50,226 nt of DNA, taken from contig CABYGR010000003.1 of NCBI GenBank assembly GCA_902518595.1, positions 1 to 50,226 on the forward strand, written 5' to 3'. The notes under the pieces are model-generated. The model was not told the DNA's origin. It saw only the letters and a program-made list of their open reading frames with translations, and searched no databases. Both the position numbers and the translations under genes were made by a program. This DNA comes from an uncultured Pelagibacteraceae bacterium (lineage in GTDB: Bacteria > Pseudomonadota > Alphaproteobacteria > Pelagibacterales > Pelagibacteraceae). Shown piece by piece: positions 1 through 50,226 of this stretch (the first letter of the stretch is position 1; the number at the start of each line of letters is the position of its first letter).

Positions 1-33
1 ATATTTTCAAGTTTATTTTTAGGAAAGTTTTAA

Positions 34-1770
34 ATGCAAACTAATTTTCAGATATTAATAAGATTATACAAAAGTTATACCAAAAAATATTTAAAAAAAA
101 TTCTATTGTCTGTTTTTTTTACGATCATATTAGCTGGAAGCACTTCTGCTGTTGCCTACTTATTAGATCCAGCTATAGAACAGCTTTTCATAAATCAAAA
201 TAAAAAAATGCTATATACTATTCCAGGTTTAATTATTTTAGCATTCGCTTTAAAAGGAAGTTCTTTATACATTGCTAAAGTTTTAATGATTTCAGTTTCC
301 CAAGAAGTTAGAAAAGACATGCAAGTAGATATGTTTAATTCTGTAATTACTGCGGATACACAATTAATTGATAAAAAACATTCAGGAAAATTTATTACAA
401 ATCTAACTAATGATATAGATCATATTACAAATCTTCTCAGTATTGCATTTTTAAATCTATTTAAAGATAGTTTCACTCTAATTGCATTATTGGGTGTAAT
501 GTTTTACCAAAATTGGAAATTATCTTTAATAGCAATAATAATGATACCATTAGCAAGTGTAGCAGCTAGAACTTTAGGAAAAAGAATGGGTAAAGTCACT
601 ATCCAACAAATGATTAAAGCAGGTACTTTTATAAGTTATTTAGTAGAAATATTTAAAAATCATAGAATTATAAAAATTTTTCAAAATGAGGAATATGAAA
701 AAAAAAGAGCAAAGGTAGTGCTTGAAGAACTAAAAGAAAAAGGTCAAAAAATTGCAGAAATTATGGTTAGAGCTTCACCCATCATGGAGTTTTTAACAGG
801 AATAATGATAGCTTGTTTAGTTTATTTTGCTGCTATACTAGTTGCCGATAATGAACTTGGAGTAAGTAAATTTTTCTCATTTTTAGCAGCAATGATGTTA
901 GCCTATCAACCAGTAAGGTCTTTAGCTACACTTAATATGACAATTCAACAAGGTTTATCAGGAGCAAAAACTGTTTTGCCAATAATTGATGAAAAACCAG
1001 AAATTACTGACAAAGAAAATATAAAAAATTTAGAATTTAATACAGGTGAGATTGTTTTTGAAAATGTAAATTTTAATTATACAAAAGATAGTGAGACTCT
1101 AAAATCAGTGAATTTAAATTTTCCTGGAGAAAAAATGACAGCTTTAGTAGGTCAGAGTGGAGCTGGTAAATCAACAATTCTAAACCTTATTCCTAGATTT
1201 TATAATATTCATGGAGGTGATATCAAAATTGACCAACAATCTATTTATGATTATTCAATATATTCTCTAAGAAAAGGAATTTCTCTTGTAAGCCAGGATA
1301 CAACTTTGTTTGATGACACTGTAAAAAATAATATTGCTTATGCTGACCTCAACGCAACTGATGAGGAGATTATAGAGGCGGCTAAAAATTCTTTTGCTGA
1401 TGAATTTATTCAAAAACTTCCAAATAAATATGATACTTTGATTGGTGAAAATGGCATCAGGCTTTCAGGTGGAGAAAAACAAAGGCTATCAATAGCAAGA
1501 GCAATCCTTAAAAAAAGTCCCATAATATTATTAGATGAAGCAACCTCATCATTAGATGCAGAAACAGAAAGTAAAATTCAAAAAGCCGTTAGTTTCTTAA
1601 CAGAAGGAAGAACAACTATAGTTATAGCCCATAGATTATCTACAATACTAAATTCAGACAAAATTTATGTAATAGAAAATGGTCAAATTGCGGGTTCCGG
1701 TTCCCACGATGAACTATTAAATACATCATCAATTTATAAAAATTTTTATGAAAAACAAATCAAAAAATAA
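34..1770 (+). CDS. msbA: ABC transporter ATP-binding/permease protein, MsbA-like lipid A flippase family
   Basis: 578 aa; N-terminal TM domain, Walker A GQSGAGKST, signature LSGGEKQR, Walker B IILLDEATSSLD; adjacent to waaA/lpxK. Confidence 0.85.
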   Translation: MQTNFQILIRLYKSYTKKYLKKILLSVFFTIILAGSTSAVAYLLDPAIEQLFINQNKKMLYTIPGLIILAFALKGSSLYIAKVLMISVSQEVRKDMQVDMFNSVITADTQLIDKKHSGKFITNLTNDIDHITNLLSIAFLNLFKDSFTLIALLGVMFYQNWKLSLIAIIMIPLASVAARTLGKRMGKVTIQQMIKAGTFISYLVEIFKNHRIIKIFQNEEYEKKRAKVVLEELKEKGQKIAEIMVRASPIMEFLTGIMIACLVYFAAILVADNELGVSKFFSFLAAMMLAYQPVRSLATLNMTIQQGLSGAKTVLPIIDEKPEITDKENIKNLEFNTGEIVFENVNFNYTKDSETLKSVNLNFPGEKMTALVGQSGAGKSTILNLIPRFYNIHGGDIKIDQQSIYDYSIYSLRKGISLVSQDTTLFDDTVKNNIAYADLNATDEEIIEAAKNSFADEFIQKLPNKYDTLIGENGIRLSGGEKQRLSIARAILKKSPIILLDEATSSLDAETESKIQKAVSFLTEGRTTIVIAHRLSTILNSDKIYVIENGQIAGSGSHDELLNTSSIYKNFYEKQIKK

Positions 1771-1772
1771 TA

Positions 1773-3029
1773 ATGCTTATAATATATAGACTGCTAACTG
1801 GTCTAATTTTAATTTTATCTCCAATTATCCTGATTTTTAGATTATTAAAAAAAAAAGAGGATCCAAAAAGATTTAAAGAAAAATTTTGTTTTTTTTCAGA
1901 AAAAAAAAATAAAGGAAAACTTGTTTGGTTTCATGGTGCTAGTGTTGGAGAGCTTCAAAGCATTATACCTTTAATAGAAAAATTAGATAAAAATAAAAAA
2001 ATAAAACAAATTTTAATTACTTCTAATACATTGAGTTCTTCAAAAATTATTAGCAAATTCAAATTTAAAAAAGTTATTCATCAATTTTTTCCGATAGATG
2101 TAAATTTTCTTTCAAAAAAATTTTTAAATTATTGGAAACCATCCATCGCATTTTTTATTGACTCTGAAATATGGCCCAATATGTTGTTGAATTTAAAAAA
2201 TGAAAAAATCCCAATTATTCTCCTCAATGGAAGAATTACAAAAAAAACATTCAGAAAGTGGTTAATATTTTCTAGCTTTGCTAATACATTATTTGAAAAA
2301 TTTAATTTATGTCTTTCTTCAAATAAGGAGTCGAAAAAATTTTTAAAAGAACTTGGAGCAAAAAAAATAAAATATATTGGAAATCTAAAATATACTCAAT
2401 CAGAACAAAAAATAGGTAATGTTAAAAAGAATATTCAAAACTTTATTAAATCAAAAAATGTTTGGTGTGCATCTAGTACTCATTATAATGAAGAAAAATT
2501 TTGTGGTTTAATTCATAAAAAATTAGAAAAAAAATATAAAAATTTATTAACAATTATTATTCCACGTCATATAAATAGAATTGAAACTATTAAAAAAGAA
2601 TTAACTGATCTTAATTTAAAAATTCACCTAGATGAGCCTTCATCATCAATTGATCCAACAACTGACGTTTATTTAGTCAATTCTTACGGAAAAACTAAAT
2701 CTTTTTATAATAATTGTAATAATGTTTTTTTAGGAGGTTCAATTATAAATCATGGAGGACAAAATCCTTTGGAAGCAGCAAGATTTGGTTGTAATATTTT
2801 GCATGGAAAGAATATCTCAAATTTTAGAGAAATTTATGATTTTCTAAATAAAAACAAAATATCACATTTGGTTAAATCAAAATTAGAGTTTGAAAAAAAG
2901 TTAGATATTCTTCTTTCTAAAAAAACTATCTCCTCTAAAAACATTAGATATAAGATTAATCATATTGGTAAAAAAATTTTAAAAAATACTCAAAAAGAAA
3001 TCAATTTTTTTTTAGAAAATGCAATTTAA
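1773..3029 (+). CDS. waaA: 3-deoxy-D-manno-octulosonic acid (Kdo) transferase
   Basis: 418 aa; WFHGASVGELQS, IDSEIWPNM, GGSIINHGGQNPLEAARFG motifs typical of KdtA/WaaA. Confidence 0.9.
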   Translation: MLIIYRLLTGLILILSPIILIFRLLKKKEDPKRFKEKFCFFSEKKNKGKLVWFHGASVGELQSIIPLIEKLDKNKKIKQILITSNTLSSSKIISKFKFKKVIHQFFPIDVNFLSKKFLNYWKPSIAFFIDSEIWPNMLLNLKNEKIPIILLNGRITKKTFRKWLIFSSFANTLFEKFNLCLSSNKESKKFLKELGAKKIKYIGNLKYTQSEQKIGNVKKNIQNFIKSKNVWCASSTHYNEEKFCGLIHKKLEKKYKNLLTIIIPRHINRIETIKKELTDLNLKIHLDEPSSSIDPTTDVYLVNSYGKTKSFYNNCNNVFLGGSIINHGGQNPLEAARFGCNILHGKNISNFREIYDFLNKNKISHLVKSKLEFEKKLDILLSKKTISSKNIRYKINHIGKKILKNTQKEINFFLENAI

Positions 3030-3955
3030 AAAACCAACATTTTGGGATTATCAAAAAATATCTTTCTGGTCAGTTTTATTATTTCCATTTTCAATTATAT
3101 ATTTCTCGATAATATGGGTAATTAAAGTTACTTCAATTTTTACATCTTATAAAAAAATGCCTATCCCTGTTATATGCGTAGGAAATATTTATATAGGAGG
3201 AACTGGTAAAACACCTTTGGTAAGAGAGATTTTTAATATTACTAAATCACTAGGTAAAAATCCCGCATTCATAAAAAAATATCATGCTTATTTATCCGAC
3301 GAAATTAAAATGTTAAAAGATAAAGGAAAAGTTTTTACTGATCACAAAAGATACAAGAGTATACTCTCATCAGTTTCCAATAATCACGATGTTGCAATAT
3401 TAGATGATGGTTTTCAGGATTTTTCGATTAAACCAGATTTTTCAATTTTGTGTTTTAACTCTACTCAAATGATTGGTAACGGTCTCTTAATTCCATCTGG
3501 TCCTTTAAGAGAAAGTTTACGCGCAATTTTAAGGGCTGACTGTATAATTATAAATGGCCCTAAAAATTTAGAATTTGAAAAAAAACTTTTTAAAACTATC
3601 CAAAATAAAAAATTGCATATATTTTATTCAAAATATAAAATTAAAAATATCGAAAAATTTAAGAATAAAGAAATTACTGCTTTTGCCGGAATTGGAAATC
3701 CATCAAATTTTTTTGATTTATTAAGAAAAAATAACTTGGATATAAAGGAAACATTTTCTTTTCCTGACCATCATGAATATTCTAAAAAAAGATTTCGAAA
3801 AAATAATAAAAGATAGATCTACTAAAATTATTACAACTGAAAAAGATTATTATAGAATGAATGACTCACAGAAACAAAACTGTGAGTATATAGAGGTTAA
3901 TTTAGAAATTGAAAATAAAGATAAATTTAAAGATATTATTAAATCTTATTTATGA
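3019..3955 (+). pseudogene. lpxK: Tetraacyldisaccharide 4'-kinase, reading frame interrupted by a 1-nt shift at an A7 tract (ORFs 3019..3816 and 3773..3955)
   Basis: First ORF has VGNIYIGGTGKTPLV and LDDGFQDFSI; second ORF supplies the C-terminus DFEKIIKDRSTKIITTEKDYYRM. Removing one A from 3784..3790 joins them as FPDHHEYSKKDFEKIIKD. May be sequencing error rather than a true pseudogene. Confidence 0.8.
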
Positions 3956-4812
3956 AAATAATAAAACATTTTTTTGAATTTATACTTATTGTCCCCATCT
4001 TTATTATTTTTAAAATTATTGGTTACAAAAATGCAATAAATTTAGGCGAAATTATTGGAAAAAAATTTGGTCCTTTTTTTAGATCTAATTACAAAATTCA
4101 AAAAAATTTAGAAAATTCAAACATCGGCAACTCAGAAAAAGATAGAAAAATTATTGTTAATAATATGTGGGGTAATTATGGAAAAATTTTTGCTGAATAT
4201 ATGTACATTAAAAAGTATAGACAAAATAGTCTTTCAAGTAATATTGAAGTAATTGGTCAAAATATCTTGGATGAAATTAAGAACAGTAATGAACCAGTAA
4301 TATTTATTTCAGGACACTTTAATAATTTTGAATTGATGGCTATGCATATTGAAAAATCTGGAGTCGATTTGGCAGCTATATATAGACCTTTAAATAACAA
4401 ATTTTTAAATCCTTTAATGGAAAAAATTAGAAAAAACTATATTTGTAAAAAACAGATAAAAAAAGGGATGTCTGGTACGAAAGAAATATTAAAATATTTT
4501 AAAAAAGGTACCTCCATAGCATTAATGATTGATCAAAGAGTTTCGGAAGGAATAAGTTGTAATTTTTTTAATAAAAAAGCATTAACAACAACTATACCAG
4601 CCCAATTTGTAAAAAAATTTAATTGCGAAGTTGTTCCAATATATATTGAAAGAAAAAATCAAAATAAATTTAGACTTGAAATATTAAAACCAATAAAGTT
4701 TTTTAAAAATGAAAATATTCAAATTATTACAGCTAATTTAAATAAAGTTCTTGAAGAAATGATAAAAAGAAATCCAGACCAATGGATTTGGACACATAAT
4801 AGATGGAAATAA
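3952..4812 (+). CDS. Lipid A biosynthesis lauroyl/acyl transferase (LpxL/HtrB family)
   Basis: 286 aa; MWGNYGKIFAEY, FISGHFNNFELM (HX4D/E-type acyltransferase motif); follows lpxK. Confidence 0.85.
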   Translation: MKIIKHFFEFILIVPIFIIFKIIGYKNAINLGEIIGKKFGPFFRSNYKIQKNLENSNIGNSEKDRKIIVNNMWGNYGKIFAEYMYIKKYRQNSLSSNIEVIGQNILDEIKNSNEPVIFISGHFNNFELMAMHIEKSGVDLAAIYRPLNNKFLNPLMEKIRKNYICKKQIKKGMSGTKEILKYFKKGTSIALMIDQRVSEGISCNFFNKKALTTTIPAQFVKKFNCEVVPIYIERKNQNKFRLEILKPIKFFKNENIQIITANLNKVLEEMIKRNPDQWIWTHNRWK

Positions 4813-4817
4813 TCTAA

Positions 4818-5003
4818 TTATTTTTCTCTTTTTTTTGAAGCTTCTACGTAGGAATAATAAGCTTCTTGTAACTCTACATTCCAATAATTTAATTGATCTA
4901 AAGAAATTTTTTTACCCGATATTGCACAAATCACATGATCACCTTCCTCTATAATTTCAAAATTATTTGGTAAATATTTTATTTTTGCTAATTTTTTAAA
5001 CAT
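4818..5003 (-). CDS. DUF2093 family small protein
   Basis: 61 aa from MFKKLAKIKY; pattern GDHVICAISGKKISLDQLNYWNVELQEAYYSYVEA resembles alphaproteobacterial DUF2093; the longer tracked ORF overlaps purD and is unlikely. Confidence 0.65.
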   Translation of the reverse strand: MFKKLAKIKYLPNNFEIIEEGDHVICAISGKKISLDQLNYWNVELQEAYYSYVEASKKREK

Positions 5004-5024
5004 TTTTAGTTTATACATCATTAT

Positions 5025-6290
5025 ATGAAAGTTGGAATAATTGGAAGCGGAGGTAGAGAACATGCTTTGTGTTATGCTGTTAAGAAATCTAAAAAAGTAG
5101 AGAAGATTTTTTGTATACCAGGAAACGCTGGTACGCACGAAATAGCAGAAAATATTGATTTAGATATAAATAATTTTGAATTGTTAAAAGAATTCATAAA
5201 AAAAAACAACATAGACATAATCATTATTGGTCCTGAAAAACCATTAGTTGAAGGTATTGTTGATTTTTTAGAGAATAATGAAATTAAAGTTTTTGGTCCA
5301 AACAAGCTAGCATCAAAACTTGAAGGATCTAAAATATTTACTAAGAATTTATGTGAAAAATACAATATTCCAACTGCAAAATTTGGTGTTTTTAAAAGTG
5401 AAGAGAAGGCTTTAGATTTTTTACTTCAATGTAAATTTCCAATAGTAATTAAAGCTGATGGTCTTGCTGCAGGAAAAGGAGTTTATATTTGTGAAAATAA
5501 AAATCAGGGAGAACAAGCAATTAAAGAAATATTTAATGGAAAATTTGGAAAAGCAAACGAATTATTAATTGAAGAATTTCTAAAAGGTGAAGAGATGAGT
5601 TTTTTTATAATTTCTGATGGAATAAATATTAAAAATTTTGGTACTGCACAAGATCATAAGAGAGTTGGTGAAGGCGATGTAGGACTAAATACTGGTGGTA
5701 TGGGAGCATACTCACCCTCTCGTTTAGAGAGTGAAGTATTAAATAAAAAAATTTTAGATAAGATTATAAAACCAACTCTAAAAGCCTTGGAAAATTTAAA
5801 TACGAATTTTAAAGGTTTTTTGTATGCTGGTTTAATGATTATAGAAGATGAACCTTATTTAATTGAATATAATGTCAGAATGGGTGATCCAGAGTGTCAA
5901 ACAATTTTGCCAAGACTCAGGACAAATTTTTTTGAAATAGTAGAAGCAACTATTAATCAAAAACTAAATCAAATAGATATAGATTGGTCCGATGATAAAG
6001 CTTTATCAATAGTACAATGCTCAAAAGGATATCCCGAGACTTATGAAAAAAATCTAGAAATTAAAGATTTAAATAAAATTATTCTTACACAAAATGAATT
6101 TATTTTTCATGCAGGAACTAGGATTAATAGCTCTAAAATTGTCTCAAATGGTGGCCGAGTTTTAAATTTTACAGCCAAATCAAAAAGTTTTAAAAAAAGT
6201 AGAGAAATTGTTCTAAATTTAATTAAAAAAATTAATTGGAAAAATGGTTTTTATAGAAAAGATATTGGTTATAAAGTTATAGATGAATGA
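5025..6290 (+). CDS. purD: Phosphoribosylamine--glycine ligase
   Basis: 421 aa; MKVGIIGSGGREHAL, ATP-grasp features, QDHKRVGEGDVGLNTGGMGAYSP. Confidence 0.97.
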   Translation: MKVGIIGSGGREHALCYAVKKSKKVEKIFCIPGNAGTHEIAENIDLDINNFELLKEFIKKNNIDIIIIGPEKPLVEGIVDFLENNEIKVFGPNKLASKLEGSKIFTKNLCEKYNIPTAKFGVFKSEEKALDFLLQCKFPIVIKADGLAAGKGVYICENKNQGEQAIKEIFNGKFGKANELLIEEFLKGEEMSFFIISDGINIKNFGTAQDHKRVGEGDVGLNTGGMGAYSPSRLESEVLNKKILDKIIKPTLKALENLNTNFKGFLYAGLMIIEDEPYLIEYNVRMGDPECQTILPRLRTNFFEIVEATINQKLNQIDIDWSDDKALSIVQCSKGYPETYEKNLEIKDLNKIILTQNEFIFHAGTRINSSKIVSNGGRVLNFTAKSKSFKKSREIVLNLIKKINWKNGFYRKDIGYKVIDE

Positions 6291-6847
6291 GGATAATTAG
6301 TGGAAATTTTAAAGGTAAAAAACTTTTTTTACCTAAAGATAAAAATACAAGACCACTAAAAGATATTGTAAAAGAATCTATTTTTAATTTAATCAATCAT
6401 TCAAGCAAAATTAATCTAAATATTGAAAATTCATTAGTTTTAGATTTATTTTCAGGCACTGGTTCCTTTGGCATAGAATGTTTATCAAGGGGTTCAAAAA
6501 ATGTTATTTTTTTTGAAAATTATAATGAAGCAATAAAAATTTTGGAAAAAAATTTAAAATCATTAAAAAATGTAAATAATTATAAAATCTATAAACAAAA
6601 TTTTTTTAACTTTTTTTCTTCAGAAAATTATTTTGATTTAAATTTTGATCTAATTTTTATTGATCCACCTTATAAAGAAAAAAGGATAAACGAAATAATC
6701 GAAAAAATCTTAGAAAAAAAACTTCTTAATAAAAATGGTATTCTAATAATTCATAGGCATAAAAAAGATAATATCAATATTACAAGAAAACTAAGAATTA
6801 TCGAAGATCGAAATTATGGAATATCAAGAATACTTTTTGGAAATTAG
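6287..6847 (+). CDS. rsmD: 16S rRNA (guanine(966)-N(2))-methyltransferase
   Basis: 186 aa; MRIISGNFKGKKL, VLDLFSGTGSFGIECLSRG, FIDPPY. Confidence 0.92.
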   Translation: MRIISGNFKGKKLFLPKDKNTRPLKDIVKESIFNLINHSSKINLNIENSLVLDLFSGTGSFGIECLSRGSKNVIFFENYNEAIKILEKNLKSLKNVNNYKIYKQNFFNFFSSENYFDLNFDLIFIDPPYKEKRINEIIEKILEKKLLNKNGILIIHRHKKDNINITRKLRIIEDRNYGISRILFGN

Positions 6848-8005
6848 AATTTTTTTAGTCTGTTTTTTTATTAATTCTACAGCTGGCTGATCAAAAGGAT
6901 TTATTTTCATTGCTCTACCTAGAAGTATTGTTTCGAGAATAAAAAAAGTAAATAATTCACCTAAAGTCTCTTCATCTCTACTGTTAATAATAAAACTTCT
7001 AAAAGGCACTTTCTTTTGCTTAAAAACTCTCTCTGTAGAAAGAAATTGAGAGTAGGAAATCTCGTTTACACTTTTATTTTCAAGGTATGAATGTGTGTCG
7101 AGTAAACCTCTATTTTTAATCTTATTCGTATTTTTTTCTTTGACAAAAAAAAATGTAAAAAAATGATTTTTATTTCCATCTAAATAATACTGCATCAAGC
7201 TGTGATTGTCTTTAGGCATTGATGATATTATTGGTAATATCCCTTTACTTTTTTTACCTAAGCTTTCGGCAACTAATTGCTGGTACCAATTAAATAAATC
7301 ATTTGATTTATCATCATAATTTAAAATTATTGAATTAGTTTTTTTTTTATTAACTAAGTCAAAAATGTTTGTAACATTTTGTATTAATGAACTTATAAAA
7401 TATTTATTATTAATTAATTTGTTTAATCTTCTAAATTTTTCTGGTTTAAATCCCATTAATTGAGCTGGTAACATTCCAACTTCTGAAAGCACTGAATATC
7501 TACCACCAATAAAGTTATTATGGTGTATAATTTCAGATTTTAATTTTTGAGCTAATTCCATTAAATAGCTTTTTTTGTTTTCAGTTATAAAAACGTTTGT
7601 ATTTTTTTTGTTAATTAAAATATTTGAATTTGAAATTGTTTCTAATGTATTTCCTGATTTAGAGATAATTAATGTTAATTTTTTTTTATTATCACTGTGT
7701 AATGGAATATTTGAAAAATTATCAACAAATGTAAATTTCTTATTTTTTGGATTTAAAAATTTATATATTGCTTTTGTACCTAGAATAGATCCTCCCATTC
7801 CAATTAACAAAATACTATTTATCTTTTTTAATTTTTTAACAATTTTTTTTGAGAATGTATCTTTATAACTTTTATCTAAAGAAAGTATTACTTCATTTTT
7901 TTCTTTAATTAAATTTTTATAAATATCAGAGATTTGCTTTTTTTTATTAAAGTTTTTTTTTTTTAAATCAAATTTTTTAAACTTTATATTTTTTCCAAAC
8001 ATCAA
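6824..8005 (-). CDS. pgi: Glucose-6-phosphate isomerase
   Basis: 393 aa; ILLIGMGGSILGTKAIY, ISKSGNTLET, GGRYSVLSEVGMLPA, FDQPAVELIK. Confidence 0.88.
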   Translation of the reverse strand: MMFGKNIKFKKFDLKKKNFNKKKQISDIYKNLIKEKNEVILSLDKSYKDTFSKKIVKKLKKINSILLIGMGGSILGTKAIYKFLNPKNKKFTFVDNFSNIPLHSDNKKKLTLIISKSGNTLETISNSNILINKKNTNVFITENKKSYLMELAQKLKSEIIHHNNFIGGRYSVLSEVGMLPAQLMGFKPEKFRRLNKLINNKYFISSLIQNVTNIFDLVNKKKTNSIILNYDDKSNDLFNWYQQLVAESLGKKSKGILPIISSMPKDNHSLMQYYLDGNKNHFFTFFFVKEKNTNKIKNRGLLDTHSYLENKSVNEISYSQFLSTERVFKQKKVPFRSFIINSRDEETLGELFTFFILETILLGRAMKINPFDQPAVELIKKQTKKILISKKYS

Positions 8006-8007
8006 TT

Positions 8008-8319
8008 TTATTCAATTTTTTGAAGAATTGACTCTTCTATAGATGAAGGTTTAGAGTTTTTTTCAATTGTGGAAGATAAATTTTTATTTTCATTTTTAAA
8101 AAAAACATTTATTTCCTCTTCCTCTTTCTCATCATAATTTATTTGACCATCTTGAGGCATTGGAAGTTCGCCATATTTAGGAGGCAAAACTAAAGGATTT
8201 TTTTTTTCAACTAAAAACTCATCTGTAGTTTTTTTTTTATTTAGAGTAAAGGCTTCTTTTGTTGATTGACATGATGCAAGAAAAAATAATGTAATAAATA
8301 AGACTGTAATTTTTTTCAT
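8008..8319 (-). CDS. Putative lipoprotein, DUF3035/BamF-like
   Basis: 103 aa; lipobox LASC near N-terminus; TTDEFLVEKKNPLVLPPKYGELPMP resembles the DUF3035 (PDEF..PLvlPP) motif. Confidence 0.6.
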   Translation of the reverse strand: MKKITVLFITLFFLASCQSTKEAFTLNKKKTTDEFLVEKKNPLVLPPKYGELPMPQDGQINYDEKEEEEINVFFKNENKNLSSTIEKNSKPSSIEESILQKIE

Positions 8320-8789
8320 GATGTCTTTTTTTTAAAAAATTCTAATATAATTAACAAAATTACTCCAGTAGTTATAAATATATCAGCTACATTAAATATA
8401 AACCAATGAAAATTATTTACACTTATATCTATGAAGTCTGGAACTGAAGAATAGTAGATTCTATCAAATAAGTTGCCTAATGATCCTCCCACAATCATTA
8501 AAAAGCTTATTTTTTCAATTCCTATTGATTTATTTGATAGCCAAATAATTATTAAGGTTATTAAGACTATTAAAAGTGTAATCAGGTTATAGTAAATTTT
8601 ATTATCGAAAGAAAGTAATCCAAAGGCAATTCCTTCATTCCATATTAAGTTAAAATTTATAAAAGATGTAATAGAAATATTAAGCTCGTTCAGAGGTTCA
8701 GAAAGTTTTAAAATAAATATTTTACTTAAACGATCTAAAATAAAAATAAATATTACAAAAAATAAATTAAAAATATTTTTTTTTAACAT
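8316..8789 (-). CDS. lspA: Lipoprotein signal peptidase
   Basis: 157 aa; four TM segments, IVGGSLGNLFDRI and FNVADIFI motifs. Confidence 0.93.
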   Translation of the reverse strand: MLKKNIFNLFFVIFIFILDRLSKIFILKLSEPLNELNISITSFINFNLIWNEGIAFGLLSFDNKIYYNLITLLIVLITLIIIWLSNKSIGIEKISFLMIVGGSLGNLFDRIYYSSVPDFIDISVNNFHWFIFNVADIFITTGVILLIILEFFKKKTS

Positions 8790-8799
8790 TTACTAATTT

Positions 8800-11511
8800 T
8801 TAACCATGTCTTTCACATGGTTGAGGGCTTATCTTCCAGCAAACAGGACATTTATTCCCCTCTGCTTTAAAAGTTTCAACTTCAATTTTGGATTTGTCAT
8901 CTTTGTCAATAACTGCTGATGAAGTAATGCATAATTCTGAAAAATCTATATCTTTTGCTAACTCCAAATATTCTGCATTTAATTTAATTTTTAAAGACGC
9001 TTCCAAACTAGATCCAATTATTTTTTCGGTTCTTTTTTGTTCTATACTTAAATTACAAATATCTCTAATTTTAATTAATTCTGACCATTTGGTATTTAAT
9101 TTATCATCTTTCATTATATCTGGAAAATCTAAAAATTTCTCTAAATGGATACTTTTATTTTTGTTATTAATTAATCTAAAGATTTCTTCTGTTGTGAATG
9201 AAAGTATTGGAGCAAACCATTTCAATAAAGATTCTAGTATAACTTTTAAAATCAATATTACAGATTTTCTTTTTTCTGAGTTTATTGAATCACAATATAA
9301 GCAGTCTTTTCTAATATCGAAATAAAAAGCTGAAAGATCAACAGTACAAAAGTTTAATAATTCTTTATATAAATTGTGAAAATCATAATCTTTAAAATAT
9401 TCTTTAAAATTTTGATCTAATAAATAAATTTTATGAAGCATAAATCGTTCAAGTTCTGGAAGTTTTTTAATATTTATTTGTTTTAAATCTATAGGTTCAA
9501 AGTTATCATTTATATTTCCAAGTAAATATCTAAAAGTATTTCTGATTTTTCTATAAGAATCCGAGTGTTGATCTAAAATTGAATAATCTATTCTTAAATC
9601 TTCTGCATAATTAGACGATGCTACCCAAATTCTTAAAATATCAGCTCCATATTTTTTTAAAATGTCTTCAGGAGCTATCACATTTCCGAGTGATTTTGAC
9701 ATTTTTAATCCTTTACCATCTACTACAAAACCATGAGATAAAATTGAGTCAAATGGAGCTCTTCCTCTAGTTCCACAAGACTCTAACAAAGAAGAATGAA
9801 ACCAACCTCTATGTTGATCTGAACCCTCAAGATACATTGATGCAGGCCATTTTAAATCTTTTCTTTTTTCAAGGACAAATGAATGGGTTGAGCCACTATC
9901 AAACCAAACCTCAACAATATCACTTAGTTTTTCATAATCTTCAGCTTTATATTTGCTTCCTAAAAATTTTTGGGGATTATCTGAAAACCAGCAATCAGAA
10001 CCTTCTTTTTCGTAAATATCTGCTATATTTTCTATCACTTCATCATCGACAAGTACTTCCTTCGTTTCTTTATTAATAAAAATTGGTAGTGGAACTCCCC
10101 AAACTCTTTGTCTCGAGACACACCAGTCTGGTCTTGTCTCAATCATTGATTTTATTCTTTCCTTTCCCTTGCTAGGATAAAAAGTGGTATCGTCTATTGC
10201 TTTAAGTGCTTTATCTCTCAGCTTATGGCTTTCCATAGAAATAAACCATTGGGGTGTTGCCCTGTGTACTAAAGGTGCTTTAGACCTCCAAGAGTGTGGA
10301 TAAGAGTGTGTAAGTTTACCATTGGCCAAAAGGCCTTTGAGTTCCTTAAGTTTTTCAATCACAATATTATTAGCTTTAAAAATGTGTATTCCTTCAAATA
10401 TTGGTATGTGTTTTGTATACTTTCCATCGCCATCAACTGTTTCAACTGCTTTAATTCCATTATTGATACACAGATTAAAATCATCAGGCCCATGGCTTGG
10501 AGCGCAATGAACTATTCCCGTCCCCTGTTCTGTAGTAACAAATCTTGCCTCCAACATTGGAATGTCGTATTCATATCCAATTTTATGAAATGGATGGCTA
10601 CAAACAGTTCCTTCAAGCTTTTTTCCTTTAAATTCTGATATAATTTTTATCTTACATTCTGTATCTTTTGAGACAGATTGTAAAAGAGACTTTGCAATAA
10701 CTATTTTTTCATTTTGTAATTTATTTTTGTTATCTATCTCACAAAAAACATAATCTAAGCTTTGATTAAAGGCTAATGCTTTGTTTGCAGGTATTGTCCA
10801 TGGAGTAGTTGTCCAAATAAGAATGTTAGATCCAACAAGTTCTTTTATTTTTGATTTTTTAATTGGAAAAGCAGCATAAATAGTATCTGATTCATGATCT
10901 TGATATTCAACTTCAGCATCTGCTAAAGCTGTTTTTTCTACTGTTGACCATAAAACAGGTTTAAATCCTCTATAAAGACTTCCCTCTTTTAAAAATTTTC
11001 CCAGTTCTCTGACTATTTGAGCCTCTGCATCATAACTCATAGTTGAATAATAATTTTGCCAATCTCCAATAACTCCTAAACGTTTAAATTGACCTTTGTG
11101 AACTTCAATCCATTTTTCTGCAAAATTTCTACATTCTTTTCTAAACTCGACAATTGGTATTTCATTTTTATTTTTTTTATTTTTTTTGTATTGTTCTTCA
11201 ATCTTCCATTCAATTGGTAATCCGTGACAATCCCACCCTGGAACATACACAGAGTCTTTGCCTTCCATCTGATGAAATTTTACAATTATATCTTTTAAAA
11301 TTTTATTAAGCGCTGTTCCCATATGTATATTGCCATTTGCATATGGAGGACCATCATGAAGAATGAACTTTTCTTGTCCTTTTCTTGAGCTTCTCAATTC
11401 CTCATACAAACCAATTTCATCCCAATATTTCAATATTTCAGGTTCTTTAGTTGGCAAATTAGCCTTCATAGAAAAAGCGGTTTTAGGTAGGTTAATTTGA
11501 GATTTGTTCAT
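8800..11511 (-). CDS. ileS: Isoleucyl-tRNA synthetase
   Basis: 903 aa; HDGPPYANGNIHMGTALNK (HIGH-type), KMSKSLGNVI (KMSKS), C-terminal CPVCWK. Confidence 0.97.
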   Translation of the reverse strand: MNKSQINLPKTAFSMKANLPTKEPEILKYWDEIGLYEELRSSRKGQEKFILHDGPPYANGNIHMGTALNKILKDIIVKFHQMEGKDSVYVPGWDCHGLPIEWKIEEQYKKNKKNKNEIPIVEFRKECRNFAEKWIEVHKGQFKRLGVIGDWQNYYSTMSYDAEAQIVRELGKFLKEGSLYRGFKPVLWSTVEKTALADAEVEYQDHESDTIYAAFPIKKSKIKELVGSNILIWTTTPWTIPANKALAFNQSLDYVFCEIDNKNKLQNEKIVIAKSLLQSVSKDTECKIKIISEFKGKKLEGTVCSHPFHKIGYEYDIPMLEARFVTTEQGTGIVHCAPSHGPDDFNLCINNGIKAVETVDGDGKYTKHIPIFEGIHIFKANNIVIEKLKELKGLLANGKLTHSYPHSWRSKAPLVHRATPQWFISMESHKLRDKALKAIDDTTFYPSKGKERIKSMIETRPDWCVSRQRVWGVPLPIFINKETKEVLVDDEVIENIADIYEKEGSDCWFSDNPQKFLGSKYKAEDYEKLSDIVEVWFDSGSTHSFVLEKRKDLKWPASMYLEGSDQHRGWFHSSLLESCGTRGRAPFDSILSHGFVVDGKGLKMSKSLGNVIAPEDILKKYGADILRIWVASSNYAEDLRIDYSILDQHSDSYRKIRNTFRYLLGNINDNFEPIDLKQINIKKLPELERFMLHKIYLLDQNFKEYFKDYDFHNLYKELLNFCTVDLSAFYFDIRKDCLYCDSINSEKRKSVILILKVILESLLKWFAPILSFTTEEIFRLINNKNKSIHLEKFLDFPDIMKDDKLNTKWSELIKIRDICNLSIEQKRTEKIIGSSLEASLKIKLNAEYLELAKDIDFSELCITSSAVIDKDDKSKIEVETFKAEGNKCPVCWKISPQPCERHG

Positions 11512-12440
11512 TATACTTTCTTGGCAACTAATAAATCACTTTTAATTTGTTTTTTTAATTGTTTAGTATCTTTAAATTTTTTTTCTTTCCTTATAAATTT
11601 TAAAAACTCTACTGTTAAATACTTATTATAAAGATTTCCAGAAAAATTAAACAAGTGAACTTCCAGAAGCAATTTCTTTTGATTAAAAGTAGGTCTGTAA
11701 CCTAAATTTGCAATACCTTTAATAAATGAATTGCTTTTCTCTGTTTTAACTTTAACTGCATAAACTCCTGGTTTAGCTAAAACATAATCTTTTATATCTA
11801 AATTGCATGTTGGAAATCCAATTTTCTTACCAATTTGTCTTCCTTTTTCAACTTTTCCTATAATACTCCAATTTCTTTTTAAATACTTATTTGCTTTTTC
11901 TAAAAAACCTATCTGTAAAAGATTTCTAATTAAGGAAGATGATACAACTTTCTTCTTTATAATTTTGGGTTCTGATTTTATTATTTTATATCCATATTTT
12001 TTTTCTAAACTAATTAATTGAGAAACGTTACCCTCTCTTTTATTTCCATATCTAAAATTATTACTTACAAAAACAAATTTCGCATTTAGTTTTTTGTAAA
12101 TAATATTCTTAACAAAATCTAAAGACTTTATTTTAGAAAATTTTTTATCAAATTTTTTATTGATCATAAAATCAACACTTAGATTTTTTAACAACTGACT
12201 TTTTTGCTTTAGATTAGAAATTCTAAAATTCTTTATTTTTTTATTAAAAAACATTTTTGGCATTGGCTCGAAAGTTAAAACTCCAATATTTAATTTAAAT
12301 CTTTTTTTATATTTTTTTGCAAGTTCAAATAATTTTCTATGACCTATATGGACACCATCAAAATTACCAATTAAAATAATCGAATTTTTATGTCTTTGTT
12401 TGATTTTAAAATTTTTGTATATAAAAGTTGATTTTACCAT
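11511..12440 (-). CDS. ribF: Bifunctional riboflavin kinase/FMN adenylyltransferase
   Basis: 309 aa; GNFDGVHIGHRKLF, GRQIGKKIGFPTCNL, KPGVYAVKV. Confidence 0.93.
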   Translation of the reverse strand: MVKSTFIYKNFKIKQRHKNSIILIGNFDGVHIGHRKLFELAKKYKKRFKLNIGVLTFEPMPKMFFNKKIKNFRISNLKQKSQLLKNLSVDFMINKKFDKKFSKIKSLDFVKNIIYKKLNAKFVFVSNNFRYGNKREGNVSQLISLEKKYGYKIIKSEPKIIKKKVVSSSLIRNLLQIGFLEKANKYLKRNWSIIGKVEKGRQIGKKIGFPTCNLDIKDYVLAKPGVYAVKVKTEKSNSFIKGIANLGYRPTFNQKKLLLEVHLFNFSGNLYNKYLTVEFLKFIRKEKKFKDTKQLKKQIKSDLLVAKKV

Positions 12441-13252
12441 TTTAATTGTGATTGAGTATAATTACAAATTACTTCATAATTTTTTGAAACTTGACTAAGC
12501 CCCTCTTTTTCTATTTCATTTTTATGAATACCATTACTAATTAATAGCGAATCATAATTAAGAAGATTAGCACCTTTGATATCAGTATTTAAATTATCTC
12601 CTATACAAAGTATTTTTTTATTTTTATTATTAATTGATTGTTTGTAAACTTCAGGATAAGGCTTTCCAAAATAAACAACTTCACCACCAAGTTTTTCAAA
12701 TATCATAGCTACAGACCCTGCACACAATTCTCTTTTATCTCCCTTATCAACAATTAAGTCTGGATTCGTACATATCATTTTTTTATCTATTTTTTTTTCT
12801 AACAATTTTTTGTAAAACTTTAAATCTTTGTCATGTTCATCAAATAAACCTGTACATAATATATATTCAATGTTATCTAAATTTTCAGATCTCATACTTT
12901 TAAAATCTTTAAATAAATCAAAATCTCTAGGTGGTCCTATATGATAAAACTTTTGATTAAAAAAATTATTTCTTAAATAATTTAATGCTGCTTCACCTGA
13001 AGTAAATACATGGTCGCCTATCTCTTTTTTAAGACCCATTTTTTTCAAGAAAATTTTAACAGGTTCAGTGGGTCTTGGAGCATTTGTCAATAAAACATAA
13101 TCTTTTTTAATTTTTGATAATTCATCAAGTACTCTAATTGCTTCTTTATGTAATGAAATTCCATTGTGAACAACTCCCCACAAATCAATATAAAATAAGC
13201 TATATTTTTCAGCTATAGAGCTCAGTCCTTCTTGATCTAAATTTTTAGTCAT
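12434..13252 (-). CDS. HAD-superfamily class IIA hydrolase (TIGR01459-like)
   Basis: 272 aa; FYIDLWGVVHNG, LLTNAPRP, GKPYPEVY, CIGDNLNTDIKGAN. Confidence 0.82.
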   Translation of the reverse strand: MTKNLDQEGLSSIAEKYSLFYIDLWGVVHNGISLHKEAIRVLDELSKIKKDYVLLTNAPRPTEPVKIFLKKMGLKKEIGDHVFTSGEAALNYLRNNFFNQKFYHIGPPRDFDLFKDFKSMRSENLDNIEYILCTGLFDEHDKDLKFYKKLLEKKIDKKMICTNPDLIVDKGDKRELCAGSVAMIFEKLGGEVVYFGKPYPEVYKQSINNKNKKILCIGDNLNTDIKGANLLNYDSLLISNGIHKNEIEKEGLSQVSKNYEVICNYTQSQLKW

Positions 13253-13319
13253 AAAATAATCTATAAACCATTAAACCCCATATTTCCTTTATTTTTTAAC
13301 AAGTAATTTTAGGGGCCAT

Positions 13320-13347
13320 CTTGAAATAGCAATCCTAATATCTATAT
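13320..13347 (+). promoter_or_regulatory. Candidate heat-shock (RpoH-type) promoter upstream of groES
   Basis: CTTGAAA (13320-13326), 15-nt spacer, CTATAT (13342-13347); same architecture and spacing as upstream of hsp20. Confidence 0.6.
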
Positions 13348-13373
13348 GAAGTTCATACTTAAAGGAGAATTTT

Positions 13374-13664
13374 ATGAAATTTAGACCGTTACACGATAGA
13401 GTTTTAATAGAAGTTTTAGACAGCAGTGAAAAAACTTCTGGTGGAATAATCATTCCAGACACTGCACAAGAAAAACCTCAAGAAGGTAAAGTTGTTGCTG
13501 TTGGAGGGGGTGCAAAAACTGAAGATGGTAAAAAAATTCCAATGGATGTTAAAGTTGGTGACAAAGTTTTATTTGGCAAATGGTCAGGAACTGAAGTCAA
13601 AATTGATGGAAAAGAATACAGCATAATGAAAGAATCTGACATTATGGGTATTTCAAGCAAATAG
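13374..13664 (+). CDS. groES: Co-chaperonin GroES
   Basis: 96 aa; [44 protein letters not shown] upstream. Confidence 0.98.
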
Positions 13665-13674
13665 TTTAATTTAA

Positions 13675-15335
<1,661 letters not shown>

Positions 15336-15347
<12 letters not shown>

Positions 15348-15404
15348 CCCCATTGTTCTCAAACAAAAATTCAAAAAGGGCAGTTTTTACTGCCCTTTTT
15401 TTTT
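15336..15404. repeat. Direct repeat, left copy: groEL 3' end plus terminator
   Basis: ATGGGAATGTAACCCCATTGTTCTCAAACAAAAATTCAAAAAGGGCAGTTTTTACTGCCCT9; near-identical block at 17602..17670. Confidence 0.95.
15373..15404 (+). terminator. Rho-independent terminator of groESL
   Basis: AAAAAGGGCAGT-TTTT-ACTGCCC followed by T9. Confidence 0.93.
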
Positions 15405-15423
15405 ATCTTAACGAAAGTCATTA

Positions 15424-15456
15424 GTGATGAAGGAGTGATGAAGGAATGATGAAGGA
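15424..15456. repeat. Three tandem 11-bp repeats at the left inner end of the island
   Basis: GTGATGAAGGA GTGATGAAGGA ATGATGAAGGA. Confidence 0.93.
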
Positions 15457-15462
15457 TTGTAC

Positions 15463-16146
15463 CTATTTTTTTAAAATCAAACAAATACCAGTACATTTAC
15501 TCGATGTTTTAAAATCATTAGATTTATTCAATTCAAAAACCTGGTAGATGCCATTTTCTATAGTTAATTCTAAAAAGTTTTTTTTCTTTTTTTCAAAATA
15601 GTAATTTAAAACTTTAGTAATTTTTTTAGAGTTTTTTATATAGATCTTCTCATATCTTAAAGGTTCTTCATATTTTAATTGATCGGGTAATTTTAAACCT
15701 AGTTGAAAAAGAGATGGTAATTGATAAATACATAATTTATTATCATTAACTTCTAATTGACACCTAAAATTTTTTTTTTCGTATTTTAAATAAGAATTTT
15801 TAATCTTAGAACTGCCACCATTTAAAAAAAAAACTTCACTAGGTTTTTTGTCTTTATTTACATAAATAGAACCACTTTCCATTTCAAACATAGTAACAAC
15901 TTCTGATATTTTTTTTTTATAATCTTTAAAATCTCTCATTAAAATATCATAAGTTCCTTTGTGATTTGATTTGTTTTTAATTGTGTAAGAGAGACCATCT
16001 TGAACATGTTCGATATATTCTAAAGGTAACACTCCATCAAAAAAAAATTGATAATTTTCAGGATTAGTTATTGATTTTTTATTAGATATATGAATTACAT
16101 TACTTAGTTGTGATTGATCAAATTTATAATTTTTAATTTCCTTCAT
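15463..16146 (-). CDS. Hypothetical protein, orphan island gene B
   Basis: 227 aa intact ORF; no recognisable motif; 8-bp gap from the upstream ORF suggests an operon. Confidence 0.7.
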   Translation of the reverse strand: MKEIKNYKFDQSQLSNVIHISNKKSITNPENYQFFFDGVLPLEYIEHVQDGLSYTIKNKSNHKGTYDILMRDFKDYKKKISEVVTMFEMESGSIYVNKDKKPSEVFFLNGGSSKIKNSYLKYEKKNFRCQLEVNDNKLCIYQLPSLFQLGLKLPDQLKYEEPLRYEKIYIKNSKKITKVLNYYFEKKKKNFLELTIENGIYQVFELNKSNDFKTSSKCTGICLILKK

Positions 16147-16154
16147 TCTTAAAT

Positions 16155-17471
16155 TTAATCTTTTAATAATTTTTTCACTTTAGACATAAATTTTTTATTT
16201 TTTTTAAGTTTCTCTCCAATATCAGCAGTGAAATTTATATCTAATTTTATTAATTCGTTCATTAATAACACATCGTTAAATATTGTTGATGGCATGTAAT
16301 TTTTGACCAAATCTTCCAATTTATCTTTATTTGTATGAAAAACTTTAATTATAAACTTTTTATTATTTCCTCTAAATAATCTAAGAATTCTTATTTCCTC
16401 TTTTAATGATTTGCTTTCTTGAACTTTTTTCGGCACATAATCTAATAATCCCTCAAGATCATCATAAGAATAAATTATGTCTTCGATAAACTTAGTACTA
16501 TTTCTATAATTAAATCTGTTACTCATAACAAACTTAAAAAAAGAGTCACCTTTGAACTTTCCTCTAATTTTTGATCTTCTATATCCAGGACTACTACTAC
16601 CACCCAAAATCCAAGACACCTGTTTCCAACTTTTAAAATGTTTAGTAAAATATTTTTCTGGATTTGAGATTGCCATTTTCTGAGCAAAGTAACTTTCTCC
16701 TTTAGTGTTATGATAATTAAAATAATCCTCTTCGTTTTTAAAATGAGGTTTGGTCTGATGTTTTAAATTATAACCTTCTTTATAAATGCGATTATAACTT
16801 TTACTATATGTAAAAATTTTATATTGTTTTACAATGATTTCTTTTTTATCAGGATAAGTCGATTTATCTCCCCTTTTTAAAATATTAATTAATTCTGAAC
16901 TTTTTGGTTTTTGACTAAATATTTTAGCAACTTGTGTGAACTCCATTTCCATTGCTCTGCTACAATGTTGAAAGAAGAATAAATAATATTTTTTGATATT
17001 TTTAATATAAAGACAATAATAGTCTCTGAAGATACCAAATTCATGAGGGTCTTTATGAGTATGTTTTGTATAGGTTACTTGTCCATAAAAAGTGATGTCA
17101 AAATCTTTTTTAAAATATCTAAAAAATTCACCACACTCTAAATGAACCCCCAAAAGAGACTCGACATCTCCTCTATCTTTTCCTCTAGTATTTAAAATAT
17201 TATTTGTCTCAAAAAAATATTTTTTGATGTCATTATCCGTATAATTATTTTTATATTTTTTTACAAAATTATCAAAAACATGATTATTTGAATTGGAAAA
17301 TTGTGAATGATTTATCTCATATTTTAATTGATCTATATCTCTAACGCTGTCTAAAATCACATCTTCAAGGAAATTAAATTCCTCTTTTTTATATTTATCC
17401 TTCGCATTTTTTAAATTTATTGAAAAGGCATGTGGATCAAAATTCTTGTAAATAAAATCTATTTCTTTCAT
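16155..17471 (-). CDS. Hypothetical protein, orphan island gene A
   Basis: 438 aa intact ORF beginning MKEIDFIYKNFDPHAFS; C-terminal helical segment (NNKKFIIKVFHTNKDKLEDLVKNYMPSTIFNDVLLMNELIKLD) faintly resembles DUF4116 repeats; otherwise unrecognised. Confidence 0.75.
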   Translation of the reverse strand: MKEIDFIYKNFDPHAFSINLKNAKDKYKKEEFNFLEDVILDSVRDIDQLKYEINHSQFSNSNNHVFDNFVKKYKNNYTDNDIKKYFFETNNILNTRGKDRGDVESLLGVHLECGEFFRYFKKDFDITFYGQVTYTKHTHKDPHEFGIFRDYYCLYIKNIKKYYLFFFQHCSRAMEMEFTQVAKIFSQKPKSSELINILKRGDKSTYPDKKEIIVKQYKIFTYSKSYNRIYKEGYNLKHQTKPHFKNEEDYFNYHNTKGESYFAQKMAISNPEKYFTKHFKSWKQVSWILGGSSSPGYRRSKIRGKFKGDSFFKFVMSNRFNYRNSTKFIEDIIYSYDDLEGLLDYVPKKVQESKSLKEEIRILRLFRGNNKKFIIKVFHTNKDKLEDLVKNYMPSTIFNDVLLMNELIKLDINFTADIGEKLKKNKKFMSKVKKLLKD

Positions 17472-17510
17472 TTTCCAATCTTAACCCTACTCCTCAATCA
17501 AATCACCTTT

Positions 17511-17558
17511 TGAATTGCTTTGAAATTGCTTTAAATAGTGATGAAGAGTGATGAAGGA
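17511..17558. repeat. 11-bp-phased direct repeats at the right inner end of the island
   Basis: TGAATTGCTTT / GAAATTGCTTT (17511-17532), then GTGATGAAGA / GTGATGAAGGA (17538-17558). Confidence 0.85.
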
Positions 17559-17601
17559 ATTTTCAAAATGTTAAGTAAATCAAGTATTATTAGAAACCAG
17601 T

Positions 17602-17670
17602 ATGAGAATGTAATCCCCATTGTTCTCAAATAAAAATTCTAAAAGGGCAGTTTTTACTGCCCTTTTTTTT
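17602..17670. repeat. Direct repeat, right copy: groEL-3'-end-like sequence plus terminator
   Basis: ATGAGAATGTAATCCCCATTGTTCTCAAATAAAAATTCTAAAAGGGCAGTTTTTACTGCCCT8; 3 substitutions, 1 indel and a T-run length change versus 15336..15404. Confidence 0.95.
17641..17670 (+). terminator. Rho-independent terminator, duplicate of the groEL terminator
   Basis: GGGCAGT-TTTT-ACTGCCC-T8. Confidence 0.9.
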
Positions 17671-17775
17671 ACTACAAATTTTTATTAAAAATTGTAATTC
17701 TTAAAAATATCAAAAATAGTCTACTTTTGATAATCTATTAATACAAATTTAAAAATATTTAATTTTTTAAAATAT

Positions 17776-19125
17776 ATGTTCAAAAAATTTTTTTCGTATC
17801 CAGTATTCCTAGTAATTGTATTGTCAATAATTGGCTCTCTATTTTATGGTTACTTAGTAAAATATTTTACGGCAGGAGGGCAAAAATTTATTTTTTTAAA
17901 AGAAATTATAATAACTTCTACCGAAATAACTCAGGCGGCAATTAATATGATACAATCTAAATCTTTTAATCCCAATAAACCATTAATTAGTGTCAGACAC
18001 AAAGATAAAAAAAGATTTGAAAAATTTATAAATAATAAAAGAAATGCTCTTTTAATATTACCTAGATACGATCATAGTATAAGTAGATCAGTAGTTGATG
18101 TCATAGATCTAAAAAATTTTGAAACTATTCACACATATAAACACGATATTTCCGAAATGATATTACAAATTAAAAATTTAGAAGAATTCCCTAGAATTGA
18201 TATAGAAGATTCTCCAATAAGATTTAGATATTTTCATCCTTTAATTTTTGATGATGGATCGTTAATAAGCTATAGCCATTATTCTGTAATGTTTAAAATT
18301 GATTTTTGTTCAAAATTAAAATGGATAAATGATGAAGAAAGATTTCATCATAGCCAAATGTTAAATCATGAAGGGAGTATATGGGTAGGAGGTCAACTTA
18401 ATCCACAATCAAAACATGTAATTAAATATCAAATTAATGGTTTTGATGATGACTCAATTGTTAAAATAGATACTGATGGTAAAATACTTTTTAAAAAAAG
18501 TGTAATTGAAATTTTAATCGACAATAAAATCTTACCAAATAATTATGCATACTCATCATCAAAATCTGGGGAACTGGATCCTATTCACTTAAATGATATT
18601 GAACCTGCGCTTAATGATTCTCAGTATTGGGAACAAGGTGATGTTTTTTTAAGTATAAGAAATCAGTCTGCTATTGCTCATTATAGACCAAGTAATAATA
18701 AAATTATAAATTATATAACTGGTCCTTTTGCTCATCAACATGATGTAGATATCATATCCGATAAAGAAATTTCAATTTTCAATAATAATAGTTTTTTTGT
18801 AAATAATGAGTTTTCGGAAATTTTAATTTATAATTTTGAAACAAATGAGTTTACAAAAGTTTTAAACGATCAGCTTCAAAAAGAAAAATTTAAAACAATT
18901 TATGGAGGATTATCTCATTACTTAAAAGATGGATCTTTTATTGTTGATGAAGATGAATTTGCAAGATTAATTTTGTTTAACAAAAAGGGTGAAAAAGAAT
19001 GGGAATTTATTAATAAAGATAAAAATGGAAATATTGGATTAATAGATTGGAGTAGAATTATAGAGGATGAATTTTTTATTGAAAAATTCAAATCATTAGT
19101 TGAAAATAAAAAATGTTCAAATTAA
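17776..19125 (+). CDS. Membrane-anchored arylsulfotransferase (ASST)-like protein
   Basis: 449 aa; N-terminal TM; HSQMLNHEGSIW, DPIHLNDIEPAL, FLSIRNQSAIAHYRP, GPFAHQHDVDI match the ASST-type His/HQHD pattern. Confidence 0.65.
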   Translation: MFKKFFSYPVFLVIVLSIIGSLFYGYLVKYFTAGGQKFIFLKEIIITSTEITQAAINMIQSKSFNPNKPLISVRHKDKKRFEKFINNKRNALLILPRYDHSISRSVVDVIDLKNFETIHTYKHDISEMILQIKNLEEFPRIDIEDSPIRFRYFHPLIFDDGSLISYSHYSVMFKIDFCSKLKWINDEERFHHSQMLNHEGSIWVGGQLNPQSKHVIKYQINGFDDDSIVKIDTDGKILFKKSVIEILIDNKILPNNYAYSSSKSGELDPIHLNDIEPALNDSQYWEQGDVFLSIRNQSAIAHYRPSNNKIINYITGPFAHQHDVDIISDKEISIFNNNSFFVNNEFSEILIYNFETNEFTKVLNDQLQKEKFKTIYGGLSHYLKDGSFIVDEDEFARLILFNKKGEKEWEFINKDKNGNIGLIDWSRIIEDEFFIEKFKSLVENKKCSN

Positions 19126-19322
19126 TATACATAATTACTTTATTTTTTCTTACTACTTCATCGTCTTATGCATATTTAGGACCTGGACTAGGTGGAGGGG
19201 TAATAGCAGCGACCTTAGGAATTATAGTTGCATTATTTGCAGCTTTATTTGGATTAATTTGGTTTCCAATAAAAAGAATTCTTAAAAAAAGAAAAGAAAA
19301 AAAACAGAACAAAATTGATTAA
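19113..19322 (+). CDS. Small membrane protein with YLGPGLGGG motif
   Basis: 69 aa; signal-like N-terminus, one hydrophobic helix, basic tail; overlaps both neighbours. Confidence 0.7.
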   Translation: MFKLIYIITLFFLTTSSSYAYLGPGLGGGVIAATLGIIVALFAALFGLIWFPIKRILKKRKEKKQNKID

Positions 19323-19680
19323 TCAATTATTACTAATTTTTTCAGCAATAATTATTTATGAGTTTGTAAGATTTACAAAGTTTATAACAATTGCAAAATC
19401 TAGTTTAAAAATTAATAAAAAAATTTTTAAGTTATTCGCTTATAAGAAAGTATCAGATCTAAGAAAACAAAGGCTAATATTTTATTACTCTAAATCTTTA
19501 TTTATCTCTTCAATTAAAATAATTAGTATAATCGTAATTATAATTATTTTTATGTTTATTTTAAATTTATTATCTTATTCATTTTTAAATTTTGTTATTT
19601 CTATCTTTGGAATTTTTGAAATGATTGTATTTTTAATAATCTATTATCAGTTTAAAAAAAAAATTAATGCAAAACTATAG
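19315..19680 (+). CDS. Hypothetical membrane protein
   Basis: 121 aa, TTG start, hydrophobic segments; overlaps both neighbours. Confidence 0.55.
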   Translation: MINQLLLIFSAIIIYEFVRFTKFITIAKSSLKINKKIFKLFAYKKVSDLRKQRLIFYYSKSLFISSIKIISIIVIIIIFMFILNLLSYSFLNFVISIFGIFEMIVFLIIYYQFKKKINAKL

Positions 19681-20629
19681 TAGTCTTCAAAAATTTCTAC
19701 ATGATCTTGTATTAAATAAAAAATTTATTAATAAATCTTTATATGAAATTGAAAAAATTATTTATTTAAAAAATAAAGATATTAAAAACCAATCTCATAT
19801 TTTTATAAGTAGTTTGCCAAGATCCGGTACAACAAGTCTTTTGAATTTCATATATTCATCTGATCAATATGCGTCTCTAACTTATAAAAATATGCCATTT
19901 GTGCTATCTCCACATCTTTCAAAATTTTTTAACAAAAAAAATTTTTCAAAAAAGGAAAGGCTTCATACTGATGGAATAAACTATGATATTAATAGTCCCG
20001 AAGCGTTAGATGAAATATTTTTTAATAATGATGAAGAATTCATAAAAAATGAACTAGTTAACTATGTGCAACTAGTTCTGCTTTCAGAAAATAGACTTAA
20101 TTATTTAAGTAAAAATAATCTCAATTTTAAAAGAATTAATTTAATCAGTTCAATATTACCTAACTCAATTTTTTTAATTCCTATTCGGGAGCCCCTACAA
20201 CATGCTTATTCACTTTTTAGTCAACACAAGCACTTTAACCAATTACAAAAAAAAGATGATTTTATAAGAAGATATATGAATTATCTTGGTCATAATGAAT
20301 TTGGTCTTAATCATAAACCATGGAACAGACCAATAAATTTTGATGACAATAATGATATAAACTATTGGCTAGAACAATGGACTTTATTTTATCAAAATAT
20401 TCTAGATAAGTACCGATCTAGTAATAACTGCTTTTTTATAATCTATGAAAAATTAATTAATCCTAATTATATAAAATTATTTCTTGAAAAAACATGTTTA
20501 AAAAAAACTGAAACTTTAAATTTAAATTATTTTAAGAATTCTAATAAGAAAGAGATTGATATTGATTACGCAAAAAACATTTATGAAAAAGCTAAAGATA
20601 TTTACCTAAATTTTAATCAAAAATTTTAA
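19667..20629 (+). CDS. PAPS-dependent sulfotransferase family protein
   Basis: 320 aa; HIFISSLPRSGTTSLLNFIYSS (PAPS 5'-phosphosulfate loop), later PIREPLQHAYSLFSQH (3'-phosphate-binding-like). Confidence 0.78.
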   Translation: MQNYSSLQKFLHDLVLNKKFINKSLYEIEKIIYLKNKDIKNQSHIFISSLPRSGTTSLLNFIYSSDQYASLTYKNMPFVLSPHLSKFFNKKNFSKKERLHTDGINYDINSPEALDEIFFNNDEEFIKNELVNYVQLVLLSENRLNYLSKNNLNFKRINLISSILPNSIFLIPIREPLQHAYSLFSQHKHFNQLQKKDDFIRRYMNYLGHNEFGLNHKPWNRPINFDDNNDINYWLEQWTLFYQNILDKYRSSNNCFFIIYEKLINPNYIKLFLEKTCLKKTETLNLNYFKNSNKKEIDIDYAKNIYEKAKDIYLNFNQKF

Positions 20630-20719
20630 TATTAAACCTCATTTTTTCATAAATCTTCATATTTATTAAGTTTTTTAAAGTTTTCAAAAAAAAAAATTAA
20701 TGTATAAGAGCCACAATTT

Positions 20720-22546
20720 ATGAATAACAATATAAGAAACATCACAATAATTGCACACGTTGACCATGGTAAAACAACTCTAATTGATAACCTAATGAAA
20801 CAAAGTGGTTCATTTAGAGAAAATGAAATTGTAGATGAAAGATTAATGGACTCTGGAGAGCTTGAGAAAGAAAGAGGAATTACTATTTTAGCTAAACCAG
20901 CTTCAATAAATTGGAAAAACTCTAGAATAAATATTATTGATACTCCAGGTCACAGAGACTTTGCTGCTGAAGTAGAGAGGGTGCTTAGTATGGCAGATGG
21001 AGCATTATTATTAATTGACTCAGCAGAAGGTGTTATGCCTCAAACAAAATTTGTATTATCAAAAGCATTAAAGCAAGGTTTAAAACCAATTGTTGTAATT
21101 AATAAGTTGGATAAAGCAGATCAAAGAGCTAATGAAGTTTTAGATGAAACTTTTGATTTGTTTGTAAGTTTAGATGCTAATGAAGAACAACTAGATTTTC
21201 CAGTTTTGTATGCAAGTGGCAGGTCTGGATGGGCTGATCAAGAAGTTGACGGTAAAAGAGAGAATTTAAACCCATTATTAGATCAAATTATCAGTCATGT
21301 AAAACCAGAAGAACTAGATAAATCAAAACCTTTTGCTATGTTATCAACACTACTATATGCAGACAGTTTTTTAGGAAGAAGTTTAGTTGGAAGAATTACT
21401 CAAGGAACTGCTAAAGCTAATCAACCAATAAAGGCAATCAACCTAAAAGGTGAAAAGATTGATGAAGGTAGACTTACAAAAATTTTTAGATATGAGGGAA
21501 CAAAAAAGGTTCCAATCGAGGTTGGTGAAGCAGGAGATATAGTTGTTGTAGCTGGATTAGAAAAAGCTAATGTCGCTGATACAATATGTGATTTAGAGGT
21601 AAATGAGCCAATCGCTGCTACTCCAATTGATCCTCCAACTATGTCAATTACTATTACTGTTAATACTTCTCCTTTGGCAGGCACTGAAGGGAAAAAACTT
21701 ACCAGTACACAAATAAGAGATAGACTAATCTTAGAAGCTCAAAATAATGTTGGTATTTCATTTTCTGAAAATGATGAAAATGACTCATTTGTTGTTAGTG
21801 GTAGAGGAGAATTGATGTTGGAAATCTTACTCACACAAATGAGAAGAGAAGGATTTGAAATGACAGTTAGCCCTCCAAAAGTTTTATATAAAAAAGATGA
21901 AAATGGAAACAAACTTGAACCAATAGAAGAAATAACTATGGATCTTGATGAAGAACACTCTTCAAAAATTATTGACTCAATGAATAAAAGAAAAGGTAAA
22001 TTGATAGAATTAAAAGATACTGGTAAAAACAAAAAAAGGTTAATATTTCATGCCCCAACAAGGGGTTTAATGGGTTACACAAGTAGATTTCTTACTCTTA
22101 CAAAGGGGAATGGGGTAATTAATAGAATTTTTCATGACTATGGTTCATTTGAGGGTGAAATGGAAGGTAGAAGAAATGGTGCATTGATTTCAATGGAACA
22201 AGGTAAGGCTGTAGCCTTTGCAATATTTAATTTGCAGGCAAGAGGTGAAATGTTTGTAACCCATAATGATCCTGTTTATCCAGGTATGATAGTTGGATTA
22301 TCTCCTAAACCTGGAGATATGATTATTAATGTAATGAAGGGTAAAAAATTAACCAATATGAGGACTCAAGGCACTGACGAAAACGTTACTCTTACTCCAG
22401 TTAGAAAAATGTCGATAGCTGAACAATTAAGTATGTTAAATACTGATGAGGCTCTTGAAATTACACCTCATTCATGCAGATTAAGAAAAGCTATACTAGA
22501 TCCGCATGAAAGAAAAAAAAGTGAAAAATCTGGTACTGCTGCTTAA
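20720..22546 (+). CDS. typA: Translational GTPase TypA/BipA
   Basis: 608 aa; AHVDHGKTTL, DTPGHRDFAAEVERVL, NKLDKADQR, C-terminal LTPVRKMSIAEQLSML. Confidence 0.97.
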   Translation: MNNNIRNITIIAHVDHGKTTLIDNLMKQSGSFRENEIVDERLMDSGELEKERGITILAKPASINWKNSRINIIDTPGHRDFAAEVERVLSMADGALLLIDSAEGVMPQTKFVLSKALKQGLKPIVVINKLDKADQRANEVLDETFDLFVSLDANEEQLDFPVLYASGRSGWADQEVDGKRENLNPLLDQIISHVKPEELDKSKPFAMLSTLLYADSFLGRSLVGRITQGTAKANQPIKAINLKGEKIDEGRLTKIFRYEGTKKVPIEVGEAGDIVVVAGLEKANVADTICDLEVNEPIAATPIDPPTMSITITVNTSPLAGTEGKKLTSTQIRDRLILEAQNNVGISFSENDENDSFVVSGRGELMLEILLTQMRREGFEMTVSPPKVLYKKDENGNKLEPIEEITMDLDEEHSSKIIDSMNKRKGKLIELKDTGKNKKRLIFHAPTRGLMGYTSRFLTLTKGNGVINRIFHDYGSFEGEMEGRRNGALISMEQGKAVAFAIFNLQARGEMFVTHNDPVYPGMIVGLSPKPGDMIINVMKGKKLTNMRTQGTDENVTLTPVRKMSIAEQLSMLNTDEALEITPHSCRLRKAILDPHERKKSEKSGTAA

Positions 22547-23199
22547 TCAAATATTTTATCAACTAAAAATAAACCTAAAGCAACACAAGGACCTATTCCA
22601 AAAGCAAACAATAAAGTTCCGACTCCTACGGTACCTCCTAAATACCAACCAACACTAACAACTGTAATTTCTAAAGTTCCTCTTACTAGCGATATAGGTA
22701 AATTTGTTATTTTTTGTAATCCTATCATCAGACCATCTCTTGGACCTGCTCCTAAATTTGAAACTAAATAAATTGCCCCACCTATTCCGACTATTATCAC
22801 TGAAGCTACTGCTAAAATTATCTGATAAATATAATTAGATGGAGTTGGTACAAATTTTATACAAAGATCAATCATCAATGCGATTATCAATGCATTAAAT
22901 ATAGTTCCCATTCCTGGTTTTTGACCTAGTGGTATCCACAGTATTAAAACTCCTATACTTATTAAAAATGTAATAGTTCCAATACTTAAATTAATATTCA
23001 TAGAGATACCTTGGGCTAAAACACTCCAAGGAGAAGCTCCTGTAAAAGAAACAATTAATAAACCTTCTCCTAAACCAAACAATGTTAAACCAAAACATAA
23101 AAAAAAGAATGTGGAAAATTTAGGTCTGAAATTATATGGCTTATCTGAGCTCCAATTTACTTTAGGTATATTTTTAATTTTTAAAAACATTTTTGACAA
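22543..23199 (-). CDS. YczE/YitT-like integral membrane protein
   Basis: 218 aa; multiple TM; GASPWSVLAQGIS, GAGPRDGLMIGLQK typical of the YczE family. Confidence 0.72.
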   Translation of the reverse strand: MSKMFLKIKNIPKVNWSSDKPYNFRPKFSTFFFLCFGLTLFGLGEGLLIVSFTGASPWSVLAQGISMNINLSIGTITFLISIGVLILWIPLGQKPGMGTIFNALIIALMIDLCIKFVPTPSNYIYQIILAVASVIIVGIGGAIYLVSNLGAGPRDGLMIGLQKITNLPISLVRGTLEITVVSVGWYLGGTVGVGTLLFAFGIGPCVALGLFLVDKIFD

Positions 23200-23241
23200 A
23201 CTACTTCTATTATTGAAAAAGTCTATTATTGTAATCGTTAA

Positions 23242-23919
23242 ATGAAAAAATTTTTAGTACTTATTATTATATTGTTTTCCACAAATGTTTTGGCTCATAT
23301 GGGCCATTATAAAAAGTATAATAAAATTGAAATGGATATTTTTAGAAATGGTGAATTAATAGGATACAATCATTATTTTTTCACAAGAAAAGGTAATCAA
23401 ACAATAGTTACTAATCAAATAAAATTTTCTGTAAAACTTTTAGGAGCTACTATTTTTAAGTTAGAAGGATATGGTGAGGAAAAGTATCTAAAAGATCAAT
23501 TAGTTTCTTATGACTCTAAAACTTTACAAAATAATAAAGAAAAATTTGTTAATTTAGTTTTTGATAAAGATAAAAATAAATTTAATATAAAAGGTTCTTC
23601 TTATTCAGGAGACGCATCCATTGATAATATTATAGGAAATTGGTGGAGTCATAAAATTTTGCAGGCTGAAAGTCAAATTAGTCCAATTTCAGGAAGTATA
23701 AAAGAACAAGTGGTCACTTTTGTTCGCAGCGAAAAAATTGAACAAAATGGACAAATATATGAAGTTGATCATTTTAGATTAAACTCAAAAGATATGTCAT
23801 TACCTAAAGATAAACGTCTAGATTTTAATATTTGGTTTGATAAAAAAAATTCTATGATTGTTAGAGTTTCTTATTCTAGAATGGGGAATTGGGAATATCG
23901 TCTTAAAAATTTAGAGTAA
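23242..23919 (+). CDS. Secreted protein, DUF6134-like
   Basis: 225 aa; signal peptide ending VLA-H; EMDIFRNGELIGYNHYFFTRKG pattern. Confidence 0.55.
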   Translation: MKKFLVLIIILFSTNVLAHMGHYKKYNKIEMDIFRNGELIGYNHYFFTRKGNQTIVTNQIKFSVKLLGATIFKLEGYGEEKYLKDQLVSYDSKTLQNNKEKFVNLVFDKDKNKFNIKGSSYSGDASIDNIIGNWWSHKILQAESQISPISGSIKEQVVTFVRSEKIEQNGQIYEVDHFRLNSKDMSLPKDKRLDFNIWFDKKNSMIVRVSYSRMGNWEYRLKNLE

Positions 23920-23925
23920 ATTTAA

Positions 23926-25242
23926 TTATTTACCAGCAACAACCATTCCTTCTATCATCATAGTTGGTGAATTAGTTGAATATTCAAATTCTAAATCATT
24001 TGCTAAGGTTATATTTTGAAACATGTCCTTGAAGTTTCCAGCGATTGTAATTTCATTAATGGGATGTTTGAATTCACCATCTTCAACCAAAAAACCAGTT
24101 GCACCTACAGAATAATCACCAGTTATAATATTACTTCCATGACCAATGGTCTCAGTGATATACAAACTTTTTGAATTAGAATTTAATAGATTTTTTAAAG
24201 CAATTTTTCCATTATCGAAATAAAGATTACTGGTTCCCCCGCTCCTTCCGTTTGATTTAAGATTTAACTTTTTTCCATTATAGGTATCTATTAGATAATG
24301 TTTTAAAATTCCATGTTCAACTAAATTCAAAGTCTCCGTTTTCACTCCCTCAGAATCAAAACTTTTTGAGCCTAAACCTTTAATTATGTCAGGTTTATCA
24401 TAAATATTTATCGAGCTTGAAAATATTTTTTTACCAATCATATCTTTTAAAAATGAAGTTCCTCTTGAGATGGCGGATGAAGAAATTGCACTTGCAAAAG
24501 TGCTTAGTATTCCTTTTGCGATTCTTTTATCAAAAATTATTGGAATCTTTTCACTTCCAATTTTTTTTGGATTTAATTTTCTGATAGTGTTTTTAACGGC
24601 CGCTTTTCCTAATTCTTCTGCACTTTTAATATCATCATAGTGACATTTAAGAGTATATTCATAATCTCTCTCCATACTTTTATCATCTTTAGCAACAGCA
24701 ACACTAGATGCTACAAATGATGAAGTTTTAAAACCTTTACAAAAACCATCACTATTAGCTAAAATAAAATTTGATTTGTCTTCTGTAAAACTAGACTCTG
24801 TGTTTATTATTTTTTTGTCACCTGAAGCAGAATTTTCTAATATTGATAAATATTTAATTTTGTCATCATTCTCAATATGAGTATCATCATATAAATTTAA
24901 CTCTTTAATTTCTTGAGCAAGCAAATCTTTATCAGGAAGCGCATTAAATTCATCCTCTGGAGTATTTTTTGTAGTTTCAATACATTTTTCAATTAATATA
25001 TTTAAGTTATCTTGTAATAAATTTGATGAAGATATAGATGATTTTTTCTTTCCTATGTAAGTAGATATATATACACCTAGATTGTCTGATCTATTAGACT
25101 CATCTAGCTTTTTATTCCTAAAATTTACAGTCTCAGAAATAGAGCTGCCTACATTTATACTTACTTCTGTAGCACCTAATTTTTTAGCTAAGTCTAAACA
25201 ATAAGAAGCTTTATTTTCTAAATATTCTTGATCTTTAACCAT
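23926..25242 (-). CDS. pmbA: Metalloprotease subunit PmbA/TldE
   Basis: 438 aa; adjacent to tldD; VGATGFLVEDGEFKHPINEITIAGN. Confidence 0.92.
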   Translation of the reverse strand: MVKDQEYLENKASYCLDLAKKLGATEVSINVGSSISETVNFRNKKLDESNRSDNLGVYISTYIGKKKSSISSSNLLQDNLNILIEKCIETTKNTPEDEFNALPDKDLLAQEIKELNLYDDTHIENDDKIKYLSILENSASGDKKIINTESSFTEDKSNFILANSDGFCKGFKTSSFVASSVAVAKDDKSMERDYEYTLKCHYDDIKSAEELGKAAVKNTIRKLNPKKIGSEKIPIIFDKRIAKGILSTFASAISSSAISRGTSFLKDMIGKKIFSSSINIYDKPDIIKGLGSKSFDSEGVKTETLNLVEHGILKHYLIDTYNGKKLNLKSNGRSGGTSNLYFDNGKIALKNLLNSNSKSLYITETIGHGSNIITGDYSVGATGFLVEDGEFKHPINEITIAGNFKDMFQNITLANDLEFEYSTNSPTMMIEGMVVAGK

Positions 25243-26655
25243 TTATAGTTTTGTGCCGCCAACTGTCATCTTGTTTATTAATATCGAAGGTTGGGCAACT
25301 CCAACGGGGACACCTTGTCCGGCTTTTCCACAAGTTCCAATACCTGGATCGAGCATCATATCATTACCTACCATTGAAACTTCTTTTAAAATTGATGGAC
25401 CATCACCTATAAGTGTTGCTCCTTTAATAGGAGATCCAATCTTGCCATTTATTATTTCATACGCTTCTGTACAATTAAACACAAATTTTCCAGATGTAAT
25501 ATCAACTTGGCCACCGCCAAAGCTGACAGCAAAAATTCCTTTATCCACAGATTTAATCATTTCGTCTTGTGTTTGTTTGCCGCTTAACATCATAGTATTT
25601 CTCATTCTCGGTAGAACAATATGTCTAAAATTTTCCCTTCTACCACTACCAGTAGATTTAGTTTTCATTAATCTGGCATTCAATCTATCTTGCATAAAAT
25701 TTTTCAAAATTCCGTTTTCTATTAGTACAGTTTTTTCCGTAGGGGTTCCCTCATCATCTATTGTGAGACTTCCTCTTCGATTATCTAAAGTACCATCATC
25801 AATAATTGTAACACCTTCGCTCGCTACTTTTTCACCCATCAAATTGTGAAACGCAGAGGTTTTTTTTCTATTAAAATCTCCCTCTAAGCCATGACCTACA
25901 GCTTCATGAATTAAAATTGCTGGCCAACCAGGTCCTAAAACTACTTTCATTTCCCCTGCCGGTGCTGGCTTGCTCTCTAAATTTACAGAAGCTATTCTTA
26001 AAGCTTCATCACATACATTTTTCCAGTTATCTTCTTTAAGATAAGCATCATAAGATTGCCTTCCTCCAACTCCATATACTCCTGTCTCTTTTCTTCCATT
26101 TTTTTCAAGCATTACAGATACATTAAACCTAATTAAAGGACGTGTATCAGTTAATGTATCACCACCAGATCTAATTATTTCTATAGACTTTTGTTCTCCA
26201 CTAAAATTAGCAGTAACTTGTTTAACATTATCATCTTTGGCTCGTAAGTATTTATTTACCTCATTCAAAATTTCAACTTTTTCATTAAGAGTTTTTTGTA
26301 TTATGGGATTAATATTATCATAATATTTTTTGTTAGATTTAGGAATAAAATGATTATAAGTGCCCTTAGTGGAATTTAATGTTGATTTTAGATTGTTTGA
26401 AGATTGTATTAATGAATTCTTTGATATTTCATTTGAATGAGAATAAGCCACTACTTCGCCTGATACTGCTCTAAATCCAAAGCCCAGATCTGAATTATAG
26501 CTAGAATTTTTTATCTTATTATCATCCAATATTATAGACTCTGATTTTGAGTTTTCTAAGTATAACTCACCATCATCACATTTTTTTAATGTATCAGAGA
26601 TTATATTTTCTGCATCATTTCGAGATAAATCAGATTTTTCAAAGAAATCACTCAT
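25243..26655 (-). CDS. tldD: Metalloprotease TldD
   Basis: HEAVGHGLEGDFNRK (zinc protease motif), DDEGTPTEKTVLIENG; start chosen at MSDFFEKSDLS, as the tracked ORF adds 20 aa. Confidence 0.95.
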   Translation of the reverse strand: MSDFFEKSDLSRNDAENIISDTLKKCDDGELYLENSKSESIILDDNKIKNSSYNSDLGFGFRAVSGEVVAYSHSNEISKNSLIQSSNNLKSTLNSTKGTYNHFIPKSNKKYYDNINPIIQKTLNEKVEILNEVNKYLRAKDDNVKQVTANFSGEQKSIEIIRSGGDTLTDTRPLIRFNVSVMLEKNGRKETGVYGVGGRQSYDAYLKEDNWKNVCDEALRIASVNLESKPAPAGEMKVVLGPGWPAILIHEAVGHGLEGDFNRKKTSAFHNLMGEKVASEGVTIIDDGTLDNRRGSLTIDDEGTPTEKTVLIENGILKNFMQDRLNARLMKTKSTGSGRRENFRHIVLPRMRNTMMLSGKQTQDEMIKSVDKGIFAVSFGGGQVDITSGKFVFNCTEAYEIINGKIGSPIKGATLIGDGPSILKEVSMVGNDMMLDPGIGTCGKAGQGVPVGVAQPSILINKMTVGGTKL

Positions 26656-26746
26656 AAAAAATATACATATGCTGTTTGAGATAATTTTCAACTGGTGTAT
26701 TTTACGCATGTACATAAATTAATTTAGTTAATAATTATTTACTAAA

Positions 26747-27094
26747 ATGAAAGTTTATTTCAATAATTCCTGTAAAATCTGCAAGGCCGAGATTGATTTA
26801 TATAAAAAAGAAAAAATTCAGGAAATTGACTGGATAGATATAACTAATAATGATTTAGCGGAAAAAGAAACATCTAAAAATAACAAAGAATTATTACGAA
26901 GACTTCATGTAAAAGATGGTGAAAAAATTATTCAAGGTGCAGAAGCATTTCTTGCATTGTGGAAAAAAATACCAAAATATAAATTTCTATACAATTTTTT
27001 TAGATTACCAATAATTTTTAATTTATTTTCATTTGGATATGAAATAGTAGCTTTTATTCTATATTTAAAAAACAAAAAACAATTGAGGAATTAA
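26747..27094 (+). CDS. DCC1-like thiol-disulfide oxidoreductase (DUF393)
   Basis: 115 aa; MKVYFNNSCKICKAEIDLYKK, QGAEAFLALWKKIPKYKFLY. Confidence 0.7.
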   Translation: MKVYFNNSCKICKAEIDLYKKEKIQEIDWIDITNNDLAEKETSKNNKELLRRLHVKDGEKIIQGAEAFLALWKKIPKYKFLYNFFRLPIIFNLFSFGYEIVAFILYLKNKKQLRN

Positions 27095-27384
27095 TTAAAA
27101 AAAAATAATAAAAATTTACTTAATAACGACATGGAAGATATAAACATAACTAGAACTATAGAATACATAAATAAAACGATTTTATTTTTTTTTCTTCTAA
27201 GTCTTACAAAGTCTTTATCATCTAAATCAGAAATGTCCCTCTCACCTATAACGGGATAATCGTAACTAAATCGCCAGGTGCTATCTCCAAGTCTAGTGTC
27301 TAAATTGTTATAATATGTTATCCACGCAAGAATATATTTTAAAATCAAGTAAAGAATTATGAGAAAAGTAGTGCCTAAAATCAT
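27091..27384 (-). CDS. Hypothetical small membrane protein
   Basis: 97 aa with hydrophobic segments at both ends. Confidence 0.5.
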   Translation of the reverse strand: MILGTTFLIILYLILKYILAWITYYNNLDTRLGDSTWRFSYDYPVIGERDISDLDDKDFVRLRRKKNKIVLFMYSIVLVMFISSMSLLSKFLLFFFN

Positions 27385-27412
27385 TAATGATAATACCTAA
27401 TAAAAAAAAACA

Positions 27413-28636
27413 TTAATTGTTATTTTTGTCTCTTTTTCTTGAAATAAGTTGTGTTAAAGAATCAACCATCGTGTCTGAAGCTTTAAATATATCAGAACTC
27501 CTAAACTCGTGTGAAATATTTTTTTCTGGATTTGTTTTGTCTTCAATCACAATACCTTCTTCTGGTGAATTATTTTTTATATAAATTAACAATAGCCACT
27601 CTTCATCTTCAGACTCATCCCATCTGATAAAGATCTCACCTGTCTCAAATCTTCGATCAATACAACGAAAAATGGACATATTTCGGGTAACATGTCTTTT
27701 ATTTAATTGAAATACTAAACTACTTGCACTTCTATAAAAACTTTCCAAAGCAAATTCAATTTTTTGTCTTGCTAAAGTATATTCCTTCTCTTTTAATAAT
27801 AATGTTTCTCTATCCTCATCACCTTGAAGTTTTACTCCTAAAGCTTCAACTCTTTCTTTAATCTTCTGATCTCTAATAATCCGGTATTTCTGTTTAAGTT
27901 TGTCAATTCTTTCTTGTAATCCCGAATAGTCTTCTCTTTTTTCTCTTAAAGAAATTTTTTCAAGTCTCTCTAACTCTTTAACTTCTCGAATTCTAAATTT
28001 TTCTATTTGTTTATCTAATCTTAATTGTTTTAAAAACTGTTTCTGTTTTTCTGCTTGCTCAATTCTTAAAAGTGCCTGTTCTTTTCTTAAAAATAATTTT
28101 ATGTCTTTTGTTCTTTGTTTTTCTAATCTGATCTCATCTTTTAATGCTTGCTCTTTTAATTTTGCTATTAAAGTTTCTTTTTCTTTCTTTTGTTTTTCAA
28201 TTACAATTTTTTCTTTTCTTTCATTTTCAATCTTTTCTAATTTAAGCCTTCTTTTTTCATCATCTTTTAAAATTTTATAATTTGAAATTGTTTCTGAAAT
28301 TTTATCAAAAAATCCTTGGATATATTTCTCTAATGTAAAATTAATTTTAAACTTTAATTTTGGCTTTAAAGATAGTTGTAGTTTAACTAATTTTAAAATT
28401 AAATTCTCTTTTTGAACTCTCTTAATCTTTGAAATAATCGTTTTTTTTTTAATATTTTTTAATTTTCTTTTTTTAGTCTTATTAATTTTTTTATTATAAA
28501 TTTTTTTTATTTTTTTTGTTTTTTTTGTTTTTTTTATTTTTTTTATTTTTTTAGAATTTTTTTTTAATCGTTTTGATTTAAATATTTTTTTTACAAATCT
28601 TTTATTTTTTTTAGATTTTTTTTGTTTTTTTTTCAT
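27413..28636 (-). CDS. Lysine-rich N-terminus / coiled-coil protein of unknown function
   Basis: 407 aa; ~75 aa almost all K/I/R/N/T, then charged heptad-like helix, then globular C-terminus (HVTRNMSIFRCIDRRFETGEIFIRWDESEDEEWLLLIY). Confidence 0.72.
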   Translation of the reverse strand: MKKKQKKSKKNKRFVKKIFKSKRLKKNSKKIKKIKKTKKTKKIKKIYNKKINKTKKRKLKNIKKKTIISKIKRVQKENLILKLVKLQLSLKPKLKFKINFTLEKYIQGFFDKISETISNYKILKDDEKRRLKLEKIENERKEKIVIEKQKKEKETLIAKLKEQALKDEIRLEKQRTKDIKLFLRKEQALLRIEQAEKQKQFLKQLRLDKQIEKFRIREVKELERLEKISLREKREDYSGLQERIDKLKQKYRIIRDQKIKERVEALGVKLQGDEDRETLLLKEKEYTLARQKIEFALESFYRSASSLVFQLNKRHVTRNMSIFRCIDRRFETGEIFIRWDESEDEEWLLLIYIKNNSPEEGIVIEDKTNPEKNISHEFRSSDIFKASDTMVDSLTQLISRKRDKNNN

Positions 28637-28665
28637 TTTAAAAGAAGTCTATTTCTATCAACAAT

Positions 28666-29853
28666 TTATTGATAAATATAGTCTCTAGTCGCAGGAGTTG
28701 CCGTATAATTTTTTGTAAGTTGAAATTGATAAACAACTTGATCACCCCACTTGAATGCCATTTCACATCCAGTAAGATAAAATTCCCACATTCTAAAAAA
28801 TTTTTCATCAAACATTTCGATGATCTTCTGTTTATTTTTAATACAATTTTCTTTCCAATGTCTTAAAGTATGTGAATAATGAAGTCTCAAAACCTCTATA
28901 TCAGTGACAACTAAGCCAGCTTTTTCAATGGGAGTTGTTACTTCACTTAAGCTTGGAGTATAACCCCCTGGAAAAATATATTTTGTTATCCATGGATGTG
29001 GGTCCCTTGGTGGGTTGACTGATCCTATTGTGTGTATTAATGAAATACCATCTTCTTTTAATAAATTTTCTATTTGGTGAAAAAACTTTTTATAAAATTT
29101 TCTTCCAACGTGCTCAAACATTCCGACACTTACAATTCTATCAAATTTTTCATTAAGCTCTCTATAATCCATTAATTTAAATTTAATCTGATTTTCTAAA
29201 TTCATTTCTTTTGCTTTTTTTGTACAATAATCAATTTGGTTTTCAGACAATGTTATTCCAGTAACCTCACATTTTGCACTTTTAGCTATATCAATTGCTA
29301 ATGAACCCCAACCACAACCTATATCTAAAATCTTTTGGTTAGGCTTAATATCTAGTTTTTTTATTATGTGTTGAATTTTATTATTTTGCGCTGTTTCTAA
29401 ACTATCATTTTCATTTTTAAAGTAAGCACAAGAATATTGTCTCTTTGGATCTAAAAATAAATCATAAAGATCATCTGAAATATCATAATGATGAGATACA
29501 TTCATTTTAGATTTTTTAATAAAATTGAAGTTTGTTAAATATCTATATGATCCTCTAAGTCTATTAATCAAATAACTAAAAAAATTTAGATCACCTCTTC
29601 CAAAATTCATTAGTGCTAAATTTAAAAAATCAGTAAGAGTTCCATTTTCTATTATTATTTCACCATCTGTATAAGCTTCACCAAAATATAAATCTGGATG
29701 AAGTAATAGTTTATAATGAAGACTCTTATTTAAAATTTTTAATTTTATAGGGTTTTTTCCTGGATCACCAATAATATAATCTTTTGAATTAGCATCTGTT
29801 AAAATAAAACCATCTTTTTTAAAAACCTTATTTAAAAAACTTGCAAGTTTCAT
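28666..29853 (-). CDS. cfa: Cyclopropane-fatty-acyl-phospholipid synthase
   Basis: 395 aa; SHHYDISDDLYDLFLDP, YSCAYF, ILDIGCGWGSLAIDIA, SVGMFEHVGRKFY. Confidence 0.92.
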   Translation of the reverse strand: MKLASFLNKVFKKDGFILTDANSKDYIIGDPGKNPIKLKILNKSLHYKLLLHPDLYFGEAYTDGEIIIENGTLTDFLNLALMNFGRGDLNFFSYLINRLRGSYRYLTNFNFIKKSKMNVSHHYDISDDLYDLFLDPKRQYSCAYFKNENDSLETAQNNKIQHIIKKLDIKPNQKILDIGCGWGSLAIDIAKSAKCEVTGITLSENQIDYCTKKAKEMNLENQIKFKLMDYRELNEKFDRIVSVGMFEHVGRKFYKKFFHQIENLLKEDGISLIHTIGSVNPPRDPHPWITKYIFPGGYTPSLSEVTTPIEKAGLVVTDIEVLRLHYSHTLRHWKENCIKNKQKIIEMFDEKFFRMWEFYLTGCEMAFKWGDQVVYQFQLTKNYTATPATRDYIYQ

Positions 29854-29854
29854 G

Positions 29855-30739
29855 CTAGGCCGCCAAAGATGATTTAGTTGTGAAATTTAAATCCTTTAAA
29901 GTATCTATCAAATCTTTTTCGTCAATTTTATTTAAAAGACTTAAAGGAGGTAAAATGTTTTTATAAATTTCATTATCTTGAGAATAAAAAGTGTGTAATC
30001 CAGAGATTAAGTTAAATTTATCGAAAGCAGTTCTTATGTTACATAATTTTTTATTAAATGATTGCTCTTTACCTGAATGGAAATCATCATAAACCTTTCT
30101 AGATATTTCAGCCGTTACATTACATGTGGCTGTGATTATTCCTGAACATCCTAATTGTAAGCCCTTTAATAATTTTAACTCTGACCCAGGAAATATTGAA
30201 AAATTTTCTAATTTTAAATTTTCAAATAAATTATATGAGCTATCTTTTACACCTACTATTTGACTAGGAAATTTTTTTACAAGTTCTTTTACACAATCTA
30301 TACTAAATTTATATCCACACAGCTTCTCAAAATTATAAAGAATGATCTTACTTTCTGGAATGGATTCTATTATTCTTGTATAAAATTCTATAACCTCAGA
30401 GTCTCCATATTTATAATAAGCAGGAGGCATAATTAAAAATTTGTTAAAATTTAATGAACTTGCTATTTTCATAAAATTAATTGTTTCACCTAAAGAATTT
30501 AGACCTGTGCCAATTAAATGTTTATCTTTATATTTGCTTCTAGAAAGTTTATTTAACAAATCAATTTTTTCAGAAATAGATATTAATTGAGATTGTCCCG
30601 TGCTTCCAAATATTGCTGTTCCATGACATCCTTGATCTATCAATTTTTCAGCATGATTTATTGTTTTTTCAATATTTAGGCTCAAATCAGAATTAAGAAC
30701 TGACATAGTAGCTGCAAAAATTCCACTTATTTTTGTCAT
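29855..30739 (-). CDS. Dihydrodipicolinate synthase/N-acetylneuraminate lyase family protein
   Basis: 294 aa; GCHGTAIFGSTGQ, IILYNFEK, VGVKDSSYN. Confidence 0.78.
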   Translation of the reverse strand: MTKISGIFAATMSVLNSDLSLNIEKTINHAEKLIDQGCHGTAIFGSTGQSQLISISEKIDLLNKLSRSKYKDKHLIGTGLNSLGETINFMKIASSLNFNKFLIMPPAYYKYGDSEVIEFYTRIIESIPESKIILYNFEKLCGYKFSIDCVKELVKKFPSQIVGVKDSSYNLFENLKLENFSIFPGSELKLLKGLQLGCSGIITATCNVTAEISRKVYDDFHSGKEQSFNKKLCNIRTAFDKFNLISGLHTFYSQDNEIYKNILPPLSLLNKIDEKDLIDTLKDLNFTTKSSLAA

Positions 30740-30788
30740 AATAAAAATTTATATAAAAAATATACTTAGTAAAGTTTATAAATACCAT

Positions 30789-31751
30789 ATGAAAATATTA
30801 GCAGTTCAAAATAGAATGGGAATTGGAGATACTATTATTTTTTTACCTTTTATAAAGGCTTTATACAAAAAATTTAATTCTCCAATCAGCTTACTTGTTA
30901 AAGAAAGCTCAAAAGCTAATCAATATTTACACCAAACAAAATATATCGACAAAATTCTTCTTCTTGAGAGAGACAACAAAAGTAATAATAGACATGGTGG
31001 TTTTTTTGGAAGTATTAATTTAATAAAAGATTTAAAAAAACAAAATTTTGACAAAATTTTTATTTTTAATTCATCTTTTAGATTTTATTTAATCTCAAAG
31101 TTTTCTGGAATTTCTGAAATTTATCAATATCCGTTATTTAAAAAAAAAAATCAACACGTCACTGATGCCCCAAGAAATTTTATTAAAGATAAGTTAAATT
31201 TAGAAGTTAATGAAGATCCTGAAATTCAAATTGATGAGGAATTAAATTCAGAATGGATTAGAAAGTTTCAAATAAATAAAAACGAAATGAATATACTTTT
31301 TGGTGTAGGAGGTTCTGGACCTACTAAAAGGATTCCAGCAAAAACATTTTTAAGTGTAATGGATAAAATTTCAAAAATTAAAAAATGTAATTTTTTTCTT
31401 GCTGCAGGTAAAAATATTGAAGAGCAAAATATAATTAGAGAGATTCTTGAGTCTAGGTATAAAAATTATTGTATACCTTTAGATAATTTTTCAATTAAGG
31501 ATACTTTACCAATCATAAAAAAATGTAATTTATCTGTTTGCAATGACTCAAGTTTTAGTCATTTATCTGCTGCACTAGGAATTAAAACAATAACCCTAAT
31601 GGCAGATACACCTTTAATTTATGGAAATTATAGTTCTAAAATGTTTCCAATTATCCCTGATGGTGAAAAGACAGTTACTCATGATACACTTGGAAAAGAA
31701 AAAATTAATCCCCAAAAAATATATAACAAAATTTTAGAAATTATAAATTAA
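30789..31751 (+). CDS. Glycosyltransferase family 9 (heptosyltransferase-like)
   Basis: 320 aa; QNRMGIGDTIIFLPFIKALYKKF, LFGVGGSGPTKRIPAKTF, CNDSSFSHLSAALGIKTI. Confidence 0.82.
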   Translation: MKILAVQNRMGIGDTIIFLPFIKALYKKFNSPISLLVKESSKANQYLHQTKYIDKILLLERDNKSNNRHGGFFGSINLIKDLKKQNFDKIFIFNSSFRFYLISKFSGISEIYQYPLFKKKNQHVTDAPRNFIKDKLNLEVNEDPEIQIDEELNSEWIRKFQINKNEMNILFGVGGSGPTKRIPAKTFLSVMDKISKIKKCNFFLAAGKNIEEQNIIREILESRYKNYCIPLDNFSIKDTLPIIKKCNLSVCNDSSFSHLSAALGIKTITLMADTPLIYGNYSSKMFPIIPDGEKTVTHDTLGKEKINPQKIYNKILEIIN

Positions 31752-32251
31752 GAAATTTCATTCAAAACTATATCTTTAGCTTCATTTACAATCGAAGATA
31801 ATCGAGAAGTCTCTGGAGAAATATCTGGATGAATCTTCTTTTGTATTTTTATATAAGCTTTATTTACATCCTCTTTTGTAATCTTTTTATTTTGATCTAA
31901 ATTTAAGATTTTATAAGCCTCAGAAACAGATATTGAAGATAAATTATTAGAATTTGATTTATTAAAAGAGAATCTTCCAGATCTTCTTAAGGTTTGCAAA
32001 AGTCTAAAAAGAGATATTAATTGGAAAATTGACAGTCCTTTTAACTTCAAAAGTGCCAGACTGGCTAAAGTAAGTGGTAAGGTTAATAAGAATCTACCGC
32101 CTATAGCAAATAAAATTGCCAAAATGATTAGACCTACAATTAATAAAAATCTGAGACCTTTTGATATTTTTTTTGATGAAATATTACTTATGAATTTCAA
32201 GACCAAATAAAAAATTGCTAATATTACTAGTGTATAAATTATTATATTCAT
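31748..32251 (-). CDS. Membrane-anchored J-domain protein
   Basis: 167 aa; N-terminal TMs, C-terminal AYKILNL...KAYIKIQKKIHPDISPETSRL (HPD motif). Confidence 0.78.
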   Translation of the reverse strand: MNIIIYTLVILAIFYLVLKFISNISSKKISKGLRFLLIVGLIILAILFAIGGRFLLTLPLTLASLALLKLKGLSIFQLISLFRLLQTLRRSGRFSFNKSNSNNLSSISVSEAYKILNLDQNKKITKEDVNKAYIKIQKKIHPDISPETSRLSSIVNEAKDIVLNEIS

Positions 32252-32266
32252 ATATCTGTATTTCTA

Positions 32267-34342
32267 ATGAAAGTACCACAACTTAAAAAGAAACTAGAGT
32301 TAAAATCTTGTCACAATATAACATGGGAAGACAATTATAGCTGGGTGCATCAAAAAAACATTCTTGAAGTTCTTAAAGATAGTTCAAAATTAATACCAAA
32401 TGTAAGAAAATATCTTGAAGAGGAGAATAGATATACAAAATATAATTTGAGAGATACAAAAGAATTTCAAAGAAAATTATTTAATGAAATTAAAGGTAGA
32501 ATAAAATTAGATGATGAATCATTAGCATTTAAAGATAAACAATATGAATATTGGGATAAAACAACAGCAAAAGGAAATTACTCTATCAAACTTAGAAAAA
32601 AGATTGGTTCTAATAAAATAGAAGAATTCTGGAATGGAGATAAAGAAAAAAAAAAATTGAAAACAGAGTATTTTGGTATTGGTGATTTAGAAGTCAGCAA
32701 TAATGATGAATATTTGGGTTATTCATTAGATTTAAAAGGTTCAGAATATTTTACAATATATGTAAGAGATATTTCTTCAAAAAAATTAATTACTGAAAAA
32801 ATTGAAGAAACTAGTGGGAGTATTACCTTTAGTTTAGATGATAAATATATATTTTATTCTAAACTTGATAAATTTCATAGACCTAGAAAAATCTTTAGAC
32901 ACAAAATAGGGTCTGCAAAAAAAAACGATGAACTTATTTTTGAGGAAAAAAGTGATGCATTTACAGTTGGAATAAGTTTAAGTGCAGATGAGAAATATTT
33001 TTTTATTACAACATCAGATCACAATACATCTGAACAATACTATTTTACAGTAGATGAAAAAAATCCAAAACCAAAATTAATTAAAAAAAGAAAAAAAGGG
33101 GTAATTTATTCTGTCACTTCTTGGAAAGATTATTTTTATTGCCATACCAATGAAAATGCAGAAGACTTCAAAATTGAAAAATGTAAAAATTTATTAAAAC
33201 AAAATTGGGAAGTTTATATTGCTCCTAAAAATGAAGTTCTTATTGGTGGATTAATATTTTTAGATAATTGGATTATCAGAGCAGAAAAGTCAGATGCTCT
33301 GAGTAAATTATTTGTTAAAAATAATATTACAGGAATAGAAGAAGAATTAATTTTTTCAGATGAAAAAGTTATTGTGCCTGGTATTTCATTAATTCAAAGA
33401 GATAAAAATACTGATTTGGTGCATTTATCTTATTCTTCTCCCAAAACCCCAGGTAAAACATATTTGTATAATTTAAAAACAAAGGAAAAAAAATTAGTTA
33501 AAGAGCAAGAAATTCCCTCTGGTCATAATCCAGATGATTATATCGTCGAAAGATTAGAATGTCCTTCTCATGATGGAAGGTTAATTCCAATTACGATAAC
33601 AAGACATAAAAAAACAAAAATTGATGGGTCAGCAAATTTGCTTTTATATGGTTATGGATCATATGGAAGTTCTATGTCACCAGATTTTTCATCAACTAAA
33701 TTTAGTTTAATTGATAGAGATATTATTTGGGTAACAGCCCATATTAGAGGAGGTATGGAAAGAGGAATGAAATGGTGGAAAGAGGGAAAACTTCTAAATA
33801 AAAAAAATACATTCGAGGATTATATTGCTGCAGGAAGATATTTGATTGAAAAAAGATACACCTCTAAATCAAAAATAATTGGTTATGGAGGATCAGCAGG
33901 TGGATTATTGATGGGCGCAGTGGTAAATCAAGCATCTGAATTATTTTTAGGAGTTATAATGGCAGTACCTTTTGTGGACTCATTGACAACTAATTTAGAT
34001 CACTCACTTCCACTAACGATTGGAGAGTTTGATGAATTTGGTAATGCTAAAGATAATAAAGAACATTTTAAATATATTTTGTCTTATTCTCCTTATCACA
34101 ACATAAAAAAAATGGATTATCCTCATATTTTAATTACTACTAGTTTAAGTGACAATAGAGTCCTTTTCGATGAGCCTACAAAATTTACAGCTAAACTTAG
34201 AGATTACAAAACTGATAATAATCTTCTTTTACTTAAAACTGAAATGAATGCAGGTCATGGTGGAAAATCTGGGAGAGACGGAGCTATAGAAGAAGTTGCA
34301 TTTGATTATGCTTTTATTCTGAAAATATCAAATAAAATTTAA
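32267..34342 (+). CDS. ptrB: Oligopeptidase B-type S9A serine protease
   Basis: 691 aa; GYGGSAGGLLMGAVVNQ (GxSxGG), HIRGGMERGMKWWKEGK, MNAGHGGKSGR. Confidence 0.9.
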   Translation: MKVPQLKKKLELKSCHNITWEDNYSWVHQKNILEVLKDSSKLIPNVRKYLEEENRYTKYNLRDTKEFQRKLFNEIKGRIKLDDESLAFKDKQYEYWDKTTAKGNYSIKLRKKIGSNKIEEFWNGDKEKKKLKTEYFGIGDLEVSNNDEYLGYSLDLKGSEYFTIYVRDISSKKLITEKIEETSGSITFSLDDKYIFYSKLDKFHRPRKIFRHKIGSAKKNDELIFEEKSDAFTVGISLSADEKYFFITTSDHNTSEQYYFTVDEKNPKPKLIKKRKKGVIYSVTSWKDYFYCHTNENAEDFKIEKCKNLLKQNWEVYIAPKNEVLIGGLIFLDNWIIRAEKSDALSKLFVKNNITGIEEELIFSDEKVIVPGISLIQRDKNTDLVHLSYSSPKTPGKTYLYNLKTKEKKLVKEQEIPSGHNPDDYIVERLECPSHDGRLIPITITRHKKTKIDGSANLLLYGYGSYGSSMSPDFSSTKFSLIDRDIIWVTAHIRGGMERGMKWWKEGKLLNKKNTFEDYIAAGRYLIEKRYTSKSKIIGYGGSAGGLLMGAVVNQASELFLGVIMAVPFVDSLTTNLDHSLPLTIGEFDEFGNAKDNKEHFKYILSYSPYHNIKKMDYPHILITTSLSDNRVLFDEPTKFTAKLRDYKTDNNLLLLKTEMNAGHGGKSGRDGAIEEVAFDYAFILKISNKI

Positions 34343-34350
34343 TTATCTTA

Positions 34351-34378
34351 CTTGAAAACTTTAAATTAATTACCATAT
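34351..34378 (+). promoter_or_regulatory. Candidate heat-shock (RpoH-type) promoter upstream of hsp20
   Basis: CTTGAAA (34351-34357), 15-nt spacer, CCATAT (34373-34378); matches the groES upstream arrangement. Confidence 0.65.
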
Positions 34379-34385
34379 GTGTGGG

Positions 34386-34435
34386 GTAAGTCGCCTTATG
34401 GGGCTTGCAAAAAATAAACTTGCTTAACAAAGGAG
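34386..34435 (+). promoter_or_regulatory. Candidate ROSE-like RNA thermometer in the hsp20 5' leader
   Basis: Hairpin GTAAGTC(G)CC-TTAT-GGGGCTTGC (34386-34408), then CTTGCT (34419-34424) facing the SD AGGAG (34431-34435) with an unpaired G, as in the ROSE U(U/C)GCU/AGGA element. Confidence 0.6.
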
Positions 34436-34441
34436 AATATT

Positions 34442-34888
34442 ATGACAAGTAAAGATCTATCTATATTTAACTCTCTAAGACCTTTCTCAATTGGATTTGA
34501 TGATATGTTTGACCAATTTGAGAATATGCTTGGTAATGGTGCTTTGACGATGCAGTCAAACTATCCACCATACAATATCAGAAAAACTGGCAAGGACAAT
34601 TATGCAATAGAAGTTGCTTTAGCAGGTTTTAATAAAAAAGATGTTGAAGTTGAGTTTGAAGATAATTTATTAACTGTAAGAACCAAACAAATTGATAAAT
34701 CTGATGACAATAATGTTGATGGTGAAATTATCCACAAAGGTATATCTCAAAGACAATTTGCAAGATCATTTACTATTGCTGATGATGTAAAAGTCAATGA
34801 TGCTGAACTTAAAGATGGTCTTTTAACAATATCTTGTGAAAGAATTGTCCCAGAGCATAAAAAGAAAAAATTTATTCAAATTAAATAA
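34442..34888 (+). CDS. Small heat shock protein, Hsp20/IbpA family
   Basis: 148 aa; NYAIEVALAGFNKKDVEVEFEDNLLTV, alpha-crystallin domain, KDGLLTISCERIVPE. Confidence 0.93.
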   Translation: MTSKDLSIFNSLRPFSIGFDDMFDQFENMLGNGALTMQSNYPPYNIRKTGKDNYAIEVALAGFNKKDVEVEFEDNLLTVRTKQIDKSDDNNVDGEIIHKGISQRQFARSFTIADDVKVNDAELKDGLLTISCERIVPEHKKKKFIQIK

Positions 34889-34902
34889 TTCATAAAAATT
34901 TC

Positions 34903-34924
34903 TTGTGGGGATTATTCCCCACAA
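34903..34924 (+). terminator. Hairpin downstream of hsp20, possible terminator
   Basis: TTGTGGGG-ATTATT-CCCCACAA; weak T-tract afterwards. Confidence 0.6.
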
Positions 34925-34945
34925 TTTCAAATTTAAACTGTTTGT

Positions 34946-35248
34946 CTAAATACATCCACTAGAAGTAAAGCTGATTATAATATTGTCTTGATTTACTTCA
35001 AACTTTCTTTCACAAGATATTCCGTATTTTTTTGATTTAAAAACAATAATTTTATTTCCTTTTTCACTAATGAAATCTTCATTGGGTTTTCCTAGCTCCA
35101 TTTTTAATTCATTAATTTCTTTTCCAACAAATTTTCCATACTTCAGATTTTCTTTTTCAGCAACAGCATCGGATTTTTCTTTTATTGTTTGACAACCCAC
35201 TAGAATAAAAGAAGCTAATATAAAAAGGATAAACTTTCTAAATTTCAT
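34946..35248 (-). CDS. Hypothetical lipoprotein
   Basis: 100 aa; lipobox LVGC; SmpA-like GKEINELKMELGKPNEDF. Confidence 0.65.
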   Translation of the reverse strand: MKFRKFILFILASFILVGCQTIKEKSDAVAEKENLKYGKFVGKEINELKMELGKPNEDFISEKGNKIIVFKSKKYGISCERKFEVNQDNIIISFTSSGCI

Positions 35249-35394
35249 ACATATTTTATATCATGAAATTTTAATGATTAATTAACCTCAAAGTTGTAAA
35301 TTTTATTAAAATAGTAACAATTCATAGTATTTTACCAAAGTCCAAAAAGATTTTTCAATTAGAATCAACTACTGTACTTAAAAATGGAGGTCTA

Positions 35395-36684
35395 ATGTTA
35401 GATAATTACTTTAACTATAAAAAACATAAGACAGATTTTAAAACTGAGGTCATTGCAGGAGTTTCGACGTTCCTAACAATGGCTTATATAATGTTTTTAA
35501 ATCCTGTCATACTTGCCGACGGTGGTTTTGATTTTGGTGGTGTTTTTACAGCAACAGCTCTTGCGGCAGCATTAGCATGTTTTATTGCTGCATTTTACGC
35601 TAAAACTTGGCCAGTTGGACTTGCACCAGGAATGGGGATAAATGCTTTTATCGCTTATGGTGTCTGTTTAGGAATGGAATATACACCAGCAGAAGCACTC
35701 GGTGCTGTATTGGTTGCGGGTGTAGTTTTCTTAATAATTTCATTAACGCCGCTTAGAGCCTGGCTAATAAACTCTATTCCAAAAAGTTTAAAACTTGGAA
35801 TTGGAGCTGGGATTGGTCTTTTTCTTGCAATCATCGGTTTTCAACTTATGGGGCTAACCGCAGATGATCCTGTTGTTCTTGTGAAGCTTGGGGATGTTTC
35901 TAACCCTATGTTATTACTAGGTGCTGGTGCATTTATTTCAATGATAGTTATGGAAAAGATGAAAATTAAAGGAAACATAATTATTGGAATAATTTTATTT
36001 AGTGCAATCGCATGGGTGACTGGTTTAGCAAAATTTAATGGAGTTGTTTCATCTCCACCACCTATGACACACTTAATGACTTTTGATTTAGGTGCTGCAT
36101 TAAGTGCATCGATGGTAACCGTAATTTTTACGTTATTCTTTATTGACTTTTTTGATACCGCTGGAACATTAACAAGTGTTGCAAACGTAGCTGGAAAAGT
36201 TGGACCTGACGGAAAAATTAAAGACATCGATAAAGCTATGCTATCAGACAGTGTTTCTACTGTTGCTGGAGCTGTGATGGGAACATCAACAGTTACAACA
36301 TATGTAGAGAGTGCTGCAGGAGTAAAAGCTGGTGGAAGAACAGGAATGACATCACTTGTGATAGGAATTCTTTTCTTAGCATGTTTGTTCTTCAGTCCAC
36401 TAGCAACATCACTTCCTAAAGAGGTCGATGCTGCTGCATTAATTTATATTGCAACTTTATTTGTAAGAAATGTTACGGATATTAGTTGGGATGATGCGGC
36501 TGAAGCAGGTCCCGCAGTTCTTGCAATGATAGCAATGCCATTTACTTATTCTATCTCAAATGGAATAGCTTTGGCATTTGTATCTTATGCTTTAATTAAG
36601 ATTTGTACTGGTAAATTTGGTGAAACTAGTCCAGCAATATGGGTTATTGCTGCACTAAGTGTAGTTAGTTTCTTAGTAGCGTAA
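35395..36684 (+). CDS. NCS2 family (AzgA-like) purine permease
   Basis: 429 aa; AGVSTFLTMAYIMFLNPVILAD, GLAPGMGINAFIAY, FFDTAGTLTSVAN, TTYVESAAGVKAGGRTG. Confidence 0.92.
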   Translation: MLDNYFNYKKHKTDFKTEVIAGVSTFLTMAYIMFLNPVILADGGFDFGGVFTATALAAALACFIAAFYAKTWPVGLAPGMGINAFIAYGVCLGMEYTPAEALGAVLVAGVVFLIISLTPLRAWLINSIPKSLKLGIGAGIGLFLAIIGFQLMGLTADDPVVLVKLGDVSNPMLLLGAGAFISMIVMEKMKIKGNIIIGIILFSAIAWVTGLAKFNGVVSSPPPMTHLMTFDLGAALSASMVTVIFTLFFIDFFDTAGTLTSVANVAGKVGPDGKIKDIDKAMLSDSVSTVAGAVMGTSTVTTYVESAAGVKAGGRTGMTSLVIGILFLACLFFSPLATSLPKEVDAAALIYIATLFVRNVTDISWDDAAEAGPAVLAMIAMPFTYSISNGIALAFVSYALIKICTGKFGETSPAIWVIAALSVVSFLVA

Positions 36685-36702
36685 AATATAATTAAAAAAA
36701 AG

Positions 36703-36729
36703 GGCGGCTTTTAAGTCGCCTTTTTTTTT
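36703..36729. terminator. Terminator between convergent permease and phosphoribosyltransferase genes
   Basis: GGCGGCTT-TT-AAGTCGCC followed by a T run. Confidence 0.8.
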
Positions 36730-37252
36730 ATTTTTGATGTTTTTTTTTAATTTCTTCGATTCTAATTTCTTCATAAATTTCGAAAGGTTGGACAATCCAA
36801 GGGTCAGCATCCAATCTTACGGCACAGAAATCTGGTTCAAATGTAGATTTATTTTTCTTCCAAAGAGTTGCTGTTTTTATATCTTCTATCTTTCCTTTTA
36901 TCGGTCCATATTTTTTTAACCAGTCGATACTTTTATTAAAAGTAATTCCTGTATCAGATAAATCATCACATAATAAAATTCTTCCACCCATATTAGGTGC
37001 TATAGAACTCATTTCTCTTGAAAATACTATATCTCCCTGTTCATCCTCCACCCCTTTTCCGCTGTAGGATTCAACTGCAAGATAAGCACATTTCAATTTA
37101 AAAATTCTACTTAATACGTCTATCATGGGAGCAGCACCTCTCATGATTCCAATTAATATTGTTGGCTTATAATTACTTTCTTCTATTAGGATAGCTAATT
37201 TTTCGACAGTACTATTATAGTCATCCCAGTTAACAATTAATTTTTCTGACAT
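36728..37252 (-). CDS. Xanthine/guanine-type phosphoribosyltransferase (Gpt-like)
   Basis: 174 aa; ILIGIMRGAAPMIDVLSR, ILLCDDLSDTGITF PRPP-binding motif. Confidence 0.8.
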   Translation of the reverse strand: MSEKLIVNWDDYNSTVEKLAILIEESNYKPTILIGIMRGAAPMIDVLSRIFKLKCAYLAVESYSGKGVEDEQGDIVFSREMSSIAPNMGGRILLCDDLSDTGITFNKSIDWLKKYGPIKGKIEDIKTATLWKKNKSTFEPDFCAVRLDADPWIVQPFEIYEEIRIEEIKKKHQK

Positions 37253-37262
37253 TTTTTATTAA

Positions 37263-38174
37263 TCAATTTTTGAATATAAATATTACTGTAGCCAGTATTA
37301 TCAAAGCAATTATTGATGTAAATAGAATACTAGGATTATTAATTTTTCTACCTCTTAAGTTAAAGTAATGTCTTGCTAGTGCAGAAATAATTCCAATTAA
37401 GCATAAAATTAACCAGTTATATTTATGATAAACTAAAAAGCTATAATGACCAGATAGCATAATAAATAACACCAAAAAAGTTGAGTAATTATTATGTATT
37501 GACCTTTGTTTAGCAGCCAAAGACAAGCTCATGTCAAATTTTTTATTTTTCTTGCTACTATTAATTATATTCATTTGATTAGGAATTATCACTGTAAAAA
37601 CATTTGCAAACATGTTTGTTCCAATAATCAAACCAACACTTAAAAAAGCAAATTTTGCCCCAAAAATTTTTGTAAGACCAAATGATAAAAAACCTAATAA
37701 GATTAGTATAATAGATAGAAATAAAAAATTATTTTTTATGAGATTAGATTTACATAAAAAATCATAAATAATCCAAGAGATAATTAAAGACAAAATAGAA
37801 TAAGAAATTGCTGTTAATGGAGATATAATTAAAACTTTTTTATCAACCATTAATATACCAGAATTATAATAATATATAACAGCTAATAAAAGTATTCCTG
37901 TAATAAAAGTTAAATAACTTTGCCATTTAAAAATTACAAGTTGATTTAGATAAGTTTTATCTGGTGAAGTTTTTAATCTTGAGAGCTTGTAAAAAAAACC
38001 TGAGTGCATTAAATATCCTTCACCATCAATATCTTTTGAACTGATTTTTTTATTCAATCTATTGTCTAAATAATTAAATAAAAAACTATTTCCAACCCAT
38101 AATATTGCAAATAATACATGCCCCCATCTTAGTATTGCCTCTGACCACTTAAGTGCGTAAGTAAAAGCTTCCAT
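37263..38174 (-). CDS. PuuD-like urate hydroxylase membrane protein
   Basis: 303 aa, 8 or so TM segments; WSEAILRWGHVLFAILWVGNSFLFNYLD, EGYLMHSGFFYKLSR; in a purine-oxidation cluster; no CxxCH motif. Confidence 0.75.
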   Translation of the reverse strand: MEAFTYALKWSEAILRWGHVLFAILWVGNSFLFNYLDNRLNKKISSKDIDGEGYLMHSGFFYKLSRLKTSPDKTYLNQLVIFKWQSYLTFITGILLLAVIYYYNSGILMVDKKVLIISPLTAISYSILSLIISWIIYDFLCKSNLIKNNFLFLSIILILLGFLSFGLTKIFGAKFAFLSVGLIIGTNMFANVFTVIIPNQMNIINSSKKNKKFDMSLSLAAKQRSIHNNYSTFLVLFIMLSGHYSFLVYHKYNWLILCLIGIISALARHYFNLRGRKINNPSILFTSIIALIILATVIFIFKN

Positions 38175-38644
38175 TAATATTTAATTTTATCCTCTTTATT
38201 TTGCCAAATTTTAAATGCTTCGAGTGCCTCATTTCTATTCATTTGTTTCATTTTAATTTTTCTTTGATCTATTTCTTTAATTATTTCTGAATAAATTAAT
38301 GAGTCATCAAAATCTATATCTTTTGCATCCATTCTTGTATTTGCATAATAAATATTATCAACATGAGACCAGTAAATTGCTGATAAACACATAGGACATG
38401 GTTCGCAACTTGTATAAAGATCACAGCCTTTAAGAAAAAAATTGTTTAATTCTTTGCAAGCATTTCTAATCGCAACTATTTCAGCATGAGCAGTTGGATC
38501 ATTATTTGCTGTTACCTGGTTATGACCTTCAGCAATTATTTGATTATCTTTAACAATAACACAGCCGAAAGGGCCACCTTTGGATTTTGCACTTTGTATT
38601 GAAAGCTCTATAGCTCTTAACATAAATTTTGAATTATTTTTCAT
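38174..38644 (-). CDS. Guanine deaminase / nucleoside deaminase family
   Basis: 156 aa; DPTAHAEIVAIRNA and TSCEPCPMCLSAIYW zinc motifs; overlaps the puuD-like gene. Confidence 0.85.
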   Translation of the reverse strand: MKNNSKFMLRAIELSIQSAKSKGGPFGCVIVKDNQIIAEGHNQVTANNDPTAHAEIVAIRNACKELNNFFLKGCDLYTSCEPCPMCLSAIYWSHVDNIYYANTRMDAKDIDFDDSLIYSEIIKEIDQRKIKMKQMNRNEALEAFKIWQNKEDKIKY

Positions 38645-38648
38645 AAAA

Positions 38649-40946
38649 TCAAATTATATTTTTTAATTTTTTTATACTCAATAATATTTTTTCTGGCGTC
38701 GCTGGGGCATCAATATTAGGAATTTTTTCATAATTTGATATTGAGGCTATCGCATCTTTAATTGCAAAGAAAACACTCATAGCAAGCATTAAAGGCGGCT
38801 CTCCAGTTGTTTTGGCTTTATTAACAACTCTCTCAACATTTAAACCTTTTTTGAATATTTCAACATTAAACTTTTTAGGCATATCGCTTACTGCTGGTAT
38901 TTTATAAGTTGAAGGAGAAAAAGTTGTAATCTGCCCGTTTGATTTCCAGTTTAATTCTTCAATTGTTAACCAGCCCTGACCTTGAACAAAACCACCTTCT
39001 ATCTGACCTAATTCAAGAGCTGAATTAATGGGTTTTCCTGCATCATGTAAAATATCAACTCTTTCTAATACATTTTCGCCAGTAAGTGTGTCTATTGTAA
39101 CTTCAGAAACAGCCGCACCATAACAAAAATATAAAAAAGGTCTTCCTTTAAATCTTTTTTTATCAAAATTTATTTTTGGAGTTGAATAAAAACCTGAAGA
39201 AGAAAGGGATATTCTATTTAAATAAGCTTCTTGAATTATATTTTTAAATTCAAAATTTTGATTACCAAATATTATATGTTGATCCCTATACTCTGCCTGA
39301 TAATTATAAATTTTATATTTCTTTTTTATAAACTTTTCTAAATTAAATTTTATTTTTGATACAGCATTAAGTGCTGCAGCGCCATTAAGGTCGGTCGTTG
39401 AGGAAGCTGCACTTGCTGAAGTATTTGGAACCTTAGAAGTATTTGTTGATGAAATATGAACTAAATTGTAAGGTAATCCAAACGAATTAGCTACAAGTTG
39501 TGCTATTTTAGTATGTGTTCCCTGGCCCATTTCTATTCCACCATGATTTAAATGTACACTTCCATCAGTATAAATATGAACTAATGCACCGGCTTGATTT
39601 AAATGGATTGTAGTAAATGAAATTCCAAATTTTACTGGTGTAATCGCTAAACCTTTTTTTTTATACTTATTTTTTTTATTATATTTTTTAATTTCTAAGT
39701 ATCTTTTTTTATAATTTGATGTTTTTTCCAACTTTTTAAATATTTCATTGATAACATTATCTTGAAGACTCATTCCATAATGAGTTATATTTTTTTTATT
39801 ATTTTGATAAAAATTTTTTTTCCTAACTTCAATTGGATCTTTTTTTAAATATCTTGAAATATTATCTATAATATTCTCAATAGCCATCATTCCTTGATTT
39901 CCACCAAAACCTCTAAATGCCGTTGAGGTAGGAATATTTGTCTTACATAAATAATTAGTTACCTCTATATCTGAAATATAATATGCGTTATCTAAGTGAA
40001 GTAATGCTCGTTCGTTGATAGCAACTGATAAATCAGGAGACATTCCACAATTTGAAGATAAATTTATTTTTAAACCTTGGATAACACCTTCGTTATTAAA
40101 ACCAACTTCATATTCAGATAAAAATTCATGTCTTTTACCAGTTAAAATTATGTCTTCATCTCTATCTAATCTTAATTTAATTGGTTTACTTGTTTTTTTT
40201 GCCAATAAGGCGCAAATGCAAGCAGTCATGAAATTTGTTTCTTTACCTCCAAATCCGCCTCCAATCCTTCTAACTTCAACATTTATAGAATTGCTTTTTT
40301 GATTAAACATTTTTGCAATTAATTGTTGTGTTTCGGATGGATGTTGCGTCGAGCTATATACTAAAAAATTATCATCTTCTTTAGGAATTACAAAAGCAGC
40401 TTGACCTTCTAAATAGAAATGTTCTTGGCTTCCTGTTGTAAAATATCCTTTTAAATTATTTTTTGAAAATTTAATTTTTTTAGATGGATTTCCTTTTTTA
40501 ATTTTTCTTGGCTTAAATAAAAATTGATTTTTATTTAAAGATTCTTTGATAGTAATTATTGGCTCTAAATCACTATATATAATTTTAGCTTTTAATACTG
40601 CTTTTCTTGCCAACTCAGTAGAAGTAGCAGCCACAGCAAATAATGGCTGACCATAAAACTCTACTTTATTTTTTGGAAATATAGGGTCTCCATCAAAAAC
40701 TGGTCCAACATCATTTCTTCCAGAAATATCTTTATGAGTAACAACTGAAATAACACCTCTACTTTTAAAAACTTCACTTAAATCGATCTTTTTAATTATC
40801 GCGTGTGCTTTTTTACTTAAACCAATTGCCCCATATAAAGTACCTATTGGTTCATTGATATCATCTGTATATTCAGCGTAGCCACTAACATGTTTATAGG
40901 CACTATCGTGAGGTCTAATTTTTTCAATATAGTCTTCCTTACTCAT
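38649..40946 (-). CDS. xdhB: Xanthine dehydrogenase molybdopterin-binding subunit
   Basis: 765 aa; RRIGGGFGGKE, AFRGFGGNQGM, GIEMGQGTHTKIAQ, TGEPPLMLAMSVFFAIKDA. Confidence 0.93.
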   Translation of the reverse strand: MSKEDYIEKIRPHDSAYKHVSGYAEYTDDINEPIGTLYGAIGLSKKAHAIIKKIDLSEVFKSRGVISVVTHKDISGRNDVGPVFDGDPIFPKNKVEFYGQPLFAVAATSTELARKAVLKAKIIYSDLEPIITIKESLNKNQFLFKPRKIKKGNPSKKIKFSKNNLKGYFTTGSQEHFYLEGQAAFVIPKEDDNFLVYSSTQHPSETQQLIAKMFNQKSNSINVEVRRIGGGFGGKETNFMTACICALLAKKTSKPIKLRLDRDEDIILTGKRHEFLSEYEVGFNNEGVIQGLKINLSSNCGMSPDLSVAINERALLHLDNAYYISDIEVTNYLCKTNIPTSTAFRGFGGNQGMMAIENIIDNISRYLKKDPIEVRKKNFYQNNKKNITHYGMSLQDNVINEIFKKLEKTSNYKKRYLEIKKYNKKNKYKKKGLAITPVKFGISFTTIHLNQAGALVHIYTDGSVHLNHGGIEMGQGTHTKIAQLVANSFGLPYNLVHISSTNTSKVPNTSASAASSTTDLNGAAALNAVSKIKFNLEKFIKKKYKIYNYQAEYRDQHIIFGNQNFEFKNIIQEAYLNRISLSSSGFYSTPKINFDKKRFKGRPFLYFCYGAAVSEVTIDTLTGENVLERVDILHDAGKPINSALELGQIEGGFVQGQGWLTIEELNWKSNGQITTFSPSTYKIPAVSDMPKKFNVEIFKKGLNVERVVNKAKTTGEPPLMLAMSVFFAIKDAIASISNYEKIPNIDAPATPEKILLSIKKLKNII

Positions 40947-42383
40947 TTAAATAACTCTAGTTAATTTTTTTGTATTTATTTCAACAAAACATTTAATTAA
41001 TAAATTTTTAGCTACTTCAAGCCTATATTCTTTACTAGCTCTCATATCACTAATAGGTTCAAAATCTTTATCTAAATAATCTTTTGCTTTAATAAATGTA
41101 CTAATTTTTAACGGTTTATTTTTAAGAATTTCTTCACAAGCTTTTGCTCTTTTTGGTACTGCCGCCATTCCTCCATACGCAATATATACTTTTTTGATTT
41201 TATTGTTATTAATCTCGAAATTGAATGATCCACATATTGATGAAATATCATCATCAAATCTCTTTGATATTTTAAAAGCTTTAAAAATATTTTTCTTAAA
41301 TAAAGGTATTTTAATTGAATAAATAAATTCATTTTTTTTAAGTTTAGTTTTTCTATAACCAGTAAAAAAATTATTGATTGGTAATAGTTTTCTTTTATTA
41401 AGACCTTGAATAACAATGTCTGCCTTTAAAGATAATAAAATCGGCAATGTATCACCAATTGGTGAGGCTGTAGCAATATTTCCACCAATAGTACCTACAT
41501 TTCTTATCTGAACAGATCCATATCTTTTTAATATGGTATAAAAATCTGGATAATATTTTTTAATTTTATTTTCAAATTTAATTAATGAAGTTGCCGCCCC
41601 AACTTCAATATAATTTTTATTTATTCTTATAAAATCTAATTCTTTTATTTCTTTTAAGTTTACTATACATGAAATCTCTTTTCTTTCCTTTGTTACTTTT
41701 AAAGATAAATCTGTACCTCCAGCAAGAAAATTTAAATTTGGATTTTTTTTAATTATACTTTTTAAATCATTTATTGTTTTAGGGGAAAAAAACTTTTTAT
41801 TCTCTGAATTGATAAAAGTATTTTTTGGATTAATCTTTTTTAAAAGTTTAATAACTTTTCTTTTATTTTTACTAAATACATCTTTTTTTTCTACTTTGTT
41901 TAAACTTTTGGCTGCATCAATTATTGGTCTATATCCTGTACAACGACATAAATTTCCTGAAATAGAATCTTTTATTAATTCAGTTTCATACTTTTTATTA
42001 TTTTTAAACATTGAAAACAAAGACATTACAAAACCAGGAGTGCAGAAACCACATTGTGAGCCATGAAATTTAACCATTGCATCCTGTACCGGGTGTAGAC
42101 TTCCATTATTAGAGATTAAATCTTCAACAATCAAAAGTTGTTTTCCATTTAAAAATGGAACGAATGAAATACAAGAGTTTATAGAACTATATTTTATTTC
42201 ACCTTTAACTAACTCACCAACAACAACAGTACATGCACCACAACCACCTTCAGCACATCCCTCTTTTGTACCTGTTTTTTTTAAATCTGATCGTAAATAA
42301 TTTAGTATTGTTTGATTAGGATCAGGACTATCGATCTCTAAAATTTTATCATTTAATAAAAATTTAACAGTGCTAGATATCAC
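40947..42383 (-). CDS. xdhA: Xanthine dehydrogenase small subunit (2Fe-2S and FAD domains)
   Basis: 478 aa; KEGCAEGGCGACTVVVGE, CGFCTPGFVMS, GNLCRCTGYRPI, IRNVGTIGGNIATASPIGD. Confidence 0.93.
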   Translation of the reverse strand: MISSTVKFLLNDKILEIDSPDPNQTILNYLRSDLKKTGTKEGCAEGGCGACTVVVGELVKGEIKYSSINSCISFVPFLNGKQLLIVEDLISNNGSLHPVQDAMVKFHGSQCGFCTPGFVMSLFSMFKNNKKYETELIKDSISGNLCRCTGYRPIIDAAKSLNKVEKKDVFSKNKRKVIKLLKKINPKNTFINSENKKFFSPKTINDLKSIIKKNPNLNFLAGGTDLSLKVTKERKEISCIVNLKEIKELDFIRINKNYIEVGAATSLIKFENKIKKYYPDFYTILKRYGSVQIRNVGTIGGNIATASPIGDTLPILLSLKADIVIQGLNKRKLLPINNFFTGYRKTKLKKNEFIYSIKIPLFKKNIFKAFKISKRFDDDISSICGSFNFEINNNKIKKVYIAYGGMAAVPKRAKACEEILKNKPLKISTFIKAKDYLDKDFEPISDMRASKEYRLEVAKNLLIKCFVEINTKKLTRVI

Positions 42384-42734
42384 TTAACTACCTCTATAAG
42401 TAGAATAGCTCCAGGGTGAAATCAATAAGGGTACGTGATAATTTTCTTTATTGTTAGAAATACCAAATCTTATAATCACATCATCAAGAAATGGTAGTTC
42501 GTTATTTTTTATTATGTTTTTAAAATAATCACCAATAAAAAAAACCAACTCATATTTTCCAGATTTAAATTTATCATTCTCCACTAATGGCTGATCTGTT
42601 CTTCCGTCATTATTTAAAACTATTGAGTTGATTTTTTCTTTATTTTCTCCATTCAAAAAAAATAAATCAACTTTAATTCCTTTTCCTGGTTTTCCAGAAT
42701 AAATATCTAAAACATGAGTTGTTAATTTAGTCAT
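42384..42734 (-). CDS. uraH: 5-hydroxyisourate hydrolase (transthyretin-like)
   Basis: 116 aa; TTHVLDIYSGKPGKGI, C-terminal YHVPLLISPWSYSTYRGS. Confidence 0.95.
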   Translation of the reverse strand: MTKLTTHVLDIYSGKPGKGIKVDLFFLNGENKEKINSIVLNNDGRTDQPLVENDKFKSGKYELVFFIGDYFKNIIKNNELPFLDDVIIRFGISNNKENYHVPLLISPWSYSTYRGS

Positions 42735-42800
42735 AACTTATTTTATCTACTATACAAAAATTACATAATAAATATATTAAAACATTTAGTAAGAGATTTA

Positions 42801-43307
42801 ATGGAATTTACAAAAAAACTAAACTCACTATCTAAAACTGATTTTACATCTACTTTTGGAAGTGTATTTGAAAAATCAGAATGGATAGCAAATGAAGTTT
42901 TTAAACTGAAACCTTTTAAAAATTCAAAAGATTTGATTGAGAAAATGATAAATATTTACAATAATTGCTCTAAAGAAAAAATTGTTAAAATCTTTAACTT
43001 ACACCCAAAATTAGCAATAGAAAGAAGACTAACCAATTTTTCGTCAAAAGAACAAATTGGTGCTCAACTAAATTCATGTACAAAAGAAGAATTAATAGAA
43101 TTTAAAAAACTTAATTTAGATTATAAAAAAAGATTTAAATTTCCTTTTATCATTGCAGTGAAAGGAAAAAATAAAAACGATATCCTTAAAAATTTTAGAA
43201 AAAGAATTGATAATGATTATGAAACAGAGTTTAAAGAAGCAAAAGCACAAGTTATAAAGATTGCTTTATTTCGTCTTAACGAAATAACAAACAAAAGTTC
43301 TATATGA
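42801..43307 (+). CDS. uraD: OHCU decarboxylase
   Basis: 168 aa; FGSVFEKSEWIA, FNLHPKLA, FKFPFIIAVKGKN. Confidence 0.9.
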   Translation: MEFTKKLNSLSKTDFTSTFGSVFEKSEWIANEVFKLKPFKNSKDLIEKMINIYNNCSKEKIVKIFNLHPKLAIERRLTNFSSKEQIGAQLNSCTKEELIEFKKLNLDYKKRFKFPFIIAVKGKNKNDILKNFRKRIDNDYETEFKEAKAQVIKIALFRLNEITNKSSI

Positions 43308-44194
43308 AAATTTTTGATTGCTTCATGTATTTTGACGAAGATCTAATTTTAGATTTAAGACTTAATACCCTAAACAAGTTTATTGATTATTTTGTAATAG
43401 TTGAAAGTATTTATAACCACAAAGGAGAGAAGAGAAAATTAAAGTTTAATATCAATAAATTTAAAAAATTTAATAAGAAAATTATTTACTTAATCCACAA
43501 TCAGATACCGAGTGAAATAAAGCAAATCAAAAAAAATGATAGTGAACATGAAAAAAATACAAAATATATTTTTAATGCTATCTTTAGAGAAAATAGCCAA
43601 AGAAATTATATTTTAAAAGGCTTAAGAAAAGCAAAAGATAATGATATAATTTTGATATCTGATGTAGATGAAATTCCTAATTTAAAAAAAGTAAATTTTA
43701 AGACATTAAAAGATAAACTTATTTTTTTTAAGCAAGAGATGTTTTATTACAAGTTCAATTTAAAATTACCAAATTATAATTGGATAGGAACTAAATCATG
43801 TAAAAAAAAATATCTAAAAAATCCTCAATGGCTCAGAAATATCAAGGATAGAAAATACCCATTTTATAGATTAGATACTTTTTTTTCAGATAAAAAATTC
43901 ACAAATGTTGAAATTATAAAAAATGGTGGTTGGCATTTTACTAATATTAAAACTGCAGAACAAATTAGATATAAATTAAAATCTTATCTACATCATCGAG
44001 AATTTGAAGTAAATCCAGTTACAAAAAAACAAATAGAAAAATTAATTAAAAGCAGAATAGCAATTTATGATTTAAAATTAGATAAAAGATCTCAAAAAAT
44101 TGGGCAGGGTAGTAAATTACAAAAGTATAACTTAAAAAAATTACCCACATACATTATAGATAATAAAAAAAAATATAAAAAATGGATTGATTAA
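43304..44194 (+). CDS. Glycosyltransferase family 17-like protein
   Basis: 296 aa; MKIFDCFMYFDEDLILDLRLNTLNKFIDYFVIVES, NDIILISDVDEIP, NGGWHFTNI. Confidence 0.82.
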   Translation: MKIFDCFMYFDEDLILDLRLNTLNKFIDYFVIVESIYNHKGEKRKLKFNINKFKKFNKKIIYLIHNQIPSEIKQIKKNDSEHEKNTKYIFNAIFRENSQRNYILKGLRKAKDNDIILISDVDEIPNLKKVNFKTLKDKLIFFKQEMFYYKFNLKLPNYNWIGTKSCKKKYLKNPQWLRNIKDRKYPFYRLDTFFSDKKFTNVEIIKNGGWHFTNIKTAEQIRYKLKSYLHHREFEVNPVTKKQIEKLIKSRIAIYDLKLDKRSQKIGQGSKLQKYNLKKLPTYIIDNKKKYKKWID

Positions 44195-44494
44195 ATGAAA
44201 AAAGGATATTGGATAAGCTTATATACAAAAGTTGATAATCAAGAAAATTTAAAAAAATACGCAGAAACTGTAACACCAATTATTAAAAATTTTGGTGGCA
44301 AGCCTCTAGTGAGAGGTGGAAAACATGAAACTTTTAATGGAGATGATTTTGTTAGAACAGTAATCTGGGAATTTCCTGATTATACCAAGGCAATTGAATG
44401 TCATAATTCAAAAGAATATCAAGCTGGTTGGTCTCTAGCGAAAGATACAACTGAAAGACATATGCAAGTAATTGAGGGATTTAGTACTGAATAG
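44195..44494 (+). CDS. DUF1330 family protein
   Basis: 99 aa; GYWISLYTKVDNQENLKKYAE...GGKPLVRGG...EFPDYTKAIECHNSKEYQ. Confidence 0.85.
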   Translation: MKKGYWISLYTKVDNQENLKKYAETVTPIIKNFGGKPLVRGGKHETFNGDDFVRTVIWEFPDYTKAIECHNSKEYQAGWSLAKDTTERHMQVIEGFSTE

Positions 44495-45116
44495 GTTTTG
44501 GATCAATACTTCTCCACAAATACCATGTGGCTACAGAACAATAAGGTGAAAATCTTCTTTTTAATAATTCAACAAATTGTTTAGGCGGTAAATATTTTTT
44601 CTTATAATTTTTTGAAATTGCTCTAAGAAGACCAATATCTTGTATAGGCCAAATATTAGATCGATTATAAGTAAATAATAATATCATTTCTGCAGACCAT
44701 CTTCCAATTTGTCTCAAACTTGAAAGGTAAATTATAGCTTCTTCATCATTCATATTAGAAATTAATCTTGGATTAAATGATTTATCTATAAATTGTTTTG
44801 CCAAACTTTTAATTCCTAAGACTTTTTGCCGACTTAAACCACATCTTTTTATTTGGGAAAATGTTAATTTTGAAACTGTTTTTGCATTTATCTTATTTTT
44901 ACATTTTTTTTTAAATTTTAAAAAAACAGAATTCGCAGCAGCAACACTTATTTGTTGACCAATTATACTTTTGCATAATGAAAAAAAAATATCTCTTCTT
45001 GATGTTAAAATAGTTTCTGATGGACCTTTATAAAATTTAATCAGTCTGGACATTGTTTTGTCTTTTTTGGATAAGTAAATTTTTGCTTTGCTCCAATATT
45101 TTGGCATCTTAATCAT
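44481..45116 (-). CDS. DNA-3-methyladenine glycosylase II-like (HhH-GPD)
   Basis: 211 aa; SIIGQQISVAAANSVF, LRQIGRWSAEMILLF, WPIQDIGLLRAI. Confidence 0.85.
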   Translation of the reverse strand: MIKMPKYWSKAKIYLSKKDKTMSRLIKFYKGPSETILTSRRDIFFSLCKSIIGQQISVAAANSVFLKFKKKCKNKINAKTVSKLTFSQIKRCGLSRQKVLGIKSLAKQFIDKSFNPRLISNMNDEEAIIYLSSLRQIGRWSAEMILLFTYNRSNIWPIQDIGLLRAISKNYKKKYLPPKQFVELLKRRFSPYCSVATWYLWRSIDPKPIQY

Positions 45117-46023
45117 TAACTGTTTTTGAAGTAATAATTTTTTTATTATAAATTTCTCTTCTAAAAATAATTAAAGTAGATAAGATAACTAAAAATGATC
45201 CTATTAATGTTTTAATTGTTGGTACTTCATCCCAAATAAAATAACCAAAAATTATTGCAAATACTAAAGCTAAATATTTTAAAGGAGTTACTAAAGAAAC
45301 TTCAGAATATTTATAAGATTGACTTAACCACAAATTTGCAACTCCTCCAAAAATACCAATAAATGACAATATTATAAAATGATCCAAGGTTGGCATTACC
45401 CAACCATTAGGAATTGTTAAAAAGCTTAATAACATTATTGATAACGAGAAATAAAAAGAAATTAACCAAACAGGTTCTGTAGAAGATAATTGTCTGATCG
45501 CTATAGCAACATAAGAAAGGCCTAAACAAAATATTATTGGAAAAATATAATAAATATTTAATTGGGAAAATCCAGGTTCGGTTATAATTAAAATACCTAT
45601 AAAACCAATAATAACTGCTAACCATCTAAATATTCCCACTCTCTCATTTAATAAGAAAATAGAAAAAATTGTTGTGAATATAGGTGCAGCAAAAGAAATA
45701 CTTACAACCGTAGCTAAAGGTAATTTTCTTAAGGCTATAAATATTGCAACTAAAGCAATTAGACCCGAAATACATCTTAGGGCATGTAAACCAGGTCTTT
45801 TAGTTTTATAAAAATTATGAATTTTATCCCTTGGTATTATAAAAAAGTAAAAGATTATTCCAAAAAAGCCTCTAAAAAACAAAACCTGCCCTAAAGGATA
45901 ATCAACTGACCATTTAACTATTATGTCCATTAATGAAAATGCACAAATAGACAGAAACATGTACAAAAAACCTAATTGATTTTTACCAAGCATATGAATA
46001 ATTTGTAGATTAATTTTATTCAT
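45109..46023 (-). CDS. EamA/DMT superfamily transporter
   Basis: Ten TM segments; YMFLSICAFSLMDIIVKW, two EamA repeats; start taken at MNKINLQ. Confidence 0.82.
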   Translation of the reverse strand: MNKINLQIIHMLGKNQLGFLYMFLSICAFSLMDIIVKWSVDYPLGQVLFFRGFFGIIFYFFIIPRDKIHNFYKTKRPGLHALRCISGLIALVAIFIALRKLPLATVVSISFAAPIFTTIFSIFLLNERVGIFRWLAVIIGFIGILIITEPGFSQLNIYYIFPIIFCLGLSYVAIAIRQLSSTEPVWLISFYFSLSIMLLSFLTIPNGWVMPTLDHFIILSFIGIFGGVANLWLSQSYKYSEVSLVTPLKYLALVFAIIFGYFIWDEVPTIKTLIGSFLVILSTLIIFRREIYNKKIITSKTVND

Positions 46024-46028
46024 AATCA

Positions 46029-46472
46029 ATGGAAATAGCAGTTTTAGCACTTGGTTGTTTTTGGGGACCCGAAATTAAATTTAGTAAAATTGAAGGTATT
46101 ATCAAAACAGAAGTTGGGTATTGTGGAGGCACAAACCCAACTACCACTTATAAAGAAGTCTGCACAGGCAATACAAAACATGCAGAAGTAGTAAAACTAA
46201 ATTTTGATGAGAAAATTATAACATATGAAAATATCTTAAATATCTTCTTTCAAATTCATGACCCAACTACTTTAAATTCTCAAGGACCAGATTTTGGAAC
46301 ACAATATAGAAGTGAAATATTTTATCTGAACGATAAACAAAAAATAATAGCTGAAAAAATATTGAAAGATATAGATAAAAAATTATCAGGTAAGGTGGTT
46401 ACAAAAATATCTTTGTTAAAAAATTATTGTCCTGCTGAGGAGTATCATCAAAAATATTTAGAAAAAAGATAA
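46029..46472 (+). CDS. msrA: Peptide methionine sulfoxide reductase A
   Basis: 147 aa; ALGCFWGPEIKFSKIEG, VGYCGG, FQIHDPTTLNSQGPDFGTQYRS. Confidence 0.95.
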   Translation: MEIAVLALGCFWGPEIKFSKIEGIIKTEVGYCGGTNPTTTYKEVCTGNTKHAEVVKLNFDEKIITYENILNIFFQIHDPTTLNSQGPDFGTQYRSEIFYLNDKQKIIAEKILKDIDKKLSGKVVTKISLLKNYCPAEEYHQKYLEKR

Positions 46473-46473
46473 G

Positions 46474-47289
46474 ATGTCATTAGTAGAATCAGATTGGTTA
46501 GAAAAAAATATAAGTAATGTAAAAATTATTGATTGCTCTTGGCATATGCCTCAAACCAAAAGAGATGGATTTGAAGAATATAAGCATCAACATATTCCAA
46601 ATTCTATTTTTTTTGATTTAGATAATAACTCTAAAAAAACAACTGATCTCCCTCATATGTTGGTTGACATAAAAGACTGGGAAAAAATAGTATCTAAAAT
46701 GGGAATTAAACAAAATGATGAAATAATTATCTATGATAATTCAGATGTAATTAGTTCTTGCCGTTGTTGGTATAATTTTATTTATTTTGGACATAATCCA
46801 AAATTAGTTCATGTATTAAATGGTGGACTTAAAAAATGGATAAAAGAAAAAAGAACAATTACAAATAAAACAACAAATGTACAAATCTCTAATTATAAAA
46901 GTTTTGAAAAAAAGGAACTTGTAAAAAGTAAAGACTTGATAGATGAAAATATTGATATGCAAAAATTTAAAGTAATTGATGCTAGAAGCAAAGAAAGATT
47001 TGAAGGTAAAGTTTCAGAACCAAGGAAAGGTTTGAGAAGTGGAAATATTTTAAATTCTTTTTGTATTCCTTTTAATTTATGCTTAAATGTTGACAAAACA
47101 TTTAAACATAAAGTGGAACTTGAAAAAGTTTTTAATTCTTGTTTAGAAAATATAAATGAAAAAAATATAGTTTTTTCTTGTGGATCTGGAGTTACTGCGT
47201 GTGTTTTGGCACTAGCTTATTCTCTAATAAATGATAAGTATCTCCCTTGTATTTATGATGGCTCTTGGGCTGAATACGGCATAATTTAA
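46474..47289 (+). CDS. sseA: 3-mercaptopyruvate sulfurtransferase / rhodanese
   Basis: 271 aa; two rhodanese domains, active site FSCGSGVTACVLALA. Confidence 0.88.
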   Translation: MSLVESDWLEKNISNVKIIDCSWHMPQTKRDGFEEYKHQHIPNSIFFDLDNNSKKTTDLPHMLVDIKDWEKIVSKMGIKQNDEIIIYDNSDVISSCRCWYNFIYFGHNPKLVHVLNGGLKKWIKEKRTITNKTTNVQISNYKSFEKKELVKSKDLIDENIDMQKFKVIDARSKERFEGKVSEPRKGLRSGNILNSFCIPFNLCLNVDKTFKHKVELEKVFNSCLENINEKNIVFSCGSGVTACVLALAYSLINDKYLPCIYDGSWAEYGII

Positions 47290-47295
47290 TTAAAT

Positions 47296-48165
47296 ATGAA
47301 AAGATCTACAAAAATTATTTCTATACTTTTGGTATTTTTTTTAATCATAGCAATTGTGATTATAGGAAGAACCATGATTGGAAATCATTTCAAAAAAAAA
47401 TTTAGTAAAAGACCCCCTCCAGGAATAATTGTTACTGAAGTTATAAAAAAAGAATTTTCAGAAAAAATAGAAACTTTTGGCACTGCTATTTCAAAAAGAT
47501 CAGAAACTTTTAAGATTAAAAAAGATGACCTTTTTGAAGATTTAATATTAAAAAACTTTGTTAAAAAAGGAGAGATTTTAATCAAATTAAAAAGTGGAAA
47601 TATACTGGCTCCATTTAGTGGAGTACTTGGATATACTGGTCTAACAGAAGATATACTAGTATCAAATAATATATTTGTTATTACACTTGATGATAACTCA
47701 ACTATATATTCAGACATAAAAATTCCTGAAAATTATTCTGCATCAATAAAAAAAGGTTTGCCAGTTGATGTCAAAATTTCTAGCTATAAAGATAAAATTT
47801 TTAAAGGTGAGGTAGACTTTATTTCAAGTAGAATTAATGCCGACACAAGAAGTTTATTGTCTAGAATTAAAGTAAATAATGAAAACTTAGAATTAATCTC
47901 AGGATCTTTATTAGAGGTCAGTGTTAAATTTAACTTAAGAAATTCCTTAAGTGTTCCTGATACAAGTGTAATGGTTGAGGGCAACAAGTCATATGTATAT
48001 AAAGTTACAGATAAAAATATTGCTAATAAAACAGAAGTAAACACAGGCCTAAGAGGTGATAAAAATATTGAAATACTCTCTGGATTGAGTGAGGGAGATA
48101 TTATAGTGGCAGAAGGCCTTAAAAAAGTTAGACCTCAAGGAAAAATAAAACCTATAAATAAATAA
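47296..48165 (+). CDS. RND efflux periplasmic adaptor (membrane fusion protein)
   Basis: 289 aa; N-terminal TM, lipoyl/barrel segments, VPDTSVMVEGNKSYVYKV. Confidence 0.85.
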   Translation: MKRSTKIISILLVFFLIIAIVIIGRTMIGNHFKKKFSKRPPPGIIVTEVIKKEFSEKIETFGTAISKRSETFKIKKDDLFEDLILKNFVKKGEILIKLKSGNILAPFSGVLGYTGLTEDILVSNNIFVITLDDNSTIYSDIKIPENYSASIKKGLPVDVKISSYKDKIFKGEVDFISSRINADTRSLLSRIKVNNENLELISGSLLEVSVKFNLRNSLSVPDTSVMVEGNKSYVYKVTDKNIANKTEVNTGLRGDKNIEILSGLSEGDIIVAEGLKKVRPQGKIKPINK

Positions 48166-50226
48166 ATGTTTATTACTGAATTAAGTATAAAAAGACCAGC
48201 TGTATCTTGGGTAATGTCCTTAATTCTAATTATTTTTGGTTTATTTGTTTTTTGGAAATTGCCAGTAAGAGAACTTCCAAATGGAATACAGCCACCAGTA
48301 GTGCAAGTTCAAGTAGATTATAAGTCTGCAGCTGCTTCAATAGTAGATCAAGAAGTAACACAAGTTGTCGAGGATGTTATAGGAGGAGCTGAAGGTATAA
48401 AAAATATTGACTCTAAATCTGAGAACGGAAGGAGCACTATTAACGTAGAATTTGATACAAGCATCGATCTTGATAATGCTGCCAATGATATTAGAGAAAG
48501 AGTTGCTAGAATTGTCGATAACCTTCCAAGCGAATCTGATCCTCCTCAAATTTTAAAAAGAGCAGCAGGATTTACTACAACCATGTGGCTTTCATTATCT
48601 TCTTCTACATGGAGCGATTTAGAATTGGGAGATTATGCTGAACGATTTTTAATAGATCAATTTTCAAGTATAAAAAATGTAGGAAGAATAAGAGTAGGTG
48701 GATTAAGAGAATTAAGTATAAGAGTTTGGGTTGATCCTCTTAAGCTTGCTGCAAATAATTTGACAATCCAGGAAATTGAGATTGCATTACGTGGAGAAAA
48801 TATCAGACTCCCAGCTGGCACTCTAGAAGCAGATAACATCGATCTTACTCTTAATTTAGACAAATCCTATAATGATATTGATACTATTAAACAATTACCA
48901 ATTAAAAAAAAAGGTAATAGGGTTATTTTATTATCTGACGTTGCAAATATTGAATTTGGACCTGTTTCAGAAAAAACACTTTTTAAGGCTCAAACTAAAG
49001 ATCAACTTAATCTAAAAACTGTAGGTATAGGAATATATGCTAGGAGTGGTGCTTCAACAGTTGAATTGTCTAATGACATAAAAAAGAAAATTAAAGAAGT
49101 TAAAAAATCTTTGCCTGAAAGTCTAAATCTTCAAGTTGCTTTTAATAGAGCAAATTACGTTGAAGCGGCAATTGAAGAGGTTTATAAAACATTATTAATT
49201 GCATTTGTATTAGTTGTTATAATAATTTATTTATTTTTAGGTAATTTAAAAGCTGTTATTGTTCCAGCAGTTGCCTTACCAGTTAGTTTGATAGCCTCCT
49301 TTTTAGGATTATATATTTTTGGTCTCTCCATTAATATTTTTGTACTTCTGAGCTTTATTTTAGCGATAGGTATAATTACTGATGATTCTGTGATTATGAC
49401 TGATGCTATTTACAGAAGAATTGAAAATGGTGAAAGCCCATTAGTTGCTGCTTATAAAGGATCTAAACAGATTTCATTTGCTATAATAGCTACAACATTA
49501 ATTTTAGTGGCAGTTTTTTTACCATTAATTTTTATAGAAGGAATTTCTGGAACACTATTCAAAGAAACTGCTATAGCATTATCTTTTTCGATAGTAGTTT
49601 CTTCTTTTGTAGCATTAACCTTATCCCCTATGCTAGCAAGTAAATTTCTAAATAAAAAAACATCAAAAAAATTTATTGTTCATAAATTTGAAAAAATCTT
49701 TTTGGGTTTTGCTAGTTTTTATAAAGATACTTTAGGAATTATTGTTAACAAGACTAAGGCTATAGTTTTTTTTATTTTTTTTATAATTATTGCTTCGATT
49801 TTTATATTTGATTTTTCAAAAAAAGAACTACTGCCTATGGAGGATAGAGGGGCATATTTAATTATAGGAATGACTGATGAGGGTAGCTCTTTTGAATATA
49901 CTCAAGAACAGGCTCAAAAAGTTGAAGCAAGATTAATTCCATTACTAAAAGCAGAAGATAGCCCCTACTCAAGATTTATTATGAGAGTACCAGGTTTTGG
50001 GAGTTCTGCTAATTCATATAATAGTTTTATAATTATTGCTCTATTAGATGATTGGAAAAATAGAAAAAAAGGACAAGAAGTTGTTTTAAGGGAAGCAATT
50101 GGAAAAATTGTTACCTTACCCCAGGCTGTAGCTTTCCCAATATCTCCACAATCTATTAGAGTATCTAGCTACAACAAACCGGTACAAATGGTAGTTTATG
50201 GAAGTACTTACGAAGAACTTGAAGAA
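48166..50226 (+). CDS. RND efflux transporter permease (AcrB-like), truncated by window end
   Basis: Open from ATG 48166 to the window edge: MFITELSIKRPAVSWVMSLILIIFGLFVFWKLPVRELP; missing from the supplied ORF track because there is no stop in the window. Confidence 0.92.
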   Translation, partial: MFITELSIKRPAVSWVMSLILIIFGLFVFWKLPVRELPNGIQPPVVQVQVDYKSAAASIVDQEVTQVVEDVIGGAEGIKNIDSKSENGRSTINVEFDTSIDLDNAANDIRERVARIVDNLPSESDPPQILKRAAGFTTTMWLSLSSSTWSDLELGDYAERFLIDQFSSIKNVGRIRVGGLRELSIRVWVDPLKLAANNLTIQEIEIALRGENIRLPAGTLEADNIDLTLNLDKSYNDIDTIKQLPIKKKGNRVILLSDVANIEFGPVSEKTLFKAQTKDQLNLKTVGIGIYARSGASTVELSNDIKKKIKEVKKSLPESLNLQVAFNRANYVEAAIEEVYKTLLIAFVLVVIIIYLFLGNLKAVIVPAVALPVSLIASFLGLYIFGLSINIFVLLSFILAIGIITDDSVIMTDAIYRRIENGESPLVAAYKGSKQISFAIIATTLILVAVFLPLIFIEGISGTLFKETAIALSFSIVVSSFVALTLSPMLASKFLNKKTSKKFIVHKFEKIFLGFASFYKDTLGIIVNKTKAIVFFIFFIIIASIFIFDFSKKELLPMEDRGAYLIIGMTDEGSSFEYTQEQAQKVEARLIPLLKAEDSPYSRFIMRVPGFGSSANSYNSFIIIALLDDWKNRKKGQEVVLREAIGKIVTLPQAVAFPISPQSIRVSSYNKPVQMVVYGSTYEELEE

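Follow-up and report, generated by a model that had tools for sequence, protein, structure and literature searches.

The leader of the hsp20 gene in SAR11 bacteria (Pelagibacteraceae) is, in our judgement, likely to be a short two-hairpin RNA thermometer of the ROSE-like type. Comparison of leader sequences indicates that a ROSE-like element at this position is real and SAR11-wide, and by analogy with proven elements it is very probably thermosensory. We analysed a stretch of 50,226 nucleotides of a SAR11 genome (the window), in which the leader occupies about 34384–34441, directly upstream of the hsp20 open reading frame. A preliminary description of the locus had laid out a promoter, a leader with the hairpin GTAAGTC-G-CC/TTAT/GGGGCTTGC and the ATG, and every part that it described was found in the sequence:

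34351–34357, + strand: −35 box CTTGAAA of a heat-shock promoter (RpoH, sigma-32 type), from conservation in relatives
34372–34378, + strand: −10 box of that promoter, ACCATAT; the commonest form among relatives is CCCATAT
34386–34408, + strand: hairpin I, GTAAGTC-G-CC / TTAT loop / GGGGCTTGC, nine pairs with G34393 bulged, from covariation
34419–34425, + strand: anti-Shine-Dalgarno CUUGCUU, containing the ROSE motif U(U/C)GCU as UUGCU at 34420–34424
34422, + strand: G34422, the motif G opposite the Shine-Dalgarno (SD) sequence, within the anti-SD
34426–34429, + strand: loop AACA of hairpin II, variable in length among relatives
34430–34435, + strand: AAGGAG, the SD side of hairpin II (SD AGGAG at 34431–34435), from the invariance of GGAG and RNAalifold pairing
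34442, + strand: ATG of hsp20, a start codon lying outside hairpin II
34442–34888, + strand: hsp20, encoding a small heat-shock protein (sHSP; Hsp20/alpha-crystallin, 148 aa), Pfam PF00011 HSP20, E 7.1e-17, residues 48–148

Conservation and pairing in the hsp20 leader

Leaders were gathered upstream of hsp20 from Pelagibacter and sister genera, 155 from Pelagibacteraceae in total. Nearly every Pelagibacter genome with an hsp20 match has just one. One genome (G098) holds two equal-scoring hsp20 copies on one contig (C13:1764-2207 and 7158-7601), each preceded by the leader element; the pair may reflect duplication during assembly. The promoter is sigma-32-like, unlike the sigma-70 type sought by the consensus scan, and rpoH was found in the window's genome with a score above the curated cut-off. 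TTGAA is present in the −35 box of 152 of the 155 relatives and CTTGAA in 127. Both boxes could be located in 145 relatives, of which 138 have the 14-nt spacing between TTGAAA and the −10-like box that is seen in the window; from this spacing, transcription would start at about 34384–34386. Downstream, a terminator-like hairpin (TTGTGGGGATTATTCCCCACAA, + strand, 34903–34924) lies between hsp20 and a convergent minus-strand gene (34946–35248) and possibly serves both genes as a two-way terminator.

The motifs of the leader are far better conserved than their surroundings. CTTGCT and GGAG were unchanged in 127/127 leaders, and CT[TC]GCT followed by GGAG was present in 155/155 once sister genera were included. 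CTTGCT, GGAG and the hairpin I GCC each had a mean pairwise identity of 1.000; the corresponding values were 0.576 at four-fold sites of hsp20, 0.565 immediately 5′ of hairpin I and 0.599 for the promoter spacer. An 11-base block, AACTTGCTTAA, was invariant in the 52-sequence alignment. The preliminary description had named lack of conservation of UUGCU and AGGAG in relatives as what would speak against its reading; the motifs proved to be conserved in all 155 leaders, and hairpin I covaries. Variation within the core motif is confined to U to C changes, seen in genus g308 and in a sister family (f2), by which a U·G pair becomes C-G. The sister genera retain the element, g308 having CUCGCU, the other permitted U(U/C)GCU form.

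Hairpin I is supported by compensatory change. Counted on an ordinary sequence alignment of 52 distinct leaders, five of its nine pairs show two-sided changes and 97.2% of cells are paired; examples are A-U/U-A at columns 5-23, G-C/A-U at 7-21 and C-G/U-A at 9-19. Its covariation score of 0.280 was matched by none of 500 shuffles, and sliding the arms gave at most 0.086. Two leaders of genus g182 (L227 and L228), read by eye, have U-A in place of the inner C-G pair. G34393, bulged in the hairpin I structure, is invariant. A 10-nt, A-rich linker joins hairpin I to CUUGCUU.

The pairing of CUUGCU with the AGGAG SD, also put forward in the preliminary description, is supported in that CTTGCT and GGAG are invariant in the 127 leaders and RNAalifold predicts the pairing. 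On a structure-blind anchored alignment, the program paired CUU-G-CU with AGGAGG at an energy of −8.43; column shuffles averaged −3.15 (sd 2.38), and the shuffle fraction was 0.032. The same description had left the motif G unpaired; one register allows this, but RNAalifold favours a register in which it faces a G of the SD (G·G). No position of the SD/anti-SD core varies on both sides among the leaders, hence there is no core covariation; the ribosome constrains the SD, so that the anti-SD core opposite it is unable to covary. We regard the pairing of U(U/C)GCU with the SD in SAR11 hsp20 leaders as supported by this sequence comparison.

Change does occur at the edges of hairpin II. Most Pelagibacter leaders read A-CUUGCU-U, and the U pairs with the A preceding the SD. 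Others read C-CUUGCU-A or U-CUUGCU-A; they lose this top pair and gain instead a pair at the bottom, with the G that follows GGAG. The flanks accordingly fall into two classes (p0 A with u7 T, 112 leaders; p0 pyrimidine with u7 other than T, 41 leaders; two exceptions), and at least one of the two SD-flanking pairs is present in 153/155 leaders. In leaders of the CCUUGCU type, CCUU can also pair with AAGG, which likewise hides the SD. On the hsp20 tree either flank group requires eight changes, of which at least 3–5 are forced by supported branches. A sign test for the swap, restricted to supported branches, had just four independent pairs to work with, of which three were opposite, and stayed below significance; taken alone on strictly supported branches, the swap of flanking pairs is suggestive.

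Kinship with known ROSE elements

The preliminary description had likened the leader to the ROSE elements of rhizobial and enterobacterial sHSP genes. The ROSE-type character stood, but the closest relative is the short ROSE_3 element of Pseudomonas ibpA rather than the long rhizobial and enterobacterial elements. When the ROSE covariance models were run as that description had proposed, only Rfam ROSE_3 (RF02523) aligned with the window leader over its full length and in register with the AUG, at 17.3 bits; the gathering cut-off is 43 bits, and the best SAR11 leader reached 26.4 bits. With scores below that cut-off, the leader lies outside RF02523 by Rfam's rule, though it is most like this family. 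RF00435 and the other Rfam ROSE families gave no match to the window up to E 10. In whole-genome searches with ROSE_3, the hsp20 leader ranked first in two SAR11 genomes, G648 with 19.5 bits and G643 with 26.4 bits (E 0.00135), and in the window's own genome it scored 17.3 bits against 15.5 bits for the best match listed elsewhere. A covariance model built in this analysis (R1) found one site per Pelagibacter genome, almost always at hsp20. Three extra R1 matches (in G136, G090 and G191), in or beside coding sequence and including a terminator-like hairpin, were set down to chance. Among other alphaproteobacterial sHSP leaders, three with clear UUGCU/AGGAGG (L182, L183 and L185) scored only 27–29 bits with Rfam ROSE, for which the cut-off is 45, so the current Rfam models under-detect ROSE elements.

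The short two-hairpin ROSE-like element of Pseudomonas ibpA is an experimentally proven thermometer, in which hairpin II melts and is sufficient alone (PMC3669281). With this element (RF02523) the SAR11 leader shares a length of about 60 nt, two hairpins, a sigma-32 promoter and an sHSP gene. In hairpin I both have a bulged G directly 5′ of CC/GG, a feature of Rfam ROSE_3 and of Pseudomonas-type leaders alike, and both have CUUGCU or CUCGCU facing AGGAG and a start codon outside the hairpin. Leaders matched by ROSE_3 in family f59, probably Pseudomonas to judge from PMC3669281, have the anatomy seen in the window (GGGAU-G-CC...GGGUCCC, then ACUUGCUGA...UCAGGAGA, then AUG). The SAR11 version differs in that hairpin I is richer in A+T and has a 4-nt loop, and in that hairpin II lacks a G-C clamp and an extended upper stem; energy modelling makes it far weaker. 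Horizontal transfer from Pseudomonas was considered but found no support: the sHSP tree, which has long branches, does not group SAR11 Hsp20 with the proteins of ROSE_3 genomes, so that a recent transfer is not indicated.

The rhizobial and alphaproteobacterial ROSE element (RF00435) also sets U(U/C)GCU against the SD, in the 3′ hairpin of the leader of an sHSP gene. With 94 positions RF00435 is longer, it leaves the window unmatched, and three to four hairpins are found in its classical members (PMC3669281). ROSE elements usually act on sHSP genes (PMC4166951). Three features of the ROSE-like class (PMC3669281) are found in the SAR11 leader, namely position in the 5′ UTR of an sHSP gene, U(U/C)GCU opposite the SD in an imperfectly paired 3′-proximal hairpin, and two to four hairpins with a stable one at the 5′ end, SAR11 having two. 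The class is further marked by an SD held in sufficiently stable pairing in the cold, for which the energy values given below are no higher than those of shuffles, and by translation or ribosome binding that depends on temperature. The SAR11 element is arguably a weakened subtype of this class.

Other sHSP leaders place the motif similarly. Those of Alphaproteobacteria elsewhere have UUGCU before AGGAGG. In sister family f2, of the same order, sHSP leaders carry UAAUCGCUUAAGGAGGAUUA and resemble those of SAR11 in their motif, UCGCU, which stands immediately 5′ of AAGGAGG; unlike in SAR11, hairpin I is another one that lacks the bulged-G GCC signature, and UUUAAUC/GAUUAAA lengthens the SD hairpin. 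The combination of UCGCU, UUUAAUC/GAUUAAA around AAGGAGG and an unrelated 5′ hairpin was seen in leaders L165, L167, L168, L169, L172 and L178, and the f2 leaders apparently represent a second thermometer design within the same order. Outside the order, one sHSP leader (L176, GTATTGCCTAATAAGGGATAC...ATCTTGCTTAAACAAAGGAGATAAAA, from genome G181) is SAR11-like, and the sHSP protein of that genome groups with SAR11 Hsp20.

Energy modelling and rival readings

Thermodynamic modelling of single leaders was less telling. At 20 °C the SD was no more costly to open than in shuffled leaders: the cost was 1.67 kcal/mol in the window against 2.91 for shuffles, with a fraction of 0.88 of shuffles at or above the window value and a mean fraction of 0.68 over 25 family members. 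In minimum-energy folds at 15 °C the SD pairs were held in just 17 of 102 members. SD accessibility was measured as the probability that all five SD bases are open; the mean unpaired probability of these bases proved misleading, as it counts partial pairing as open. With 18 nt of coding sequence included, the genus median was 0.066 at 5 °C and had risen to 0.378 by 30 °C, and leaders of the ROSE_3 type and of other Alphaproteobacteria had values of 0.012 and 0.009, respectively, at 37 °C. The window leader stayed flat at about 0.5 with +18 nt and rose from 0.014 to 0.136 between 5 and 30 °C with +30 nt, so its energy result depends on the coding length included. Only five genes formed the control set from the window, those with a recognisable SD, which are too few for a firm comparison.

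These calculations would make the stability of SAR11 hairpin II marginal. Because standard parameters lack the non-canonical pairs of ROSE elements, the model is unable to decide on this hairpin. Similar modelling by Shah and Gilchrist could not separate ordinary mRNAs from those of E. coli ibpA and rpoH (PMC2896394), and since the method failed there on proven thermometers, a negative energy result carries little weight. We set single-sequence energy aside as proof of a thermometer, since it did no better than shuffles, and take the modelling as neutral to mildly negative evidence on that reading.

Unremarkable single-sequence energy, together with an Rfam match that is weak taken alone, is also what might be expected if an A+T-rich leader held a functionless, fortuitous complement to its SD. 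Invariance in 155 leaders and the covariation of hairpin I contradict this reading, which we consider very improbable. The same weakness of hairpin II by standard energies, equal to that of shuffles, would fit a leader in which hairpin I protects the 5′ end of the transcript and CUUGCUUAA is the target of a trans-acting RNA or of another protein, the SD not being meaningfully hidden; conservation of the CUUGCU core without two-sided change points the same way. Against it, the motif stays opposite the SD, the edge changes swap pairs on the SD side, and distant lineages whose hairpin I sequences are quite different have the motif at the equivalent place ahead of the SD of their sHSP genes, so that this explanation too appears improbable.

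Protein binding offers another account, in which the leader mainly binds Hsp20, which represses its own translation until drawn off by unfolded proteins; temperature would then act indirectly, and the RNA fold would be kept for protein binding. IbpA of E. coli and other gamma-proteobacteria represses itself through a thermometer-bearing 5′ UTR and needs R93 and Y34 to do so (PMC10474464). SAR11 Hsp20 has an equivalent of R93 (R104) in 155/155 sequences and of Y34 (the tyrosine of YPPYN) in 154/155, but these residues are widespread in proteobacterial IbpA and hence unspecific, the position of K98, required in E. coli, is S or T, and conservation of an SD-pairing motif needs no protein to explain it. 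We find self-repression unlikely as the main role of the leader. It is compatible with a thermometer acting alongside, and since the R93 and Y34 equivalents are conserved, binding of Hsp20 to its own leader is possible as a second layer.

A probable ROSE-like thermometer in SAR11

As a thermometer, the leader would work in the following way. RpoH would transcribe hsp20 from the promoter at 34351–34378, and hairpin I, whose folding is shown by covariation, may act in the nascent leader as a stable scaffold and insulator. Judging from the conserved complementarity, CUUGCUU would pair with AAGGAG in a cool cell, the motif G being either bulged or opposite an SD G, and would hinder 30S binding. 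Warming would melt the weak hairpin II and free the SD, and Hsp20 could then be made immediately from existing as well as new mRNA; this switch from cold-off to warm-on translation is drawn from the proven Pseudomonas elements. As SAR11 hairpin II is much weaker than its Pseudomonas and other alphaproteobacterial counterparts, a lower opening range is expected, and the modelling hints at roughly 15–35 °C, suited to a marine organism. A bolder proposal, which we hold only tentatively and think somewhat doubtful, is that of a cold-tuned ROSE subclass whose weakened SD hairpin switches at sea temperatures of about 10–30 °C, so that Hsp20 tracks seasonal and diel warming beyond heat shock and the trade of flanking pairs keeps the melting point constant.

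The SAR11 element is apparently previously unreported. The literature searched, mostly open-access, contained no account of an RNA thermometer, ROSE or otherwise, in SAR11, and prior notice elsewhere is possible. The two surveys of structured RNAs that include Pelagibacter leave a heat-shock leader unnamed in their main text (PMC2704228, PMC2864571), and a study of iron mentions thermometers in general terms only.

SAR11 bacteria rank among the ocean's most abundant cells and possess very few regulators. At their present cut-offs, the Rfam ROSE models overlook this entire major lineage, and its more than 100 natural leader variants form a series for measuring how the melting point of a thermometer evolves. 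If the thermometer reading is right, the element would be among the few post-transcriptional controls known in the streamlined SAR11 genomes, and a universal, protein-free switch on the sole small heat-shock gene of these bacteria would tie chaperone synthesis directly to the temperature of the sea.
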